A stretch of 64,000 nucleotides of DNA, from positions 1,054,001 to 1,118,000 of the forward strand of contig NZ_CP012673.1 of NCBI RefSeq assembly GCF_002950945.1, in the 5' to 3' direction. Under the pieces are notes generated by a model. That model saw only the letters and a program-made list of their open reading frames with translations, ran no database searches and had not been told where the DNA came from. The stretch's first letter is position 1; every line of letters begins with the position of its first letter. Shown one piece after another: positions 1 to 64,000 of the stretch. Position numbers and translations under genes: made by a program. The DNA comes from Sorangium cellulosum (GTDB lineage Bacteria > Myxococcota_A > Polyangia > Polyangiales > Polyangiaceae).

Positions 1-2
1 AC

Positions 3-77
3 GATATGCCGCGGCCCAACGCGATCATCACCTTGTTTCCGCTGCTGGGGCTGGGGGCCGCGCCGCTGCCTGCCTGA
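3..77 (+). CDS. 3' end of an unidentified gene (partial)
   Basis: The frame entering from the left edge reads about 24 residues ending in a hydrophobic, Leu/Ala/Pro-rich tail before TGA at 75-77. It would suit the end of a membrane or exported protein. An ATG at position 6 lies in frame, so a tiny ORF is possible, but a truncated larger gene is more likely. No family can be assigned from so little sequence. Confidence 0.4.
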   Translation, partial: DMPRPNAIITLFPLLGLGAAPLPA

Positions 78-202
78 GGAGGCGTGCGTCGCCGTCGCGC
101 GCGGGGCGCGTGACGTGGCGTGTCTGCGTCACGAGGGGGGCGTTGGCGTGAGATAACGGGTCGGCTCGCGGGGCGGGCTGGGGAGGTGATGCCCAGCCGA
201 AC

Positions 203-460
203 GCGCCGGCGGGTGGGTCCGCGCTCGCCGACGTGGCGCGGGTGGGCGCTGGCCATCCGCCAAGACCGGGACGAGGGGGCTTGCGCCGGGGACACCGCCC
301 GGCATGTCTCCCTTCGGGCCTTGATGACTGAGACGTTATGGTGCGCGCCACACGAGGCGCGCCTGGGGCGTGTCGCCTCCTTTGGGCTTATGGCACCTCG
401 GTCGGTGCTCGACGCGCCCACCCGCGCCACGTCGGCGAGCGCGGACCCACCCGCCGGCGC
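203..460. repeat. Long inverted repeat with 47-nt perfect arms
   Basis: Bases 203-249 and 414-460 are perfect reverse complements over 47 nt. As a result both strands can encode the same peptide. The 164-nt spacer holds a central 7-bp hairpin (343-349 with 356-362). The element fills the space between the unidentified upstream gene and the convergent end of gluQ. It may act as a bidirectional terminator or cruciform, or be a non-autonomous repeat. The rest of 78-527 contains no gene I can support. Confidence 0.85.
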
Positions 461-527
461 TCGCGTTGGACATCGGAAGAAGGGGAGGACGGCGGTCAAC
501 ACGCCGGCCGGGCAGCGCGGACAATCC

Positions 528-1451
528 TTACGGCACCGGGGTCAACTGGAGCGCGCCGTCGCGCCAGCGCACGACGCGGTCGGCCGTCGCCACACGCGAC
601 CAGGTGAAGTCGCGGAGCAGCTCCGCTGGCGTGCACGGCTCCGGACGGTCCAGCAGGCCAACACAGCAGGCGAGCGCGCCGCAGAGCTCGGGCGCGGCAC
701 GGAGGAGACCCGCAGCACGCGCCGCGCCGTGTGTCTTCGCGAGCTTGCCGCCGCGCTCCTCCAGGAGGAGCAGGTGGTGCCGGTAGACGGGAGACGGGAG
801 GCCAAGCAGCGCCTGAAGCGCGGACTGGGTGGCCGTGCTCGGCGCGATGTCGCGCCCGCGGACCACACGCGTGACCCCCGACGCGCCGTCGTCGACCACC
901 ACCGCGAGCTGGTACGAGAACGCTCCGTCGCGCCGGCGGACCACCGGGTCGCCCATCGCGAGCGCAGGATCCTGCGAGAGATCGAGCCCGCCCTCGTCCA
1001 CAGGACGGAACACGCCGTCAGGGAGACGCGCCCGGATCGGCTCCACACTCGCGCGCCAGCCGCCCGGCGGCAACTCGCGGGCGCGCTCGCGGTTGTCGTA
1101 CGCGAAGCCGCCGTCCGGCGCGCGCCGGCCCGCCGCGCGCACCTCCTCGCGCGTGGCGGAGCTGGGGTAGAGAGCGCCGCGCGCCTCCAGCAGGTCCATC
1201 GCCGCCTCGTGGTGGGAACGCAACGTGTGCTGCTCGACGCGCTCGTCGAAATCCAGGCCCAGCCAGGCGAGATCCTCGGCGATGGAGCGCGCGAGCTCGG
1301 GACGAGAGCGGTCAGGATCGAGATCCTCCAGCCGGAGGATGAGCCGCGCGCCGCGCGACCGCGCGTCGAGCCAGGAGAGCAGCGCCGCGGCGAGCGTGCC
1401 GAGGTGAGCGGCCCCGGTCGTCGACGGGGCGAAACGGCAGACGTCGCTCAT
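528..1451 (-). CDS. gluQ: Glutamyl-Q tRNA(Asp) synthetase
   Basis: Predicted to activate glutamate and attach it to the queuosine base at the wobble position of tRNA-Asp. The 307 residues fit the catalytic-core-only GluQ-RS family, which lacks the anticodon-binding domain of full GluRS. The nucleotide-binding HIGH-type motif is [13 protein letters not shown] at residues 7-19 and the KMSKS-type loop is KLAKT at about 236-240. The zinc-binding cysteines common in E. coli-type GluQ-RS are absent: the matching segment reads [12 protein letters not shown] at 1451 has a GAGGAG ribosome binding site. It lies 77 bp downstream of gltX on the same strand and is probably cotranscribed. Confidence 0.88.
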
Positions 1452-1466
1452 CGATCTCCTCGCCGC

Positions 1467-1514
1467 CGCGGGCCGGGCGCCGCCCGTGGGCGGGCGCCGC
1501 CGCGGGCCGCGCGC
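1467..1514. other. GC-rich imperfect palindrome between gltX and gluQ
   Basis: The gap between the two synthetase genes is almost pure G/C and contains an imperfect hairpin (GGGCGCCGCCC against GGGCGGGCGCC, one bulged base) flanked by two copies of GCCGCGGGCC. It could attenuate transcription into gluQ. There is no U-tract. Confidence 0.35.
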
Positions 1515-1528
1515 CCGTCACCGGCCGA

Positions 1529-3334
1529 TCAGAGGAAGCGGGCGATGCGCGCCCGCACGCGCGGCTCGCCCATCACCGCCATGACCTCGGCGAGATCGGG
1601 GCTGTTGCGCGTCCCGCAGATCGCGACCCGGAGCGCCATCGAGACGTCGCCGACATGGCCCTTGAAAGCGTCCGGAGAGGCCTTGTACTGCTTCACCTCG
1701 CCGGCATAACCCGAGGCCACCGCGATCTGACGGATCTTCTCGAACCAGGCCTCCTTCGAGTCCGCAGGATCGAAGACCTCGAGCATCTGGCGGAGCAGCG
1801 GCTCGCGCTCGGCCTCGGGGACGTTCTCGGGGAAATCGAACGCGTCCACGCGGGCGTAGAGCTCGTCGTAGAAGAAGAAGAGCTGGTCGCGCAGGTCCTG
1901 CCACGTGACGATGCGCTTGTTCGACTTCTTGCCGCCGCGCTCGATGCCGAGCGCGCGCTTCGTGTACTCCGGATCCCGCTCCATCAGCGCGGCGAGCTCC
2001 TTGTCGTACGCCCTCGCCCACGCGAGGCCCTGGGCATAGACGTCCTCGGCGCTCATCCGGCTCACGACCTGCTGACTCACGCTCTTCAGCTTGACGAGAT
2101 CGCTCAGGGCGCCGCCGGGGGCGAGCTTGTTCAGCTTGAGGGGGAACGCGGTGTACGGCTTGTCGAGGTTCGCCTTGCGCCAGTCCTCGAACGCGGAGTT
2201 GGCGATGTTGAGCAGGTACTCGATGGTGGCCGCCTCGGGGACGCCGATCTCCCGATAATAATCGATGTTCGCCTCGGGGTCCTTGCGCTTGCTCAGCTTG
2301 CGCCGCGCGTCGGACACCTTCGTCTCGCCCGTCTCGGGGTCGGCCTCCTCCACGCGATCGAGCTTCTGGATCGGCGGGACGTGGGCGTACTCGACCGGCT
2401 TGAAGCCGAGCGCGCGGAAGAGCTGCAGGTGGAGCGGCATCGACGAGATCCACTCGTCGCCGCGGATGACGTGCGTCGTCCGCATCAGGTGATCGTCGAC
2501 GGCGTGGGCGAAGTGGTAGGTCGGGATGCCGTCCGACTTGAGGAGGATGGTGTCGAGGTCGTTGACGGGCATCGAGATGACGCCCTTCACGCCGTCCTTC
2601 CACTCGACCCGGCCGGAGACGTCGTCCGGGGCGCGCAGCCGGAGCACGAACGGGGTGCCGGCGGCGAGCGCCTCCTTCACCCGGTCGAGCGGCGCGTCGC
2701 GCCACTTCGCCCACCGGCCATGGTAGCCGGGCTTCACCGTGAGCGCCATCTGCTCCTGCCGGATCGCGTCGAGCTCCTCGACGGTGCAGAAGCAGGGGTA
2801 GGCGAAGCCGCAACGGATGAGGTCGATCGCGTAGTCGCGGTAGATCGCGACCCGCTCCGTCTGGACGTAGGGGCCGTAGCTGCCCTGCTGCACGAACGCG
2901 CCGCCGGGCTGCCCGGCGGCCTCGCCCCCCGCCGCGGACGGGGCGCGGAGCACGCCCTCCTGGGGGGAGAGATCGAAGCGTGCGAGCGAGTCGACGATGG
3001 TGTCGAGCGCGCCGGGGATGGCGCGCTTCACGTCGGTGTCCTCGAGGCGGAGGAAGAAGACGCCCTCGCTCTGGGCCGAGAGCCGCTTGTTGATGAGCGA
3101 CACGAAGATGCCGCCGATGTGCATGAACCCGGTGGGGCTCGGCGCGTAGCGGGTGACCATCGCGCCCTTGGGCAGCGCGCGCCGTGGATAAAGCGCCTCG
3201 TACTCCTCCGGCCGCTTGGCCGAAGCGGCGGCGTCGCCGAACAGGAGCCGCACGAGCTCGTCCCGGTCCTCCCCCGGGCCCGGCTCGCGGACGGTGACGG
3301 GCAGCGTCGTCTCGTTCAAGGCCTGTCTCTGCAT
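1529..3334 (-). CDS. gltX: Glutamyl-tRNA synthetase, long variant
   Basis: Class I aminoacyl-tRNA synthetase charging tRNA-Glu. It shows YAPSPTGFMHIGG (residues 63-75) as the HIGH region and RRKLSKRKDPEA (about 344-355) as the KMSKS loop, with a C-terminal anticodon-binding region. At 601 residues it is longer than the usual bacterial 470-510. It has about 50 extra N-terminal residues and an insertion with cysteines (AYPCFCT), and it resembles from memory a longer GluRS form seen in clostridia. I chose the ATG at 3334 (MQRQALNE). An in-frame ATG at 3388 would add 18 poorly conserved residues. It is upstream of gluQ on the same strand. Confidence 0.93.
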   Translation of the reverse strand: MQRQALNETTLPVTVREPGPGEDRDELVRLLFGDAAASAKRPEEYEALYPRRALPKGAMVTRYAPSPTGFMHIGGIFVSLINKRLSAQSEGVFFLRLEDTDVKRAIPGALDTIVDSLARFDLSPQEGVLRAPSAAGGEAAGQPGGAFVQQGSYGPYVQTERVAIYRDYAIDLIRCGFAYPCFCTVEELDAIRQEQMALTVKPGYHGRWAKWRDAPLDRVKEALAAGTPFVLRLRAPDDVSGRVEWKDGVKGVISMPVNDLDTILLKSDGIPTYHFAHAVDDHLMRTTHVIRGDEWISSMPLHLQLFRALGFKPVEYAHVPPIQKLDRVEEADPETGETKVSDARRKLSKRKDPEANIDYYREIGVPEAATIEYLLNIANSAFEDWRKANLDKPYTAFPLKLNKLAPGGALSDLVKLKSVSQQVVSRMSAEDVYAQGLAWARAYDKELAALMERDPEYTKRALGIERGGKKSNKRIVTWQDLRDQLFFFYDELYARVDAFDFPENVPEAEREPLLRQMLEVFDPADSKEAWFEKIRQIAVASGYAGEVKQYKASPDAFKGHVGDVSMALRVAICGTRNSPDLAEVMAVMGEPRVRARIARFL

Positions 3335-3690
3335 GCGGCGCGTCGCTCCTGGGCTGGTCTGAGGCGGGCGCAGCCATTGCACGCCCACCGGGGCTTGTCA
3401 ATCGGCCGGGCGCGGCCGCGGCGACTCGACACGAACCCGCGACGGCGGCGGACGGCGCGCGGCGTCTGGGCGTGCGTCCCGCCCGGGCGGCGCGCCGCGG
3501 CGCGACTCGGCTGCCCTCGCACCGAGCAGCCAATAGTCACCATCGTGCCGCCAGCGTGCGACCAGGGACGTCCCGCGTCGACTCTGACGGAAATCCGGGG
3601 CTCTGGTAACTGATCTAACTGCATGGGCAGCTGCTGCCGACGCTGAGCCATGCTCGGGGCGCGCTGTCCCGCTCCGTCCTGATGGCTTCC
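3335..3690. other. Divergent intergenic region upstream of gltX
   Basis: This stretch separates gltX (minus) from a lipoprotein gene (plus). It is less GC-rich near 3590-3720. I see no convincing ORF, repeat or RNA gene. It must carry the gltX promoter, but I cannot identify one with confidence. Confidence 0.5.
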
Positions 3691-3720
3691 TTGGACCACT
3701 TCCGCGAGAGCAGATAGAAT
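3691..3720 (+). promoter_or_regulatory. Sigma-70-like promoter, start codon 6 nt after -10
   Basis: TTGGAC (3691-3696) and TAGAAT (3715-3720) are separated by 18 bp. The ATG at 3727 begins 6 nt after the -10 box and no Shine-Dalgarno sequence fits between. The predicted transcript would therefore start at or next to the start codon. Confidence 0.5.
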
Positions 3721-3726
3721 GCATGA

Positions 3727-4425
3727 ATGCGAACGCCCGGCCGGCTGCTCCTGCTCCCCACGCTCTGTTTGACGCTCCTCGCCTGCGCCACGGGGACCGA
3801 CGACTTGTTACCTGGCTACGAGGAACAGGCCGGCGGAGGCGGCGGTGGAGGCGAAGGCGGAGGCGGCGGTGCGGACCAGTCCGCCAGCTCGAGCTCGAGC
3901 TCGAGCTCAAGCTCGAGTTCGAGCTCCACTGGAACCGGCGGAGAGGGGGAGGGCGAGGGCGGCGACGGCGGCGGCGGCGAGGGCGGTGGAGGAGGGAGCC
4001 CTGTCTGCGACTACGGTGCGCCGACGACGTGCACAGGGGCAGAGTCGCTCAGCGCCATTTCTGGTGATTATGGATCGAGCGCTGTGACCAGGACCGGAAG
4101 TACGTCCAGATGGTTCAAGATCGATATCACGGATCACGAGAACTCGACTTACGAGATAAGCTACACCGCCAGCCTCACTTCGCCGCCCGGGATGGACTTC
4201 GATCTTTTTGTTTACACCGGCGATCGCTCAGCGCCGGACTGTCTGGCGTCGGGTGTGAAGGGAACTGGCTCGCCGGAGTCGGTCACGGATGTGTGGTCCG
4301 ACTTCCCCGCCTTGGAGACGAATCGCTGGCTCAGCATCGAGGTCCGCTACGTGTCGGGCACCGCATGCGGCAGCGACGCCACCTGGACTCTGACGATCAT
4401 CGGCAACACGGCGGGGAACCCTTGA
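3727..4425 (+). CDS. Lipoprotein with Gly/Ser-rich linker
   Basis: A 232-residue secreted lipoprotein of unknown function. The signal peptide ends in a lipobox (LLAC, Cys about 20). Residues about 36-90 are low complexity: a poly-Gly/Glu run, an uninterrupted run of about 14 serines, then another Gly/Glu run. The C-terminal 140 residues form a compact domain with two cysteine pairs and motifs such as WFKIDITD and DFDLFVY that resemble pre-peptidase C-terminal or beta-sandwich domains. The linker probably holds this domain away from the outer membrane. The serine run is encoded by a GAGCTC/CTCGAG-type repeat (about 3888-3928) that is self-complementary and prone to slippage. It converges with the next lipoprotein gene. 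Confidence 0.72.
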   Translation: MRTPGRLLLLPTLCLTLLACATGTDDLLPGYEEQAGGGGGGGEGGGGGADQSASSSSSSSSSSSSSSTGTGGEGEGEGGDGGGGEGGGGGSPVCDYGAPTTCTGAESLSAISGDYGSSAVTRTGSTSRWFKIDITDHENSTYEISYTASLTSPPGMDFDLFVYTGDRSAPDCLASGVKGTGSPESVTDVWSDFPALETNRWLSIEVRYVSGTACGSDATWTLTIIGNTAGNP

Positions 4426-4466
4426 GCCAGCCCACGTGACGACACAGTACGCGATAGGCTCGGTGC

Positions 4467-6146
4467 TCAGGGCGACAGCCGCGCCATCACCACGCTGCGG
4501 CTATCCATCCTCAGCGGAGGGGCCATCAGGTCGAGCGCGCCGTCGCTCATGCCCGCAACGACGACTTCGCGCGTCTCCGCAAGAATGGCCGCGGACGTCA
4601 CTCCCTGCGACACCGCGGCGCTGCCGTATCGGTGACTCCACCGGTGCGTTCCCGAAGCATCGAACTTCGCGATGAACCAGTCGGTCTCGTCGGCGGTCAG
4701 CTCCCCGCCGCCAAAATCCACCTTCCCGCGGAAGGCGCCAGCGACGACGACCTCACCCTCGCTGTCGAGCGCGACGCCCTGTAATGGCACATTCCAGCTC
4801 TGGTCGTTCGCGTCCCCGATTTGCTTCGACCAGGAGTGTGCGCCGGTCGCTGACAGCCGGAGGACAAATATGTCGACATCATCCACGCCGGTCGTCTCGC
4901 GCGTGACGTCGACGCTGCCTGTGCCCCGGAACGTGACACGCCCGGAGAAGAGGCCGAGGATACCAGCATTGCCCGCAGGATCGACGTCGACGCCGCTGAC
5001 ATCGACCGTGCTGTCTTCGCGATAACCGAATACTGTATTCCATAGCAGCATCCCCTCCGCGTCGTACTGAGCCACCCAGCCGGATGTTCCCATGCTGCGG
5101 GAATCATGGACGTAGTCTGTGCCGAAGTCGACCGAGTTCATAAAGATGCCGGCGGCCACCACACGGCCCATCGCATCAACCCCGACACCCTTTCCGAGTT
5201 GATAGCCCGGGGTACGGCCCGCACGGTCCCCGATCCGGATACTGTAGACATGGCCGCCGTCCTCACCACGCAACCGGACCAGAAAGCCGTCCCCGTCCGA
5301 TATCCCGGCAGTCTCGAGCGTCGGACCGCCGAAGCTCACCATCCCTCTGAAAAGCCCGGTGAGCACCGGATCGCCGTTTTGCGCCATGGCGATGTCGAGC
5401 GCGTCGGCTTCCCGCGTTTCAGGGCCGCCGAACTGCTTGCTCCACACATGCCCACCGTTTGCGCGGAGCTTGGCGATCAGAAGGTCGCTGTCTCCGCTGG
5501 ACGGGAGATCCTCGCCGCCGAGGTTCACGGTGCCCGTGTAGCTGGTAGCGAACAGCACATTGCTCTCAGCGTCCACCGCGACCACAGGCCAGATGTCCCC
5601 GCTGATCGGCAGGCCGTGGCTGTACACATGGTTGCCCTCACCGTCGAACACTGCGAGGAAGGCGCCGCCGCTCGGGTGCTCCGGGAGGACCGTCGTCGCA
5701 TCCGTGCCGAAGTTGCTCGCGCCGAGGTAGATGCCCGCCACGGCGATACGATCCCCCTTCGGGCTGACCGCGACCGACGTTGCCCATTGCTCGGATCCCG
5801 CCTCGAACACCCTGGCCCAGACGACGTCGCTGCAGCCCACGCCGTCGCAGTCCTCATCGCCCCTCCGGTCGCAGTCCTCCTCCTCGGGGAGGACCTGCCC
5901 CTCGCAGCCACCCCACCTGCCATCCTGGTCGCAGGTCTGCTTGCCGGGCGCGCAGAGGCCGATGCCTTCGGTCTCGCTTTCGCCCTCGTAACACGCCCGT
6001 ACGTCTCCCGCCTCGCAAGGCGTCGTACCGCCGGCGCCGGGGGCCGCGGCGTCGGTGAAGTCGTCGAGGCCGAGCAGCGCGCCGCACCCGGAGATGAGCA
6101 GCGCGGTGAAGGCGAGGGAGGCGAGGGGATGACGTGAGAGACGCAC
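4467..6146 (-). CDS. SBBP-type beta-propeller lipoprotein
   Basis: A 559-residue putative outer-membrane lipoprotein. Translation from GTG at 6146 gives a signal peptide ending in a lipobox (LISGC). An N-terminal Cys-rich segment with CDRRGDEDCDGVGC resembles the MopE-like motif common in myxobacterial exported proteins. Residues about 120-550 are repeats of about 50-60 residues with motifs such as GEVVVAGAFRGKVDFGG and DWFIAKFDASGTHRWSHRYG, typical of the SBBP beta-propeller family. Function is unknown; binding or adhesion is inferred. An upstream in-frame ATG (6314) would add a 56-residue Arg-rich stretch made of repeats and is rejected. Confidence 0.8.
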   Translation of the reverse strand: MRLSRHPLASLAFTALLISGCGALLGLDDFTDAAAPGAGGTTPCEAGDVRACYEGESETEGIGLCAPGKQTCDQDGRWGGCEGQVLPEEEDCDRRGDEDCDGVGCSDVVWARVFEAGSEQWATSVAVSPKGDRIAVAGIYLGASNFGTDATTVLPEHPSGGAFLAVFDGEGNHVYSHGLPISGDIWPVVAVDAESNVLFATSYTGTVNLGGEDLPSSGDSDLLIAKLRANGGHVWSKQFGGPETREADALDIAMAQNGDPVLTGLFRGMVSFGGPTLETAGISDGDGFLVRLRGEDGGHVYSIRIGDRAGRTPGYQLGKGVGVDAMGRVVAAGIFMNSVDFGTDYVHDSRSMGTSGWVAQYDAEGMLLWNTVFGYREDSTVDVSGVDVDPAGNAGILGLFSGRVTFRGTGSVDVTRETTGVDDVDIFVLRLSATGAHSWSKQIGDANDQSWNVPLQGVALDSEGEVVVAGAFRGKVDFGGGELTADETDWFIAKFDASGTHRWSHRYGSAAVSQGVTSAAILAETREVVVAGMSDGALDLMAPPLRMDSRSVVMARLSP

Positions 6147-6227
6147 GCCGGAAAAGTAGCCGAATTCGCGTGCGCCAGGATAGAGGGAGGCAGCGGCCGT
6201 GCGTCGGGCACCGCGCGCGGCGCCGTC

Positions 6228-6281
6228 GCGGCGTCGTCGGCGGCCGCGGCGTCGTCGGCCGCCGCGGCGTCGTCGGCGGCC
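6228..6281. repeat. 18-bp tandem repeat, 3 copies
   Basis: Three consecutive copies of GCGGCGTCGTCGGCSGCC lie at 6228-6245, 6246-6263 and 6264-6281, directly upstream of the beta-propeller lipoprotein gene and beyond the end of the adjacent hsp20 gene. Confidence 0.85.
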
Positions 6282-6315
6282 GCGGGCGCGGTGCCCCGAG
6301 CCTGCGTGGTCCACG

Positions 6316-6696
6316 TCAGGCCGCGCTGATCGGGATCTGACGGGGCTTGAGCGAGGCGCTCTTCGGGAGGTGGATCCGAAGGACGCCGGCCTGGAGCTCG
6401 GCGGAGATCTTCTCCGCGTCGATGCCCTGCGGGACCACGAAGCTGCGGCGGTAGTCCGGCAGGCTCTCCGCGCCGTGCTCGCGCTCGGCCGCCTCGGCGC
6501 GCCGGCCCTCGAAGGTGAGCTCGCCCTTCTCCAGGCGAATGGCCAGCTGGTCCTGCGTCACGCCCGGGAGATCCGCCACGACCAGGAGCTCCTCGGCGTT
6601 CTCGTAGATGTCGACCGCCGGGGGCACGGCAGGGCGCTGCTGGATCTTCTCAGGGCTGCTCTCGTCACGGTTCGTCAGGTTGCGATCGGTGCTCAT
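6316..6696 (-). CDS. Small heat-shock protein (Hsp20/alpha-crystallin)
   Basis: A 126-residue holdase chaperone that would bind unfolding proteins without ATP. The alpha-crystallin domain spans about 25-120 (AVDIYENAEELLVVADLPGV through GVLRIHLPKS) and ends in the IXI-type tail PISAA. ATG 6696 is preceded by AAGGAG at good spacing; the longer frame to 6780 overlaps the upstream gene and lacks conservation. It follows a second hsp20 gene by about 80 bp on the same strand, so the two are probably cotranscribed. Its acidic Glu-rich edge strands differ from the neighbour, which suggests separate partners or hetero-oligomers. Confidence 0.9.
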   Translation of the reverse strand: MSTDRNLTNRDESSPEKIQQRPAVPPAVDIYENAEELLVVADLPGVTQDQLAIRLEKGELTFEGRRAEAAEREHGAESLPDYRRSFVVPQGIDAEKISAELQAGVLRIHLPKSASLKPRQIPISAA

Positions 6697-6776
6697 GTGG
6701 GTTGCTCCTTCCTCGATACATGCCTGTCCGCGTCTCGCGGAACCTCGTTGCTCTCCTCCGATGGCGCGCTCCCTCA

Positions 6777-7241
6777 TCACCGCGCAGTGACCGAGATCTG
6801 CCTCGGCTGCGCCTCGGCCGCCTTGTTCAGCGTCAGCGTCAGCACGCCGTTCTTGAGGACCGCCGAGGTCCTCTCGGGATCGACCTTGCTCGGCAGCGTG
6901 AAGCTCCGGCTGAAACGCACCGCGCCCCGCTCCTTGCGGTGGACGAGATAACCCTCCGGCGCATCCGACTTGCGCTCGCCGCTCAGGGTCAGCACGTCCT
7001 GGTTCAGCGAGATCTGCACCTCCTTCTCCGTCAGGCCCGGCAGCTCGGCCTTGACCACAAGCGCCTTGCCCGTGTCGAAGAGGTGGATGCGCGGGCCCGG
7101 CGTGTACCGGGGCGCCTGGTCGAACTCGCCGCGGAGCGACGCCCGGGGCGCATCGTAGTCCTCGAACAGCCGATCCATGCGCCGGCGCAGCTCATCCATG
7201 ACGGCGAACGTGCGATCGAAATCCGTGTAACGGTTGTACAT
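6777..7241 (-). CDS. Small heat-shock protein (Hsp20/alpha-crystallin)
   Basis: A 154-residue paralogue of the downstream gene. The N-terminal arm contains RRRMDRLFEDYD, a common Hsp20 feature. The alpha-crystallin domain (about 50-150) includes KALVVKAELPGLTEKEV, the arginine-rich RFSRSFTLPSKVDP and GVLTLTLNK, and ends with QISVTAR. ATG 7241 has a strong GGAGG 8 nt upstream. It is the first gene of the pair. I found no sigma-32 or CIRCE-like element upstream, so heat control is unproven. Confidence 0.9.
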   Translation of the reverse strand: MYNRYTDFDRTFAVMDELRRRMDRLFEDYDAPRASLRGEFDQAPRYTPGPRIHLFDTGKALVVKAELPGLTEKEVQISLNQDVLTLSGERKSDAPEGYLVHRKERGAVRFSRSFTLPSKVDPERTSAVLKNGVLTLTLNKAAEAQPRQISVTAR

Positions 7242-7538
7242 GACGACTCCTCCGTGACCCCCGCGCGCGGCGCGCGCCGGGGGCATCACCCGCGGCGCCG
7301 TCACCCTGCTCGCGACGGCCGGTTTGTTGTAGGGTTACGGGACCTTGGCTCCAGGAGCCGGTCTCTTCGCACCGCCCAATCTTCGCACGGCGCCCGGGGT
7401 GTCAAGAGCAGGACCAGGACGCCTTCCCCGGAGAACGCCGGCAGGAAAGCCTGGTAAGAAAGACGTCGCGAACCCGCCGCGGACCCCGCCGAGCAACCCC
7501 CGCGGACCCCGCCGAGCTTCCCCGCAGAACGACCGAGC
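7242..7538. other. Divergent intergenic region, hsp20 pair / redoxin-like gene
   Basis: About 300 bp with no supported ORF. It holds the unseen hsp20 promoter on the minus strand and a short palindrome GGCTCCAGGAGCC near 7349-7361. Confidence 0.45.
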
Positions 7539-7577
7539 TGAACATTCCTTGAACAGACAGTATGAAAATGTTACAAA
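7539..7577 (+). promoter_or_regulatory. Promoter with 11-bp-phased CarH-like half-sites
   Basis: TTGAAC (7549-7554) and TACAAA (7572-7577) are 17 bp apart, and the in-frame ATG at 7586 follows the -10 by 8 nt. Two perfect TnnACA half-sites (TGAACA at 7539 and 7550) are exactly 11 bp apart, followed by two degenerate positions in the same phase (7561, 7572). TnnACA in 11-bp direct repeats is the CarH operator pattern as I recall it, and the carH-like gene lies next door. The evidence is weaker than at crtD/crtE. Confidence 0.4.
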
Positions 7578-7585
7578 CTATGGAC

Positions 7586-8161
7586 ATGCAGAACCGTGCG
7601 CCCGTCTCCCGCCGCTCCTGGCGCGCCCGCCTCCTCTCCGTCACCTCGGCCGCAGCGCTGTCCGTCGCGCTCGTGTCGGGCGCCGCGCTCGCGCTGCCTT
7701 CCGAGGGCGACCGGGCGCCGAACGCGCGCGTCGAGGACGCCGACGGCCGCGAGCTCCAGCTCAAGGCGCTGCGGGGCAAGCCGGTCCTCATCGTCTACGA
7801 GGACAAGGACTCGGCGATGCAGAACAAGCCGCTCAAGGACGCCCTGGGGAAGCTCGCGAAGGGCGGCAACTACCGGCGCGCCATCGCGCTCGCGGCCATC
7901 GCCGACGTGAGCTCGTACGATTTCTGGCCGGTGAAAGGGTTCGTGAAGGACGCCATCCGCGAGGAGTCGAGGAAGTTCGGCACGACCATCTACTGCGACT
8001 GGGACGGCACCTTCCGCTCGACCTACCGGCTCCGCCGCGGCGTCAGCAACGTCATCCTCGTCGACAAGGACGGTCGCGTGCTCTTCGCGGCCGAAGGCGC
8101 GCTCAAGACCGAGGCGCAGCAGCGGCTCCTCGACCTGCTCCGCAAGCAGGTCGACGGCTGA
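7586..8161 (+). CDS. Exported YtfJ-like redoxin-fold protein
   Basis: A 191-residue secreted protein: a signal peptide (residues about 1-35, twin Arg followed by an Ala/Leu core ending ALA) and a thioredoxin-like domain starting at EGDRAPNARVEDADGREL. The CXXC active site of thioredoxins is missing; the equivalent loop reads YEDKDSAMQNK. This fits the YtfJ_HI0045 family rather than a thiol oxidoreductase. Three in-frame ATGs exist (7562, 7580, 7586). I prefer 7586 because the apparent -10 box ends at 7577. It converges with the photoreceptor gene, so light or B12 control is an inference from the upstream half-sites. Confidence 0.68.
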   Translation: MQNRAPVSRRSWRARLLSVTSAAALSVALVSGAALALPSEGDRAPNARVEDADGRELQLKALRGKPVLIVYEDKDSAMQNKPLKDALGKLAKGGNYRRAIALAAIADVSSYDFWPVKGFVKDAIREESRKFGTTIYCDWDGTFRSTYRLRRGVSNVILVDKDGRVLFAAEGALKTEAQQRLLDLLRKQVDG

Positions 8162-8174
8162 GGCCGCGAGGGCT

Positions 8175-8230
8175 CCGGCGGACGCCCGCACCGGCGCACG
8201 GGCCGCCGCGCCCGCGCGGTCGTCCGCCGG
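8175..8230. terminator. Palindrome between convergent genes
   Basis: CCGGCGGACG (8175-8184) pairs with CGTCCGCCGG (8221-8230) across a GC-rich 36-nt interval that can fold further. It fills the 78-bp gap between two convergent genes, as expected for a bidirectional terminator, although no U-tract is present. Confidence 0.5.
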
Positions 8231-8239
8231 CGCGCCGGC

Positions 8240-9154
8240 TCAGTTCGTGTCCTTGCGGCGCCGGCGCGCGAGCAGCGCGGACTCGACCTGCGCGCGGATC
8301 TCCGAGATCTCGCCGGACGCCACGAGGCCGCCGCGCGCCTCGATGAACGGGCGGAGCGCCGCCGCAGCCGCGCCGCCCACGATCCAGGCCGCGTCGCGGC
8401 AGGCGTCCGCGTAGGCGTCGATGAGCTCGCGCGCGTTCGAGGGCGGCGGGGGGATGGAGACCGACAGCGCGACGAGATCCGGCGTGAGCGACTCGACCGC
8501 GCGCGCGATCGCGGCGGGCGGGGTCCTCGGGCCGAGCACGACGGAACGGAAACCCCACGAACAGAAGCGCAGGCCGATGCCGAACAACCCGAGCACGTGA
8601 TCCTCGTCGGCGAAGCCGGCGAGCAGGACCCGCCGCCCGCTCTCGCCCGGCTGCGCCAGGCGCAAGAGGTGCTGCAGCGTGGAGCCGAGGACCTGCGAGG
8701 CGAGGTGCTCCTGCGCGACCGTGATCTTCCCCTCGTGCCAGAGATCGCCGATGCGCTCGAGCGCCGGGCCGAGCGCGCGCTCGAAGATGGTCACCGCGGG
8801 GCCGAGCGAGAGCGCGCGGTTGACCTCGGCGTCCAGCCCGTCCGGATCGAAGCGGATCGCGGCCTCGACGATGCGCTCGCTCGCGCCCGCGAACGCGTCG
8901 CCGCCGTTCGTGTGCGCCGTCGCGTGCGGCGCCGCCGTCTCCAGCACCATGCGCGCCGCCTCCGCGGCGGCCACGCCGCCGTTCACGTAGTCGCGCATCT
9001 TCTTGATGACCGCGACATCCTCCTCGCTGTAGAGGCGGTACGCAGACGCCGTGCGCGCTGGTGAAGGCACGCCATAACGGCGCTCCCACGCGCGCAGCGT
9101 CGCCGACGACACGCCACACATCTTCGAGACGGCATGAATTCTGTAGCGGCTCAC
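8240..9154 (-). CDS. carH: CarH/CarA-type B12-binding MerR transcriptional repressor
   Basis: Predicted light-responsive repressor of the adjacent carotenoid genes. From GTG 9154 it is 304 residues. Residues 4-70 form a MerR-type winged helix (RIHAVSKMCGVSSATLRAWERRYG). A four-helix bundle carries the W-x9-EH signature (W139, E149, H150), whose His and Trp cap adenosylcobalamin in characterised CarH proteins. The C-terminal Rossmann domain has EDHVLG, with H186 as the likely lower cobalt ligand. In the family, dark AdoCbl-bound tetramers bind DNA and light splits them. GTG 9154 places the helix-turn-helix where the family has it; the ATG at 9250 would add about 32 Arg-rich residues. It is divergent from crtI. 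Confidence 0.88.
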   Translation of the reverse strand: MSRYRIHAVSKMCGVSSATLRAWERRYGVPSPARTASAYRLYSEEDVAVIKKMRDYVNGGVAAAEAARMVLETAAPHATAHTNGGDAFAGASERIVEAAIRFDPDGLDAEVNRALSLGPAVTIFERALGPALERIGDLWHEGKITVAQEHLASQVLGSTLQHLLRLAQPGESGRRVLLAGFADEDHVLGLFGIGLRFCSWGFRSVVLGPRTPPAAIARAVESLTPDLVALSVSIPPPPSNARELIDAYADACRDAAWIVGGAAAAALRPFIEARGGLVASGEISEIRAQVESALLARRRRKDTN

Positions 9155-9265
9155 GTGGACAACCCTGTTCAAGGTCCGCCGCACCGAGCGCCGCCCGCGC
9201 AGGCCCGGACTCCCGGACCGACGGACAGCGACGCGCACGCTGACCGGCATTGGAGTGTGTTTTCG

Positions 9266-9297
9266 CCTTTGTCAAAGGCTGCGACAAACATTATACT
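9266..9297 (+). promoter_or_regulatory. crtI promoter with palindromic operator-like site
   Basis: TTGTCA (9269-9274) and TATACT (9292-9297) are 17 bp apart, a near-consensus housekeeping promoter. The perfect palindrome CCTTTGTCAAAGG (9266-9278) overlaps the -35 box, and TTTGTC at 9268 is mirrored by GACAAA at 9283-9288. ATG 9305 follows the -10 by 7 nt. This site is not in the 11-bp direct-repeat form seen at crtD/crtE. Confidence 0.6.
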
Positions 9298-9304
9298 CGG
9301 CCTC

Positions 9305-10909
9305 ATGCAAAACACCAGCGCTTCTTCAGCGCACGCAGACGGAGAAGGCGGGCAGCCCGGAGCGGCGCCAGGCAGGGGGGAGCCCACGCGTGAGCCGGGG
9401 CGGCGGGCGGCGGGGGCTCGCCGGGGCAGGCCGCACGCGGTCGTGATCGGCAGCGGGTTCGGGGGGCTGGCGGCGGCCGTGCGGCTCGGGGTGCGCGGCT
9501 ACGACGTCACGGTGGTCGAGAAGCTCGACGAGCCGGGCGGGCGCGCGTACGTGCACCGGCAGGACGGCTTCAGCTTCGACGCGGGGCCGACCGTCATCAC
9601 CGCCCCGTTCCTCTTCGAGGAGCTGTGGAGCCTCTGCGGCAGGCGCCTGGCGGACGACGTCGACCTCCGGCCGGTGACGCCGTTCTACCGGATCCGCTTC
9701 CACGACGGCGCGACCTTCGACTACACGGGCGACGCCGCCGCCATGCGCGCCGAGGTCGCGCGGCTAGCGCCAGGCGACGTCGAGGGATACGAGCGCTTCG
9801 TCCGGATGAGCGAGGCGATCTTCCGCGTGGGGTTCGAGGAGCTCGCGCACGTGCCGTTCGGGTCGTGGGCCGACATGGCGCGCATCGTGCCGGACATGGT
9901 GCGGCTCGAGAGCTACCGCACGGTGTACGGGCTCGTGGCGAAGCACGTGAAGGACGACCGCCTGCGGCAGGTGCTGAGCTTCCACCCGCTGCTCGTGGGC
10001 GGGAACCCGTTCTCGACCACGTCGATCTACAGCCTCATCGCGTTCCTCGAGCGCAACTGGGGCGTGCACTTCCCGATCGGCGGCACGGGCGCGCTGGTCA
10101 AGGGGCTCGTGTCCCTCATCGAGGGCCTCGGCGGCGAGGTCCGGTGCAACGCCGAGGTGCGGCGGATCACCGTGGAGAACGGGCGCGCGCGGGGCGTCGA
10201 GCTCGCCTCGGGCGAGCGGATCGCGGCGGATGTCGTCGTTTCGAACGCGGACTCGGCGTGGACGTACCGGCACCTGGTCGCGCCCGAGGCGCGCAAGCGC
10301 TGGACCGACCGGCGCATCGAGCGGCAGCGCTACTCGATGAGCCTCTTTGTGTGGTACTTCGGGACGCGAAGGCAGTACCCGGACGTCGCGCACCACACCA
10401 TCCTCCTCGGCCCGCGGTACAAGGCGCTGCTCGAGGACATCTTCCAGCGGCACGTGCTCGCAGACGACTTCAGCCTCTACCTGCACCGCCCGACCGCGAC
10501 CGATCCGGCGCTTGCGCCGCCCGGCTGCGACACGTTCTACGTGCTGTCGCCGGTGCCGAACCTGCTCAGCGGCACGGACTGGCCGGCGGTGCAGGAGCGC
10601 TACCGGCGCTCGGTGTCGGCGCTGCTCGAGGCGACGGTCCTGCCGGGGCTCGAGGCGTCGCTCGCGACGTCGCGGCTGCTCACGCCGCAGGACTTCCAGG
10701 ACCGGCTGCTGTCGTTCCGGGGGGCGGCGTTCGGCCCGGAGCCCGTGCTCACGCAGAGCGCGTTCTTCCGGCCGCACAACGCGAGCGAGGACATCGAGCA
10801 CCTCTACCTCGTCGGCGCAGGGACCCACCCGGGGGCCGGCCTGCCGGGGGTGCTCTCGTCGGCGCGTGTGCTGGATCGGGTGGTGCCGGATGCATCGAAG
10901 CTCCTCTGA
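9305..10909 (+). CDS. crtI: Phytoene desaturase, CrtI type
   Basis: FAD-dependent enzyme converting phytoene to lycopene (or neurosporene). The 534-residue protein has the dinucleotide-binding motif VVIGSGFGGLAAAVRL after a 45-residue Ala/Gly/Arg-rich extension, the early CrtI signature GGRAYV...FDAGPTVIT, and the C-terminal LYLVGAGTHPGAGLPGVL motif. I chose ATG 9305, just after the promoter -10; the frame stays open to 9134 across the promoter. It overlaps crtB by 20 bp and heads a crtI-crtB-cyclase operon. It is distinct from the second CrtI-like enzyme at 16805-18397. Confidence 0.93.
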   Translation: MQNTSASSAHADGEGGQPGAAPGRGEPTREPGRRAAGARRGRPHAVVIGSGFGGLAAAVRLGVRGYDVTVVEKLDEPGGRAYVHRQDGFSFDAGPTVITAPFLFEELWSLCGRRLADDVDLRPVTPFYRIRFHDGATFDYTGDAAAMRAEVARLAPGDVEGYERFVRMSEAIFRVGFEELAHVPFGSWADMARIVPDMVRLESYRTVYGLVAKHVKDDRLRQVLSFHPLLVGGNPFSTTSIYSLIAFLERNWGVHFPIGGTGALVKGLVSLIEGLGGEVRCNAEVRRITVENGRARGVELASGERIAADVVVSNADSAWTYRHLVAPEARKRWTDRRIERQRYSMSLFVWYFGTRRQYPDVAHHTILLGPRYKALLEDIFQRHVLADDFSLYLHRPTATDPALAPPGCDTFYVLSPVPNLLSGTDWPAVQERYRRSVSALLEATVLPGLEASLATSRLLTPQDFQDRLLSFRGAAFGPEPVLTQSAFFRPHNASEDIEHLYLVGAGTHPGAGLPGVLSSARVLDRVVPDASKLL

Positions 10910-11837
10910 GGCGTCGGCGGCCGACTTCGCCGCGTGCCGGGCGCTGCTCCGGAAGGGGTCGAAGAGCTTCGCCGCGGCTGCGCTCCTGCTCCCCGCGCGG
11001 GTGCGGGAGCCAGCGGCGGCGTTCTACGCGTTCTGCCGGGTCGCGGACGACGCGGTCGACGAGCTCGGGGAGCGCGCGGCGCCCACGGCGGCCGAGGCGG
11101 CGGTCGCGGCGCTCAGGGAGCGGCTCGGCCGCGCGTGTGCGGGCGCGCCGGACGACAGCCCCGTCGACCGGGCGCTCGCCCACGTCGTCGCGGAGCACGC
11201 GCTGCCGCGCACGTTCCTCGAGGCGCTGCTCGAGGGGTTCGCGTGGGACGCGGAGGGGCGGCGCTACGAGACGCTCTCGGACCTGAACGCCTACGCGGCG
11301 CGCGTCGCCGGGACCGTGGGCGCGACGATGGCGGCGCTCATGGGGGCGCGGGGGCCGGACGCGCTCGCGCGGGCGTGCGACCTGGGCGTCGCCATGCAGC
11401 TCACGAACATCGCGCGCGACGTCGGGGAGGACGCCCGGCGCGGGCGGATCTACCTGCCGCTCGCGTGGATGCGTGAGGCCGGGATCGATCCGGACGGCTT
11501 TCTGGCGCGGCCCGCGTTCGACGAGCGGCTGGGGCGCGTGGTCGCGCGGCTGCTCGCCGAGGCGGAGGCGCTCTACCGGCGCGCGGGCGCCGGGATCCCG
11601 ATGCTGCCGCGCGACTGCCGCGCGGCGATCCAGGCGGCGCGGCTCATCTACGCCGACATCGGGCGCGTGATCGCGCGGAGCGGCTTCGACTCGGTGTCGC
11701 GGCGCGCCGTGGTGTCGCCCGGTCGCAAGGCGTGGCTCGTCCTGCAGGCGCTCGTCCGGCCTGCCGACGGCGAGCGCGAGCACGGCGCGGCGCCGCCGCT
11801 CGACGAGGTCCGCTTCCTCGTGGAGGCGGCGCGATGA
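10890..11837 (+). CDS. crtB: Phytoene synthase
   Basis: Condenses two geranylgeranyl diphosphates head to head to phytoene. The 315 residues show both Asp-rich Mg-diphosphate motifs: CRVADDAVDE (about 48-57) and MQLTNIARDVGED (about 169-181), plus GRIYLPLAWM. The ATG at 10890 lies inside the end of crtI (20-bp overlap), and its stop overlaps the next gene as ATGA, both indicating translational coupling. The family also includes squalene synthases, but the context between crtI and a lycopene cyclase supports phytoene synthase. Confidence 0.94.
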   Translation: MHRSSSEASAADFAACRALLRKGSKSFAAAALLLPARVREPAAAFYAFCRVADDAVDELGERAAPTAAEAAVAALRERLGRACAGAPDDSPVDRALAHVVAEHALPRTFLEALLEGFAWDAEGRRYETLSDLNAYAARVAGTVGATMAALMGARGPDALARACDLGVAMQLTNIARDVGEDARRGRIYLPLAWMREAGIDPDGFLARPAFDERLGRVVARLLAEAEALYRRAGAGIPMLPRDCRAAIQAARLIYADIGRVIARSGFDSVSRRAVVSPGRKAWLVLQALVRPADGEREHGAAPPLDEVRFLVEAAR

Positions 11838-13333
11838 GGGCCGGGGGCGGAGGGGCGCCGGGCGCCGCGGCGCGCGAGCTCGACCTCGACGCGGCGCGGG
11901 CGCGCGTGCGCGAGGCGGGCGGCGAGGCGCTGCTGTCGCGGCTCGAGCACCTCGACGCGGCCCGGCGCGCGGCGCCGGGACGCGCGGCGGATCGCGCGCG
12001 GCCGGGCCCCGCGCCGCGGGCGCCGGATCGAGGCGCGGCCGCGGACTACGACGTGGTCATCGCCGGGGGCGGGCTGTCGCTGCTGCTCGCGCCGCTGCTC
12101 GCGGCGGCCGGGCTGCGCGTCGCGGTGCTCGACCGGGCGCGGATCGGCGCCGCGCACCGCGAGTGGAACGCCGGGACCGCGGAGATCGCGGCGCTGTCGG
12201 CGTCGGGGCTGTTCGCGCCGGCGGAGGTCGAGCGGCTCGTGGTGGCCCGCTACGCCGAGGGGCTGTGCCGCTGGCACGGCGGCGGGACGTACCCGGTCCG
12301 CGGCGTGCTCGATCACGCGATCGACGCGGCCGGGCTGCTCGCGGCGGCGCGGGCCCGGGCCGAGGCGCTGGGGGTGACGCTGCTCGACGAGCACGCGCTC
12401 GTCGAGCACGCGGAGGGGCCGGACGCCGTCGCGCTCGCGGTGGCCGAGGCACGCGCGGGGGCGGCGATACGCGGGCTCTCCGCGCGGCTGCTCGTCGACG
12501 CGCGGGGGGCGGCGAGCCCGTACGCGACCGCGGATCTCGTGTGCCCGACGGTCGGCGGCGTGCTCACCGGGCTCGCGGAGGGCGACGGGGAGCGGCGGAT
12601 CCGGCCGGACGTCGGCGAGATCCTCGCCACGACGGAGGACGTCGAGGAGGGCCGGCAGCACCTCTGGGAGGCGTTCCCGGGGCGGCCGGGCGAGACGACA
12701 GTCTACCTCTTCTACTACGCGCGCGCGGGGGACGTCGGGCCGGGGGCGCTGCTGTCGCTCTACGGGCGGTTCTTCCGGCTGCTCTCGCGGTACAAGGAGG
12801 GCGACGCGCGGCTCGTCCGGCCGACGTTCGGGTTCATCCCCGGCTGGTCGCGGCTGTCCGCGGCGCCCCGCGCGCCGGGGCGGCGGGTGCGGCTCGTGGG
12901 GGACGCGGCGGCGCGGCACTCGCCGCTGACCTTCTGCGGCTTCGGCGCGAACGTGCGCGAGCTCGCGGCCACGGCCGCCGATCTGGCGCGGGCCGTGGAG
13001 GATCCGGGCGCGCCGAGCACCGCCCGGGACGCGCCGGTGCACGCGGGCACCGGCGCGCTCGCGGCCCTCATGGCGAGGCCTGCGGGCGGCGCGAGGGCAG
13101 GGGAGATGAACGCGCTCCTCGACACGGCGTTCGCCGTGCTCCACGCGATGGGCAACGACGTGTACGCGGCGCTCCTGCGCGACGAGATGCAGCCCGCCGA
13201 CTTCGTCCGCTTCCTCCGGGAGACGGCGGCGCGGCGGCCCGAGGTGTACCGCGAGGTCGTGGGCGCGCTGCCGCTCCGGGCGATCGGCCGCTGGGGCGCG
13301 GGGCTCGTGCGGGAGCTCTACCGGGCGCGCTGA
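11834..13333 (+). CDS. cruA: Lycopene cyclase, CruA/CruP family
   Basis: FAD-dependent cyclase forming a beta-ionone ring on lycopene. After about 65 Ala/Arg-rich residues the FAD-binding motif reads DVVIAGGGLSLLLAPLLAAAGLRVAVLDR. Family landmarks are REWN (like the conserved EWN of CruA), WHGGGTYPVRGVLDHAIDA, WEAFPGRPGETTVYLF and the GDAAARHSPLTFCGFGANVREL motif near the end. This family is best known from green sulfur bacteria and cyanobacteria and is unrelated to the CrtYc/CrtYd cyclase of Myxococcus. 499 residues; the ATGA overlap with crtB implies coupling. Its 3' end overlaps the convergent crtZ by 16 bp. CruP-like activity cannot be excluded. Confidence 0.82.
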   Translation: MRAGGGGAPGAAARELDLDAARARVREAGGEALLSRLEHLDAARRAAPGRAADRARPGPAPRAPDRGAAADYDVVIAGGGLSLLLAPLLAAAGLRVAVLDRARIGAAHREWNAGTAEIAALSASGLFAPAEVERLVVARYAEGLCRWHGGGTYPVRGVLDHAIDAAGLLAAARARAEALGVTLLDEHALVEHAEGPDAVALAVAEARAGAAIRGLSARLLVDARGAASPYATADLVCPTVGGVLTGLAEGDGERRIRPDVGEILATTEDVEEGRQHLWEAFPGRPGETTVYLFYYARAGDVGPGALLSLYGRFFRLLSRYKEGDARLVRPTFGFIPGWSRLSAAPRAPGRRVRLVGDAAARHSPLTFCGFGANVRELAATAADLARAVEDPGAPSTARDAPVHAGTGALAALMARPAGGARAGEMNALLDTAFAVLHAMGNDVYAALLRDEMQPADFVRFLRETAARRPEVYREVVGALPLRAIGRWGAGLVRELYRAR

Positions 13334-13875
13334 GCCGGCGCGGCGCGCTCGGCCGGCGCGGCGCGCTGAGCCGGCGCGGCGCGCTGAGCCGGCGCGGCGC
13401 GCTCGGCCGGCGCGGCGCGTGCGGCCCGCCGCGCGAGGGCGAGGGGCCCGAGGAACAGGCCGAACGGCGGGCCCCCGGTGCTGTGGTGGACGCGGTGCGC
13501 GTCGCGGACGCGCGCGAGGTACGGGATGCGCGCGAGGCCCGAGACCGGGAGCCGCCGGTGGACGAGGCCGTCGTGGACGAGGACGTAGGCGACGCCGAAG
13601 GCGGTCATGCCGAGCCCGAAGCCGAAGGCGACGTCGCGGAGCGGGCCCGGCGCGCCGGCGCAGCCGTACAGGATGAGGCCGGTCGCGACGGGGGCGTGGA
13701 GGAACGAGAGCGCGTCGTTCTGCTCGAAGGGGCCGCGCCGCTTCGTGTGGTGGGAGCGGTGGATGCGCCAGAGGGCGTGGTGCCAGACCCGGCCGTGGAG
13801 GAACGCGGCCCACCCCTCCATGGCCGCGAAGGCGGCGAGCGCCGAGACGATCCAGATCCAGGACGAAAGCGTCAT
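13318..13875 (-). CDS. crtZ: Beta-carotene hydroxylase, CrtZ type
   Basis: Di-iron membrane hydroxylase expected to add 3-hydroxyl groups to beta-ionone rings. It contains the histidine boxes of the fatty acid hydroxylase superfamily: HGRVWHH, HRSHH, HDGLVH and HRVHH, with hydrophobic segments at about 5-25, 60-80 and 85-105. The 185-residue length includes an unusual tail of about 30 residues repeating AAPAQR/AAPAER, encoded by the 18-bp tandem repeat at 13332-13421. The real enzyme probably ends near residue 155. The stop lies inside the cyclase gene (16-bp convergent overlap). Confidence 0.87.
   Translation of the reverse strand: MTLSSWIWIVSALAAFAAMEGWAAFLHGRVWHHALWRIHRSHHTKRRGPFEQNDALSFLHAPVATGLILYGCAGAPGPLRDVAFGFGLGMTAFGVAYVLVHDGLVHRRLPVSGLARIPYLARVRDAHRVHHSTGGPPFGLFLGPLALARRAARAAPAERAAPAQRAAPAQRAAPAERAAPAQRAR
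13332..13421. repeat. 18-bp tandem repeat, 5 copies, coding
   Basis: Five contiguous 18-bp units (13332-13349, 13350-13367, 13368-13385, 13386-13403, 13404-13421) alternate between GAGCCGGCGCGGCGCGCT and a CGG-starting variant. The cyclase stop codon falls in the first unit. Read on the minus strand, the array is in frame with crtZ and adds a six-residue repeat to it. Confidence 0.9.
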
Positions 13876-13922
13876 CGCGCGGTCTCCTCGAGCAACGTGT
13901 AGGCTCCCGGCCGGGAGCCAGG

Positions 13923-14741
13923 GTGATTCCAGCGCGCAAACATCGGTGGTTCAACGCCTGGTTCGCGGCGCACGCGCGCTCGCGGATCCAGGGCACGTTC
14001 GGCGCGGTGCTCGCGCGGGGCCTCGAGGCGACGCGCGCGCGCTCGGCCGAGGCGCCGCTGCTGCTCGTCGTGAACCACACGTCGTGGTGGGATCCGCTGG
14101 TGATCCTGCACGCGTCGCAGCACCTGCTCGAGGTCGACGGCTACGCGATGATGGCCGCCGACAACCTGCGCCGGCTGCCGTTCTTCGCGCTGGTCGGCGC
14201 GTTCGGCGTCGACCTCGACCAGCCCTCGGACGGCACGGCGGCCATCCGGTACGCGGCGCGGCTGCTCGATCGGCCGGGCCGCGCCGTGTGGATCTTCCCC
14301 CAGGGGCAGGAGCGGCCCTCGGACGAGCGCCCGCTCGGCTTCCGCGCCGGCGCGGCCCAGGTCGCGCGCGTGGCGCGCCGCGCCGCAGTGGTGCCGGTCG
14401 CGCTGCGCTACGAGCTCGCCGGGGAGGAGCGGCCGCGCCTCTACATGGCCTTCGGCGAGCCAGTGGCCGTACCGCCCGCGCCGCGCGATCGGGACATCGA
14501 GGCGGCGCGCGAGGCCCAGGAGCTCGCGGTGACCGCGGAGCTCGACCGCATCCACCGGGCGCTCGGCAAGGCGGCCGGGGCGCAGGGGCTGCCGCTCGAC
14601 GTGGACGGCTTCCGGTGGGTCCACCGGGCGTCGCCCTCGGGCGTGGGGCAGGCGGCGGAGCGGCTGCTGGCTCACTGGACGAGGCCCCGCGCGCCGCTCA
14701 CGCCCCGGCTTCCCGGAGGAGGCCGCGGCGATCGATCCTGA
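13923..14741 (+). CDS. PlsC-type acyltransferase, possible carotenoid acyltransferase
   Basis: A 272-residue acyltransferase of the lysophosphatidic acid acyltransferase superfamily. NHTSWWD (about 51-57) is the catalytic NHx4D motif and FPQGQE (about 126-131) corresponds to the substrate-binding FPEGTR motif. Such enzymes acylate glycerophosphates. Inside a carotenoid cluster beside a glycosyltransferase, a role like CruD, which acylates carotenoid glucosides in green sulfur bacteria, is plausible but inferred. The start is GTG 13923. It diverges from crtZ across 47 bp, and its 3' end overlaps the convergent glycosyltransferase gene by 44 bp. Confidence 0.78.
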   Translation: MIPARKHRWFNAWFAAHARSRIQGTFGAVLARGLEATRARSAEAPLLLVVNHTSWWDPLVILHASQHLLEVDGYAMMAADNLRRLPFFALVGAFGVDLDQPSDGTAAIRYAARLLDRPGRAVWIFPQGQERPSDERPLGFRAGAAQVARVARRAAVVPVALRYELAGEERPRLYMAFGEPVAVPPAPRDRDIEAAREAQELAVTAELDRIHRALGKAAGAQGLPLDVDGFRWVHRASPSGVGQAAERLLAHWTRPRAPLTPRLPGGGRGDRS

Positions 14742-15930
14742 ACCGGGAGGTCCGCCAGACGACGGTGCGCGTCGACAGCGCCCGGAGGAACGCCGCGCCG
14801 AGCACGAGGTCGGCGAGGAGCGCGTCGGCGGCCGCGGCGCGGAGCGGCGCGCGCCGGCCGGAGAGGCGCGCGGCGAGCGCGGCGACCGCGACGCGGCTGG
14901 AGACGGCGACGGCCACGGCGAGCAGCGCCGGCGCCGCGGCGATCGGGGCCGCGAGCGCGGCGAGCACGACGATGAGCGGCGTCGCGAAGAAGAGCGCCGG
15001 GTAACTCGCGAGCAGCGCGGGCCGCTGCGCGCGGATGACCGTGATCCAGCGCGCGTAGCGGGCGATCACGTCGCGGAGCGGCCGGCCCGAGGCGAGCGAC
15101 GGGGCGACGACGGCCGCCGCGCCGATGGTCCCGCGCCGGGCGAGGAGGCGGCGCGAGAGCTCCATGTCCTCGCCGAGGTGCGCGGTGAGCGCCGCGAACC
15201 CGCCCGCGCCCGCGAGCGAGCCGGCCCGGACGGCGAAGAGCTTGCCGACGAGGCCGCGCGGGTCGAGCCCGGCGAGCAGGGGGAAGGCGTGCAGCGATCC
15301 GCCGAGCACCGCGGCCGAGGCGCGGTCGCCGAGCGAGCGCGCCGGCGCGACCTCGACCGGCGGCGCCCACACGGCGTCGAGCGGCGCGGGGCGCGCGCCG
15401 TCGGAGAGCGGGCCGAGGAGGGCGTCGAGGTCCACGCCGTCGAGGTCGACGTCGCTGTCCGCGACGAGCACGGCGTCGAACGGCGCGCTCTCCCGGGCGA
15501 CGACCGCGGCGAGCTGCGCCGCCTTGCGGTTCGGGCCGGGGGGCGCGGTGAGCGCGGTGAGCGCGACCTCGGCGGGGATCGCGGCGGCGCGGAGCCTCTC
15601 GGCCGCGGCGGTCGCCGCAGGCAGGGCGCCGTCGGCCGCGTCCGCCACGGCGAAGACGCAGCGCACGGGCGCGGACAGCCGGGCCCCGGCGAGCGAGCCG
15701 AGCGTCCTCTCGAGGTGAGGCTCGGGGCCGGCGCAGGGGCGCACGACGAGGACGCGGAGGGCGCTCTCCGGGACGCCGGGCGAGGGGGCGCCGGGCGAGC
15801 GTACGCCGGGCGAACGTGCACCCGGCGAGAGACGCCGCCCGGCGCGCCGGACGGCTTCGGCGGAGACGCTCGCGACGGCGAGCGCCCAGGCGAGGGGCAG
15901 GAAGGCGGCGGCGTGGAGCAGCGCGCTCAC
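14698..15930 (-). CDS. Membrane glycosyltransferase (ceramide-glucosyltransferase/HpnI-like)
   Basis: A 410-residue GT2/GT21-type enzyme likely to transfer a sugar from a nucleotide donor to a lipid alcohol. An N-terminal membrane helix (about 3-25) is followed by an SPGxR repeat linker, the GT-A domain with the DSDVD metal motif (about 152-156), GEDMELSRRL, the RYARW variant of (Q/R)xxRW, and two C-terminal hydrophobic segments. GTG 15930 overlaps the crtC stop as GTGA, so it is coupled to crtC. Context suggests glycosylation of the CrtC-made hydroxyl, analogous to CruC; this is inference. Its 3' end overlaps the acyltransferase gene. Confidence 0.78.
   Translation of the reverse strand: MSALLHAAAFLPLAWALAVASVSAEAVRRAGRRLSPGARSPGVRSPGAPSPGVPESALRVLVVRPCAGPEPHLERTLGSLAGARLSAPVRCVFAVADAADGALPAATAAAERLRAAAIPAEVALTALTAPPGPNRKAAQLAAVVARESAPFDAVLVADSDVDLDGVDLDALLGPLSDGARPAPLDAVWAPPVEVAPARSLGDRASAAVLGGSLHAFPLLAGLDPRGLVGKLFAVRAGSLAGAGGFAALTAHLGEDMELSRRLLARRGTIGAAAVVAPSLASGRPLRDVIARYARWITVIRAQRPALLASYPALFFATPLIVVLAALAAPIAAAPALLAVAVAVSSRVAVAALAARLSGRRAPLRAAAADALLADLVLGAAFLRALSTRTVVWRTSRFRIDRRGLLREAGA
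15773..15832. repeat. 15-bp tandem repeat, 4 copies, coding
   Basis: Four units related to ACGCCGGGCGAGCGT (15773-15787, 15788-15802, 15803-15817, 15818-15832) encode a five-residue SPGxx repeat between the N-terminal helix and the catalytic domain of the glycosyltransferase. Confidence 0.85.
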
Positions 15931-17006
15931 GCCGACCTCCTCATCCGGAACGGCAGGAGGAACTGCACCCACGGGCTGGCGAAACGGCCGAGCGAGAGCG
16001 CCTCGTGCACGACCGTCGCCGGCTCGCCGCCGAACGTCGCCGCCGCCAGCGAGCGCGCGTAGAACGGCGTGTCCTCGTAGGTGCGAAGCAGCCGCGGCGC
16101 CGTGCCGGGGTCGGCCGCGATCTCCCGCGCGATGCCCCAGGTGGTGTCGCCGAGCGGCCGCGGCGCGAGCGGCGGGAGCTCGCGCGCGCCGCCGGCCGCG
16201 TCGTACGCGCGCGCGAGGAGCAGGCGCGAGCCGTCGCGGCGCCGGACGTCGTACGTGAGGGCGATGCCGTCGGCCCCGAGCGCGCGCGACCACGTCCAGC
16301 GCTCGAAGGCGCGCTCGAGCGGCTCGTCGCCGGCGTTCGTGTCGAGGTAGGCGCTGCCGGAGAAGCGCATCGCCGGGTGGGTGAGCTCGACCTCGGCGCG
16401 CGCGACCGGCGCGATCGGCGCCCAGCGGTGCCGCCCTGCGCCGTCGAGCGCGAGCTCGGCCCGGGCGCCGCGCGCGCCCGCCGCCGCCGGGCGGCGGAGG
16501 CGCACCGTCCCGGCGAGCCGCGACGGCAGCGGCGCGGTGGTCTCGTCGAAGGCGACGCGGAGCTCGTCCCCGGACCAGTCCATCAGGCTCGGGCCGATGG
16601 AGAGCGACCGCGGGGACCTGAAGACGGCGCCGCGCGGACGTTCGGTGAGCGCCCACCGGTCGGCGCGCGGCCCGTACAGCGCCACGTTCATCGCGCAGTG
16701 CATGAGCGGGTCCGCGGGTCCGCGCTCGCGCGCCCTGGCGTAGTACGGCGAGAAGACGCTGCCGAGCATCGCGATGATCGTGATCGCGTGCCGGCGGTCG
16801 TCGCTCACCGCGTCCAGGTACCACCAGGCATAACCGCCGTCCGGGATCTCGAGGTCGAAGCGAGGTCCTCCTGCACGCTCTGCGCTGCGAGCCGCCCGCT
16901 CAGCGCCGCCATCGGGACGCCCGCCCCCGGGTGCGCGCTCCCGCCCGCGAAGTACAGGCCCCGGAGCTTCGAGCGCGACGGGGGACGCGAGAACGGGGAG
17001 TTCCAC
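15927..17006 (-). CDS. crtC: Carotenoid 1,2-hydratase (hydroxyneurosporene synthase)
   Basis: Adds water across the terminal psi-end double bond, giving a 1'-hydroxyl. Diagnostic segments are GGYAWWYLDAVSDD, HAITIIAMLGSVFSPYYARAR, HCAMNVALYGPRADRW, SLMDWSGDELRVAFDE and the C-terminal HEALSLGRFASPWVQFLLPFRM. The start is a problem: the conserved GGYAWWY segment lies inside the 3' end of crtD, and there is no in-frame ATG, GTG, TTG or CTG between GTG 17006 (used here, 359 residues, about 200-bp overlap) and a CTG inside the motif. A GTG at 16808, overlapping the crtD stop as GTGA, would give 293 residues but lose that motif. The stop overlaps the glycosyltransferase start. Confidence 0.8.
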   Translation of the reverse strand: MELPVLASPVALEAPGPVLRGRERAPGGGRPDGGAERAARSAERAGGPRFDLEIPDGGYAWWYLDAVSDDRRHAITIIAMLGSVFSPYYARARERGPADPLMHCAMNVALYGPRADRWALTERPRGAVFRSPRSLSIGPSLMDWSGDELRVAFDETTAPLPSRLAGTVRLRRPAAAGARGARAELALDGAGRHRWAPIAPVARAEVELTHPAMRFSGSAYLDTNAGDEPLERAFERWTWSRALGADGIALTYDVRRRDGSRLLLARAYDAAGGARELPPLAPRPLGDTTWGIAREIAADPGTAPRLLRTYEDTPFYARSLAAATFGGEPATVVHEALSLGRFASPWVQFLLPFRMRRSA

Positions 17007-18397
17007 CCGTGAGAGACCGGCCCGTACAGCGCGCCCCCCGTCGCCGGGAACAGCCGCTCGAAGTCCGCCGGCGTGGTCACCACCGGCGAGGGGCCCGCGA
17101 TCTTCAGCGACAGGCCGGACCGCTGCAGTTGATGGAACAAGCGCTGCTCGCATGCGTGGATCTCCGTGGATGAGGGGACGTGGATATCACCCGTCGCAGG
17201 GGCGTTGAGAATGAAGAACAGGCGCTCTCCAGCACGCGCGCCCCCCCCCGAGGCGTCCCGGCCCGGCTCGGCCGCGGGCGGCCCGGCGGGCCCGGGCGAC
17301 GGCTCGTTCCAGCGGTCCTCGGCGCAGAGGTAGACGGTAGGATCGCGCGGCACGGCGGACCGCTCGAAGAGGTCGCCGAACTCGGCCTCGTAGTCGCGGG
17401 AGAAGAAGACGTTGTGCCGGACGAGGGGGAAGCCGCTCACCTCGGCGACGAGCGCCCAGGTCATCGCCGAGAGCGAGCGCGGGACGTCGGCCGGGGCCTT
17501 GCGGGCGGCGCGCTGGCCGAAGAGGCCGCTCCGCAGCGCCGCCGGGTCGGCGTTCATCACGATCGCGTCGGCCGGGATGCGCTCGCCGCCCTCGAGCACG
17601 ACGCCGGTGGCGCGGCCGCGGCCATCCTCGATGGCGGCCACGTGGGCGCCGCAGCGGATCGTCGCGCCGGCGCGGGTCGCGGCCGCGGCGAGCGCCTCGG
17701 CGACCCGGTACATCCCGCCCTCGGGGAACCAGACGCCCTCGCGCTCGACGTGCGCGATCACGCTCAGCGTCGCCGGCGCGAGGAACGGCGAGGAGCCGCA
17801 GTAGGTCGCGTACCGGCCGAACAGCTGCCGCAGGCGCTCGTCCTGGAAGAAGTCGCAGAGCGCCCGGTAAAGGGTGCGGTGCCCGTCGATCTTCATCACC
17901 CCGCCAAGGCCGAGGCTGCCAGCCGTGCTCAGGAGGGTCGACAGGGTGGGCCGCTCCGCGCGCAGGAACGGCCCCTCCACGACGTCGAAGATCTCGCGCG
18001 CGTACCGGCAGAAGCGGCGGTACCCGTCCGCCTCCCGCGGCCCGGCGAACGCGCCGATCGCGTCCGCGGTGCGCTCGACGTCGGCGAACAGGTCGAGCGT
18101 CGCGCCGTCCGGCCAGGCGTGGCGCGCGAGCGTCTCCGCCGGGCGGAGCGGCACCTGGTCGTCGAAGCGGAGCCCGAGCGAGCCGAAGAGCTCGTCGAAG
18201 ACCCACTTCATGGTGAGCACCGTCGGGCCCACGTCGATGCGGCGGCCGTCGAGCGACACCTCGCGCATCTTTCCGCCGACGCGAGCCGCCCGTTCGAGTA
18301 GCACGACCTCGAGCCCGCTCGACGAAAGGAGCGCCGCCGCGGTCAGCCCGCCGATGCCCCCGCCGATCACCACGACGCGTCCTCTCCTGTCCTGCAT
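16805..18397 (-). CDS. crtD: CrtI-type desaturase, probable CrtD
   Basis: A 530-residue FAD-dependent carotenoid desaturase. It shows VVVIGGGIGGLTAAALL at residues 8-24, GGKMREV...DVGPTVLTM, HVEREGVWFPEGGMYRV and the C-terminal LYFAGGSAHPGAGVPMAALSGRLAAQ. It differs from the first CrtI and sits directly upstream of crtC, the usual partnership of 1-hydroxycarotenoid 3,4-desaturase. Expected reaction: introduction of the 3',4' double bond after CrtC hydration. ATG 18397 lies 7 nt after a -10-like box. The last about 20 residues (after VQEDL) look unconserved and overlap the crtC N-terminal coding sequence. It is divergent from crtE. Confidence 0.88.
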   Translation of the reverse strand: MQDRRGRVVVIGGGIGGLTAAALLSSSGLEVVLLERAARVGGKMREVSLDGRRIDVGPTVLTMKWVFDELFGSLGLRFDDQVPLRPAETLARHAWPDGATLDLFADVERTADAIGAFAGPREADGYRRFCRYAREIFDVVEGPFLRAERPTLSTLLSTAGSLGLGGVMKIDGHRTLYRALCDFFQDERLRQLFGRYATYCGSSPFLAPATLSVIAHVEREGVWFPEGGMYRVAEALAAAATRAGATIRCGAHVAAIEDGRGRATGVVLEGGERIPADAIVMNADPAALRSGLFGQRAARKAPADVPRSLSAMTWALVAEVSGFPLVRHNVFFSRDYEAEFGDLFERSAVPRDPTVYLCAEDRWNEPSPGPAGPPAAEPGRDASGGGARAGERLFFILNAPATGDIHVPSSTEIHACEQRLFHQLQRSGLSLKIAGPSPVVTTPADFERLFPATGGALYGPVSHGWNSPFSRPPSRSKLRGLYFAGGSAHPGAGVPMAALSGRLAAQSVQEDLASTSRSRTAVMPGGTWTR

Positions 18398-18404
18398 GGC
18401 CCGG

Positions 18405-18432
18405 AGTGTACCCGCCGCATTTGCTTTGTCTA
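18405..18432 (-). promoter_or_regulatory. crtD promoter
   Basis: On the minus strand, TAGACA (18432-18427) and TACACT (18410-18405) are 16 bp apart. The start codon at 18397 is 7 nt beyond the -10. The -35 is the first repeat of the CarH-like operator, so repressor binding would block it. Confidence 0.55.
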
Positions 18433-18465
18433 GGCTTTGTTTAAGCGATGTTCAAACCATTGACA
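18427..18465. promoter_or_regulatory. CarH-type operator: four 11-bp-phased half-sites
   Basis: TGTCTA (18427), TGTTTA (18438), TGTTCA (18449) and TTGACA (18460) begin exactly 11 bp apart. The first three match TGTnnA, the complement of the TnnACA half-site arranged as 11-bp direct repeats in characterised CarH operators. The array lies in the divergent crtD-crtE promoter region; its outer copies coincide with the two -35 boxes. Confidence 0.78.
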
Positions 18466-18488
18466 ATGCTTCGAACCTCATGTAAAGG
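18460..18488 (+). promoter_or_regulatory. crtE promoter
   Basis: A perfect -35 TTGACA (18460-18465) is followed after 17 bp by a weak -10 (TAAAGG, 18483-18488). ATG 18495 is 6 nt further on. The GGTG just before the ATG could also act as a weak ribosome binding site. The -35 is the last repeat of the CarH-like array. Confidence 0.5.
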
Positions 18489-18494
18489 TGGGCG

Positions 18495-19406
18495 ATGGAT
18501 TCCGATCGCAGGATCGAGCGTGTTCTTCTCGTCGCGATTGAGTCGCTCTCGTCTCCCGCGTCGCCGCCCGGGCTCCTGGCGGCGACGCACCACGCCGTCT
18601 TCCCCGGAGGCGCGCGCATCCGGCCGCGGCTGTGCCTGGCGGTCGCCGCGGCGTACGGCGATCCGGCGCCCGAGGTGACCGACGCCGTGGCGGCGGCGGT
18701 GGAGCTCATCCACTGCGCCTCGCTCGTCCACGACGATCTGCCGTGCTTCGACGACGCGCCGCTCCGGCGCGGGCAGCCGTCGGTGCACCGCGCCTTCGGG
18801 GAGCCGATCGCCGTGCTCACCGGCGATCAGCTGATCGTGCTCGCCTTCGAGGCGCTCGCGCGCGGCGCGCTCCACGCGGTGGCGAGCGGGGTCTCGGACG
18901 CGCGCAAGGCGGTCCGGTTCTTCGAGGTGCTCGCGGCCGGCGTGGGGATGCCGCAGGGGATCATCGCCGGGCAGGCGTGGGAGTCGGAGGCGAAGGTGCC
19001 GATCGCGGCCTACCGGCGCGCGAAGACGGGGGCGCTGTTCGAGGCGGCCGCGGTCCTCGGCGCGCTCTCGGCGGGCCAGGACGGGGGAGCCTGGGGCGCC
19101 CTGGGGCAGCGCATCGGCGAGGCGTACCAGGTCGCGGACGACGTGCTCGACCTGATCGGACAGCCGGAGGACATGGGCAAGCTGGCCGGGCGCGACGGCG
19201 CGCTCGGGCGGCCCAACACGGCGATGGAGCTCGGGCTCTCCGGGACGACGCGGCTGCTGCAGCGGCTCATCCAGGATGCGCTGGAGTCGGTGCCGCCGTG
19301 CCCGCGGGCGGACGACGTGCGGTCGTGGGCGACCGAGCTCGGGGACAGGCTCATGAGGGCTTGCCGGAGCCGGGCGGCGGGGGTCTCGGCGACGAGCTCT
19401 GCGTAG
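18495..19406 (+). CDS. crtE: Geranylgeranyl diphosphate synthase
   Basis: Trans-isoprenyl diphosphate synthase supplying GGPP to CrtB. The 303-residue protein has the first Asp-rich motif in HDDLPCFDD (about 78-86), followed by LRRG, and the second in QVADDVLDLIGQPEDMGK (about 213-230), with KTGALFEAA between. The chain length (GGPP rather than FPP) is inferred from context. It is transcribed away from crtD under the CarH-like operator, and a nested inverted repeat follows 24 bp after its stop. Confidence 0.92.
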   Translation: MDSDRRIERVLLVAIESLSSPASPPGLLAATHHAVFPGGARIRPRLCLAVAAAYGDPAPEVTDAVAAAVELIHCASLVHDDLPCFDDAPLRRGQPSVHRAFGEPIAVLTGDQLIVLAFEALARGALHAVASGVSDARKAVRFFEVLAAGVGMPQGIIAGQAWESEAKVPIAAYRRAKTGALFEAAAVLGALSAGQDGGAWGALGQRIGEAYQVADDVLDLIGQPEDMGKLAGRDGALGRPNTAMELGLSGTTRLLQRLIQDALESVPPCPRADDVRSWATELGDRLMRACRSRAAGVSATSSA

Positions 19407-19429
19407 GGGGCGTCGGTTCGGAGCGGCCC

Positions 19430-19586
19430 GGCCCGCGGCGAGGGGGTTCGTCGCGCGGTGTGGGGCCCCGCCGAACTCGTCTGGGACATTCGATGCGCAG
19501 CGTGCCGTGCACGCTGCACATCGAATGTCCCAGACTCAGACACGGCCCATCCCCACACCGCGCGACGAACCCCCTCGCCTCGGGCC
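19430..19586. repeat. Nested inverted repeat downstream of crtE
   Basis: Outer arms 19430-19465 and 19551-19586 are 36 nt long with one mismatch. Inside is a second hairpin, 19480-19504 with 19510-19534: a 25-nt stem with one mismatch around a 5-nt loop. The whole 157-bp unit could terminate crtE, form a cruciform, or be a mobile palindromic repeat. The remaining 19587-19795 shows no gene. Confidence 0.85.
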
Positions 19587-19795
19587 TACGGTTTTGACCT
19601 GGGGCCGTCCGAGACTGCTGGGGTAGGGGGGCGTCGTTGGCTGCGGGGGCGCCCTGGCTCGACGAAGGGGCTTCAGGGTGGCATTGTCGGCGGGCCTCTC
19701 CGCATCCTGTCGCGGCGGGCGTGGGACGGGGAACGGCGCGGGGGGCGGCAGCCGGTCAGAGCGGCTCGGGCCGTGATCCGCCATGGGGAGGGGGG

Positions 19796-21565
19796 ATGAG
19801 GGGGATCCGGGAGCAACACGCCACCATCGTGTCGCGCAAGCTCGAGGACGAGAGTCCAGGGGGGATGCGCGAGGCGATCTCCTCCGTCGAACAGCTCGCG
19901 CGGGTCGCGCGAGGACGCCTGAGAGATCGGGTGGTGGACGTCGGAGCAGCGGCGAGCGCCGGGATCCGAGGGGCGCCGAGGAGCGGAGGGCTCGCCCGGA
20001 CGGGCAACGGCGCGGTGCCGCTGCACGTGTCGCGGCCGCTGCTCGATCGACACCAGCTCGCAGGGCACGCGCTCGCCCACCTCTACGCGGAAATCGAGGC
20101 GTGCCGCGCGCTCGACGGGTGGGCCTCCGAGGTCGGCGGCGCGGCCAGGGCCGTGGCCGAGGCGCACGCGGGGGCGCTGCTCCTCGCGCTGCGCGGCGGC
20201 GTCGACCTGGGCGGCGGCGAGATCGCGCCGCTCGGAGAGCTCGAGCTGCGCGACGACGAAGTGGCCAAGGCGATCGGACACCCCGCCATCGCGGCGTGGG
20301 CGCGCGACGCCGGGGCCGGGGCGGCCGTCGGCGCGCTCGCGCACCTGGCCGCCGAGGAGGGGATCCCCGAGGGCGGCGGCGTCGAGGACGAACGTGTCGG
20401 CTGGATCCGGCACAACATGCGCGACTTCGTCGAACGCCTCGTCGAGCCGCTCGCGCCGGAGATCCACCGGCGCAACGGGCTCATCCCCGAGTCGATCATC
20501 CGCCGCATGGGGGATTTCGGGGTGTTCCGGCTGGCCATCGCGCCCGAGCACGGCGGCGATGGGCTCGGCGTGGCCGCCATGGTCGCCGCCGTCGAGGAGC
20601 TCGCGCGCGGATCGCTCGGCTTCGGCGTGCTCGCCATGACCACCGCGATCGCGGCAGACCTGCTCGCCCGCGCCGGGACGGAGCTGCAGCGAAGGACCTG
20701 GATGACGCGCATCGGCGCCGGCGAGGCGCGCTGCGCCCTCGCCTTCTCGGAGCCCGCGTACGGGTCGGACCTCGCCCGCGTGGTCACGCGCGCCGAGCGC
20801 CAGGGCGACGGCAGCTACCTCCTCACGGGCAAGAAGGCGTGGGTCACCGGCGCGTCCCGCGCGGACCTCGTGTTCCTCCTCGCCAAGACCACGGCGCCGA
20901 GCGGACAGGGGCACCAGACGCTCGGCCCCAGCCTGTTCGCCGTCGCCAAGCGGCGCGGGGCGCCTGGCGACGACTTCCCGGACGCAGGGCTCGGGGGCAC
21001 CGAGATGCGCGCCCTCGGGCAGCGCGGGATGGGGCACTACGAGCTCCGGATCGAGGGGCTGCACGTCGGGCGCGAGGCCCTGCTCGGCGAGCGCGAGGGC
21101 GAAGGGATCGCCCAGATCCACCGGGCGCTCGTGGTGGGGCGCATCTACGCGGCCGCGTGCGGGGTGGGCGCGGCGCAGGCCGCGCTGGAGCAGGCCCTCG
21201 CGCGGGCCAGGGCGCGCGTGCAGTTCGGGGCGCCGCTCCTCTCCTTCCCGCGCGTGGGGCACCGGCTCGGGGGGATCGTCGCGCGCGTCTCGGCCGCGCG
21301 GCAGCTCACGCGCGCCGCCGCGCAGGCGGCGGACGCGGGGCGGCCGTGCGAGCTCACGTCGGCGATGGCGAAGCTCTTCTCGGTCCGCGCAGCGTGGGAC
21401 GCCGCCGACGCCTGCATGCAGATCCACGGGGCGAACGGGTACGCGGAGGCCTCGCCCTCGGCCCGCCTCCTGCTCGACGCGCGCAGCCTCTTCGTCCACA
21501 TGGGCACGCAGGAGGTGCTCGCCCACGGCATCGCGCGCGCCCTGCTCGAGGGCGCGCACCCCTGA
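19796..21565 (+). CDS. Acyl-CoA dehydrogenase-like protein with N-terminal extension
   Basis: A 589-residue flavoprotein-like enzyme. The first about 200 residues form an Ala/Arg-rich helical region not found in ordinary dehydrogenases. The rest is a full acyl-CoA dehydrogenase fold: PEHGGDGLG, ALAFSEPAYGSD, LTGKKAWVTGASRADL, ARARVQFGAPL and MQIHGANGYAEASPSARLLLDA. Where many members have the catalytic Glu before the GT motif, this protein has Met (VHMGTQ, M569), so dehydrogenation by the usual base is doubtful unless Glu is supplied elsewhere. ATG 19796 follows a GGGGAGGGGG ribosome binding site. It leads a run with MaoC hydratase and methylmalonyl-CoA epimerase genes. Confidence 0.82.
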   Translation: MRGIREQHATIVSRKLEDESPGGMREAISSVEQLARVARGRLRDRVVDVGAAASAGIRGAPRSGGLARTGNGAVPLHVSRPLLDRHQLAGHALAHLYAEIEACRALDGWASEVGGAARAVAEAHAGALLLALRGGVDLGGGEIAPLGELELRDDEVAKAIGHPAIAAWARDAGAGAAVGALAHLAAEEGIPEGGGVEDERVGWIRHNMRDFVERLVEPLAPEIHRRNGLIPESIIRRMGDFGVFRLAIAPEHGGDGLGVAAMVAAVEELARGSLGFGVLAMTTAIAADLLARAGTELQRRTWMTRIGAGEARCALAFSEPAYGSDLARVVTRAERQGDGSYLLTGKKAWVTGASRADLVFLLAKTTAPSGQGHQTLGPSLFAVAKRRGAPGDDFPDAGLGGTEMRALGQRGMGHYELRIEGLHVGREALLGEREGEGIAQIHRALVVGRIYAAACGVGAAQAALEQALARARARVQFGAPLLSFPRVGHRLGGIVARVSAARQLTRAAAQAADAGRPCELTSAMAKLFSVRAAWDAADACMQIHGANGYAEASPSARLLLDARSLFVHMGTQEVLAHGIARALLEGAHP

Positions 21566-21637
21566 GCGCGCCCGGTTCGCCGGCGCGCCGGCGGCGCTGT
21601 CGCCGCGCGAGCGCGCGTGCCATGCTCGCGCGGGCCG

Positions 21638-22720
21638 ATGATCCGCTCTCCCCGCTACGGTCGCAAGCTCGACGACTTCACGGTCGGCGCGGTGTACGCG
21701 CACCCCTGGGACGTCACCGTCGACGAGGGGATGCTCGCGCTGTTCGCCGCCTCGTTCCAGGACGCGCTGCCGACCTACGCCAGCCGCGTCGCGGCCCGGG
21801 CGGTGGGGCTCAAGGACAGGCCGGTGAGCCCGCTGCTGCTCCTCAACCTCGGCATCTCGTTCAGCGTCCACGACGTGAGCGAGCAGGCGATCGCCCACCT
21901 CGCGTACATCGATGTCCGGTTTCCGGACGCCTGTTACCCGGGGGACACGCTGCGCGCGAGCTCGATGGTCATCGGCAAGAAGCCCGCCTCGACGGGCGAC
22001 AAGGGCGTCGTGCACGTGCGCACGCAGGTGGTGAACCAGGACGGGCTGCTCGTGTGCTCGTTCGAGCGGAAGGCGCTCGTGCCGCCCGGCTGCGTCGCGG
22101 AGCGCCCCGCGGACGCGCCGCACGACGTCGCGCAGCCCTCCGCGACGCCGGCGCGCCTCCCGAAGGAGCTCGAGGGGCCGCTGCCGGCGCCGCCGCGCCG
22201 CGGCGGGTTCGCCGGGTTCTGGGACGACTTCGAGGTGGGCGACGTGTTCACCCACGAGGTCGGCCGGACCATCGGGGACAGCGAGCACGTGCAGCTCGCG
22301 ACGCTCCTGCGCAACTCCCACCCGCTGCACCTCGACGAGCACTACTGCCGCTCGAGCTCGTTCGCGAAGACGCGGGTCGTGCACGGGGGGCTCGTGCTCT
22401 CCTGGGTGCTCGCGCTCACGAGCCGGGACACGGCCGGCAACGCCGTCTGGGACCTCGGCATGGACGACGGCGCCCACGCGAGCGGCGTGCTCGCGGGCGA
22501 CACGCTCTTCGCCGCCTCCAAGGTGGTCGCCCGGGAAGAGGCGGGCCCCGGCGCCGGGGGCGTCACCTTCCGGATCGTGGGCGTGAAGAACACGCCGCCG
22601 CGGGCGCTGCTCGCGCAGGGGGCCGACCTGTTCACCCCCGAGCTCGGCAAGACGGACGGCAGGGTCAAGGAGAAGGTCGTGGAGATCACGCGATCGCTGC
22701 TCGTGCGCCGGCGGGGATGA
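21638..22720 (+). CDS. Double-hotdog MaoC-type enoyl-CoA hydratase (mesaconyl-CoA hydratase-like)
   Basis: A 360-residue tandem hotdog protein predicted to hydrate a 2-enoyl-CoA. The first hotdog (about 10-155) looks structural. The second (about 195-355) carries the hydratase-2 signature around LRNSHPLHLDEHYC, with the catalytic Asp/His pair. The double-domain layout and length recall mesaconyl-CoA (beta-methylmalyl-CoA) hydratase of the ethylmalonyl-CoA or 3-hydroxypropionate pathways. ATG 21638 is used; an in-frame ATG at 21617 adds seven residues. It lies 72 bp after the dehydrogenase-like gene and 45 bp before the epimerase gene, suggesting one branched acyl-CoA operon. Confidence 0.83.
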   Translation: MIRSPRYGRKLDDFTVGAVYAHPWDVTVDEGMLALFAASFQDALPTYASRVAARAVGLKDRPVSPLLLLNLGISFSVHDVSEQAIAHLAYIDVRFPDACYPGDTLRASSMVIGKKPASTGDKGVVHVRTQVVNQDGLLVCSFERKALVPPGCVAERPADAPHDVAQPSATPARLPKELEGPLPAPPRRGGFAGFWDDFEVGDVFTHEVGRTIGDSEHVQLATLLRNSHPLHLDEHYCRSSSFAKTRVVHGGLVLSWVLALTSRDTAGNAVWDLGMDDGAHASGVLAGDTLFAASKVVAREEAGPGAGGVTFRIVGVKNTPPRALLAQGADLFTPELGKTDGRVKEKVVEITRSLLVRRRG

Positions 22721-22765
22721 TCCCGGGGGCGGCGGGCGAGGGGCGCGAGAGCGCAGGGTGAGGCG

Positions 22766-23185
22766 ATGCTCAAGATCAAGAAGATCGATCACGTGGCCGT
22801 GGCGGTGTCCGACGTCGACGAGGCGCTCGCGCGCTACGAGCGGCTGCTCGGCGTGGAGGGGCGCTCGCGGGAGGTCGTGGCGTCGCAGAAGACCGAGGTC
22901 GCGCTGCTCCCGCTCGGCGAGACGTCCATCGAGCTCATCTCGCCGAAGGGCAACGAGGGGCTCGCGCGCTTCCTGGAGAAGCGGGGGCCGGGGCTGCACC
23001 ACATCGCCGTCGAGGTCGAGGGCATCGAGGCGGCGCTCGCCGCGCTGAAGGCGCTCGGCGTGCCGCTCATCGACGAGGCGCCGCGGATCGGCGCGCGAGG
23101 CCACAAGGTGGCGTTCGTGCACCCGAAGGCGACGGGCGGCGTCCTGGTCGAGCTGGTCGAGGAATCGCCGCCCGGCGAGGCGTGA
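22766..23185 (+). CDS. mce: Methylmalonyl-CoA epimerase
   Basis: Interconverts the (2R) and (2S) forms of methylmalonyl-CoA, linking propionyl-CoA carboxylase to methylmalonyl-CoA mutase. The 139 residues comprise two vicinal-oxygen-chelate modules. Metal ligands are visible as His in KIDHVAVAV, His in GLHHIAVEV and Glu in VLVELVEE. Neighbouring hydratase and dehydrogenase-like genes fit C3/C5 acyl-CoA metabolism. In a polyketide producer the enzyme also sets the extender-unit pool, but that role is speculative here. Confidence 0.93.
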   Translation: MLKIKKIDHVAVAVSDVDEALARYERLLGVEGRSREVVASQKTEVALLPLGETSIELISPKGNEGLARFLEKRGPGLHHIAVEVEGIEAALAALKALGVPLIDEAPRIGARGHKVAFVHPKATGGVLVELVEESPPGEA

Positions 23186-23226
23186 GCCGGCGCAGGCGCC
23201 GCAGCACGGACGCAGGCGCAAGCCAC

Positions 23227-23262
23227 GGGCGCAACGGCGGGCGTAACGGCGGGCGTAACGGA
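23227..23262. repeat. 12-bp tandem repeat, 3 copies
   Basis: GGGCGCAACGGC (23227), GGGCGTAACGGC (23239) and GGGCGTAACGGA (23251) lie in the gap between mce and the kinase gene. Confidence 0.8.
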
Positions 23263-23324
23263 GGCCAGGAACACAGCCGCGTCCGGTGTCGCAGAAGAGG
23301 CACCCCCCGGCGGCCGCTGCGGCA

Positions 23325-23380
23325 TACAATGCGGCGCCATGAGCATCGCCGCGCCCCAGCCAGGAGCACAACGGCCATGA
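23325..23380 (+). promoter_or_regulatory. -10 box and 13-codon upstream ORF before the kinase gene
   Basis: TACAAT at 23325-23330 is a strong -10-like hexamer, though no clear -35 is seen. ATG 23339, 8 nt later, opens a 13-codon frame (MSIAAPQPGAQRP) whose TGA at 23378-23380 overlaps the kinase ATG (23377) as ATGA. This arrangement would couple kinase translation to the short frame. Confidence 0.4.
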
Positions 23381-25458
23381 GCTCGGCGACGAGCCGGGAG
23401 CTGGACGCCCTGCGCGCGCGCGTCGCCGAGCTCGAGCGGGAGCTCTCCCGCGTCCGCGCGGCCGGCCCGCCGGCCATCGACGCGCCCACCGCGGGGGAGG
23501 CGATGCGCGACGAGGGCGAGCGCGCGGCGCAGATGGGCAACTGGATCTGGGAGACCAGCCAGAACAACGTCACCTGGTCGAGGCAGCTCTTCCGGATCCT
23601 GGGCTACGCGCCGGAGACGGAGAGGCCGTCGATCGAGGCCTTCATCGAGGCGGTGCACCCCGAGGACCGGGAGCGCATGCAGTTCGCGCTCCAGCGCGCG
23701 CTGGACACCGGCGACGCGTCGGGCGCGATCGCGTTCCGCGTGCTCCGCCGGGACGGCGTGGTGCGGGAGTGCCTGCTGAGCAGCCTGCCCATCACCGACG
23801 GCGTGTCGCCGCCGTCCCGTTACGTCGGCGCCGTCGTCGACCTCACCGATCGCCGCCGCGCCGAGCAGGAGCTCCGCCGCAGCGAGCGCATGCTCAAGGA
23901 AGCGCAGCGCATCGCGCACGTGGGCAGCTGGTCCTACGACCTCGCCTCGCGGACCATCCGCTGGTCCGAGGAGCTCTTCCACATCCTCGGCGTCGACCCG
24001 TCGGTGCGCCCGACGTTCGAGCTCTTCGCGGGCCTCATCCACCCCGAGGACCGCCACCGGGTCTTCGGCGGCGCCGAGAGCGCCTCCCCGCTCGGCATCG
24101 CGAGCCCCGTCGAGTGCCGCGTCGTGCGCCCGTGCGACGGCGAGATGCGGCACGTGCAGATGGCGGCGGAGCTGCTCACCGACGAGGACGGGGCGGTCAT
24201 CGGGCTGCTCGGCACGAGCCTCGACATCACCGAGCGCCGGCGCCTCGAGGAGCAGCTCCTCCACAGCCAGAAGCTCGAGGCGATCGGGCGCCTCGCGGGC
24301 GGGGTCGCGCACGACTTCAACAACATGCTCACCGCGATCTTCGGGCACCGGGAGCTCGCGGCCCGCAAGGTGCCGCCGGTCTCGCCCATCGTCGAGCACC
24401 TCACGCAGATCGGCACCGCGGCGGAGCGCGCCGCGGCGCTCACGCGGCAGCTCCTCGCCTTCGCGCGCAAGCAGCTCATCCAGCCGACCGTGGTCGATCC
24501 GAACGGGCTGATCCTCGGGGTGGAGCCGCTCCTGCGCCCGCTCGTCGGCGAGGACGTGCAGCTCGACGTGGTGCCGGGGAGCCAGATCTGGCCCATCCGG
24601 ATCGATCGCGGCCAGTTCGAGCAGCTCCTCATGAACCTGGCCGTGAACGCGCGCGACGCGATGCCCGGCGGCGGCCGCCTGACGATCGAGACCACGAACG
24701 CCACGTTCCGCGCGGACGACGCGGAGCGGATGCCGGAGATCGATCCGGGCGACTACGTGCAGCTCACGGTCACGGACACGGGGCAGGGCATGGAGCAGGC
24801 GATTCAACAGTACGTGTTCGAGCCGTTCTTCACCACGAAGGAGCCGGGAAAAGGGTCGGGGCTCGGGCTCGCGACCTGCCACGGCATCGTCAAGCAGCAC
24901 GGCGGCCACATCTGGTTCTCCAGCGCCTCCGGCCAGGGCACGCGGTTCATCCTCTGCTTTCCGCGCGTGCGCGGCGCGCCGACCGAGCAGGCCCCGAGGG
25001 TGTCGCCCGCGGTCGCCGGCGGCGGCGAGACGGTGCTCGTCGTCGAGGACGAGGAGCAGGTGCGCGAGCTCTGCGTGGCCGCGCTGCGCTCGCTCGGCTA
25101 CTCGGTGCTGGCCGCGCGGAACGGCAAGGAGGCGATCGCCCTCGCCGCGGCCTATCCCGGCCCGATCCACCTGCTCGTGAGCGATGTGGTCCTGCCGGAC
25201 GAGCGCGGCCCCGAGCTCGCGGCCGCGCTTGCCCGCGTGCGCGCGTCGCTCCCCGTGCTCCACACCTCGGGCTACATGGAGGACACCCTCTTCCAGAGCG
25301 ATCTGCTCGACGGGGCCGTGAGCTTCCTCCCCAAGCCGTACACGCCCACGCAGCTCGCGAAGGCGGTGCGCGCGGTGCTCGACGCGTCCGCGCCGGGCCG
25401 CCGGCCGCAGGGGTCCACCGACGCCGCGCCCGCCCCGGTGGCCGAGCGCCTGCCGTGA
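23377..25458 (+). CDS. Hybrid PAS sensor histidine kinase with receiver domain
   Basis: A 693-residue cytoplasmic signalling protein: an N-terminal coiled coil (about 5-35), PAS 1 (about 50-165), PAS 2 (about 180-285), a HisKA domain with the phosphorylation site GGVAHDFNNM (H312), a HATPase_c domain with NLAVNARDAM, DTGQGM and GKGSGLGLAT, and a C-terminal receiver with D603 (SDVVLPDE) and a conserved Lys (LPKPY). No membrane segment is visible, so the PAS domains probably sense an internal signal. The receiver may act as a phosphate sink or relay to a partner; no DNA-binding regulator lies alongside. Ribosome binding site CAGGAG. Confidence 0.93.
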   Translation: MSSATSRELDALRARVAELERELSRVRAAGPPAIDAPTAGEAMRDEGERAAQMGNWIWETSQNNVTWSRQLFRILGYAPETERPSIEAFIEAVHPEDRERMQFALQRALDTGDASGAIAFRVLRRDGVVRECLLSSLPITDGVSPPSRYVGAVVDLTDRRRAEQELRRSERMLKEAQRIAHVGSWSYDLASRTIRWSEELFHILGVDPSVRPTFELFAGLIHPEDRHRVFGGAESASPLGIASPVECRVVRPCDGEMRHVQMAAELLTDEDGAVIGLLGTSLDITERRRLEEQLLHSQKLEAIGRLAGGVAHDFNNMLTAIFGHRELAARKVPPVSPIVEHLTQIGTAAERAAALTRQLLAFARKQLIQPTVVDPNGLILGVEPLLRPLVGEDVQLDVVPGSQIWPIRIDRGQFEQLLMNLAVNARDAMPGGGRLTIETTNATFRADDAERMPEIDPGDYVQLTVTDTGQGMEQAIQQYVFEPFFTTKEPGKGSGLGLATCHGIVKQHGGHIWFSSASGQGTRFILCFPRVRGAPTEQAPRVSPAVAGGGETVLVVEDEEQVRELCVAALRSLGYSVLAARNGKEAIALAAAYPGPIHLLVSDVVLPDERGPELAAALARVRASLPVLHTSGYMEDTLFQSDLLDGAVSFLPKPYTPTQLAKAVRAVLDASAPGRRPQGSTDAAPAPVAERLP

Positions 25459-25599
25459 CGGCGCCCCCGCGCGACGGCGAGACCGGCGGGCGCGCCGCCG
25501 GGTGGGACAACGACCGCCGCGGTAGGGCGTGGCGGTCGCCGCGCTCCGGGCTGGCCCCCGCCGCTGGGGTGCATCTATCCTGACCGGGCGGCTTTCGCG

Positions 25600-26169
25600 A
25601 TGAAGATCCGGGGCTCAGCGCTCATGCACGCGAGGACCTACCTGCAGACGCGGTGGGGCAGCCAGGCCATGGCGATCCTCGACGCCAAGCTGCCCGCCGC
25701 GGCCCGCGTGGTCTTCTCCTCGCCCGACCTCGTGGCGCACAGCTGGTACCCGGTCGCGGTCTGGAACGCCGTCGCGGAGGAGATCTCGCGGTGGCCGAAC
25801 AAGCCCGGCGTCATCCGCGATCTCGCGGCCTACGTGGCCGAGCAGGACCTGACGCTCGCGCACAAGGTGCTGCTCAAGCTCGGCACGCCCGCGCTCGTCA
25901 TGCGGCAGGCGAGCGTGATGTGGGGGATGTACTTCAACGGCGGCCGGCTCGCCCCGTTCGCCGAGGGCGAGCGCTTCTTTCGATTGATTCTCTACCTCGG
26001 GGTCGATCCCCTGTCCGACCCGGGGCGCCAGACCTGCCGAGAGGCCGTGCCGGGGTGGCAAGAGAACGCCCTCCGGCTCGCGGGGGCGCGCGGCGGGCAG
26101 AGCCTCCACGCGAAGTGCCGGTTCGAGGGACACCCCACCTGCGAGTACGAGGTGCGCTGGCTCCGCTGA
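25600..26169 (+). CDS. DUF2378/TIGR02265-like protein
   Basis: A 189-residue probably cytoplasmic protein. The HSWYPVAVWNAVAEEI segment and overall helical layout resemble the DUF2378 (TIGR02265) paralogous family expanded in myxobacteria, whose function is unknown. The C-terminal part (HAKCRFEGHPTCEYEVRW) resembles the end of V4R or heme-NO-binding-like domains, so small-ligand sensing is possible. It lies 141 bp downstream of the hybrid kinase in the same direction and could be a signalling partner; that is inference. ATG 25600 is used; 25624 is an alternative. Confidence 0.6.
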   Translation: MKIRGSALMHARTYLQTRWGSQAMAILDAKLPAAARVVFSSPDLVAHSWYPVAVWNAVAEEISRWPNKPGVIRDLAAYVAEQDLTLAHKVLLKLGTPALVMRQASVMWGMYFNGGRLAPFAEGERFFRLILYLGVDPLSDPGRQTCREAVPGWQENALRLAGARGGQSLHAKCRFEGHPTCEYEVRWLR

Positions 26170-26197
26170 AGCGGGCGGGCGCGCGGCGCGGCGGCGA

Positions 26198-27655
26198 TCA
26201 GGTCTTGGTGCAGAAGGCGAACAGGTTCACCTCCGCCTCCTCGGCGCGCACGTCCACCGGGGTGTTCCCGAATTTCGAGCGGGCGAAGAGCGCCCGGAGA
26301 TCATCGGCGCTGCGGTGGATCAACTCCCACTCGAGGACGTGGTCCATGAAGGCCTTGTTCGGGTTGTTCACCCCGAAATTGCCCACGACCGCGGTGCCTC
26401 CCGGGAGGAGCTTCTCATACATGCAGTTGATCAGGGTCACGACGAGGTCGTCCCGGAGGTAGTCCGTGAGCCCGATCGTGTAGATCAGGTGCTGCGGCTT
26501 GAGCACCGTCTTGCCGCGGCCGTGGGCGAGCCGCACCGCATTGTCCTGGGCGAAGCTGAAGCGATCCATCACGCCGAGGTTGTCCGCGATGCCGGCGGAG
26601 TAGGCGAGGGCCTGGTTGTCGATATCGATGCACGTCGCCTTGAGGTCGGGCGGGTCGCTCCCGTCCGCGAAGAGGTCGAACAGCTCCCGGGCGGGGCCGC
26701 TCGCCAGGCTGGTCACGAGGAGCGGGCCGGGCGAGTGCGCGCGGCAGGCCTCCCGGATCGCGCGGCACATGAGGCTCCGCCGGTTCTTCACGGCGCGGCA
26801 CGCCTCGAGCTCCAGGCCCCACTGGTCGATGTAGCGGCCGAGCCGGCCGTCGCCGGCGGGCTCGTCGTTGTACATCATCTCGATGGTGTAGAAGTCGCCG
26901 GCGTACCCGCGCGGCTTCGTGTAGCACCGGTCGACGGTGCGGCTCAGCATGAAGAGCGAGAAGGTCTCGCGGAAGACATAGGCGCCGATCCCCTTCTCGA
27001 GGTGGCGCTCGCGCTCGATGTGCTCGCGCAGCGCCGACACGACGGTCTGGCACGCGGCGCTCACCTTGTCCTGGATCTCCGCCTCGAGGTGCTTGCCCTC
27101 CTTCACCATCCGGTCGGCGATCATCATCTCGAACTTGAACTGTTCGATCGTGTCCATGAGCTTCGGAGGGATGTTGTTGGTGCCGGCCTGGCCCGTCCTC
27201 GCGGCGTGGAACCGGTTGACCTGCGGCACGTCCTCGACGAGGAGCGGGGGCAGCATCGCCGTGTTCTCGCGCAGGCGCTGCGCGAGCATGATCGCGAGCG
27301 ACTGGTAGAAGCGCGCCGCGAGGCCGGGGACGGAGGCAAGGAGGGAATGCACATACGGGCCTTCGATGACGTCGAGCGTGCACTCCTCGCGGGCGACGAC
27401 CGAGGCGCTCGCGGCGGCGCTCTCCAGGAACGACATCTCCCCGAAGATGGCGCCGGGCCCGAGCTGGCGGAGGGCCACGCCGCGCCCGAGGTGGGCGACC
27501 TCGACCCCGACGAGGCCGCTGCGCACGATGAAGATGCCCTGCCTGCGCGAGCCCTCCTCGAGGATCTGCTCGCCCGGACGGTAGGTGACGCAGGTCGACT
27601 TCTCCAGCAGCAAGCGCTCGTCATCCTGGGTCAAGAACTCGAAACCTGTAGTCAT
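26198..27655 (-). CDS. Cyclic-nucleotide-binding domain / SAM methyltransferase fusion
   Basis: A 485-residue protein. Residues about 5-125 form a cNMP-binding (CAP_ED) fold with PGEQILEEGSRRQGIFIVRSG and PGAIFGEMSFLE. A helical linker follows, then a class I methyltransferase-like domain with RGYAGDFYTIEMMY, LLVTSLASGPARELF (SAM-binding region), ATCIDIDNQAL and LIYTIGLTDYL. Similar proteins have been annotated from memory as 3-hydroxypalmitate methyl ester (extracellular factor) biosynthesis proteins, suggesting a secreted lipid signal, but the substrate is unknown. ATG 27655 has a GGGAGG ribosome binding site. The stop converges with the DUF2378-like gene 28 bp away. Confidence 0.78.
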   Translation of the reverse strand: MTTGFEFLTQDDERLLLEKSTCVTYRPGEQILEEGSRRQGIFIVRSGLVGVEVAHLGRGVALRQLGPGAIFGEMSFLESAAASASVVAREECTLDVIEGPYVHSLLASVPGLAARFYQSLAIMLAQRLRENTAMLPPLLVEDVPQVNRFHAARTGQAGTNNIPPKLMDTIEQFKFEMMIADRMVKEGKHLEAEIQDKVSAACQTVVSALREHIERERHLEKGIGAYVFRETFSLFMLSRTVDRCYTKPRGYAGDFYTIEMMYNDEPAGDGRLGRYIDQWGLELEACRAVKNRRSLMCRAIREACRAHSPGPLLVTSLASGPARELFDLFADGSDPPDLKATCIDIDNQALAYSAGIADNLGVMDRFSFAQDNAVRLAHGRGKTVLKPQHLIYTIGLTDYLRDDLVVTLINCMYEKLLPGGTAVVGNFGVNNPNKAFMDHVLEWELIHRSADDLRALFARSKFGNTPVDVRAEEAEVNLFAFCTKT

Positions 27656-27785
27656 GGTGCCTCCCGACCAACGTAAGCGCCTCGACGTCGCGGAGTTCCG
27701 GGTCTCCCCCCCGCCGCGGCGACAGGGCGTCTACGCGTGGGCCCCTTCTACCACGGCGCATCGGGCCTTCGCTGCAGCATGGCGG

Positions 27786-27819
27786 GCGCCGGCGGGCGCC
27801 GCCGAGCGCCCGCCGGCGC
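27786..27819. terminator. Perfect 14-bp hairpin
   Basis: GCGCCGGCGGGCGC (27786-27799) and GCGCCCGCCGGCGC (27806-27819) form a perfect stem with a 6-nt loop, downstream of the protease-like gene (minus) and upstream of the methyltransferase gene. Three copies of a CGCGGGYGCT-type 10-mer follow at 27821-27850. Confidence 0.6.
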
Positions 27820-27902
27820 TCGCGGGCGCTCGCGGGTGCTCGCGGGTGCTCCGACCGAGCGCCGCGGCGTTCGCGGAGGAGACGCGCGCTTCGATCAACA
27901 GG

Positions 27903-28937
27903 TCAAGGCGGCGCGCAGGCGGCGAGGCCGCCGTCGTCGGCGAGCAGCAGCACGCAGGCGCGGAGCACATCCATGCCGACGAATCCGTCGGTGGGGCAGG
28001 TCGCCCGCGGCTCGCCGGGCAAGAGGTCGATATCCGCGGCCGCGTCGAGCCCCGCGAGCTGTAGGCGCACGCCCGAGAGGACGGGCACGGTGTGCTTGCC
28101 GGAGGCGGCGTAGGCGCTCCTGCCGCCGCGGGCGCGGTGCGACAGCCTCTTCCCCGCGGTCGAGGCGGCGAGCAGCGAGCTCTGCGACGCGCCCGAGTCG
28201 ACCTTCAGGGTGACCGCGAGCCCCTCGATGTTCGCCCTGGCGGTGAGCTCGAGGCCCTGGTTCGGTCCGCCGCAGCGGCCGAGCTCGGCGATCGTGGCCT
28301 CTCCGAACCGCGATCGCAGCGAGCGTGCGGCCTCGTCGCGCGGCGCTTCGGTCATCTGGCCGCTGCGGAGGTCGAGCACGACGGCGCGGCCCGGGGCCGC
28401 CAGCGCCTGGGGCGCGAGGAAGCCGCCGATCCCGATGCGCTGGAGGATGTCGGGAACGGGGACGACGAGCAGCGCCGGGGTCTCCACCGTTCCCCAGCCG
28501 GCGAGCGCGACCTTCGCGTTCTCGACCCGGGAGATCGACACCGACCTGCCGGCGTGGTCGACGCCGACGTCGCCGGCCGTGGAGAGCGGCAGATCGAGCT
28601 CTTCGGCGAGCCAGCGGGCGAGGACGTGGTGGGAAGCGCCGGTGTCGACGATCAGCGCGGTCGGCTGGCCCGAGACGACGGCGTCGAGGAGCGGGGAGGG
28701 GAACGGGCGGTCGTTGAGCTCGAACTGGAGGCTTGCCCGGCGCGCGGCAGCTGCGGCCGGCGGCCCGTCCCGGGAGGGCTCGCCGGCGATCGCCGGCCGC
28801 GCGGGGCTCCACGCGGCGGTCCGCGGCGACGCGGGCGACGCCGCGCCGACCGCGGCGGGCTCGGCGCAGCCGGCCGCGGCGAGCGCGGCGAGCGCGGCCG
28901 CGAGGACGACCCGTACACGGGCGCGCTGCGCGAGCAT
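27903..28937 (-). CDS. Retropepsin-like bilobal aspartic protease lipoprotein
   Basis: A 344-residue exported lipoprotein: signal peptide with lipobox (AAAGC, Cys about 23), an Ala/Pro linker, then two retropepsin-type lobes. Active-site motifs are LIVDTGASHHVL (D98) in lobe 1 and LKVDSGASQSSLL (D247) in lobe 2, so both catalytic aspartates are present in one chain. Substrate unknown. ATG 28937 is chosen because it begins the signal peptide; the frame extends to 29141 without a signal. The arrangement is pepsin-like, but each lobe resembles the bacterial retropepsin family. Confidence 0.78.
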   Translation of the reverse strand: MLAQRARVRVVLAAALAALAAAGCAEPAAVGAASPASPRTAAWSPARPAIAGEPSRDGPPAAAAARRASLQFELNDRPFPSPLLDAVVSGQPTALIVDTGASHHVLARWLAEELDLPLSTAGDVGVDHAGRSVSISRVENAKVALAGWGTVETPALLVVPVPDILQRIGIGGFLAPQALAAPGRAVVLDLRSGQMTEAPRDEAARSLRSRFGEATIAELGRCGGPNQGLELTARANIEGLAVTLKVDSGASQSSLLAASTAGKRLSHRARGGRSAYAASGKHTVPVLSGVRLQLAGLDAAADIDLLPGEPRATCPTDGFVGMDVLRACVLLLADDGGLAACAPP

Positions 28938-29296
28938 CCCCGGCGCGAGGTGGGCTCCGGCGCGCGCCGGCCGGGGTGGCCCGCGTCGCCGTCTTCCCTC
29001 TCTTCCTCCCGAGATCTCCCGAGATGAAGAGAGCCTCCAAGGCATGTTCACCGAGCCATCATTGGCCGGCGCTCGACCTCGGTCAAGCGGCCCCTGCCGG
29101 GAGGCCGGGGCGCGCGGCCCGACTGTCGACTTATGCCACACGCCGCATCATGCCACAGGCCGCGCGCCGAACGTCCACGCGAGTCGTCGCGGCGAGGCAG
29201 CTTGCGGCAGCTTGCGGTATTCGACGGCGGCGCGCGCCTCGGCGGTTGTCAGCCGGCGCTTCCAGCGGCAAGGTGCGCCGAGGAGAAGGCAATCGC
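28938..29296. other. Divergent intergenic region
   Basis: About 360 bp between the lipoprotein protease (minus) and the DUF2505 gene (plus). I see only a short direct repeat (GGCAGCTTGC twice, about 29200-29216) and no supported ORF or structured RNA. Confidence 0.4.
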
Positions 29297-29818
29297 ATGA
29301 TGCAGATCGAGGCGAGACACCTGATTCACTGCGGCGAGGACACCTTCTGGGAGCTCTTCTTCAGCCGCGAGATCAACGATCGGATGTACAGCGACATCCT
29401 CAAGTTCGCCGCGTTCGAGGTGCTGGAGCAGCGCGAGGACGAGCGCGCCCGGGTGCGCAAGGCGACCGGGCAGCCGCGCATTCAGGCGTTGCCCGCCGCC
29501 GTCCAGTCGCTGCTCGGCCCGAACTTCCGCTACGTCGAGGACAGCGTCTTCGACAAGGCCTCTCGGACGTGGCGCTGGACGATGACCCCGAACCTGCTCC
29601 AGGGCCGGCTGCACAACGAGGGCACGCTCCGGGTCGAGCCGTCGGGCCCGGGCCAGGTGACGCGCGTCGCGAGCGCGATCATCGAGGCGAAGGTCTTCGG
29701 CCTCGGCAAGATCATCGAGGGCCTCATGGAGAAGGAAATGCGCGCGGGCTGGGACAACAGCGCGGCGTTCCTCAATCGGTGGATCGCGGAGCACCCGGCC
29801 GTGCGGGCGGCGAGCTGA
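29297..29818 (+). CDS. DUF2505 family protein
   Basis: A 173-residue soluble protein of the DUF2505 family, a helix-grip (START-like) fold predicted to bind a hydrophobic ligand. Family-like features are IHCGEDTFWELFFSREINDRMY at the N-terminus and the C-terminal amphipathic helix GLGKIIEGLMEKEMRAGWDNSAAFLNRW. No signal peptide or membrane segment. The start ATGATG at 29297 follows GAGGAGAAGG. Function unknown; the neighbours give no clear clue. Confidence 0.75.
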   Translation: MMQIEARHLIHCGEDTFWELFFSREINDRMYSDILKFAAFEVLEQREDERARVRKATGQPRIQALPAAVQSLLGPNFRYVEDSVFDKASRTWRWTMTPNLLQGRLHNEGTLRVEPSGPGQVTRVASAIIEAKVFGLGKIIEGLMEKEMRAGWDNSAAFLNRWIAEHPAVRAAS

Positions 29819-29977
29819 GCCGGCGCTGGCAATGGCGCGGCCATCGCCCCGTGCCCGGGCGCCGGCGAGCGCTGGCGTGGACTGGCGTGGACTGGCGTGG
29901 AAAGAATCGTTGCCCGTCCCGAACGGCCGCTCTCGGCGGCGAACTCAGCGGCCGCCGAGGTGTGCTAGCTTGCGCCC

Positions 29978-31006
29978 ATGCGACAACTCGTCGAGGCGCT
30001 GTGCTCTGAGGAATGCGCGGGGAGGGCCGCTGGCACGCCGGGAGGGCGTGTCGCGCGCGCGCATATCGTGGAGGCGCTCCGGGACGGGGGGCTGGATCCT
30101 TTCGAGCAGGATCTGCCGGCGTGCGGCGGCGCGAATGTGATGGCGGTGCTGCCCGGCGAGGTGGATCGGTACGTCCTCGTGGGCGCCCATTACGATCACC
30201 TCGGCCGTGCCGGCCGGTCCACGTACTGGGGCGCGGACGACAACGCCGCGGCGGTCGCGATCCTCGTGCAGGTCGCGCGGGCGCTCGCCGGCGCGCGGCA
30301 GCGCGGGCGCGGCGTGATCCTCGCGGCGTTCGACGCCGAGGAGCCGCCTCATTTCATGACGACCGGGATGGGCTCGAAGCGCTTCGCGGCCGAGCCGTGT
30401 GTGCCCCTCGACAAGATCGACATGGCCGTGTGCATGGATCTGGTCGGCCATTCGTTCGGCAGCCGGGATCTCCCGGCCGAGGTGCACCGGTCGCTCTTCG
30501 CGCTCGGCGCCGAGCGGAGCCGCGGTACGTCCGAGATGGTCGATCACCTGGCGCGCGCCGAGGAAGGCGTCGTGGTCCGGCGCCTCGACGCGGAGGTCGT
30601 CCCTCCGCTCTCGGATTACGGACCTTTCTGGGAGCGCGACGTCCCGTTCCTGTTCCTCACGAGCGGGATATGGCGCTACTACCACACTCCCTACGATACC
30701 CCGGAGCGCCTCGATTACGAGAAGATGGCGGGGACCGCGCGCTGGCTCGAGCGTTTCGTGCGCGAGACCTGCGCCCGCCCCGAGCCGCGCGTCGCGTTCC
30801 AGGGGGGTCGCCGGGACGACCTGTCGACGGTGCGCGCGCTCGCCGACGTGACGGCCGCGCTCGGCGCGAGCACGCCGGAGGCCGCGCAGGGTCACGCCCA
30901 GGCCAGGGCGCTGCTCGCGTCGTGCGACCGCGAAGGGCGGCTCCCCGACGGCGCCCTGAGCGAGGCGCAGGCGCTCGTCAGTGCCCTCATGGCGCAACTC
31001 GCTTGA
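29978..31006 (+). CDS. M28-family zinc aminopeptidase
   Basis: A 342-residue metallopeptidase without a signal peptide. The two-zinc centre is visible: His in VLVGAHYDHLG, bridging Asp in GADDNAAAV, the catalytic Glu pair in FDAEEPP, Asp in VCMDLVGH and His in YYHTPYDTPE. A C-terminal helical extension (about 265-342) follows the catalytic domain. A -10-like TAGCTT lies 6 nt before the ATG and no ribosome binding site is evident. The TGA overlaps the first arm of the inverted repeat at 31005. Confidence 0.85.
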   Translation: MRQLVEALCSEECAGRAAGTPGGRVARAHIVEALRDGGLDPFEQDLPACGGANVMAVLPGEVDRYVLVGAHYDHLGRAGRSTYWGADDNAAAVAILVQVARALAGARQRGRGVILAAFDAEEPPHFMTTGMGSKRFAAEPCVPLDKIDMAVCMDLVGHSFGSRDLPAEVHRSLFALGAERSRGTSEMVDHLARAEEGVVVRRLDAEVVPPLSDYGPFWERDVPFLFLTSGIWRYYHTPYDTPERLDYEKMAGTARWLERFVRETCARPEPRVAFQGGRRDDLSTVRALADVTAALGASTPEAAQGHAQARALLASCDREGRLPDGALSEAQALVSALMAQLA

Positions 31007-31129
31007 GCGGCGGTCGCCCGCTTCGGATACGGGCCCACCTCGGCGTTTTCGGTGCTCAGCGCACAGGAGTGCGCTTGCGCGCCGAAAACGCCGATCTGGG
31101 CCCGTCTCCTGTGCGGGCGACCGCCGCTC
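31005..31129. repeat. Nested inverted repeat after the peptidase gene
   Basis: Outer arms of 17 nt (31005-31021 with 31113-31129, perfect) enclose 22-nt arms (31031-31052 with 31082-31103, two mismatches). These enclose a small hairpin, GCGCAC/GTGCGC (31059-31064 with 31069-31074). The outer arm overlaps the peptidase stop codon. The region to 31302, between convergent genes, has no ORF. Confidence 0.85.
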
Positions 31130-31302
31130 TGCGACGGGGGGACCAGGGGCGGGTGAAGACGTGAATGGATGAGGGAATGGGGGAGTGATGGGCGCTGGGG
31201 GCTAGGCCGCGCCGGCGCCGCCGATAAGCCGCTGCCCGTCGCAACCGGGTATCACCACGTCACGTCGACTGTCGATCGGGGGTTATCGCCCTGGCGCCGC
31301 GA

Positions 31303-32148
31303 TCACGGACCCGCGGAGACCCCCATCCGCCGCTCCACCTCGGCGCGCGTCGGATAGGAGGGCTGGCAGCCCTCCCGCTCCACCGAGATCCCCGCCGCCG
31401 CGATCGCGATCCGCAGCGCCCCCGCGAGCGCCATCCCGGAGGCGAGCCCCCCCGCGAGCACCCCGGCGAGGGCGTCTCCCGCGCCCGTCGTGTCGACCGC
31501 GCGGGCCGGCAGGGCAGGGAGATGCTCGCCCGAGGGCAGCAGCACCGCGCCGCGCGCTCCCCGCGTGAGCACCACGCTCGCCGGCAGGTGGCCGCGCAGC
31601 GCCTCGTGCTCGTGCTCGTTGACCACGGCGATGTCGAAGCGGCCGACGAGCGCAGGATCGATGGCGTTGACCGGCGACGGGTTGCAGATCGACAGCGCGC
31701 CGTCGGCCCGCGCGGCCGAGAGCACGCCGGCGATCGCCTCGGTCGGGATCTCGCCCTGGCAGAGCCACACCGCGGCCCCGCACGGCGCGGGCGGCGCGAC
31801 GAGCGCGTTGGCCCCGGGGATCGCGAGGATCTGGTTCTCCCCGGCCTCGTCGACGCAGATCAGGGCGACCCCCGTCGTCGCGCCGCGGTGGACCGCCACG
31901 GCGGAAAGTTCCACCCCGTCGGCCGCGAGCGCCGCGGCGCAGAGCTCTCCGTGGGCGTCGTCGCCGCGCGCGCCAACGAGCCGCACCTGGGCACCCGAGC
32001 GCGCCGCCGCGACGGCCTGGTTCGCGCCCTTGCCGCCGGGCGCCACGAGGAAGCGGCGGCCCAGCACCGACTCGCCCGGGCGCGGCAGCCGCGGGCCATA
32101 GCCGATCAGGTCGGCGGTGATCGAGCCGCAGATCGCGAGCAACCCCAT
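31303..32148 (-). CDS. rbsK: Ribokinase (PfkB family)
   Basis: ATP-dependent sugar kinase, most like ribokinase, which forms ribose 5-phosphate. The 281 residues include the N-terminal PfkB signature in VAPGGKGANQAVAAARSGA, and the C-terminal DTTGAGDALAGVLAGGLA motif containing the catalytic Asp and anion hole. No ribose transporter is adjacent, so the substrate is inferred. ATG 32148 is used rather than the upstream ATG 32211, which would run into the promoter region shared with the divergent GNAT gene. Confidence 0.86.
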   Translation of the reverse strand: MGLLAICGSITADLIGYGPRLPRPGESVLGRRFLVAPGGKGANQAVAAARSGAQVRLVGARGDDAHGELCAAALAADGVELSAVAVHRGATTGVALICVDEAGENQILAIPGANALVAPPAPCGAAVWLCQGEIPTEAIAGVLSAARADGALSICNPSPVNAIDPALVGRFDIAVVNEHEHEALRGHLPASVVLTRGARGAVLLPSGEHLPALPARAVDTTGAGDALAGVLAGGLASGMALAGALRIAIAAAGISVEREGCQPSYPTRAEVERRMGVSAGP

Positions 32149-32222
32149 GGCCCCGCCATACCATGAGCGGCTCGCCGACCGAGGGGCGCTCTTGATACGT
32201 TCGCTCGCCACGGAGGCCCCGC

Positions 32223-33023
32223 ATGTCCAACCTGTCCGAGATCGACGAGTCGAATGCCCAGCTCCTCGCCGCGTGGAAGTACTTCAGCCGTGACCTGCCC
32301 GCCGGGCGCATCGAGGAGATCGACGGCGCTTGCCTCATCTCCTCGGGGACGCAGATGGCGATGCTCAACATCATCGCGCTCACCTCGCCGGCCCGCAACG
32401 CCGGGGATCTCGAGCGCCGGGCGCGCCGGGGCGTCGAGCGCGCCCGCGCGGCGGGCGTCCCCTGGTTCATGGTGGTGTCCGACGGCTGGTCGCCCGGCGG
32501 AGACCCGGCGGCGACCGCCGGGGTGTTGACCCGGCTCGGCTTCCAGCCGGTGCTGGCGATGACGGGTATGGTGACCGACACGCTCGCCCCGCCGCGGCAC
32601 GACCCTTCAGGCCTCGATCTCCGGCGCGTGTCCGACGCCGAGACCCGGGCCGCGATGGCCGACATCAACTCCGGCTGTTACGGCACCTCGATCCCGGACG
32701 GCCGCGCCACGATCGGACACGCGTCGAACTGGACCGACGGCGCCTTCGGACGGCTGGGTTACCTGGACGGCCAGCCCGTGTGCTGCGCGGGGACGTTCCT
32801 CGTGGACGGCGTGCGGTACGTCGGTTTCGTCGCCACCGCGGCCGAGCACCGGCGCAAGGGCTACGGCGAGGCGGTCATGCGCCGCTGCCTCGACGACGCC
32901 GAGCAGACCACCGGCGCCCGCAGGACGGTCCTGCACGCGACGGACGTCGGCAGGCCCGTCTACGAGGCCATGGGCTACCGCGCCGTCACACGCTTCGTCT
33001 TCTTCGTCCCGCCGCAGGCCTGA
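32223..33023 (+). CDS. GNAT family N-acetyltransferase
   Basis: A 266-residue acetyl-CoA-dependent acyltransferase. The N-terminal half resembles a degenerate GNAT module. The C-terminal half holds the CoA-binding motif YVGFVATAAEHRRKGYGEAVMRR (about 199-221), followed by TVLHATDVGRPVYEAMGYR. The substrate is unknown. ATG 32223 is preceded by CGGAGG. It diverges from rbsK across 74 bp and converges with the lipoprotein at 33058. Confidence 0.85.
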   Translation: MSNLSEIDESNAQLLAAWKYFSRDLPAGRIEEIDGACLISSGTQMAMLNIIALTSPARNAGDLERRARRGVERARAAGVPWFMVVSDGWSPGGDPAATAGVLTRLGFQPVLAMTGMVTDTLAPPRHDPSGLDLRRVSDAETRAAMADINSGCYGTSIPDGRATIGHASNWTDGAFGRLGYLDGQPVCCAGTFLVDGVRYVGFVATAAEHRRKGYGEAVMRRCLDDAEQTTGARRTVLHATDVGRPVYEAMGYRAVTRFVFFVPPQA

Positions 33024-33057
33024 ACACGCGCCGCCCGAGCCCTCCGCCGGCCGGCGC

Positions 33058-33822
33058 TCACCGCAGCGCCTCCGGCGGCTCCTTGAGCACGCAGAGCGCT
33101 ATCTCGGGATCGCAGGTGACACGCTCCTCCAGATCGGGGTTGATCCCGCTGCCGATCAGCCTGCCGGCCGCTGGATCGGCCTCCGGATCGCAGAGGCTCG
33201 GGTCGGTCGTGGGACCCTCCATCCCCTCGACCCCGCAAGAGACCGCCGGCGCGAGCCCAACGACGCTGTAGGACGCGGTGCAGCCGTCCTTCGTGTAGGT
33301 CAGATCCGCCGTCATCTGCGTCCCGGGGAGCGCCGCCGTCACGTAGACGCGGACGTTGCTCCACTCGTAGCGGAGGCTCGTCGCGGGGCTGTCCTCGATC
33401 GCCGGGATCTCCAGGGCCGCGGGGCTGAGCGACGGGACCGAGCACACGTCGCGCTCGTCCGGGTCCACCGACGTGAACTCGCCCATCGAGACCACAGCGC
33501 CCTTGTCGATCGGGACGCCCGCCGCCTCCGCCCCGCCGGCGAGCGCGCCGAGCCCGGTCGCGCGGATGGCGAGCAGCGCCCTCGACAGGTCCTGCACCTC
33601 CGGGTCGTCCGCCGAGGAGGGGCTGTATTTCTCCATCCCGATGATCTCTCCCCGCAGCTTGTCGCAGTCGCCCTCGCCGCGCTTCGAGCCCGGCTTGAGC
33701 GTGTACGTCGCGGCGAAGCCGGTGTGCGCGGTCGTGCACTCGATCCTCGGCTGATCGCAGGAGGCGAGCAGCGCCGCGAGGACGAACATCCCACCGAGTT
33801 GGATTCCGCTGGTTCGTTTCAT
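33058..33822 (-). CDS. Lipoprotein downstream of the Oar-like receptor
   Basis: A 254-residue lipoprotein with a lipobox (LLASC, Cys about 22) and about nine further cysteines, suggesting several disulfides. I do not recognise a conserved family. It starts only 26 bp after the TonB-dependent receptor on the same strand, so it is very likely cotranscribed and may be a surface partner of that receptor. There is no signature of enzyme activity. Confidence 0.75.
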   Translation of the reverse strand: MKRTSGIQLGGMFVLAALLASCDQPRIECTTAHTGFAATYTLKPGSKRGEGDCDKLRGEIIGMEKYSPSSADDPEVQDLSRALLAIRATGLGALAGGAEAAGVPIDKGAVVSMGEFTSVDPDERDVCSVPSLSPAALEIPAIEDSPATSLRYEWSNVRVYVTAALPGTQMTADLTYTKDGCTASYSVVGLAPAVSCGVEGMEGPTTDPSLCDPEADPAAGRLIGSGINPDLEERVTCDPEIALCVLKEPPEALR

Positions 33823-33848
33823 GGGGTCTCCGCCGCGCGCGGCGCTGG

Positions 33849-36800
33849 CTAGAAGGTCACCTTGGCGCTGAGCCGGAACGAGCGCGGCGCCTGGTATGCG
33901 ACCGGATGACCGAAGTTCGGGTTCTTGTTGGCGGCGTCGAACGGGGTCCCGTCCGCGTTCTCCAGCCGGGCGAGATCGCCCTTGGTCCCGCCGGAGATCG
34001 GCAGCACCTGCGCCGACGTGTACCGCTCGTCGACCGCGGTCACGGCCTGGAAGTTGAAGACGTTGAACGCGTCGACCGCGAAGAGCAGCGCGCTGTCCCG
34101 CGCGAGCTGGACGCCGACGCCGAGGTGGACGTCGATGTCGTGCACCCAGGGCAGGCGCTCGCCGCTCCCGCGCGGCAGGATGAAGATCTCGTCGGGGCCG
34201 TAGAGCAGGTGGGCGCCGAGGTGCGACGTCGGCGCGCCGGAGCGGGCGCGGTAGGCGCCGCCGAGGTTCACGACGAACCCGCGGCCGAAGACGAGGTCCT
34301 TCGCGCCGTACAGCTTGATCTGGTGCCGGCGATCCCCCGGCAGGGGGCCCTCGCGGTTCGGGAGGAGCGACAGCAGATCGAAGTCCGTGTTCATGTTCGG
34401 GTCGATCTGCTGCGTCTCCGGGCGGAAGAGCCCGGACCAGTTGCCGCGCAGGGACGAGATCCGGTAGCTCGCCTGCCCGAGCCAGCCGCCGGAGAACACC
34501 TTCTCGGCATAGACGGTGAACGCGTCGTAGTTGCGCACGGCCTCCGGGAAGTCGCTCGCCGCGCCGTGGCCCGGGTTGGCGACGAAGTACGATTTCGCCT
34601 CGTCGCGGCTGAGGTCCTCGATGATCCGGTTCTGCCAGCGCTTCGTGTACTCGGCGCCGACCCGCACCTTCGGCGCGATCTCGTACTCGGCGCCGACGAC
34701 GATCTCGTCGGACGACTGCGGATCGAGGTCCGGATCCACCGGCGTCCTGTCGGCCCCGACGACGCCCCACTTCTGGCTGGGCGCGTGGGGGCCGTCGATC
34801 AAGCCCCGCGCCTCGTCCGACTCGCACGCTCCCCGGATCTGCTCGTCGCTCTTCGGGTCGCACAGCGCCGGATCGCGCACCGAGACGACCAGCCGCTCGC
34901 CGGGGAACATGCGATCGGCGATGTTGAGCGGCACGCTCTCGTAATACCGGGCATAGTTCGCGTACAGCTTCGACCGGCCCGACTGCGTGACGTCGTAGAT
35001 CACGCCGACGCGCGGCGACCACTGGTTCGGCAGGCTCATGCCGAGCTCGCCGTCGTACCCGTAGATCAGCTGCGCGTCGTAGCGGACGCCGGCGTTCAGG
35101 GTGACGCGGTCGACGATGCTCCAGCTGTCCTGCACGAAGCCGCCGATCGTGAGCGACGTCGATTCGGCCTTGTACGTCGTGAGGTGGACCGGGTCGTCGG
35201 GGCCGTTCAGGAACCCGTGGCGGCGGTAGTCGTAGAACACCGACCCGTCCGGGGCCTCCGTCAAGATGGTGCCGCCCGACTCCCCGCGCTCGCTCGCGTA
35301 CTGCATGACCTCGACGTCGACGCCGCCCTTGACCACGTGGTGGCCGAGGGCCGCGAACAGGCTCGTCAGCATGGCCTTGGCCTGGTAGCGGTTGAAGACG
35401 GCCTCGGTCAGCACGCCGGGGCCGCCGGAGTAGTAGTAGCCGGGCACCGGACAGCGCGTCTCCCCCCCGGGATCTCCGGGCGCGCAGCGCTCGGTCACGC
35501 CGCTCCCCTCGAACTCGTCGCCCTCGAACTCGTCGATCGAGCGCGGCGGGGAGCGCTGCCAGAGCACCTGGACGACCTCCGAGAGCCCCTTTCCGCTCCC
35601 GATCTTCTGGCCGTCCGAGGCCCGGATGGCGTTGACCTCGTGGTGCATGCCGAGCGTGACGTCGAGCAGGTAGCGCTTGTTGCTGAACGCGGAGGACCAC
35701 TTGAGCGCGGCGTCGGTCGCGCTGGTCACGTACTTGTGCGCGACGGCCTCGAAGGGGCCGTTGATGATGCCGCCGTTGTACGGGTTGTCGATCTCGACCC
35801 TGCCGTCCCGCGGGTTCATCCCGAAGCGCCCGTCGCCGCCCGATACCGTCGGCGTGCCGTAGACGGACAGCGACACGGTGTTGTCCGGATCGATGAGCAG
35901 CGTGAGCTTGCCGAGGTACTGCACGCTCTCCTGCGCGGCGTAGTAGACGTCCGTCGTCCCCGGCAGCCGCTCCGACCCGAGGGCCCCGCCGCCGGCCGCG
36001 TTGTCCGCCGGCCCGAGGACGTTCAGGTTGCGCTCGAGGCGGTAGGTCGCGAACGACGGCGACACCCCCGCGTAGAACCAGAGCCTGTCCTTCAGGATCG
36101 GGCCGCCGAGCTCGAACCCGAAGTCGCGGAGCGAGGACAGGCTCACGTCCGTGGTGATCGCGCTCCGCTGCTGGACGACGGGGGTCCGCGCGCCCTCGAG
36201 GACCCCGGGCGTGATGCTGAAGAAGGCCGCGCCGTGGAACTCGTTGGATCCGGACTTGGTGGCGACGTTGTAGTAGCCGCCCGTGGAGCGGCCGTACTCC
36301 GGCATGTAGCCGCCGGTGATCACGTTGACCTCGTCGACGAACTCGACCGAGAGCGGCGTCCCGAGGATGCCGAACCCCGGGTTGTTCACCGACAGGCCGT
36401 CGATGACATATTGATTCTCCGGCGAGCTCGTCCCGCTGATCGACACGCCGTACCGATCGGCGACAGCGCCCGGCGCGATCTCGGCGAGGGACTCGAACGA
36501 ACGGGTGGCCGCCCCCTTGGCGCTCGGCGGGTTGAGCGGGATGCGGCTCACGAAATCGGAGCTCACGTTGACGCCGGTCGCGCTCGAGCCGACATCGACC
36601 GTCGGCGGGGTGGCGACGACCACGATCTCCGGCGCCTGGATCGCCTCGGGCAGGAGCTGGGTGTTCACCCGGATCGTGCTGTCGAGCCGCAGCTCGATGC
36701 CGCCGCGGCTGTACGGCCGATAGGCGTCCTTGTCGAGACGCAGCGTGTAGGTCCCTGGCGGGAGGTTCGGGATACGGTATTGGCCGGAGCCGTCGGTCAC

Positions 36801-36998
36801 CACCATCTGCTCGCCCTGCAAGGAGGGAGACGTGACGGTGACGACCACGTCCGAGGCGGGCCGGTTCGTGGCCGCGTCGACGACCGTCCCCGTGAGGACA
36901 GCAGAGCCGGCCGCGAGCGCCGTGGCGGGCGCGATCGCGCTCGCGAGCGCGAGCAGGGGCGCGGCCCAGCGGGCGCGCCTCGGACATGAAAGGATCAT
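33849..36998 (-). CDS. Oar-like TonB-dependent outer-membrane receptor
   Basis: A 1049-residue outer-membrane beta-barrel. A signal peptide (to about residue 30) is followed by a carboxypeptidase-regulatory-like beta-sandwich (about 31-115; GTVVDAATNRPASDVVVTV, GQYRIPNLPPGTYTLRL). A plug domain follows with the EFVDEVNVITGGYMPEYGRSTGG motif, and a long barrel ends in RSFRLSAKVTF, with the terminal Phe typical of BamA substrates. This matches the Oar family of Myxococcus, implicated there in development and protein export. Substrate unknown. ATG 36998 has a GAGGAG ribosome binding site. No TonB/ExbB genes are nearby. Confidence 0.9.
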   Translation of the reverse strand: MILSCPRRARWAAPLLALASAIAPATALAAGSAVLTGTVVDAATNRPASDVVVTVTSPSLQGEQMVVTDGSGQYRIPNLPPGTYTLRLDKDAYRPYSRGGIELRLDSTIRVNTQLLPEAIQAPEIVVVATPPTVDVGSSATGVNVSSDFVSRIPLNPPSAKGAATRSFESLAEIAPGAVADRYGVSISGTSSPENQYVIDGLSVNNPGFGILGTPLSVEFVDEVNVITGGYMPEYGRSTGGYYNVATKSGSNEFHGAAFFSITPGVLEGARTPVVQQRSAITTDVSLSSLRDFGFELGGPILKDRLWFYAGVSPSFATYRLERNLNVLGPADNAAGGGALGSERLPGTTDVYYAAQESVQYLGKLTLLIDPDNTVSLSVYGTPTVSGGDGRFGMNPRDGRVEIDNPYNGGIINGPFEAVAHKYVTSATDAALKWSSAFSNKRYLLDVTLGMHHEVNAIRASDGQKIGSGKGLSEVVQVLWQRSPPRSIDEFEGDEFEGSGVTERCAPGDPGGETRCPVPGYYYSGGPGVLTEAVFNRYQAKAMLTSLFAALGHHVVKGGVDVEVMQYASERGESGGTILTEAPDGSVFYDYRRHGFLNGPDDPVHLTTYKAESTSLTIGGFVQDSWSIVDRVTLNAGVRYDAQLIYGYDGELGMSLPNQWSPRVGVIYDVTQSGRSKLYANYARYYESVPLNIADRMFPGERLVVSVRDPALCDPKSDEQIRGACESDEARGLIDGPHAPSQKWGVVGADRTPVDPDLDPQSSDEIVVGAEYEIAPKVRVGAEYTKRWQNRIIEDLSRDEAKSYFVANPGHGAASDFPEAVRNYDAFTVYAEKVFSGGWLGQASYRISSLRGNWSGLFRPETQQIDPNMNTDFDLLSLLPNREGPLPGDRRHQIKLYGAKDLVFGRGFVVNLGGAYRARSGAPTSHLGAHLLYGPDEIFILPRGSGERLPWVHDIDVHLGVGVQLARDSALLFAVDAFNVFNFQAVTAVDERYTSAQVLPISGGTKGDLARLENADGTPFDAANKNPNFGHPVAYQAPRSFRLSAKVTF

Positions 36999-37236
36999 GC
37001 GGGCTCCTCGAAGGCGTTCAATGACAAGCTGCCATCGCCACCATACACGCGGCGTTCCGCGGATCCTAGATCCACGCAATCGAGCCCTGCGCCCGACACG
37101 GCGCGCGGCGGGCGCGTGAACCTGGGTGTGAGATCCGGGGGGGCGGGCGCAGGATGGAGGCCGACCGGCAGCGCGCCGTGCGCCGTGCGCCGTTGGAAGC
37201 GCGGCGGGGCGCGCGCAGCGACGTGGGGGCGCGCGG

Positions 37237-39138
37237 TCAATTCGTGGTCTTCGCCGCCACGGCGTCCGTCCTCCCGCCCGCGAGCGCGCCGGCGCGCCGG
37301 ACGAGGGCGACGAGCTCCTGCTGGTCGCCCTTGCTGGACGCGGCGCCCCGCGCGATCCGCTCGACGTCGGAGAGCCTCCACGCCCGCGCGTGCGGGCTCC
37401 GGCGCAGGATCTCGGAGAAGCCCGCCACCGCGGCCGCGAATCGGAGATCGGCCGGCGCTGCGTCGAAGGTGGGGGCGACGGCGCCCGGGGCCATCTTGAA
37501 CGTCGTCTCCTCGGCCCGGTCCGAGCCGAGCGGCGCCTTGTGGCGCAGGCGCACCACGATCGGCGACGCGCCCTCGCCCCGCGGCGCCGGGCCCTTCAGC
37601 TCGACGTCGTAGACGGCGGTGACGCTGTGCCCGGCGCCGATCTCGCCGGCGTCCACGCGGTCGTTCCGGAAGTCCCGGTCGGCCACGTTCCGGTTCTCGT
37701 AGCCGATGAGCCGGTAGCTCTTGACGAGGTGCGGGTCGAACTCGACCTGGATCTTCACGTCCCGCGCGATGACCTCGAGCATCCCGCCGGCCTGCTCGGA
37801 GAAGACGCGCCGCGCCTGGGCGTCGCTGTCGATGTAGGCGTAGTTGCCGTCGCCCTGGTTGGCGAGCTGCTCCATCATCACGTCCTTGTAGTTGCCCTGA
37901 CCGAACCCGACGGTGGACAGCGTGATGCCCTTGTCCCGCGCGCGCTTGATCGTCTTCAGGATCTCCTCGTGGGAGGTCGGCCCGACGTTCGCGTCGCCGT
38001 CGGAGAGCACGACGACGCGGTTCACGTGGCCCTTCACGAGCGTCCGCTCCGCCAGGCTGTACGCGAGGTCGATCCCGCTCGCCATCGCGGTGGAGCCGCC
38101 CGCGGTGAGCTCGTCGATGGCGGCGAGGATCCGCCCCTTGCTCTCGATGCCGGTCGGCGCGAGCACCTCGCGCACGCTGCCCGCGTAGGTGCAGAGCGCG
38201 ACCGTGTCCCCCGGCTTGAGCGTCTCGGTGAGCATCTTGAGGCTCTTCTTCGCGAGCCCGATCCGGTCGGGCGCCTGCATGGAACCGCTCGTGTCGACGA
38301 GGTACACGAGGTGCACCGGCGTCCGGTCCTTGGCCGCGACGCGTTTGCCCTGGACCGCGACGCGGACGAGGTGGTGGCCCGCCGTGAACGGCGAGGGCGC
38401 GGCCGCGAGGTGCACGGCGAAGGGGCCTGTCGCGGGCGACGGATACCCGTAGTCGAAGTAGTTGAGGAACTCCTCGGCGCGCACGGCCTGGTACGGGGGC
38501 AGCGCGCCGTCGAGGATCTTGCGGCGCGCGATGGCGTAGGAGGCGGTGTCCACGTCGATCGCGAACGTCGAGAACCGGTCCCGCTGGGGGTCCTCGACCG
38601 GGTTCACGCCGTAGTCCTGGTACGACTCGCTGCCCTGCGGCTCGGGCGCGGGGACGGCGACCGCCACGGGCGGGCCGGCCGGGCGTGTCGTGACCACGTG
38701 CGGCGGGACGGGAGCGGCCTTCTTGGGGGCCGGCGCGGCGGCCGCCCGGGAGGGGCGCGGCGCCGGGCTGCCGGCCGCGGTCGCCCTGCCGGCCGGGGCC
38801 ACCGGCGCGGGGGCCATCGGCGCCCGGGCCATCGGCATCGGCGCGGGGGCCACCTGCGCGGGGGCCATCGGCGCGGCGGCCGGCGGGGGCGGGGCCGGCG
38901 GGGCCATTGGCGCCGCGTCGGCCGCGGCCGGCGCGGCCTCGGTCGGCGCGGCTGCCTCGGCCTGCACCTGCGCGCCCCCGGCGGGCTCCTCGCGCTCCGG
39001 CGCGTCGTACTCCGGCTGCGCGGCGCGCGTGGGGACGGCGTCCCGCGCCGGCGCGGCGGCGGGGCCGGACGCGCTGCAGCCGGCGAGCAGCACGGTCAAG
39101 AGAGCAGGGGCGACGAGGTGGTTGGGCCGAGTGCGCAT
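37237..39138 (-). CDS. YfbK-like von Willebrand A domain lipoprotein
   Basis: A 633-residue lipoprotein (lipobox LLAGC, Cys 21) with an Ala/Pro/Met-rich disordered linker to about residue 165, the VWF N-terminal region (DRFSTFAIDVDTASYAIARRKI), a VWA domain with an intact MIDAS motif DTSGS (D282), and a C-terminal DUF3520-type region. It is expected to be anchored in the envelope and to bind protein partners through a metal ion. YfbK-like proteins are widespread with unclear function. A strong GAAGGAGG lies upstream of ATG 39138. Confidence 0.87.
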   Translation of the reverse strand: MRTRPNHLVAPALLTVLLAGCSASGPAAAPARDAVPTRAAQPEYDAPEREEPAGGAQVQAEAAAPTEAAPAAADAAPMAPPAPPPPAAAPMAPAQVAPAPMPMARAPMAPAPVAPAGRATAAGSPAPRPSRAAAAPAPKKAAPVPPHVVTTRPAGPPVAVAVPAPEPQGSESYQDYGVNPVEDPQRDRFSTFAIDVDTASYAIARRKILDGALPPYQAVRAEEFLNYFDYGYPSPATGPFAVHLAAAPSPFTAGHHLVRVAVQGKRVAAKDRTPVHLVYLVDTSGSMQAPDRIGLAKKSLKMLTETLKPGDTVALCTYAGSVREVLAPTGIESKGRILAAIDELTAGGSTAMASGIDLAYSLAERTLVKGHVNRVVVLSDGDANVGPTSHEEILKTIKRARDKGITLSTVGFGQGNYKDVMMEQLANQGDGNYAYIDSDAQARRVFSEQAGGMLEVIARDVKIQVEFDPHLVKSYRLIGYENRNVADRDFRNDRVDAGEIGAGHSVTAVYDVELKGPAPRGEGASPIVVRLRHKAPLGSDRAEETTFKMAPGAVAPTFDAAPADLRFAAAVAGFSEILRRSPHARAWRLSDVERIARGAASSKGDQQELVALVRRAGALAGGRTDAVAAKTTN

Positions 39139-39579
39139 GGATGTCCTCCTTCAGGGGATCGCGAGCGCAGATCCCCGCATCACGTTCTCGTGCGGCGTCA
39201 TCGCCGTGCCCCACGCGCACGGGTGCGGGGAGCAGACGAGAGATGTCTCGCGGCCGGGGCTCGCGACGGCGAAGCCCCGTTGCGCCCGAGTGCCGAGGAA
39301 ACGCGGCCGCCTCGGCCGACCTTACAGCGCGCCATCGGCGGCCATCGACGGCGACCGACGGCGACCGACGGCGACCGACGGCGAGCTCGGCGCCGCACCC
39401 CGCGCTGCTGGGCGGGCGGCCGGAAAGCGCCGTGTCGCGGGGGAGCGACGGGAGGTGCGGGCCATAACCGACGACAACTGCTTGTGATTTCTTCTTTTGC
39501 TCGGCGCCCGCGGCCGCCCCGCGTACCTCGTGGGAAGGAAAGAAGAAGAGCGACCGGTACTTCAGCCAAGAGGTCCGCG
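39139..39579. other. Divergent intergenic region, VWA lipoprotein / sirtuin
   Basis: About 440 bp without a supported gene. It holds the 10-bp tandem repeat at 39331-39380 and an AT-richer pyrimidine tract near 39480-39500 that may belong to the sirtuin promoter. Confidence 0.4.
39331..39380. repeat. 10-bp tandem repeat, 5 copies
   Basis: Five 10-bp units run GCCATCGGCG, GCCATCGACG and then three identical GCGACCGACG, ending at 39380, between divergent genes. Confidence 0.85.
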
Positions 39580-40395
39580 ATGAACGCGACGAGCCGAGAG
39601 CAGTTCCAGTCCACGTTGGCCCGCTCCAAGAAGATCGCCGTCCTGACCGGCGCCGGCGTCTCGGCGGAGTCGGGCATCCCCACGTTCCGCGGCGCCGGCG
39701 GGCTGTGGCGGCGCTACGAGGCCACGAGCCTCGCCTCGCCCGACGCGTGGCAGCGCGATCCCGGCCTCGTGTGGGAGTTCTACAACCACCGCCGCGAGCG
39801 CGCGCTCGGCTGCAGCCCGAACCCGGCCCACCGCGCGCTCGTGCGCCTGGAGGACCAGCTCCGGGACGCGGGCCGCGCCTTCACCCTGATCACCCAGAAC
39901 GTCGACGGCCTGCACGAGCGGGCGCGCTCCCGGAACGTGGTCCGGCTGCACGGCTCGCTCTGGGAGGTGCGCTGCCTCTCGTGCGCGCGTGTGACCGAGA
40001 ACCGCGACGTGCCGATCGCGCCCGCGTTCGCGGGCAGCGGCTCCCCCGATCCGGAGGCCGGCGGCCGCCGCTTCACCGCGGCGGAGCTGCCTCGCTGCCC
40101 ATGCGGCGGCGTGCTGCGCCCCCACGTGGTCTGGTTCGGCGAGCCCCTCGACGCGCGCGACGTCGCCGCGGCCACCGCCGCCGTCGAGGGGTGCGACCTC
40201 CTGATCGTCGTCGGCACGTCGGCCGTGGTCTACCCCGCCGCCGGCTTCGTCCCGATGGCCAAGCGCCGGGGCGCCCGCATCGCCGAGGTGAACGTCGAGC
40301 CCAGCGCGGTCACCGGCCTCTGCGACTTCGTGTTCACCGGCAGCGCGGGCGAGATCCTGCCCTCCCTGCTCGACGTCGCGCCGGCGCGCGCGTGA
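39580..40395 (+). CDS. cobB: NAD-dependent protein deacylase, sirtuin (SIRT5-like class III)
   Basis: Removes acyl groups from lysines using NAD. The 271 residues show GAGVSAESGIPTFRG (about 21-35), the TQNVDGLH motif, catalytic His in RLHGSLW (H124), a zinc site (CLSC and CPCG, one Cys spaced differently from the canonical CxxC) and VGTSAVVYPAAGF. FYNHRRE holds the Y68-x-x-R71 pair that in SIRT5/CobB binds succinyl or malonyl lysine, so desuccinylase/demalonylase activity is likely. Transcription is away from the VWA gene. Its targets are unknown. Confidence 0.9.
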   Translation: MNATSREQFQSTLARSKKIAVLTGAGVSAESGIPTFRGAGGLWRRYEATSLASPDAWQRDPGLVWEFYNHRRERALGCSPNPAHRALVRLEDQLRDAGRAFTLITQNVDGLHERARSRNVVRLHGSLWEVRCLSCARVTENRDVPIAPAFAGSGSPDPEAGGRRFTAAELPRCPCGGVLRPHVVWFGEPLDARDVAAATAAVEGCDLLIVVGTSAVVYPAAGFVPMAKRRGARIAEVNVEPSAVTGLCDFVFTGSAGEILPSLLDVAPARA

Positions 40396-40400
40396 CGCCC

Positions 40401-40568
40401 GCGCGGCGCTCGACGGCGCGCGCCGGCGCCGGACGCCTCTGGCGTGCACCGCGCGTGCACCACGCGCGCGCCGTCGAGCGCCGCGCCAGGCGAGCCGCCT
40501 CGTCCCCGGCGGGCCGACGGCGTCAGCGGCCTTGCGCGACGTTCGCCGGCGCGCGCGTGGTGCACGCG
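40401..40568. repeat. Overlapping inverted repeats after the sirtuin gene
   Basis: Arms 40401-40423 and 40464-40486 are perfect 23-nt complements with a 40-nt interior that also folds (GACGCC/GGCGTG-type and GTGCAC copies). A second pair, 40452-40472 with 40548-40568, is a perfect 21-nt inverted repeat sharing the first pair's right arm, so two alternative structures compete. It fills the gap between the sirtuin and DUF378 genes. Confidence 0.85.
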
Positions 40569-40601
40569 GCGCGCGGCGCGGACCGTGCTTCTCCGCGGGT
40601 C

Positions 40602-40832
40602 ATGGAACAGGTCAATCGTGGGAGAATTTCAGGGCTGACGTGGGCTGCGATCGCGCTCGTCGTGATCGGCGCGATCAACTGGGGACTCTTGGGTCTGTTC
40701 GACTTCAACCTGGTCTCCGCCATTTTCGGTCCGCTCAGCGTGATCAGCCGGATCATCTACGTGCTCGTCGGGCTCGCCGGGCTCTATCTCCTCTACGCCA
40801 CGACCCAGCTTGAGCGGCGCGCTCGGGTCTGA
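40602..40832 (+). CDS. DUF378 family membrane protein
   Basis: A 76-residue integral membrane protein with two helices (about 12-33 and 42-64). The sequence WAAIALVVIGAINWGLLGLFDFNLVSAIFG is typical of DUF378. Function unknown; homologues are often stress-associated. ATG 40602 lies just after the inverted repeats. Confidence 0.85.
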   Translation: MEQVNRGRISGLTWAAIALVVIGAINWGLLGLFDFNLVSAIFGPLSVISRIIYVLVGLAGLYLLYATTQLERRARV

Positions 40833-41176
40833 GCGCCGGCCCGCGCGGCGGCGCCCACCGTGGCTCCGGCGCGCGCGACGTGCGCCCCGCGCGCGCCGGG
40901 AGAGGTCCGGGCAACCTGGATATCAGGCGACTCCTGAGGTCGTGCTCCATGTCGGCGCGGGCTTCACGGGCTGCGTCGATCACGTAAACTACGCACAGCA
41001 AGCAGACCAGCGCGCCTGCCGGGAGGACAGAATCGGGAGCCGTGAACCCATGAAGACAGCGAGCTCAACGGCGAGCGATAACGCTCCTCGTGCGTTCCAG
41101 GCTTCGGGCCGTCCGGCGCGGCGCCCGGAGCTGCGCCTCGAAAAGCTCGGGCCGCGACAGCGCAAGGAGTGAAGCC
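40833..41176. other. Intergenic region
   Basis: About 344 bp between two same-strand genes. The centre (40910-41080) is less GC-rich than its surroundings and may hold the promoter of the esterase-family gene. No ORF, repeat or RNA is supported. Confidence 0.35.
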
Positions 41177-42529
41177 ATGCCCACCTCACGAGAGACCGCG
41201 ATCGCCCTCATCGGCGACGCCGCCCGCCCGCTGCGCGGCGTCGCGCGAGACCACGACGCCCTGATCGACGCCATCGGCGAGAGCCGGTTCGTCCTGCTCG
41301 GCGAGGCGACGCACGGCACGCACGATTTCTACCAGGCGCGCGCCCAGCTCACGCGGCGGCTGATCGCCGAGAAGGGCTTCACCGCGGTCGTCGTGGAGGC
41401 GGACTGGCCGGACGCGTACCGCGTGAACCGCTATGTCCGCGGGACGGACGACGATCGCAGCGCCGAGGAGGCGCTCCGCGGCTTCAAGCGGTTCCCTCAG
41501 TGGATGTGGCGCAACCAGGATGTGCTCGAGCTCGTCAACTGGCTGCGCGAGCACAACGCCGGTGTCCCGCGCGGGCGGCCGAAGGCGGGCTTCTACGGTA
41601 TGGATCTTTACAGCCTGTATGCGTCCATGGAGGCCGTCCTCGGCTACCTCGACCGCGTCGACCCCGAGGCCGCCAGGCGGGCGCGGCGCCGCTACGGGTG
41701 CTTCGAGCGGTTCAGCGAGGATCCGCAGGTGTACGGGTACGCGGCCAGCTTCGAGCTGAGCGGGTCGTGCGAGCGCGAGGTGGTCGAGCAGCTGACGGAG
41801 CTCATGAAGAAGCAGGCCGAGTACGCGAAGCTCGACGGGCGCGTCGCCGAGGACGAGTACTTCCAGGTCGAGCAGAACGCGCGGCTCGTGCAGAGCGCCG
41901 AGGAGTATTACCGCACGATGTTCCGCGGCCCGGTGTCGTCGTGGAACCTCCGCGATCGCTACATGGTGGATACGGTCGAGGCGCTGGTCGCGCACCTCGA
42001 CCGGTTTCACCCGCCGACCAAGGCCGTCCTCTGGGCCCACAACTCGCATCTCGGCGACGCGCGCGCGACGCAGATGGGCGAGGCCGGCGAGTGGAACGTC
42101 GGTCAGCTGATGCGCGAGCGCTTCGGCGACGACGTGTTCCTCGTCGGCTTCTCCACGCACACCGGGACGGTGCTGGCCGCCTCCGAGTGGGGTGATCCCG
42201 CGGAGATCAAGCGCATCCGGCCGTCCTTGCCGAACAGCTACGAGCGGCTGTTCCACGACGTCGGCCAGCCGCGCTTCTGGCTGAACCTGAGGCCGCAGGC
42301 GGGCGCGAGCCGCGAGCTCGTGGAGGCGCTGCGCGAGCCCTACCTCGAGCGGGCGATCGGCGTGCTCTACCTGCCGGAGACCGAGCGGACGAGCCACTAC
42401 TTCGAGGCGAAGCTCAGCGCGCAGTTCGACGCGATCCTCCACGTCGACGAGAGCACCGCGGTGCGGCCGCTGGAATGGACGGCCGAGTGGCGCGACAAGG
42501 AGGCGGAGGCGTTCCCGACCGGGATGTGA
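41177..42529 (+). CDS. Erythromycin esterase family protein
   Basis: A 450-residue soluble protein of the erythromycin-esterase superfamily. Conserved metal and catalytic segments are LLGEATHGTHDFY (about 40-52), VVVEADWPDAYRVNRYVRG, FYGMDLYSLYASM and WAHNSHLGDA. True erythromycin esterases open macrolide lactones, but most relatives have unknown substrates, so macrolide resistance should not be assumed. AAGGAG precedes ATG 41177. Lactone hydrolysis would be relevant in a producer of macrolide-like metabolites; this is speculation. Confidence 0.88.
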   Translation: MPTSRETAIALIGDAARPLRGVARDHDALIDAIGESRFVLLGEATHGTHDFYQARAQLTRRLIAEKGFTAVVVEADWPDAYRVNRYVRGTDDDRSAEEALRGFKRFPQWMWRNQDVLELVNWLREHNAGVPRGRPKAGFYGMDLYSLYASMEAVLGYLDRVDPEAARRARRRYGCFERFSEDPQVYGYAASFELSGSCEREVVEQLTELMKKQAEYAKLDGRVAEDEYFQVEQNARLVQSAEEYYRTMFRGPVSSWNLRDRYMVDTVEALVAHLDRFHPPTKAVLWAHNSHLGDARATQMGEAGEWNVGQLMRERFGDDVFLVGFSTHTGTVLAASEWGDPAEIKRIRPSLPNSYERLFHDVGQPRFWLNLRPQAGASRELVEALREPYLERAIGVLYLPETERTSHYFEAKLSAQFDAILHVDESTAVRPLEWTAEWRDKEAEAFPTGM

Positions 42530-42589
42530 GCGCAGGGGACAGGCGCGCTGGCAGACGGCGGGGAGGAGCAGGCCGTCCGGCCGGCGCGT

Positions 42590-43438
42590 TCAGGCGGCCG
42601 TGTTGTTCGGGTGGCCCGGTCCCTGCGCGCGTGCGGCGGCAGAGCGCGCCTCGATGAACCGCGACACCGCGTCGACGAACGCCTCCGGGGCCTCGACCTG
42701 CGGGCAGTGCCCGGCCGCCGGGATGAACGTGAGCTGCGAGCCCGGCAGCGACACGTGCAGCTTCTTCGCGTCCCTCGCGGTGCTGCCTGCGAGCCGGTCC
42801 TCCTCGCCCCACACGAGGAGCGGCCTTTCGTCGAGCGGGGCCCTGGCGCCTCCCTGGAGGACGACGTCCAGCATCACGTCGAGCTGGGGCGGAGACGGGT
42901 GGTCGAGCACCGCGCGCAGCGCCGCGGGGGCGCGCCGCGGGTCGGCGAACGCGCGGCCGAGGATGCCAGGGTTGTACGAAAGCTTCCGGACCAGCGCGCG
43001 CAGCACCTGGCGTGGCAGCGGCTGTTTCCCCAGCCAGCCGACGACCCGCGGCAGCGAGGGCAGGGGCGTGCCGTTGACGAGCACGAGCCCTCGACAGCGC
43101 GCCGCGCGCAGGGCCGCGAGCGATGACACGACGGACGCGCCGATCGAGTTGCCCACGCACCACGCGCTGGAGACGCCGAGCCCATCGAGGAGCCGCTCGA
43201 TCCAGCGCGCGTAGGCGCCGATGGATCCCAGCCCCTCCTGGTCCGAGCGCCCGATGCCGGGCAGCTCGGGCGCGATCACCTGGTACCGCTCCGCGAACCG
43301 GTCCCAGACGGTCGCCCAGTGCATCGACGCCCCGCCCCAGCCCCCGTGCACGAGCAGCAGCGGCTCGCCCTGGCCCCCCGTGTAGGCGAAGGCGGGCCGG
43401 CCGTCGATCGCGAGCTCCTTCAGCGACACCGTGCTCAT
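42590..43438 (-). CDS. Alpha/beta hydrolase
   Basis: A 282-residue serine hydrolase. It shows the oxyanion region LLLVHGGWGGASMHW, the nucleophile elbow CVGNSIGAS (Ser about 96), the acid in LLVWGEEDRL and the catalytic His in AAGHCPQVEAPE. The nucleophile elbow and cap sequence recall meta-cleavage hydrolases and general esterases; the substrate cannot be named. It diverges from the isocitrate-lyase family gene across 120 bp. Confidence 0.86.
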   Translation of the reverse strand: MSTVSLKELAIDGRPAFAYTGGQGEPLLLVHGGWGGASMHWATVWDRFAERYQVIAPELPGIGRSDQEGLGSIGAYARWIERLLDGLGVSSAWCVGNSIGASVVSSLAALRAARCRGLVLVNGTPLPSLPRVVGWLGKQPLPRQVLRALVRKLSYNPGILGRAFADPRRAPAALRAVLDHPSPPQLDVMLDVVLQGGARAPLDERPLLVWGEEDRLAGSTARDAKKLHVSLPGSQLTFIPAAGHCPQVEAPEAFVDAVSRFIEARSAAARAQGPGHPNNTAA

Positions 43439-43558
43439 GCCTCTCTCCTCTGCGGATCCATCGCGGCGCATCCTGCATCCCGCCGGCGGCGATCGGCAAC
43501 AGAAACCCAGGCGCCTTCTGCTTGCCAGGAGGACGGCGGGCCGGGGTATCGTCGCGCC

Positions 43559-44431
43559 GTGTCCCCCGCCCAGAAGCTCCGTGCGCTCCTCGACACGCCC
43601 GGCCTCCTCGTCATGCCCTGCTGCTTCGACGCGCTGTCGGCGCGCCTCATCGAGCAGGCCGGCTTCTCGTTGACGTTCATGAGCGGCTTCGCGGTCTCCG
43701 CCGCGCGGCTCGGGGCGCCCGACACCGGGCTCATCTCGTATGGCGAGATGGTCGACCAGGCGCGGTCGATCTGCGCCGCGGTGTCGATCCCGGTGATCGG
43801 CGACGGGGACACGGGCTACGGCAATGCGATGAACGTGAAGCGCACGGTGCGCGGCTACGCGCAGGCCGGGCTCGCGTGCGTCATGATCGAGGATCAGGTG
43901 GCGCCGAAGCGCTGCGGTCACACGCGGGGCAAGCAGGTCGTCCCCCGCGACGAGGCGTTCACCCGCGTGAAGGCGGCGGTCGACGCGCGCGACGAGGGCG
44001 CCGGCGTGCTCGTCATGGCCCGCACCGACGCCCGGCAGACGCACGGCTTCGAGGAGGCCCTCTCCCGGGCCAGGGCGTTCGCCGATCTCGGGGCCGACAT
44101 CGTGTTCCTGGAGGCGCCCGAGAGCGTCGACGAGATGCGCGCGTTCTGCCGCGAGGTGCGCGCTCCGACCATGGCGAACATGCTGGATCACGGGAAGACT
44201 CCCGTGCTGCCGCCCGCGGAGCTCGCGGCGATCGGCTACAAGATCGCGGCGTACCCGCTGACGTTGCTCTCGGTCGCTGCCGCGGCGATGCGCGACGCGC
44301 TCGCGGCCTTGCGCGCGGGCGTGCACCCGGACCCGCGGATGCGCTTCGAGGCGCTCCGGGAAGTCGTCGGTTTTCCCGAGTACTACGCCGAGGAAGAGCG
44401 GTATGCCAAGCCGCCGGCCGGCGGCGGGTAG
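43559..44431 (+). CDS. Isocitrate lyase / PEP mutase family enzyme
   Basis: A 290-residue TIM-barrel C-C or P-C lyase. Signatures are DALSARLIEQAGF, PVIGDGDTGYGNAMNVKRTVRGY (Mg-binding Asp), MIEDQVAPKRCGHTRGK (catalytic Cys within the KKCGH-type motif) and VMARTDA. The family covers methylisocitrate lyase, oxaloacetate decarboxylase and dimethylmalate lyase; Cys in KRCGH favours a lyase over a mutase. GTG 43559 follows a TATCGT box by 6 nt, while the nearest AGGAGG is about 25 nt upstream. Confidence 0.84.
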   Translation: MSPAQKLRALLDTPGLLVMPCCFDALSARLIEQAGFSLTFMSGFAVSAARLGAPDTGLISYGEMVDQARSICAAVSIPVIGDGDTGYGNAMNVKRTVRGYAQAGLACVMIEDQVAPKRCGHTRGKQVVPRDEAFTRVKAAVDARDEGAGVLVMARTDARQTHGFEEALSRARAFADLGADIVFLEAPESVDEMRAFCREVRAPTMANMLDHGKTPVLPPAELAAIGYKIAAYPLTLLSVAAAAMRDALAALRAGVHPDPRMRFEALREVVGFPEYYAEEERYAKPPAGGG

Positions 44432-44447
44432 GGCGGGCGCGCGCGCG

Positions 44448-45068
44448 TCAGGAGAGCGGGAGATCCACCCAGCGCTCGAAGCCCGGGCGGCGCCTCACGC
44501 GGGCATACCACGCGTCGACGTGCTGGAGCGCAGGGCGCTCGAGCGGGAGGTTATACCATCGCTGCGCCGCCACCCCGAGGGGGATGTCGGCGAAGGTGAA
44601 GTACTCGCCGGCGGCCCAGGGGTGGCGGGCGAGCTCCCTGTCGAGGATGCCGAGCGCGGCGAGCGCCGCCTTGCGCGCGGCGTCAACGGCGCCCTGATCG
44701 CGGCGCTCCTCCGGGGTGCGCACGAGCTGCACCAGGAGCGTGCGGACCGGGGGCCACAGGGTCCCGAACTGCCAGTCCGTCCAGGCGTCGGCGCGCGCCC
44801 TGTCCGCGAGATCGCTCGGCTGGAGGGGCGGTGAGCCGTAACGCCCGAAGAGATACCGCACGATCGCGTGCGACTCCCAGAGCACCAGAGGGCCATCCTC
44901 GAGCGTCGGGACCAGCCCGTTGGGGTTGAGGGTGAGGTAGTCGGCGTCCCGCACGCGGCCGAACGGCCCGCCGGCGTCGACGCGCTCGAAGTCGAGCCGC
45001 AGCTCGTCGAGCGCCCAGAGGACCTTCTGCACGTTGGAAGAGTTCTTGTGACCCCAGAGTCTCAGCAT
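44448..45068 (-). CDS. Glutathione S-transferase family protein
   Basis: A 206-residue GST. The N-terminal thioredoxin-like domain (1-80) has RLWGHKNSSNVQKVLWAL (Ser as likely glutathione-activating residue), GLVPTLEDG with the cis-Pro, and ESHAIVRYL. The C-terminal helical domain includes FTFADIPLGVAA. It follows a second, divergent GST gene by 23 bp on the same strand, suggesting an operon. Confidence 0.88.
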   Translation of the reverse strand: MLRLWGHKNSSNVQKVLWALDELRLDFERVDAGGPFGRVRDADYLTLNPNGLVPTLEDGPLVLWESHAIVRYLFGRYGSPPLQPSDLADRARADAWTDWQFGTLWPPVRTLLVQLVRTPEERRDQGAVDAARKAALAALGILDRELARHPWAAGEYFTFADIPLGVAAQRWYNLPLERPALQHVDAWYARVRRRPGFERWVDLPLS

Positions 45069-45091
45069 GATGTCCTGTCCCTCGCCGCCGC

Positions 45092-45766
45092 TCAGGCGGC
45101 CGTGGCCGCAGCCGGCTTCACGAACTTCGCGTAACGCTCCACGTAGAACTCGACCGGATTCGCGACGGCGCGGACCGCGGGGCGCGCCTCCACGGCGTCG
45201 ATCCAGCCCTTGAGCCGCGTGAGCTCCGCGGGGATGGAGAACCCGCGCAGGCGATCCACCGCCGGCAGCCGCTCGAACCACGGATAGAAGGACAGATCGA
45301 CGAGGCTGACCTCGGCGCCGAGCCAGTAGGGCCCGCGCTCCGACGACCTCGCCAGCGCCTCCCTCTCGATGAACGCGAGCACCTCGCCGAGCGCCTTGCG
45401 CCCCTCCTCCTCCTTCTCCGGCGTCTCGGCCCTGAGCAGCTGCGCGAACGCCGGCACGAGGCGCGTGTTCGCATGATCGATCCAGATCCTCGCCAGGGCG
45501 CGCTTGCCCGGCTCCCTGGGCAGGAGCGCGGGATCGGGGAAGACCTCCTCGAGGTACTCGTTGATGATCGCCGACTCCCAGATGCGGTGTCCCTCGTGCT
45601 CGATCGCCGGGACCTTGCCGTAGAGCGAGGCGTCGACGAACGCCCGCGGCTTGTTCTGGAGATCCACCTCCGACAGCTCGAAGTCGATGCCCTTCTCCTG
45701 GAGCACGAGCCGGGTGCGGTGGGCGAAGGGGCACGCCTTCGCGCTGTAGAGTCGCAGCTTCGTCAT
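45092..45766 (-). CDS. Glutathione S-transferase family protein (omega/Cys type)
   Basis: A 224-residue GST-fold protein. YSAKACPFAHRTRLVL places a Cys at the active site (CPFA, as in omega-type GSTs and dehydroascorbate reductases), followed by GKVPAIEHEG and ESAIINEYLEEVFP. It likely acts as a thiol transferase rather than a classical conjugating enzyme. GAAGGAGG precedes ATG 45766. Confidence 0.88.
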   Translation of the reverse strand: MTKLRLYSAKACPFAHRTRLVLQEKGIDFELSEVDLQNKPRAFVDASLYGKVPAIEHEGHRIWESAIINEYLEEVFPDPALLPREPGKRALARIWIDHANTRLVPAFAQLLRAETPEKEEEGRKALGEVLAFIEREALARSSERGPYWLGAEVSLVDLSFYPWFERLPAVDRLRGFSIPAELTRLKGWIDAVEARPAVRAVANPVEFYVERYAKFVKPAAATAA

Positions 45767-46745
45767 CCTGTCCTCCTTCGTGGCGTCCGCCACGCGAAAT
45801 GCTGTCCTGCCCCCCGGGCGGCGGGCGCGCTCAGCGCGATGGAGATGTGCGCGTTGAAGCGATCGTCGAACACCTTGTGCGCCGTGAGGCCCTGTCCTGC
45901 GGGCCGGCACCGGCGGCGGTCGCGGTCGTCCATGGCGTCTGCTTCATCTCACGCACTCCCGCTCCGCCAGTGCGGGAGCAGGTAACGTGCCAGACCGCCA
46001 TCCCGCGAACGGATCGTCACCTGCGTTGGTGGGCGCGCGCTTGCTGCGACAGGAGCACGGCGGTGCTGGATATCTGTTGCTGGGGCAGCAGCCCGTGGGC
46101 CGTTCGGAGCTTCATCGCTCCTTGTTTGCCCCCATGTCGTCCGCGCGTCCGGACGAGCGCCGGTGAGCTCCCACGGCGCGCCGAGCGCAGCGATCTGGAT
46201 CAAGAAAAACGCCGAGCGCAGCGACCCGGATCAAGAAAAACGCCAAGGCGCCGAGAGGTCCCAGAGACTTGCTTCTCCGGGCGTCCTTGGCGCCTTGGCG
46301 GCTCGTGTCCTTGCTTGTACGAGCACAGGTTCAGATCTTCATCGCTCCTCCTCGCGTGCTGCTGGCGCGGACGCCACGGCAAGAGCCGCATTCCTGCGCC
46401 GTCTGAACGAATGGGACCTCTCCTCGATCGTCGTCCTCGAGCGTCGGCGCGAACATGGCCCTCCCTCGGATGCTTCGGGGAGCACGCGTACGGTCCAGCC
46501 TGACGCTCTCATCACGGAGGGTATTCCGTTATAGTGGACATGTCAAGGCGCTCAGCATGGCGGCTTACATAGTGAGCGCAGATCTGACCTCGTGAGATGT
46601 AGGTTCGGTGTAGATTTGGTGGCTGGTGTGGGAGCGGACGGCCGCGGAAGGCGTGAATCAGCCCCGGTAAGGCTCGGGCCTCGAGGCGCCGCGTGTGCGG
46701 TCGAGCGCGTCGGAGCCGTCCAGGAGCGGCTTCGAGAGGCGCCGC
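45767..46745. other. Gene-free region of about 980 bp
   Basis: The largest stretch without a convincing gene. Base composition is less GC-rich than the surroundings (about 45940-46620). It contains a 31-bp tandem duplication (46180-46241) and a CTTGGCGCCTTGGCG motif near 46289-46303. Open frames here lack conserved domains and normal codon bias. It could be decayed sequence or an unrecognised RNA region. Confidence 0.45.
46180..46241. repeat. 31-bp tandem duplication
   Basis: Two adjacent 31-bp units (46180-46210, 46211-46241) differ at two positions. Each begins GCCGAGCGCAGCGA and ends GATCAAGAAAAAC. Confidence 0.85.
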
Positions 46746-47234
46746 TCAGAGCTCGCGCGTCATCTCGATCATCGTGCGGCGGAACCCGAACCGCTCGAAC
46801 AGGCGGTGTGCGGCGGCGTTCTGCGTCGCCGTGTGGAGCACGACGCGCGGCGCGCCCAGGGCGCGCAGGCGCGCGATCGTCGCCTCCAGCAGGGCCGCGC
46901 CCGCGCCCAGCCGGCGCGCGGGCTCGGCGACATAGAGGTCGTGGAGCACGCCGCAGGCGTCGAGCAGGCTGTTCCAGTCGCGCGGCTCCCGGCGGCCGTA
47001 GGCATAGCCGACGAGCGCCGGCTCGGCGCCGCGCTGCTCGGCGACCACGATCGCCGCGCCGGGGTTCGCGAGCTCGCCGGTGAGCCAGCGCTCGTAGCCC
47101 GGCTCCAGCGGTTCCAGGCACATGAAGCGGTGAGGGTCCAGGGCGTGGTGGAGGCGGACGAGCTGCGCGGCGAAGCGCGCCACCGCGGGCATGTCGGCGC
47201 GCACCGCGGCGCGGACCGTGATGGAGGGGCTCAT
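46746..47234 (-). CDS. GNAT family N-acetyltransferase
   Basis: A 162-residue single-domain acetyltransferase. It starts TVRAAVRADMPAVARFAAQL and carries the CoA-binding region LHDLYVAEPARRLGAGAALLEATIARLRA (about 94-122), then LHTATQNAAAHRLFERFGFRR. Substrate unknown. It lies just downstream (minus strand) of the zinc-ribbon TPR gene, 48 bp away. Confidence 0.87.
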   Translation of the reverse strand: MSPSITVRAAVRADMPAVARFAAQLVRLHHALDPHRFMCLEPLEPGYERWLTGELANPGAAIVVAEQRGAEPALVGYAYGRREPRDWNSLLDACGVLHDLYVAEPARRLGAGAALLEATIARLRALGAPRVVLHTATQNAAAHRLFERFGFRRTMIEMTREL

Positions 47235-47282
47235 CCGGTCAACATAACGCGCCCGCTGTGGCTCGATGAGGCGCCGCGTTGC

Positions 47283-50200
47283 TCAGCGCGCCTTGGCCGC
47301 CCCGAGGTCCTCCAGCGCCTGCACCGCGTCCCGCCGGTAGGCGTTGTCCGTCGGCGCCGTCTCCAGGAAGCGCTGGTAGTGGCGGACGGCCTTCTCGCGG
47401 CTGTTCGTCGCGCGGAGCGCCTCCGCCAGCAGGAAGTGCGCGTCGAACAGCCACGGCGGGGTCGAGCGCTCCGGCGCCTCGGCCAGGGTGACCGCCTGCT
47501 CCAGCTCGGCCGCGGCGCCGGCCCGGTTGCCGCGCGACGCGTAGATCTTGCCGAGCCGGTAGTGCCACTCCGGGACCTTGTCGTTCGACGCGATCGCCTT
47601 GCGCCAGGCCTCCTCCGCGGCCGGCCAGTTCCCTTGATCCTGGTAGCAGAGCGCCATCGTGGCGTAGGCCTCGTAGCGCGACGGCCGCTTCTCGAGCGCG
47701 GTCTGCAGGTCCACCAGCGCGTCGCGGCTCGCGCCCTGCTTCTGCAGGAGCACGCCGCGCTGCCAGTACGCGTCGCCGAGCTCCGCGTCGAGCTCCAGCG
47801 CGCGCCGCAGCGCGACCTCCGCGCGCGCCGTCTGGCCCGTCTCGTTCGCGCCCCATCCGACGTAGAGGTGGTACTCGGCGCGGTTCGGGTCGAGCTCGGA
47901 GGCGCGCTCCAGGAAGCGCAGCGCCTCGGCCGTGTTCGTGCCGCGGACCAGGAGCGCGCGGCCGAGGAAGTGGTTCGCCTCGGCGGAGTTCGGGCGATCC
48001 TTGAGCACCTCGCGCAGGAGGGGCTCGGCGTGGACCGCGTGGCCCGCCATGACCTGGGTCGAGCCGACGCGCAGCTTCAGGTCCACGTTGTCCGGCGCCT
48101 TGCGGAGCGCGTCGGCGTACATCTCGAGCGCGCGCTCGCTCTGGCCGGTCTCCTCGAACAAGAGCCCCCGCTCCAGCGCCAGGCCGGGGTAGTCCTTGTC
48201 CGTCGCCGCGACCTTGTCGAACAGCCGCGCCGCGTCCTCGAACCGCCGCAGCCGGCGGTACGCCTGACCCAGCTTGAACTCGCTGCCGAGGTCCTCCTCC
48301 TTGGCGAGCGCCAGCTCGAGCTCCTGCCGGGCGTCGTCGTACCGCCCCGTCTGGAGCGCGACCTCGGCCTTGGCCTTGTGGAGCGCGGGCAGGTCCGGGA
48401 ACTTCGCCGTCGCCTCGGAGAGCTTCGCCGCCGCCGCCTCGTTGCGGCCCAGGCTGGACAGCGGCGAGGACAGCGCCACGTAAGCGTCGACGACCTCCGA
48501 GCGGTTCTCGCTCGACTTCACCGCCTCGAGGTACGCCGCCTCCGCTTCCTTCTTGTTGCCCAGCGCGAGCTCGGTGCGCCCGAGCCAGTAGGCGACCTGC
48601 GGGTCGGCCGCGTGGGACTTCTGCAGCCCCTTCAGGAGATCCTTCGCCTCCTTCATGCGCTCCTGCGCCAGCCAGGTCTTCGCCTTGCCGAGGTGCGCGG
48701 ACAGGTTCTCGGCGTCGGCGCGGACCGCCGCCTCGAAGCGCGCCTGCGCCTCGGAGTAGCGGCCGGACCGGTAGAGCACCTCGCCGTTGCCGACGAGCGC
48801 GCGCACCGCCTGCGGGTCGAGCTTGACCGCGGCCGCGAAGGCCTGCTCGGCCGCGCTCATGCGGGACTTCGCGAGGTGGATGGCGCCGAGCAGCGTGTAC
48901 GCCTCGACGATCTCGGGGTCGCTCGCGGCGGCCCGGACCGGGCCCTCGCCCGTGACCTTGCCGAGCAGGTCGAGCGCCTCCTGCTCGCGCCCCGGCGTCG
49001 TCCAGACGAGCGACGCGATCAGCGTGCGGGCCCCGACGTGGTTCGGCGACGCCTCGACCGCGCCCCTCCCGCTCGCCTCGGCGCCGGGCCTGTCGCCGGC
49101 GAGCAGCTGCGCCCGGGCGAGGCCGAAGAGCGTGCGCGCGCTCTTCTGGAGCTCCGCCGCGCGCTGCCACGCCGCGACCGCCTTGGGGGCGTCCTTCGCG
49201 GCGAGCTCGATCTCGGCGGCGAGCACGGCGACGTCGATGTCATCCTTGAGCCGGGCGCCGAGCGCCTGCACGCCCTGGCGGGCGCGCGGGAGCTGGCCGG
49301 TCGCCGCGTCCTGCGCCGCGGCGGCGAGGGCGTGCAGGTCGCCGGGGCGCGAGCTCGCCAGCCCGACCATCTCCCGCCCGAAGGCGTCGTCGACGGTCCG
49401 GTGCCCGAAGCGGAGGCTGCGCGCGAACGCGACGTACCCGGCGTAGGCCATGGTCGGCCGGTGGCGCGGCGCGCTCGCGCGCGCGGCCTTCGCGTCGTTC
49501 AGCGCCGCGCCCGTGGCCGAGGCGGTGTCCTCGGCGAAGGCGGCCTGCGACCGCTTGCGGAGATCCGCGAGCGCCGCCTCGTGCGCGAAGGCGTTGAGCC
49601 GATCGCTGACGAGGTTCACGCCGAAGGCGCCGACGTCCGGGACCAGCGCGAGCGCGCCGCCGGCGACGGCCGCGATGGCGAGCGCCGCGACGACGTAGCG
49701 CTTGATCTTCGACTTCTGCGGCGGCGCCTCCTCGGCCTGCGCGGGCTTCCCGGCCTGCGCCTCCGGCCCGGCGCTGAGGTCGCCGATCTCGGTGCCGGCG
49801 CCCGTGAGGTCGACCTCGTCCCCGACGCTCGGGGCCCGCTCGCCGAGCTCGATGCCGCGCTCCTCGAGCTCCACGGGCGCCTGCGTGAAGTTCGCGGAGC
49901 GATCGGACGGATCGTACGCGGCGGGCGCGGCGCCCGGGGAGAGCTGCGTCACCGCCTCGCCGAGCGCGATCTCGTCGCCGAAGTCGCCGAAGTCGGCCTC
50001 GGTCCTCGCGCCGCTGCTCGGGGGCTCGGGCGCCGCCGGGGCAGGCGCCGTCGGCGGGAGCGGGCGCGGCCCGGGCGCCTGGAACGCGGCGCCGACCCGC
50101 GAGTCGTCGTAGTCCGGCGGGGCCTCGTCGAAGAGCTCGGCGCCGACGATGGTGCCCGGGCCCGCGGGCGCGGCCGCGGGCAAGCCGGGCCCGGTGGATC

Positions 50201-51512
50201 TCGTGGGAAGCGCGGGCCCCGTCGCCTTCGTGGGGAAGCCGGCGGCCGCCGGGGCGGGGAAGCCGGCAGGCGCCGGGGCGGGATACCCTGCCGTCGCGGG
50301 GGCGGGATACCCTGCCGTCGCGGGGGCGGGGAAGCCGGCGGGCGCCGGGGCGGGGAGGCCCGCCGCGGTCACCGTCGGGAGCCCGGCGCGGACCGGCGAG
50401 GGCAGCGGCGCCGAGGCCGGCGTCGGCAGCCCCGTGCCGGACAGCGGGGCGGGCATGCCGATGACGCCAGGGACCGAGGTCGGCAGGTCGCTGGCGACGA
50501 TGGGCAGGTCGTTCGAGGACGGCGAGGGCAGCTCGACCTCGCCGTCGCCCTCGAGCGGCAGCTCGAGCTCGCCGAAGCCGAACGCCATGGAGCTGCCGCT
50601 CGGGCGCTGCGGCGGAGCCGGGGGCGGGTCGTCGTCGAGATCTCCGAAATCGTACTCGGGGACCACGCGAGGGGGCGCGACGTCCCCCATCCCGAGTGTA
50701 CGCCCGCGGCCGAGCGGCTGCGTGGCGGCGTTGGAGCCCCGGCCGCCGGGCTCCGGGGCGCGCGCGCCGAACCCCGCGTCGCGCCCGTCGAACCCGAGGG
50801 TGCGCCGGCTGCTGGGAGGGAGCGCCTCGGTCCGCGCCGGTAGGTCGGCCTCGGCGAACGCGGACGGCGTCGCCGGCGCGGTGCGGGAATCGGCGCGCGA
50901 TCGCGCGGGGATCGCCGGCGGCGCCGCGGGCACGTTGCCGTAAACGACCGGGAGATCGCTCGGATCGAGCCCCTGCATCTCCTCCGCGTCGGCAGGGCTC
51001 GGCAGCTCGACCATGAGGTCGATCTCGCCGAAGCCGCGCCGCTGCGGCACGGTCTTGGCGTTGCGCCGGTCGGCGGCGGGCGGGCGATCGGGCACATCGG
51101 GCAGGCCGATCTCGCCGAAGACCTCGGGCCCCGGCGGCTCCTGGCGCAGCGCGGGCGGCGCGGGCGGCTCGCGCCGGGGTGGGGCCGCCGCCGGGCGCCG
51201 CGGGGGCGCGACCGCGGGGAACGCGACGTCCGGGGCCGCGACGGGCAGGTCGGCGTCCTCGTCGAACGCCGGCGCGGCCCGCTCGGAGAGCTGGAAGCCT
51301 TCCGCGCCAGGCCTCGGCGCAGGCGTCGCCGCGCGCGGGGGCGCAGGTGCCGCCGCGGGCGAAGGCGCCGCCACCAGGCGCGAGCTCCCGTCCTTCGTCA
51401 CCAGCAGGCTCGTGCCGCACTTCGGGCAGCGCATCCTGAGCCCCGCAGGGGGAATGCGCTTCTCGTCGACCTGGTACGGCGATCTACATCCGTCGCACTC
51501 GACCTTGATCAT
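47283..51512 (-). CDS. Zinc-ribbon/TPR membrane protein (1409 aa)
   Basis: A giant scaffold-type protein. Residues 1-35 are an MJ0042-type zinc ribbon (C6, C9, C29, C32). Residues about 40-600 are Pro/Ala-rich and disordered, with an eight-residue PAPATAGY/PAPAPAGF repeat. One transmembrane helix lies at about 604-626 (YVVAALAIAAVAGGALAL). The rest is a long TPR array (about 640-1409). The topology is cytoplasmic zinc ribbon and disordered arm, with TPRs across the inner membrane. Zinc-ribbon and TPR proteins are components of the Myxococcus Glt gliding machinery (GltJ, GltI); a similar role is only a suggestion. ATG 51512. Confidence 0.82.
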   Translation of the reverse strand: MIKVECDGCRSPYQVDEKRIPPAGLRMRCPKCGTSLLVTKDGSSRLVAAPSPAAAPAPPRAATPAPRPGAEGFQLSERAAPAFDEDADLPVAAPDVAFPAVAPPRRPAAAPPRREPPAPPALRQEPPGPEVFGEIGLPDVPDRPPAADRRNAKTVPQRRGFGEIDLMVELPSPADAEEMQGLDPSDLPVVYGNVPAAPPAIPARSRADSRTAPATPSAFAEADLPARTEALPPSSRRTLGFDGRDAGFGARAPEPGGRGSNAATQPLGRGRTLGMGDVAPPRVVPEYDFGDLDDDPPPAPPQRPSGSSMAFGFGELELPLEGDGEVELPSPSSNDLPIVASDLPTSVPGVIGMPAPLSGTGLPTPASAPLPSPVRAGLPTVTAAGLPAPAPAGFPAPATAGYPAPATAGYPAPAPAGFPAPAAAGFPTKATGPALPTRSTGPGLPAAAPAGPGTIVGAELFDEAPPDYDDSRVGAAFQAPGPRPLPPTAPAPAAPEPPSSGARTEADFGDFGDEIALGEAVTQLSPGAAPAAYDPSDRSANFTQAPVELEERGIELGERAPSVGDEVDLTGAGTEIGDLSAGPEAQAGKPAQAEEAPPQKSKIKRYVVAALAIAAVAGGALALVPDVGAFGVNLVSDRLNAFAHEAALADLRKRSQAAFAEDTASATGAALNDAKAARASAPRHRPTMAYAGYVAFARSLRFGHRTVDDAFGREMVGLASSRPGDLHALAAAAQDAATGQLPRARQGVQALGARLKDDIDVAVLAAEIELAAKDAPKAVAAWQRAAELQKSARTLFGLARAQLLAGDRPGAEASGRGAVEASPNHVGARTLIASLVWTTPGREQEALDLLGKVTGEGPVRAAASDPEIVEAYTLLGAIHLAKSRMSAAEQAFAAAVKLDPQAVRALVGNGEVLYRSGRYSEAQARFEAAVRADAENLSAHLGKAKTWLAQERMKEAKDLLKGLQKSHAADPQVAYWLGRTELALGNKKEAEAAYLEAVKSSENRSEVVDAYVALSSPLSSLGRNEAAAAKLSEATAKFPDLPALHKAKAEVALQTGRYDDARQELELALAKEEDLGSEFKLGQAYRRLRRFEDAARLFDKVAATDKDYPGLALERGLLFEETGQSERALEMYADALRKAPDNVDLKLRVGSTQVMAGHAVHAEPLLREVLKDRPNSAEANHFLGRALLVRGTNTAEALRFLERASELDPNRAEYHLYVGWGANETGQTARAEVALRRALELDAELGDAYWQRGVLLQKQGASRDALVDLQTALEKRPSRYEAYATMALCYQDQGNWPAAEEAWRKAIASNDKVPEWHYRLGKIYASRGNRAGAAAELEQAVTLAEAPERSTPPWLFDAHFLLAEALRATNSREKAVRHYQRFLETAPTDNAYRRDAVQALEDLGAAKAR

Positions 51513-51826
51513 GCTCCCCGACCCAATGCGGGCGCATGCGAGTGCCTCCGCATGCGCCACCACGCTCGTTCGGCCCGCGAAAGGCCGGGATGCCCCGACA
51601 TCCGCTCTCCTTACTAGCAGGGCTTGTGGTCCTTGGATCGCCTCTTCTACGCGCCCTCTTCAAATCGGCGACTCCCTCGACGTCTTCGCCCTCGTCCCCT
51701 CCCTCGTCCTGGGCATCTCACTGCCCGGGCTCGCAGGGATGCGGGCCGCATGCCGGAGATGAGGTGAGGCCGGATCCATCGAGGCCTCGCCAAGCGTCCT
51801 CCACCTGTGCTAACGCGCTGCCGCCC
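51513..51826. other. Divergent intergenic region
   Basis: About 314 bp between the zinc-ribbon TPR gene and the parvulin-like gene, with a lower-GC core (51590-51720). It presumably carries both promoters. No gene or repeat is supported. Confidence 0.4.
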
Positions 51827-52423
51827 ATGCAGCGGTCGACGGCGCTCATTTACACGCTCTTCTTTGCGGGCGCGGTCGCGTTCGTCCTCGCGAACATCGG
51901 CCCGAAGCGGCCCGGCGCGCCTGTCGCGCCCTCCGACGCGGGCGCCGTCGCCGACGCCGACGTGGACGCAGGCCCGCCGGCGGCGCTGGACGATGGCGAC
52001 GCGGGGGTCGACGCTGGCGGAGACGGACTCCCGGGCAGCGCCGCGGAGCCTGCGGGGCGGTCCGACGCGGGCGTGACGCTCCTCTCGGGAGAGGCTCCGC
52101 CCGGGCTGCCCGCCGAGGCGCCGAAGCGCGTGCGCTTCGGCGTGGTGCTGGTGCAGTACCGGGGCGCGCAGGGCGCGCCGCAGACCGCGCGCTCCCGGGA
52201 CGCCGCGCTGGGGCTCGCCAGGGAGCTCTCCGAGCTGGCCAAGACGGACTTCAAGGCCGCCGTCGACAAGGGCGACAAGGGCTCGACCGACGACCTCGGC
52301 TACATCCCGCGCGGCGTGCTCGAGCCGGCGCCCGAGTACGAGCTGTTCAGCCTCCCCAAGGGCGGCGTGAGCGGCCCGGTCGACACGCCGCGCGGCTTTT
52401 GGATCGCACGGCGGATCGAGTAA
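51827..52423 (+). CDS. Membrane-anchored parvulin-like peptidyl-prolyl isomerase
   Basis: A 198-residue protein with an N-terminal membrane anchor (about 6-24) and an Asp/Ala/Gly-rich linker to about residue 100. A C-terminal rotamase domain contains RFGVVLVQYRGA, a region equivalent to GGDLG (STDDLGYIPRG), and FSLPKGGVSGPVDTPRGFWIARRIE typical of PpiC. It probably assists folding of exported proteins outside the inner membrane. The domain is short, and the family match is by motif only. The PHA-system gene follows 56 bp later. Confidence 0.75.
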   Translation: MQRSTALIYTLFFAGAVAFVLANIGPKRPGAPVAPSDAGAVADADVDAGPPAALDDGDAGVDAGGDGLPGSAAEPAGRSDAGVTLLSGEAPPGLPAEAPKRVRFGVVLVQYRGAQGAPQTARSRDAALGLARELSELAKTDFKAAVDKGDKGSTDDLGYIPRGVLEPAPEYELFSLPKGGVSGPVDTPRGFWIARRIE

Positions 52424-52479
52424 GAAGGCGTACCGCGCGCGGCGTGTCGCCGCGGGCGCGAACGAGTTGGAGACACCGT

Positions 52480-52776
52480 ATGGCGACCATCGACATCCGC
52501 CGGCCGCACTCGCTGGACAAGGAAGAGGCCAAGAAGCGAGCGGAAGAGCTCGCGCGGGGCATGGAGGACAAGCTCGGCATCCACTGGCGCTGGGACGGCG
52601 ATCTCATCCGCTTCGAGGCCCCGAGCGGCGCCGCGAAGGGGACGAAGGGCGTCGTGCGCGTCGAGGCGTCGGCGGTCCAGGTGGAGATCGATCTGCCGTT
52701 CCTCCTGAAGGCGATGAAGGGCACGGTCGAGTCGAAGGTCAACGAGAAGCTCTCGGCCGTGCTTGGCAAGGCCTAG
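52480..52776 (+). CDS. Polyhydroxyalkanoic acid system family protein
   Basis: A 98-residue protein matching the PHA_gran_rgn family: IDIRRPHSLDKEEAKKRAEELARGMEDKLGIHWRWDGDLIRFEA followed by VEIDLPFLLKAMKGTVESKVNEKL. Members are often found with polyhydroxyalkanoate genes, but none is nearby, and the role is uncertain. ATG 52480 follows TTGGAG. Its last codons form the first unit of a 23-bp tandem repeat. Confidence 0.82.
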   Translation: MATIDIRRPHSLDKEEAKKRAEELARGMEDKLGIHWRWDGDLIRFEAPSGAAKGTKGVVRVEASAVQVEIDLPFLLKAMKGTVESKVNEKLSAVLGKA

Positions 52777-52899
52777 CCGCGACGCTCGGCGAGACGTAGC
52801 TGCGACGCGCGGCCAGGCCTGGCTGCGATCCTCGGCCAGGCTTGGCCACGACCCTCGGCCAGGCCTGGCCGCGGCGCTCGAGCGGGCCTGGCTGCGAGG
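52762..52899. repeat. 23-bp tandem repeat, 6 degenerate copies
   Basis: Six contiguous units (52762, 52785, 52808, 52831, 52854, 52877) follow the pattern CTCGGCCAGGCCTGGCYGCGAYC with AGGCCTGG-type inner palindromes. The first unit includes the last codons of the upstream gene; the rest fill the gap before the giant TPR gene. Confidence 0.88.
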
Positions 52900-53034
52900 C
52901 TCGTGTTGCTCGCGGCTGCCCCGAGCGCGCCACCTGCCCGGCGAGCTTTACTCCGCGCGCTTCGTTTCGCTACTCTCCGCCAGCGTCATGCGTTGCGCAC
53001 ATACAAGACCCCGTCCGGAGGCGTAGCGAGGGAG

Positions 53035-56000
53035 ATGACGGTCCAGGCACCCGAGGGTCACGCGGAGAGCATGACGGCCCTAGTAGCGCGGCTTCGTGCG
53101 GAGCAGGGGGATCAACCGGAGCGACAGCCCCAGGCGCTGCTGCTGCACGAGCTCGGCGCGCTCGAGGAGGCGATGGGCGAGGAGCCCACGGCGGCGCGCG
53201 ACTACCTCGCCGCGTTCAACGCGGACCCCCAGTTCCGCGAGCCGCTCGAGGCGCTGGTCCGCATCCTCACCCGGCGCAAGTCGATCAAGAACCTCGGCAA
53301 GCTGCTCGACGCGCTCACGCGCGCCGCGGCCACGCCGGAGGAGCGGGCGCGCGCGTTCTGGGAGCGGGCGGCGTACCTCCAGGACCACGAGCAGAACCTC
53401 TCGGCGGCCAAGGAGGCGCTCGAGGAGGCCGCGCTCAGCAACCCCGAGGACGCGACGCCGTGGCTCGAGCTCGAGCTCATCGCGGCCAAGGAGGGGGACC
53501 TCGCCGGCCGGATGCGCGCCATCGAGGCCCGCGCGGAGCTCGCGACCGACCCGACGTGGAAGGGGCTGCTCTTCATCGAGCTCGCCGACCTCGCGGCGGC
53601 GACCGAGAACGTCGAGCGCGCCTACGAGCTGCTCGACGCGGCCGCGGCGCTGGAGGGGCGGGCGCGCTTCAGGTCGCAGCTCGCGCTCGAGGCCATCGCC
53701 CGGCGCGAGGAGGACCACGGGGCCCTCGCGCGCGCCCTCGAGGGGCAGGCCGAGCTCATCGCCGACGCGCTCGACGACGACGCGAGCGGCGACGCGAACG
53801 GCGTCCCGCGGATCATGCGGCGCCCCGAGTACGCGGCGGACGCGTGGCTCCGCGCGGCCGAGCTGACGCAGCGCGCGGGCACCGGCGGCTTCGCGTCGCT
53901 GCTCGAGCGGGCCGCGGAGCGGCTGCCCGAGTCGGCCCTGCTCGTGCGGGCGCGCATCGCCGCGCTCGAGGCCGCCGGCGAGGCCGAGGCGGCCTCCAGC
54001 CTGGCCAAGCAGGAGATCGCGCGCGGCGCGAGCGGGCCCGGCGCGGCGGCGCTGTGGCTGCGCGTCGCCGAGGCGGCGGCGCTGGCGAGCGATCGCGAGG
54101 CCGCGCTCGCGGCCCTGCGGAGCGCGCTCGCGGCCGATCCGCAGTGCGTCCCGGCGCGCGCCCTGGAGATCGACCTGCTCGGCGACGGGCAGGACCCGGC
54201 CGCCTTCGCGGCCTCGCTCGAGGCGACCGCGGCGTCGTTCGGCAGCGACGAGGCGCGCGGGCGCGCGCTGCTCCTCGCGGCCTACGTCTGGGCGGTGCGG
54301 ACCGACGACGTCGGCGCTGCGAAGGCGGCGCTCGCTCAGGCGGGCCAGGCCGGCGTCGAGCCGGGCGTGCTCGCGCGGTTCGGGCGGTCGTTCGCGGCGC
54401 TCCGCGGCGACGCGGCCTGGTACGAGGAGTCGACGAAGCGGCTGCTCTCGACCGGCGTCGACCCGGGCGAGCAGGCGAGCCTGTGGTTCGAGATCGGCCG
54501 CAGCCGCCTGCTCCGCGGCGACGCGGACGGCGCCGAGGGCGCCTTCGCCGAGCTCGCCGACGCCGGCGCGGACGGCGGCGCCGCGCCGAACGCGTGGCTC
54601 GGCCGCGCGCTCGGCGCGTTCGCGGTCGACCTCGTCCGGGGCCGGCGCGAGCGCGGCGACGAGCCCGGCGCCCCCGGCCCGCGGCGCTCGCCGACGGTGA
54701 TCGAGGCGCTCGCCGAGGTCGAGGGCGAGGAGACCGCGCGCGGCCTCTGGCTCGTCGCGGCGCTGCGCAGCGCGCGCGGCGGCGAGATCGATCGGGCGCG
54801 GAGCCGGCTCCGCGCGCTCTTCGAGCGGTCCGCGGTCGACGAGGTCGTCGCGGTGTTCCTGGCCGAGCTGGAGCGGCGCGCGGGGAGCCCCGCCGCCGCG
54901 GCCGCGACGCTCTCGACCTGCGCCGCGGCGATCGACGACAGCGATCTCTCGGCGGCGCTGCACATCGAGGCGGCCATCCTGCTCTGGCGCGCCGGCGAGC
55001 GCGGGCGCGCCGTCGAGGAGCTCGAGGCGGCGCGCGGCAAGGCGCCCCGCGCGGGCGCGACGGCGCTCACCTGGGCGCTCCGCGGCCACGAGGCCGACGA
55101 CCTCCATGGCCGCCGCCGCGCGCTCGAGGTGGCGGGCGAGGCGGGCGAGGATCCGGCGACGCTCGCGCTCTCGCGGTTCGGCCTAGAGGTCGGCGCGGCC
55201 GAGGGCGACGCGGACGAGGCGCTCGCGATGCTCGAGGCGCTCGAGTCGCAGGCGACCGACGATCTCGCCCTCGCCGCGGCGCTCGGGCGGCTCCTCTGGC
55301 AGCCGGCCCTCGCGGACCGGGGCGCGGTCGAGCGCGCGCTCGACCTCATCGACGCCCGGGGCGACGGCGCCGCGTCCATCGCGCACGCCGAGCGCTTCCG
55401 CATCGCGCGCACCCTGGATCAGGACCGCGCGCTCACGGCGTCGCGCGCCGCGGCGTGGGCCGCGGCCGATCCGAGCCTCCCCGCCGAGCTCGAGTGGCTC
55501 GGCGCGGCGCTCGGCGCCGAAGATCGCGAGGCGGAGGTCGCCGCGCGCAACGCCGTGGCGCAGCACCTCGAGGGCGAGGCCCGCGCGGCGCTCGAGGCGT
55601 CGGCCGCGATCGTCGGCGCGCTCGACCAGCCGAACCTGCCGCGCCCGTTCCTCTCGGGCGAACACGCGCCCGCGCAGCTCGCGAACCTCGAGCTCGCGCT
55701 GCCCGGCTGCGACCCGCGGCGGCGCGCGGCGGCGCTGCACGGGCTCGGCGACGTGCTCGGCGAGGACGCGCAGCTCAGCGCGATCGGCCTCGCGGCCTGG
55801 TCGGACTTCGCGGCCGGCGATCACGAGCGGGCGCTCGCCTCGTTCCGCGCGGTGGTCGAGCGCAGGCCCGACGACCTCGCCGCCTGGGAGGGCGTCCGCG
55901 CGGCCTCGGAGGCGCTGCGCGATCCGGTCTCGACCGCGCTCGCGTCGGCGCAGCTCGGGGCGCTCTGCAAGGACGACGCGCGCGGTGCGGGGTTCTGGGA

Positions 56001-57804
56001 GAGCGCCGGCCTCCTGCTGCTCCAGCACACCGAGGCCCACGACGACGCGGAGATCGCCTTCGATCGCGCCTTCGCGCGCGATCCGCGGCGCGGCGTCGCC
56101 TTCGACCGGCTGTTCCGCCGGGTCCGGGCGCGCAACGAGGACGACCGGCTGCTCGACATCATCGAGCGGCGGCTCGGCGTGGCGGACAACGACCTCGAGA
56201 TCTGCAAGCTGTTCTGGGAGCGCGCGCGCGTGCTCCGCAAGAAGGGCAAGCTCGAGGAGGCGCTCGCCGCGCTCGAGAACGTCACGCTGCTCGAGCCGGA
56301 CCACATCGGCGCGCTGGCGCTGTCGGCGGACATCTCGAAGGCGCAGGGTGACCTCGGCCAGGCCGCGGCCTTCTACGCCGAGCTCGCGCGCGTCGCGAAG
56401 GCGCCCGCGGAGCAGCGCCTCATGTCGGGGATCACGGCGGTCGACGCGTACGAGAAGCTGGGCGAGCACGACAAGGCGCTCGAGGTGCTGGTCAGCCTGC
56501 ACCGGGCCGGCCTGTCGACGCTCTCGGTCCGCGAGCGCCTCGTCCGGGTCGCCGCCCGGGTCGGCGCCTGGGACGAGGCCACGCGCCTGCTCGAGGAGCT
56601 TATGGTCGAGCGCGACACCTCCGAGGGGAGGATCGAGGCGGCGCGGCTCGCGATGGCCATCTACCGGGACCGGCTCCGCGCGCCGCTCCGCGCGGAGCGG
56701 GCGGTCGCGAAGCTCCTCGAGGAGGCGCCGGACGACGGCGAGGCGATCGATCTCGTCCTCACGACGAGCTACGATCCCGCGTTCCGCACCCGCGTGCTCG
56801 GCCGCGCCAAGTCGACGCTGATCCAGGCGCTCGCGGCGAGCCCGGTCGACGCCGACCGGGTCGGGCTGCTCGCGAAGATCGCGGGCGCCGGCCAGGACGC
56901 GGCGCTCCGCCAGGCCACGCTGGGCGCGCTCGTCGCGCTCGGCCGGAGCGACGAGAGCATCTCCGCGGAGCTCCGGCGCATCGACGGCCGCGTCCCGGCG
57001 CGGCCGCAGATCGCGCTCGACGCCGGCGCCATGGCCGAGATCGCCGATCCGCTCGACACCGGGCCCGTCGGCGAGCTGTTCGCGAAGATGGCCGAGACGA
57101 TCTGCGTGGCGCTCGGCCCCTCGCTCGTGTCGCTCGGCGTGGGCAAGAAGGACCGCATCGAGGCGCGCGGCGGCCACCCGCTGCGCGTCGCCGTCGCCGA
57201 GTGGATGGGCGCGCTCAGCTTCGAGACGGACTTCGAGCTCTACGTCGGCGGCCCGAGCCCGCACGGGGCGACGGGCGTCTACGGCCAGCTGCCGGCGCTC
57301 GTGCTCGGCCCCGAGATCACGACCCCGCTCGACGCCGCCGCGCGCTCGGCGATCGCGCGCGAGGCGTTCGCGCTGCGCCGGGGCATCTCGTCGCTCCGGA
57401 CCCGGGACGACAACACCGTCGCCTCGCTCGTCGCGGCGGCCTGCATCGAGGCGGGCCTCTCGGTCCCGCAGCCGCCTTACGCCGTCTTCGGCGAGGTCTC
57501 GCGCGCCATCCACAAGGAGATGTCGCGCGCGACCCGGAAGGCCATCCAGGACGTGTGCCAGCGCATCGTCACGAGCCACCAGGACCCGCACCGCTGGGCG
57601 CAGGCCGCGCGCCGGAGCATCGATCGCATGGCCGTCATCGCCGCCGGCGATGTCTCCCTGGTCCTCTCGGACATCCTCGGTGCCCCGCGCGACCAGCTCG
57701 GCAGCGCCGTCGCCGAGAGCGAACGGGCCCGCCAGCTGATCGCGTTCGTCCTGTCGCAGAGCTACCTCGAGCTTCGCAGGAAGCTCGGGATGGGGGTCCG
57801 GTGA
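53035..57804 (+). CDS. Giant TPR protein with C-terminal unknown domain (1589 aa)
   Basis: A large Ala/Glu/Arg-rich alpha-helical protein without signal peptide or membrane helix. Residues about 10-1290 are degenerate TPR-like repeats (AARDYLAAFNADPQFREPLEALVRIL; EEALAALENVTLLEPDHIGALALSADI). From about 1330 a distinct globular domain follows (FELYVGGPSPHGATGVYG, PALVLGPEI, DVSLVLSDILGAP, RQLIAFVLSQSYLELRRKLG). That domain has a counterpart at the end of the next gene. ATG 53035 follows GAGGGAG. The stop overlaps the next start as GTGA, so the two giants are translated together. Probable cytoplasmic scaffold; function unknown. Confidence 0.83.
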   Translation: MTVQAPEGHAESMTALVARLRAEQGDQPERQPQALLLHELGALEEAMGEEPTAARDYLAAFNADPQFREPLEALVRILTRRKSIKNLGKLLDALTRAAATPEERARAFWERAAYLQDHEQNLSAAKEALEEAALSNPEDATPWLELELIAAKEGDLAGRMRAIEARAELATDPTWKGLLFIELADLAAATENVERAYELLDAAAALEGRARFRSQLALEAIARREEDHGALARALEGQAELIADALDDDASGDANGVPRIMRRPEYAADAWLRAAELTQRAGTGGFASLLERAAERLPESALLVRARIAALEAAGEAEAASSLAKQEIARGASGPGAAALWLRVAEAAALASDREAALAALRSALAADPQCVPARALEIDLLGDGQDPAAFAASLEATAASFGSDEARGRALLLAAYVWAVRTDDVGAAKAALAQAGQAGVEPGVLARFGRSFAALRGDAAWYEESTKRLLSTGVDPGEQASLWFEIGRSRLLRGDADGAEGAFAELADAGADGGAAPNAWLGRALGAFAVDLVRGRRERGDEPGAPGPRRSPTVIEALAEVEGEETARGLWLVAALRSARGGEIDRARSRLRALFERSAVDEVVAVFLAELERRAGSPAAAAATLSTCAAAIDDSDLSAALHIEAAILLWRAGERGRAVEELEAARGKAPRAGATALTWALRGHEADDLHGRRRALEVAGEAGEDPATLALSRFGLEVGAAEGDADEALAMLEALESQATDDLALAAALGRLLWQPALADRGAVERALDLIDARGDGAASIAHAERFRIARTLDQDRALTASRAAAWAAADPSLPAELEWLGAALGAEDREAEVAARNAVAQHLEGEARAALEASAAIVGALDQPNLPRPFLSGEHAPAQLANLELALPGCDPRRRAAALHGLGDVLGEDAQLSAIGLAAWSDFAAGDHERALASFRAVVERRPDDLAAWEGVRAASEALRDPVSTALASAQLGALCKDDARGAGFWESAGLLLLQHTEAHDDAEIAFDRAFARDPRRGVAFDRLFRRVRARNEDDRLLDIIERRLGVADNDLEICKLFWERARVLRKKGKLEEALAALENVTLLEPDHIGALALSADISKAQGDLGQAAAFYAELARVAKAPAEQRLMSGITAVDAYEKLGEHDKALEVLVSLHRAGLSTLSVRERLVRVAARVGAWDEATRLLEELMVERDTSEGRIEAARLAMAIYRDRLRAPLRAERAVAKLLEEAPDDGEAIDLVLTTSYDPAFRTRVLGRAKSTLIQALAASPVDADRVGLLAKIAGAGQDAALRQATLGALVALGRSDESISAELRRIDGRVPARPQIALDAGAMAEIADPLDTGPVGELFAKMAETICVALGPSLVSLGVGKKDRIEARGGHPLRVAVAEWMGALSFETDFELYVGGPSPHGATGVYGQLPALVLGPEITTPLDAAARSAIAREAFALRRGISSLRTRDDNTVASLVAAACIEAGLSVPQPPYAVFGEVSRAIHKEMSRATRKAIQDVCQRIVTSHQDPHRWAQAARRSIDRMAVIAAGDVSLVLSDILGAPRDQLGSAVAESERARQLIAFVLSQSYLELRRKLGMGVR

Positions 57805-60800
57805 GCAAGAATCCGCAATCCAAGAGCGCTCCTTCCGGCGGCGACGAGGGCACTCCGTCGCAGGAGAAGATCACGGTCCCCCCGCCGGCGATGTACGGCG
57901 CGGCGGTCTCGGAGGCCGACGTCGAGGAGGCCACGCTCCTCGCCAAGATCCCCGACGAGCTCATCCAGTCGATCCGCGGCGCCGAAGATCGCGAGGGGGA
58001 GCGCTCCGGCGAGGGCGGCCTGAAGCAGCTGTTCTCCCGGGAGCCGGTGCCGGTGCCGGCGAGGCCGGCGCAGAGCGCGGGGGAGAGCGACGCGCTGCTC
58101 GACATGCTGTTCGAGGACCAGCGCGCCGACGCCGACGCCGACGACGGCGTCGTGACCTCGGCGCCCGCGCTGCCCGGGGCGCGCCGGACGACGGCGTCGA
58201 CGCCGATGGCCCCGCCGCGGCCGCCATCGTCGGCGCCCATCGCGCCGCCGCGGCCGCCGTCGTCGGCGCCCGTCGCGGCGCCGCCGCGGCCGCCGTCGCT
58301 GCCCCGGCCCGCGATCCCGCCCCGCTCGGGCAAGCCGGCCGATGTGGCGAGGGCGCTCGGCCCCGAGAGCACCCCGGGCGACAGGACGCCGAAGGTCCCG
58401 CCGCCGGCCTCGTCCGGGAGGCTCTCGGCGCCGCGCCCGCCGACCCCGGCCGTCGCGCCCCCGCCGCTCCCGCCCCCGGCGAGGGCGCAAGAGGAGCTGC
58501 ACGAAGAGGACACGCCGGGGGATCGCGCGACGCCCATCCCCGACGGCGGCGACTCCCCGTTCGAGTTCGCGCCGCCGAGCGTGGGCGGCGGGCCCGCGGA
58601 GGCGACGGACCTCCAGGGCGACGAGACGCCCGGCTTCGACGACGAGGACACGGCGGGCTTCGACGACGAGGAGACGAGGACCTTCGACGAGCGCAGGGCC
58701 ACGTCGCGGCCGTCCGCCGGTGGGGCGCCGGCCGCCCCCGCCGTCGCCGATCTCTGGGATCAGGCCGCGATCGAGAGCGACCCGGGCGAGCTCGTCGACG
58801 AGTCCACGCTGATGGACGAGGAGACCGACTCCGAGCTCGCGCAGACGCGCGTCGCCGACCGGCCGCTGTCGACCCGCACGCTCGTCGCCCCCCGCGCGAG
58901 CGAGAGCCTCCCGCCCCTGCCGTCGATCCCGCCGCCCGCGTCGGTCTTCAGCAACGAGCAGGACGCGAGCGCGATCCTCGTACAATCGCAGCAGCGCGAC
59001 GCCTGGGCGGCGCGCGCCGCGTGGCTCCGCGCCGAGGCGGAGCTCATCGAGGACCCGGCGGCCCGGGCGCGCGCGCTCCTCCCCGTCGCCGAGCTCTTCG
59101 TGATGGCCGGCGAGGACGCGACCGCGCGCGCCGTCGCCGCCGAGGCGCGCGATCTCTCCCCGGGCCTGATCTTCGCGCACCGCCAGCTCCGCGGGCTCCT
59201 GATGCGTGAGGGGGACATGCTCGCCACGCTCGAGGCGATGGAGAGCGAGACCCGCATCCTCGGCGCGCCCGCGGCGCGCTGCCACAACCTGGCGCTCGGC
59301 GCCGAGATCTCCCGCATCGCGCTCGCGGATCCCGAGGGCGCGCACAAGCGCCTGGAGCTCGCGGCCAAGACCCACCCCGCCGACCCGCGCGCGCACGTCC
59401 AGCGCTTCTGCGAGGCGCTCGCGGCGCCCGACGCCGACGCCGCCGCCTCGGCGACCATCGCGAAGTTCCGCCTCCCGGACGCGCCCGAGCTCGCGCCGCT
59501 CGGCGCGGCGTGCGCCCAGGTGGCCGCGCACCGCGGCGCGCCGGCGCGCCGCGCGCGCACGGCGCCGGCCACGCCGTACGAGGCGCTGCTCCGCGCCCGC
59601 GCCCTGCTCCAGGCCGGCGAGCTGGCCGAGGGCATCGCGAGCCTCGAGCCCCTCCGCGGCACCTCGCTCGCGCCCGCGGCCGCGTGGCTCACCGCCGCGC
59701 TGGGCGCCGCGCGCAAGGAGACCCGCCCGGCGGCGCTCGGCGCGCTCCGCAGCGTCGTTTCCGGCTCGCACGGCGCGAAGGCGCGCCGCGCCCTCGCCGC
59801 GCAGGCGATCGAGCTCGGCGACGCCGCCGCCGCCCGCGCCGCGACGTTCGAGGCCGACGAGGCGGGCGAGGCGTTCTCGCCGGCCGACCGCGTCGTCCTC
59901 TCGGCGCTCGCCGGCGGCTCCGCGGAGGAGGTCGAGCCCTGGCTCGACGCCATCGACGGCGATCTGGAGTTCGCGCCCCTCTGCGCCGCGGCGAGCGCGG
60001 CCCTGAGCGACCCCCGGGCCCCGGGCGACGCGGAGCCGTCCGACGGCGCGAGGCCCCGCCGGATCGTGCGCTCCCTCGGCGGTCCGAGCGCCCGCGCCGC
60101 CGCAGGCCTCGGCCGCGCGCTCTCCCGCGAGGCCATCCCGGCCGAGGGCGGCCTCGACGCGAGCGACACGTTCTCCCGCGCGGTGCTCACCTACGGCGAC
60201 AACGCGCCCGAGAGCCCGCTGTTCCGCGCGCTCGCGATCGAGCTCGACCTCGACGGCGATCGCGGCGCCCGCGTCGCCAGGGCCGTGGCCGCGCTCCGCG
60301 AGGCCGCGTCCGAGCGCGACAGCGCGCTCGCCGCCGCCGTGCTCGCGGAGGTCGCGGGGGATCAGCGGGCGGCGATGAGCGATCTCGATCGCGCGCGCGC
60401 CGCCGATCCGCAGCACGAGGGCGCCGCGCGCGCCCGCGCGGCGCAGGAGAGCGGCGTGGGCGCGGCCCGCATCCTCGCGGAGCACGCGCTCGCGCTCGAG
60501 GAGGGGCCGCGCGCCGCGGTGCTCGTCACCGAGGCCGCGATCCGCCTGCTCGACGGCGGCGACAACGACGAGGGCGAGCGCCTGCTCGCGCGCGCCGCGC
60601 AGCTCGATCCGAAGCTCCCGATCGCGCTCCACCTCGGCGAGCGGAGCGCGCGCGCCCGGGTGGATCGCGAGGGCCTCCTCGAGTGGCTCCGGATCCGCCG
60701 CGAGGGCGCCGCCGATCCGCTGGAGCGCGCCCATGATCTCGTCCGGGAGGCGCTCCTCGTCGCCGAGACGGATCCCGGCGCGGCCGCGTCGCTCCTCGAG

Positions 60801-63650
60801 GCGGCGCACCGCTCGCGCCCGCAGGACATCGGCCTGCGCGAGCTCTTCGAGCGGCTCGCGCCGGAGCCCCCGCCCGACCGCGCCGCCTGGCGCGCCGAGC
60901 GCGCGTCCGAGGCGATGCGCGCCCGCCACCGCGCCGCGAGCGAGCCGGGCGCGGCCGACGGAGGCCGGGACGCGGCCGGCATCGAGGCCGCTCGCCTCGC
61001 GCTCGAGGCCGCCCTCGAGTACGAGCGCGCCGGCGATCTGGAGCAGGCCGCCGCGTGCGCCCGCCAGGCGGTCGCCGCGGGCGACACCGCGCTCGCGCCG
61101 ATCGCCGTCCACCGCGCGGCCGTCGCCGGCCACGGCGCCGGCGAGATCGTCGACGCCCTGATCCCGCGCGCCCGGGAGGCCGCGGATCCGGCGGAGCGCC
61201 TCGAGATCTACGAGCGCCTCGCGGAGCTCGACGAGCTCGGGCGCAGGGACGCCGGCAGCGCGCTGCTATGGCGCCGCTCGATCCTCGAGGAGACGCCGCA
61301 CCACCTGCCGACGCTCCGCAGGGTCGCCTCCTACCTGATCAGCGAGGGGCGCGACGAGGAGCTCGAGCCGATCGCCCTCGAGGTCGCGCGCGTCCTCGAC
61401 GGTCCGGAGGCGATCGCGCACGCGCTCCTCGCCGCGCGGCTCCGCCTGCGCGTGCTCCCGTGGGAGGAGACGCTCGAGCCGGTGCGGATCGCGTACCGGA
61501 ACGAGCCGCGGGGCATCTGGTCGCTGCGCCAGATGGCGTCCCACGCCCGCGCGAAGGGGGATCACGCCCTCGCGATCGAGGCGGATCGCCAGCTCATCGA
61601 GCGCACCGACCGCCCGTCCGAGGCCGCCGCCCTGTCCGTGCGCGCCGCCAAGGACGCGCTGCTCGCCGGCTCCATCGAGGACGCGGTGGCGTTCTTCCGG
61701 CACGCGATCACGCTCGTCCCGCACTACCTCGTCGCGCACCTCGACCTCGCCGACGCGCTCGAGCGCGGCGGCGACGCGGCGGCGGCCGCCGCCGCGCTCG
61801 AGTCCGCGGCGGGCGCCAGCGTCGGCTCCGAGGGGCGGGCGCACTCGCTCTACGCCGCGGCCGTCCTCTGGCAGGACAAGGTCCAGAACGCCGCGCGCGC
61901 CCGCGACGTCCTCGAGGCGGTCGCCACGGTCGACCCGTCGTACGCCGACGTCTTCTCGCGCCTCAAGGCGATCTACATCGCCGAGGGCGCGCGCGCCGAG
62001 CTGGCCTCGCTGCTCGAGCGCCGCCTCGACGCGGTGACCGATCCGGCCGAGCGCGTCGAGATGGAGGTCCTCCGCGGCCGCGCGCTCGCCGACGTCGGCG
62101 ACGCGGGCGCCGCGAAGCGGGCGCTCGCCGCCGCGCTCGACGCGAACCCCGATCACGTCGAGGCCCTGTCCGCGTTCGCCGACGTCTGCGCCGGCGAGGG
62201 CGACTGGACCGGCGCCGAGCAGGCGTGGATCCGCCTCGCGCGCCTCGTGCCCGATCCGGCGAGGCAGGTCGCGATCTACCTCCGCCTCGGCGAGCTCTAC
62301 GACGAGCACCTCCCGAACGCGGAGCGGGCCGAGCTCGCCTACCAGGAGATCCTGAAGCGCTCGCCGGGCGACGTGAGCGCGCGCGAGCGGCTCGTCGCGC
62401 TGTACAAGCGCGCCGGCGACGGCGTCCGCGCGCTCGAGCAGCAGAACCTCCTCATCAGCGCCGCGGAGACGCCCGAGCAGAAGTGCCGCCGCACCGCGGA
62501 GCTCGCCGAGATCTACGAGGCGATGGGGGACGCGAAGAAGGCCGAGGCCACGCTGCTCACGGCCCGCAAGACGTGGCCGAAGGACGACTTCGCGCTCGGC
62601 GCGCTGGCCGGCTATTACCAGCGGACCGAGCAGACCTCGGCGGCCAACGTCCTGCTCGAGCGCGCGATCGCCGACGCGCGCCGCGCGCTCAACACCGGCC
62701 GCTTCGAGCCCTACCTGTTCTCGACGGTCGCCACGGTCGCGGAGCTCCGCGGCCGCGCCGCCGCGGCGAACGTCGCGCGCGCCACGGTCGCCGCGCTCGA
62801 CGGCCGCGACGCCGCCATGGGCGGGGCGGGCAACGCCGCCGGCGCCGCCCGCCTCGACAGCTATCTCGCGCCGGAGCTCATGACCCCGGCGTTCCGTGAG
62901 CTCCTGCTGAAGACCGGCCCGCTGCTCGACACCGCGGTGCCGTTCGACCTCGACTCGATCCGCGCGACGCCGCTGCCGCCGCACCACGCCGACATCACCG
63001 ACCTCGCCCGGGGCGTCGGCGCGGCGTACGGCCTGCCCAACCTGCAAGTCTACATGACGGGCGCGCTCGGCGCCGTCTGCGTCCCGGCGTCCACGAGCCC
63101 GCCGAGGATCGTCCTCGGCCAGTCGCTCGTGACCTCGCCGCGCGAGGACGTCCGGCTTTACCTCATCCACCGCGCCGTCAAGATCCTTCAGACCAACGGC
63201 TCGGCGTTCTCCCGGACGGCGCCGATCGACCTCTGGCCGCTGCTCGCCGCGTACCTGAGGGCCTTCTCCCCGTCGTGGGCGCCGCAGGGCGCCGACGCCG
63301 CGCGCCTCAACGACTACCAGGGCCGCATCGGCCGGGCCATGGCGGGCGGCCCGGATCCGAAGCTGGGTGTGCTGGCGGCCGACGTCATCGGCACGATCGG
63401 CAACCGCGCGTCGACGCTCAACACGGCGATCAACGGCTGGGGAAACCGCGCCGCGTTCCTGGCGGTCGGCGACCTCAACATTGCTCTCACCGGCATCGCC
63501 TGGTCGGGCGGCCACACGAACGCGCCGCCGGCGACGGGCAAGGAGCGCATCACCTGGATCGGCCGCAACGCGGAGGCGCGCGACCTCATCGTCTTCGCGG
63601 TGAGCGACGGCCTGGCCGAGGCGCGGGAGCAGCTCGGGTTCAACGAGTGA
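57801..63650 (+). CDS. Giant TPR protein with disordered N-terminus (1949 aa)
   Basis: Starts at GTG 57801 inside the previous stop. Residues 1-380 are disordered, with repeats APPRPPSSAP and acidic FDDEDTAGFDDEETRTFDE. Residues about 385-1640 are TPR-like (AELAYQEILKRSPGDVSARERLVALYKRAGD; AKRALAAALDANPDHVEALSAFADV). From about 1690 to the end is a domain parallel to that of the upstream giant (LQVYMTGALGAVCVPASTSPPRIVLGQ, DLNIALTGIAW, RDLIVFAVSDGLAEAREQLG). No membrane segment. The pair probably forms one complex; acidic and proline tracts suggest regulated binding. Function unknown. Confidence 0.83.
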   Translation: MSKNPQSKSAPSGGDEGTPSQEKITVPPPAMYGAAVSEADVEEATLLAKIPDELIQSIRGAEDREGERSGEGGLKQLFSREPVPVPARPAQSAGESDALLDMLFEDQRADADADDGVVTSAPALPGARRTTASTPMAPPRPPSSAPIAPPRPPSSAPVAAPPRPPSLPRPAIPPRSGKPADVARALGPESTPGDRTPKVPPPASSGRLSAPRPPTPAVAPPPLPPPARAQEELHEEDTPGDRATPIPDGGDSPFEFAPPSVGGGPAEATDLQGDETPGFDDEDTAGFDDEETRTFDERRATSRPSAGGAPAAPAVADLWDQAAIESDPGELVDESTLMDEETDSELAQTRVADRPLSTRTLVAPRASESLPPLPSIPPPASVFSNEQDASAILVQSQQRDAWAARAAWLRAEAELIEDPAARARALLPVAELFVMAGEDATARAVAAEARDLSPGLIFAHRQLRGLLMREGDMLATLEAMESETRILGAPAARCHNLALGAEISRIALADPEGAHKRLELAAKTHPADPRAHVQRFCEALAAPDADAAASATIAKFRLPDAPELAPLGAACAQVAAHRGAPARRARTAPATPYEALLRARALLQAGELAEGIASLEPLRGTSLAPAAAWLTAALGAARKETRPAALGALRSVVSGSHGAKARRALAAQAIELGDAAAARAATFEADEAGEAFSPADRVVLSALAGGSAEEVEPWLDAIDGDLEFAPLCAAASAALSDPRAPGDAEPSDGARPRRIVRSLGGPSARAAAGLGRALSREAIPAEGGLDASDTFSRAVLTYGDNAPESPLFRALAIELDLDGDRGARVARAVAALREAASERDSALAAAVLAEVAGDQRAAMSDLDRARAADPQHEGAARARAAQESGVGAARILAEHALALEEGPRAAVLVTEAAIRLLDGGDNDEGERLLARAAQLDPKLPIALHLGERSARARVDREGLLEWLRIRREGAADPLERAHDLVREALLVAETDPGAAASLLEAAHRSRPQDIGLRELFERLAPEPPPDRAAWRAERASEAMRARHRAASEPGAADGGRDAAGIEAARLALEAALEYERAGDLEQAAACARQAVAAGDTALAPIAVHRAAVAGHGAGEIVDALIPRAREAADPAERLEIYERLAELDELGRRDAGSALLWRRSILEETPHHLPTLRRVASYLISEGRDEELEPIALEVARVLDGPEAIAHALLAARLRLRVLPWEETLEPVRIAYRNEPRGIWSLRQMASHARAKGDHALAIEADRQLIERTDRPSEAAALSVRAAKDALLAGSIEDAVAFFRHAITLVPHYLVAHLDLADALERGGDAAAAAAALESAAGASVGSEGRAHSLYAAAVLWQDKVQNAARARDVLEAVATVDPSYADVFSRLKAIYIAEGARAELASLLERRLDAVTDPAERVEMEVLRGRALADVGDAGAAKRALAAALDANPDHVEALSAFADVCAGEGDWTGAEQAWIRLARLVPDPARQVAIYLRLGELYDEHLPNAERAELAYQEILKRSPGDVSARERLVALYKRAGDGVRALEQQNLLISAAETPEQKCRRTAELAEIYEAMGDAKKAEATLLTARKTWPKDDFALGALAGYYQRTEQTSAANVLLERAIADARRALNTGRFEPYLFSTVATVAELRGRAAAANVARATVAALDGRDAAMGGAGNAAGAARLDSYLAPELMTPAFRELLLKTGPLLDTAVPFDLDSIRATPLPPHHADITDLARGVGAAYGLPNLQVYMTGALGAVCVPASTSPPRIVLGQSLVTSPREDVRLYLIHRAVKILQTNGSAFSRTAPIDLWPLLAAYLRAFSPSWAPQGADAARLNDYQGRIGRAMAGGPDPKLGVLAADVIGTIGNRASTLNTAINGWGNRAAFLAVGDLNIALTGIAWSGGHTNAPPATGKERITWIGRNAEARDLIVFAVSDGLAEAREQLGFNE

Positions 63651-63663
63651 CGGCGGGCGGGCT

Positions 63664-63694
63664 GCACGAGCGCCCGCGCGCCGTGCGCTCGTGC
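63664..63694 (+). terminator. 10-bp hairpin after the giant TPR operon
   Basis: GCACGAGCGC (63664-63673) pairs with GCGCTCGTGC (63685-63694), 14 bp after the stop codon. There is no long U-tract, as is common at very high GC. Confidence 0.55.
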
Positions 63695-63842
63695 GCTCGT
63701 CAAAACACGCCGCCGCGTTATGTTGCCCGGGTGTCTCCGCGCACTTCGCCGTCGCGGAGGTTTGCTCGTCCGCGTATGCTCTGCTGCCTTCCGGCGAGCG
63801 TCCGCCTCTCCCCTCCAGCATCGGCTGCCCCCCTCGCGATCA

Positions 63843-64000
63843 ATGACGACGACCCTCAAGGCCAAGCCCCGCGTCTCGTACGACTGCTCGAAGTGCCCGG
63901 CCTACTGCTGCTCGATCTACGAGCGGGTCGAGGTGAAGCCGCGCGACATGCGGCGGCTCGCCCGTCATTTCGGGCTCACCGTCGAGGAGGCCGCGCAGCG
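63843..64000 (+). CDS. YkgJ-type cysteine-cluster protein (partial)
   Basis: The first 52 codons from ATG 63843 read to the window edge. [17 protein letters not shown] at about residues 15-31 is the CxxCxxxCC cluster of the YkgJ family, a small putative zinc or iron-sulfur binding domain of unknown function. The gene is cut by the window. Confidence 0.7.

Follow-up and report, generated by a model that had tools for sequence, protein, structure and literature searches.

In Sorangium cellulosum, the gap between crtE and crtD, known as P crt Sc2, contains three tandem repeats, and the gap between crtI and carH, P crt Sc1, contains one repeat and two pseudo-repeats (Perez-Castano et al. 2022, PMC9304148). 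Both regions, the second of which corresponds to the carH-crtI gap described below, were bound by a CarH chimera in a manner that depended on AdoCbl and on darkness, with footprints of about 34-38 bp that map to three repeats. Darkness together with B12 led to repression of both the crtE-crtD and the crtI-carH pairs, and the expression of crtE and crtD in S. cellulosum depended on B12 and light. The authors proposed that a single site governs two divergent promoters, and they take the view that even CarA recognizes direct, not inverted, repeats (PMC9304148). The CarH consensus is given in a review as nAnnTnnACAn (PMC8156234). A literature search of open-licence papers found no further paper on Sorangium operators.

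The window analysed here, a stretch of 64,000 nucleotides of S. cellulosum DNA, carries crtD and crtE on either side of a 97-bp intergenic region. The crtD gene (16805-18397, minus strand) is assigned to the 1-hydroxycarotenoid 3,4-desaturases by NCBIfam NF045637 (634.8 bits, cut-off 580). Its neighbour (18495-19406, plus strand) is a crtE-type polyprenyl diphosphate synthase that matches PF00348 with an E value of 1.2e-44 and scores 133.1 bits on the CrtE model NF045685, under the cut-off of 460. Among the 80 relatives of this CrtE that were listed, records outside the Myxococcota mostly bear Pseudomonadota names, and the purple phototrophs Ectothiorhodospira and Rhodospira appear at about 48-60% identity; the likeness of the protein sequences suggests carotenoid genes of shared ancestry or transferred ones.

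An initial annotation of this DNA had described four repeats in the crtD-crtE gap, starting at 18427, 18438, 18449 and 18460. These positions are right and the steps between them are exactly 11 bp; the first three hexamers, TGTCTA, TGTTTA and TGTTCA, fit TGTnnA exactly, as claimed. The fourth, TTGACA, is not a further tandem repeat, as it fails TGTnnA and carries two of the four fixed bases when read in the direct register. Read in the sense of crtD, on the minus strand, the predicted half-sites are TnnACA: TAGACA for half-site 1 (18427-18432), TAAACA for half-site 2 (18438-18443) and TGAACA for half-site 3 (18449-18454). TTGACA (18460-18465), which lies 11 bp from half-site 3 and is the -35 element of crtE, fits TnnACA on the plus strand and is therefore inverted relative to the other three. 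Judged from its bases, the fourth element is best described as an in-step, inverted -35, possibly a fourth half-site, and the putative operator as three repeats in tandem accompanied by an inverted TnnACA. Measured against a threshold of at least three tandem 11-bp TnnACA units on one strand, or fewer together with pseudo-repeats, the array holds three, all of them exact and on the minus strand; a fourth unit in tandem is not something that every CarH operator must have. The triple is rare. With up to one mismatch allowed, the triple turns up once in the window and in none of 100 shuffled versions of the whole window; the exact triple is found once in the 14,557,589-bp genome, where the reversed-pattern control has none; and among 100,000 dinucleotide-shuffled versions of the 97-bp intergenic region, 2 hold a triple on one strand or the other.

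The array is interleaved with promoter elements. The proposal that the first repeat doubles as the -35 of crtD agrees with the promoter scan, in which TAGACA-N16-TACACT is a candidate matching at 9 of 12 positions; the operator would overlap an element of a promoter that it controls, half-site 1 being the crtD -35. The candidate crtD -10, TACACT (18405-18410, minus strand), lies 16 bp from TAGACA and 7 nt before the crtD ATG. The corresponding proposal for crtE stands in part: TTGACA is a perfect -35 on the plus strand, but the scan called no crtE promoter, because its -10, TAAAGG or AAAGGT, is weak. The likelier of the two is TAAAGG (18483-18488, plus strand), 17 bp from TTGACA, with the ATG 6 nt on; AAAGGT would be 18 bp from TTGACA. 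We counted the weak crtE -10 in this genome against the CarH-operator explanation. Upstream of crtD, all six Sorangium genomes have TAGACA or TGGACA and N16, followed by TACACT in five and by TAAGCT as the -10 in genome G001. At the place of the crtE -10, four Sorangium relatives have, at the same distance, AAAAAT, AAGACT, AAAACT and GAAGCT, and in genome G004 the element is AAAACT, shifted one base further.

The initial annotation had also pointed to a photoreceptor gene with a Wx9EH signature about 9 kb away, and this gene is indeed present: carH (8240-9154, minus strand) starts 9.27 kb from half-site 1. Its predicted product combines MerR DNA-binding and B12-binding domains (PF13411, PF00376, PF02607 and PF02310, all above their cut-offs) with RAWERRY, an instance of the RxWERRY motif, and with WHEGKITVAQEH, which contains the Wx9EH signature. 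It also carries ExHxxG; set against the extended motif D/ExHx2G/P-x41-SxT/V-x22-27-GG, it reads EDHVLG, x41, SVS in place of SxT/V, then GG. The nearest solved structures are those of CarH (5c8d, 5c8e and 5c8f, together with 3whp; E value 2.6e-26). The NCBIfam CarH equivalog model is the top-scoring model for the protein at 134.7 bits, which does not reach the cut-off of 400 bits; proteins of the Sorangiineae and Nannocystineae that have been classed as CarH share 32-39% identity with M. xanthus CarH (PMC9304148). CarH is present in five of the six Sorangium genomes and was not found in G005, an assembly of about 1270 contigs, where the best match has an E value of 4.1e-9; we weighed this, like the CarH model score under its cut-off, against the CarH-operator explanation. 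Two adjoining genes for Hsp20-type small heat-shock proteins (6316-7304) lie about 1 kb past the 3' end of carH.

Divergent from carH is crtI (9305-10909, plus strand), a member of the phytoene desaturase family by TIGR02734 (632.3 bits, cut-off 238.1). A domain match to squalene/phytoene synthase lies in the frame 10347-11837. In the carH-crtI gap, the block TTTGTCAAAGGCTGnGACAAACATTATACT (9270-9297) is nearly invariant across the five Sorangium genomes read. A predicted crtI promoter, TTGTCA-N17-TATACT on the plus strand, has its -35 starting at 9269 and is followed 7 nt later by the ATG. A second putative CarH operator in the same block, also read on the plus strand, consists of TGTCAA at 9270, GCGACA at 9281 and TATACT, the crtI -10, at 9292. 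The block is probably the crtI promoter merged with a second, weaker CarH operator.

The start codons of crtD (18397), crtE (18495) and crtI (9305) lie 6 to 7 nt past the predicted -10 boxes, and the corresponding distance in the relatives measured is 6 to 9 nt. Because such distances are too short to fit a ribosome-binding site, we predict that the carotenoid mRNAs under CarH control, those of crtD, crtE and crtI, have no leader or almost none.

To describe variation within the genus we compared six Sorangium genomes, this one included. Five of the six align with no gap over half-site 1 through TTGACA. Across these five, all 12 of the fixed half-site bases are invariant, compared with 9 of the 21 other bases among the first 33 (Fisher p 0.0008), and two of the six variable nn positions are invariant. 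The six bases of TTGACA are likewise invariant in the five gap-free genomes, and TTGACA is found in all six. The exception is G003, in which 1 bp has been lost between half-sites 2 and 3, giving a 10-bp step that we counted against the operator explanation, and in which half-site 3 is degenerate (TGATCA). Five of the six Sorangium genomes each hold a single copy of a pattern made of two tandem half-sites and, 33 bp on, an in-step TnnACA; there is none in G003 and none in the reversed control.

The layout is more variable beyond the genus. A CrtE relative (E value of 1e-50 or lower) was found in 29 of 108 genomes of the family, and we read the upstream regions of 24 loci from 23 non-Sorangium genomes, one extra match, G119, being left out. 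TTGACA accompanied by half-sites in an array was found at 10 of the 24 loci. In G036, which belongs to another genus, the sites lie at -32, -21 and -11 relative to TTGACA, with the middle one degenerate, and half-sites 2 and 3 are spaced 10 bp apart, which was again counted against the operator explanation. The sites of G008 lie at -33, -22 and -11, and those of G101 include an exact site at -33 and degenerate ones at -22 and -11. The six genomes of genus g15 have TGTCTA at -35, TGTTCA or TGTACA at -24, and, on the crtE strand, a TnnACA at +11 in which nn is CC in four genomes, AA in one and CA in one. G129, from yet another genus, has TGTCAA at -21 and TGTACA at +11. Two further genomes, G121 and G096, have half-sites in tandem without TTGACA, and a comparable array was absent at 12 of the 24 crtE loci read. 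The crtE upstream region L181, from G121, shows two TnnACA and, 19 bp further on, a tandem run of three TGTnnA, an order of polarities that is the reverse of that in Sorangium. From the named CrtE loci listed, 80 in number, the upstream sequence was read for seven (L032-L036, L067 and L108); L019 and L020 were also read upstream and showed no array. With 10 loci carrying a TTGACA array, two a tandem array without TTGACA and 12 no array, the layout is plastic across genera, in line with the published work (PMC9304148). The initial annotation had made conservation of the 11-bp phasing in relatives a test of the operator. Phasing is exact in five of six Sorangium genomes, off by 1 bp in G003 and mixed in other genera; since it is kept in some relatives and lost in others, the outcome of that test is itself mixed.

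The repeats are rare and conserved, two -35 elements are in place and carH is nearby; the operator is almost surely genuine and CarH almost surely its reader. We consider it very probable that the site is the orthologue of P crt Sc2, a three-repeat operator for AdoCbl-dependent CarH that represses crtD and crtE in the dark. The shared CarH operator of the initial annotation is supported by the sequence, by its conservation in the genus and by the published S. cellulosum experiments (PMC9304148), with three repeats where four had been claimed. In the dark, an AdoCbl-loaded CarH oligomer would occupy the three half-sites. Transcription of crtD would be blocked directly by CarH on half-site 1, because that half-site is the crtD -35, and RNA polymerase would be kept off crtE by steric overlap with CarH, because half-site 3 ends 5 bp before the -35 TTGACA. 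In light, breakage of the Co-C bond would release CarH, and both promoters would fire. We infer that regulation in this genome is the same as in the published strain and that the promoters lie exactly where they are placed here. This interpretation is essentially published already, and the one novel element is a hint of mixed polarity in the operator; the comparison extends the published carotenoid light switch to further members of the genus and identifies its fixed bases.

That hint leads to the strongest alternative, which is possible but, in our estimate, unlikely: the operator may hold four CarH half-sites of mixed polarity, three in tandem facing crtD and one inverted on the crtE -35. 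A CarH tetramer would then place its fourth DNA-binding domain on TTGACA itself, and the published "pseudo-repeats" would be partly inverted half-sites. Against this, TTGACA is the standard -35 and would match TnnACA in any case. In its favour, TTGACA lies 11 bp from a neighbouring site in G036, G008 and G101 as well as in all six Sorangium genomes, although the neighbour in G003 and G101 is degenerate. The site at -11 in G008 is turned round to TATACA, and its site at -22, TGTACA, fits either way. A second TnnACA on the crtE strand follows TTGACA by 11 bp in the six g15 genomes, and TGTACA stands there in G129; the step from the crtD-side site to TTGACA, however, is 24 bp rather than 22 in g15, and 21 in G129. 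The crtE array of L178 adds slightly to the case for mixed polarity. The inner element of the carH-crtI gap, situated between the -35 and the -10, has ACA as its last three bases on the crtI strand in all eight genomes scored, and the inverted reading scores higher in six of them and ties in two; the element was taken at +11 in five genomes and at +10 in three, and G101 was left unscored as its anchor pattern was unmatched.

A survey of spacings bears on the same question. It covered 41 carH neighbourhoods (the window and 40 others, from 41 of 59 CarH genomes) under 24 genus labels, with G003 given a label of its own; the counts quoted are unfiltered, a run with a hand-picked GC filter of 0.62 having been set aside. 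For half-site pairs on the same strand the peak falls at a spacing of 11 bp, with 39 pairs under 13 labels where the background mean is 3.25. Convergent pairs have their peak at 11 bp too, with 16 pairs under 9 labels against a background mean of 1.80 labels and a maximum of 5. When self-complementary sites such as TGTACA are removed, 9 convergent pairs under 6 labels remain, while the background averages 1.62 labels and does not exceed 4 (Poisson 0.0065). Of these six labels, g1 and g32 represent crtD-crtE sites, and L226 and L234 have pairs upstream of carH, at distances of about 90 and 140 bp; the pairs of L221 and L235, however, are about 4 kb away from carH and may have arisen by chance, and the genomes in the test are not independent of each other. 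An excess at 11 bp, though a weaker one, is also seen for divergent pairs (5 pairs, 4 labels against 1.02); it falls to 2 against 0.85 without self-complementary sites. The published footprints of about 34-38 bp cover three repeats, not four, and the authors' view that direct repeats are what even CarA reads also argues against an inverted fourth site (PMC9304148). The footprinted protein was a chimera with the T. thermophilus oligomerization domain, and its footprint may therefore misrepresent native Sorangium CarH.

A broader proposal, which we hold a shade less probable again, is that CarH operators across the Polyangiaceae combine half-sites of both polarities within a single 11-bp register. 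At divergent carotenoid promoters each -35 would bear a half-site facing its own gene, TAGACA for crtD and TTGACA for crtE, and one oligomer would bridge the two. Such an oligomer may use the DNA-binding domain that is left unbound in the CarH-DNA complex of T. thermophilus. If true, mixed polarity would add inverted repeats to the direct ones that this B12 photoreceptor is known to read, and it would change searches for CarH sites and the view of how the oligomer is seated on DNA.

Control by a different regulator, either a PpsR/CrtJ-type repressor or a dimer on a 27-bp imperfect palindrome centred on 18463, is very improbable. PpsR/CrtJ proteins recognize the consensus TGT-N12-ACA. The purple phototrophs among the 80 CrtE relatives listed, where names outside the Myxococcota are mostly those of Pseudomonadota, lend this proposal some appeal; however, no PpsR/CrtJ protein in the genome exceeds the family cut-off (top score 42.8 bits against 275.4) and no TGT-N12-ACA occurs within 15000-20000 or 8000-10000, and we rejected PpsR/CrtJ on both counts. 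The palindrome, which was found by eye, matches at 11 of 13 positions around the crtE -35, a score reached in 29 of 20,000 shuffles, but the same score is seen in two of six Sorangium genomes and only 3 to 8 of 13 positions match in the remaining four, and it was rejected as a conserved operator. Least credible of all is that the tandem repeats are chance or mere promoter sequence: TAGACA and TTGACA do both look like sigma-70 -35 elements, but neither half-site 2 nor half-site 3 is a promoter element, the fixed bases of both are nonetheless invariant in five genomes, and the triple is unique in the whole genome.

Compared with the characterized operators described in PMC9304148, the very probable three-repeat CarH operator resembles S. 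cellulosum P crt Sc2 most closely: both have divergent crtE and crtD, three tandem 11-bp repeats, carH in the cluster and promoter elements that overlap the operator, and they differ in that the array described here sits in another Sorangium genome. The proposed equivalence is based on gene order and repeat count, not on the published operator sequence. Like the T. thermophilus CarH operator, the array has three tandem TnnACA units, one of which holds a -35, but the Sorangium array would serve two divergent promoters. It shares its 11-bp step with the operators of B. megaterium, which have four tandem repeats, or three and a pseudo-repeat, whereas here the fourth element is inverted and is a -35. 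In M. xanthus P crt (DR1-dr2-DR3-DR4-dr5), as here, the crtE -35 TTGACA lies within a TnnACA unit; there, however, the repeats and the -35 are both on the crtE sense strand, whereas in Sorangium the three repeats face crtD (PMC9304148).
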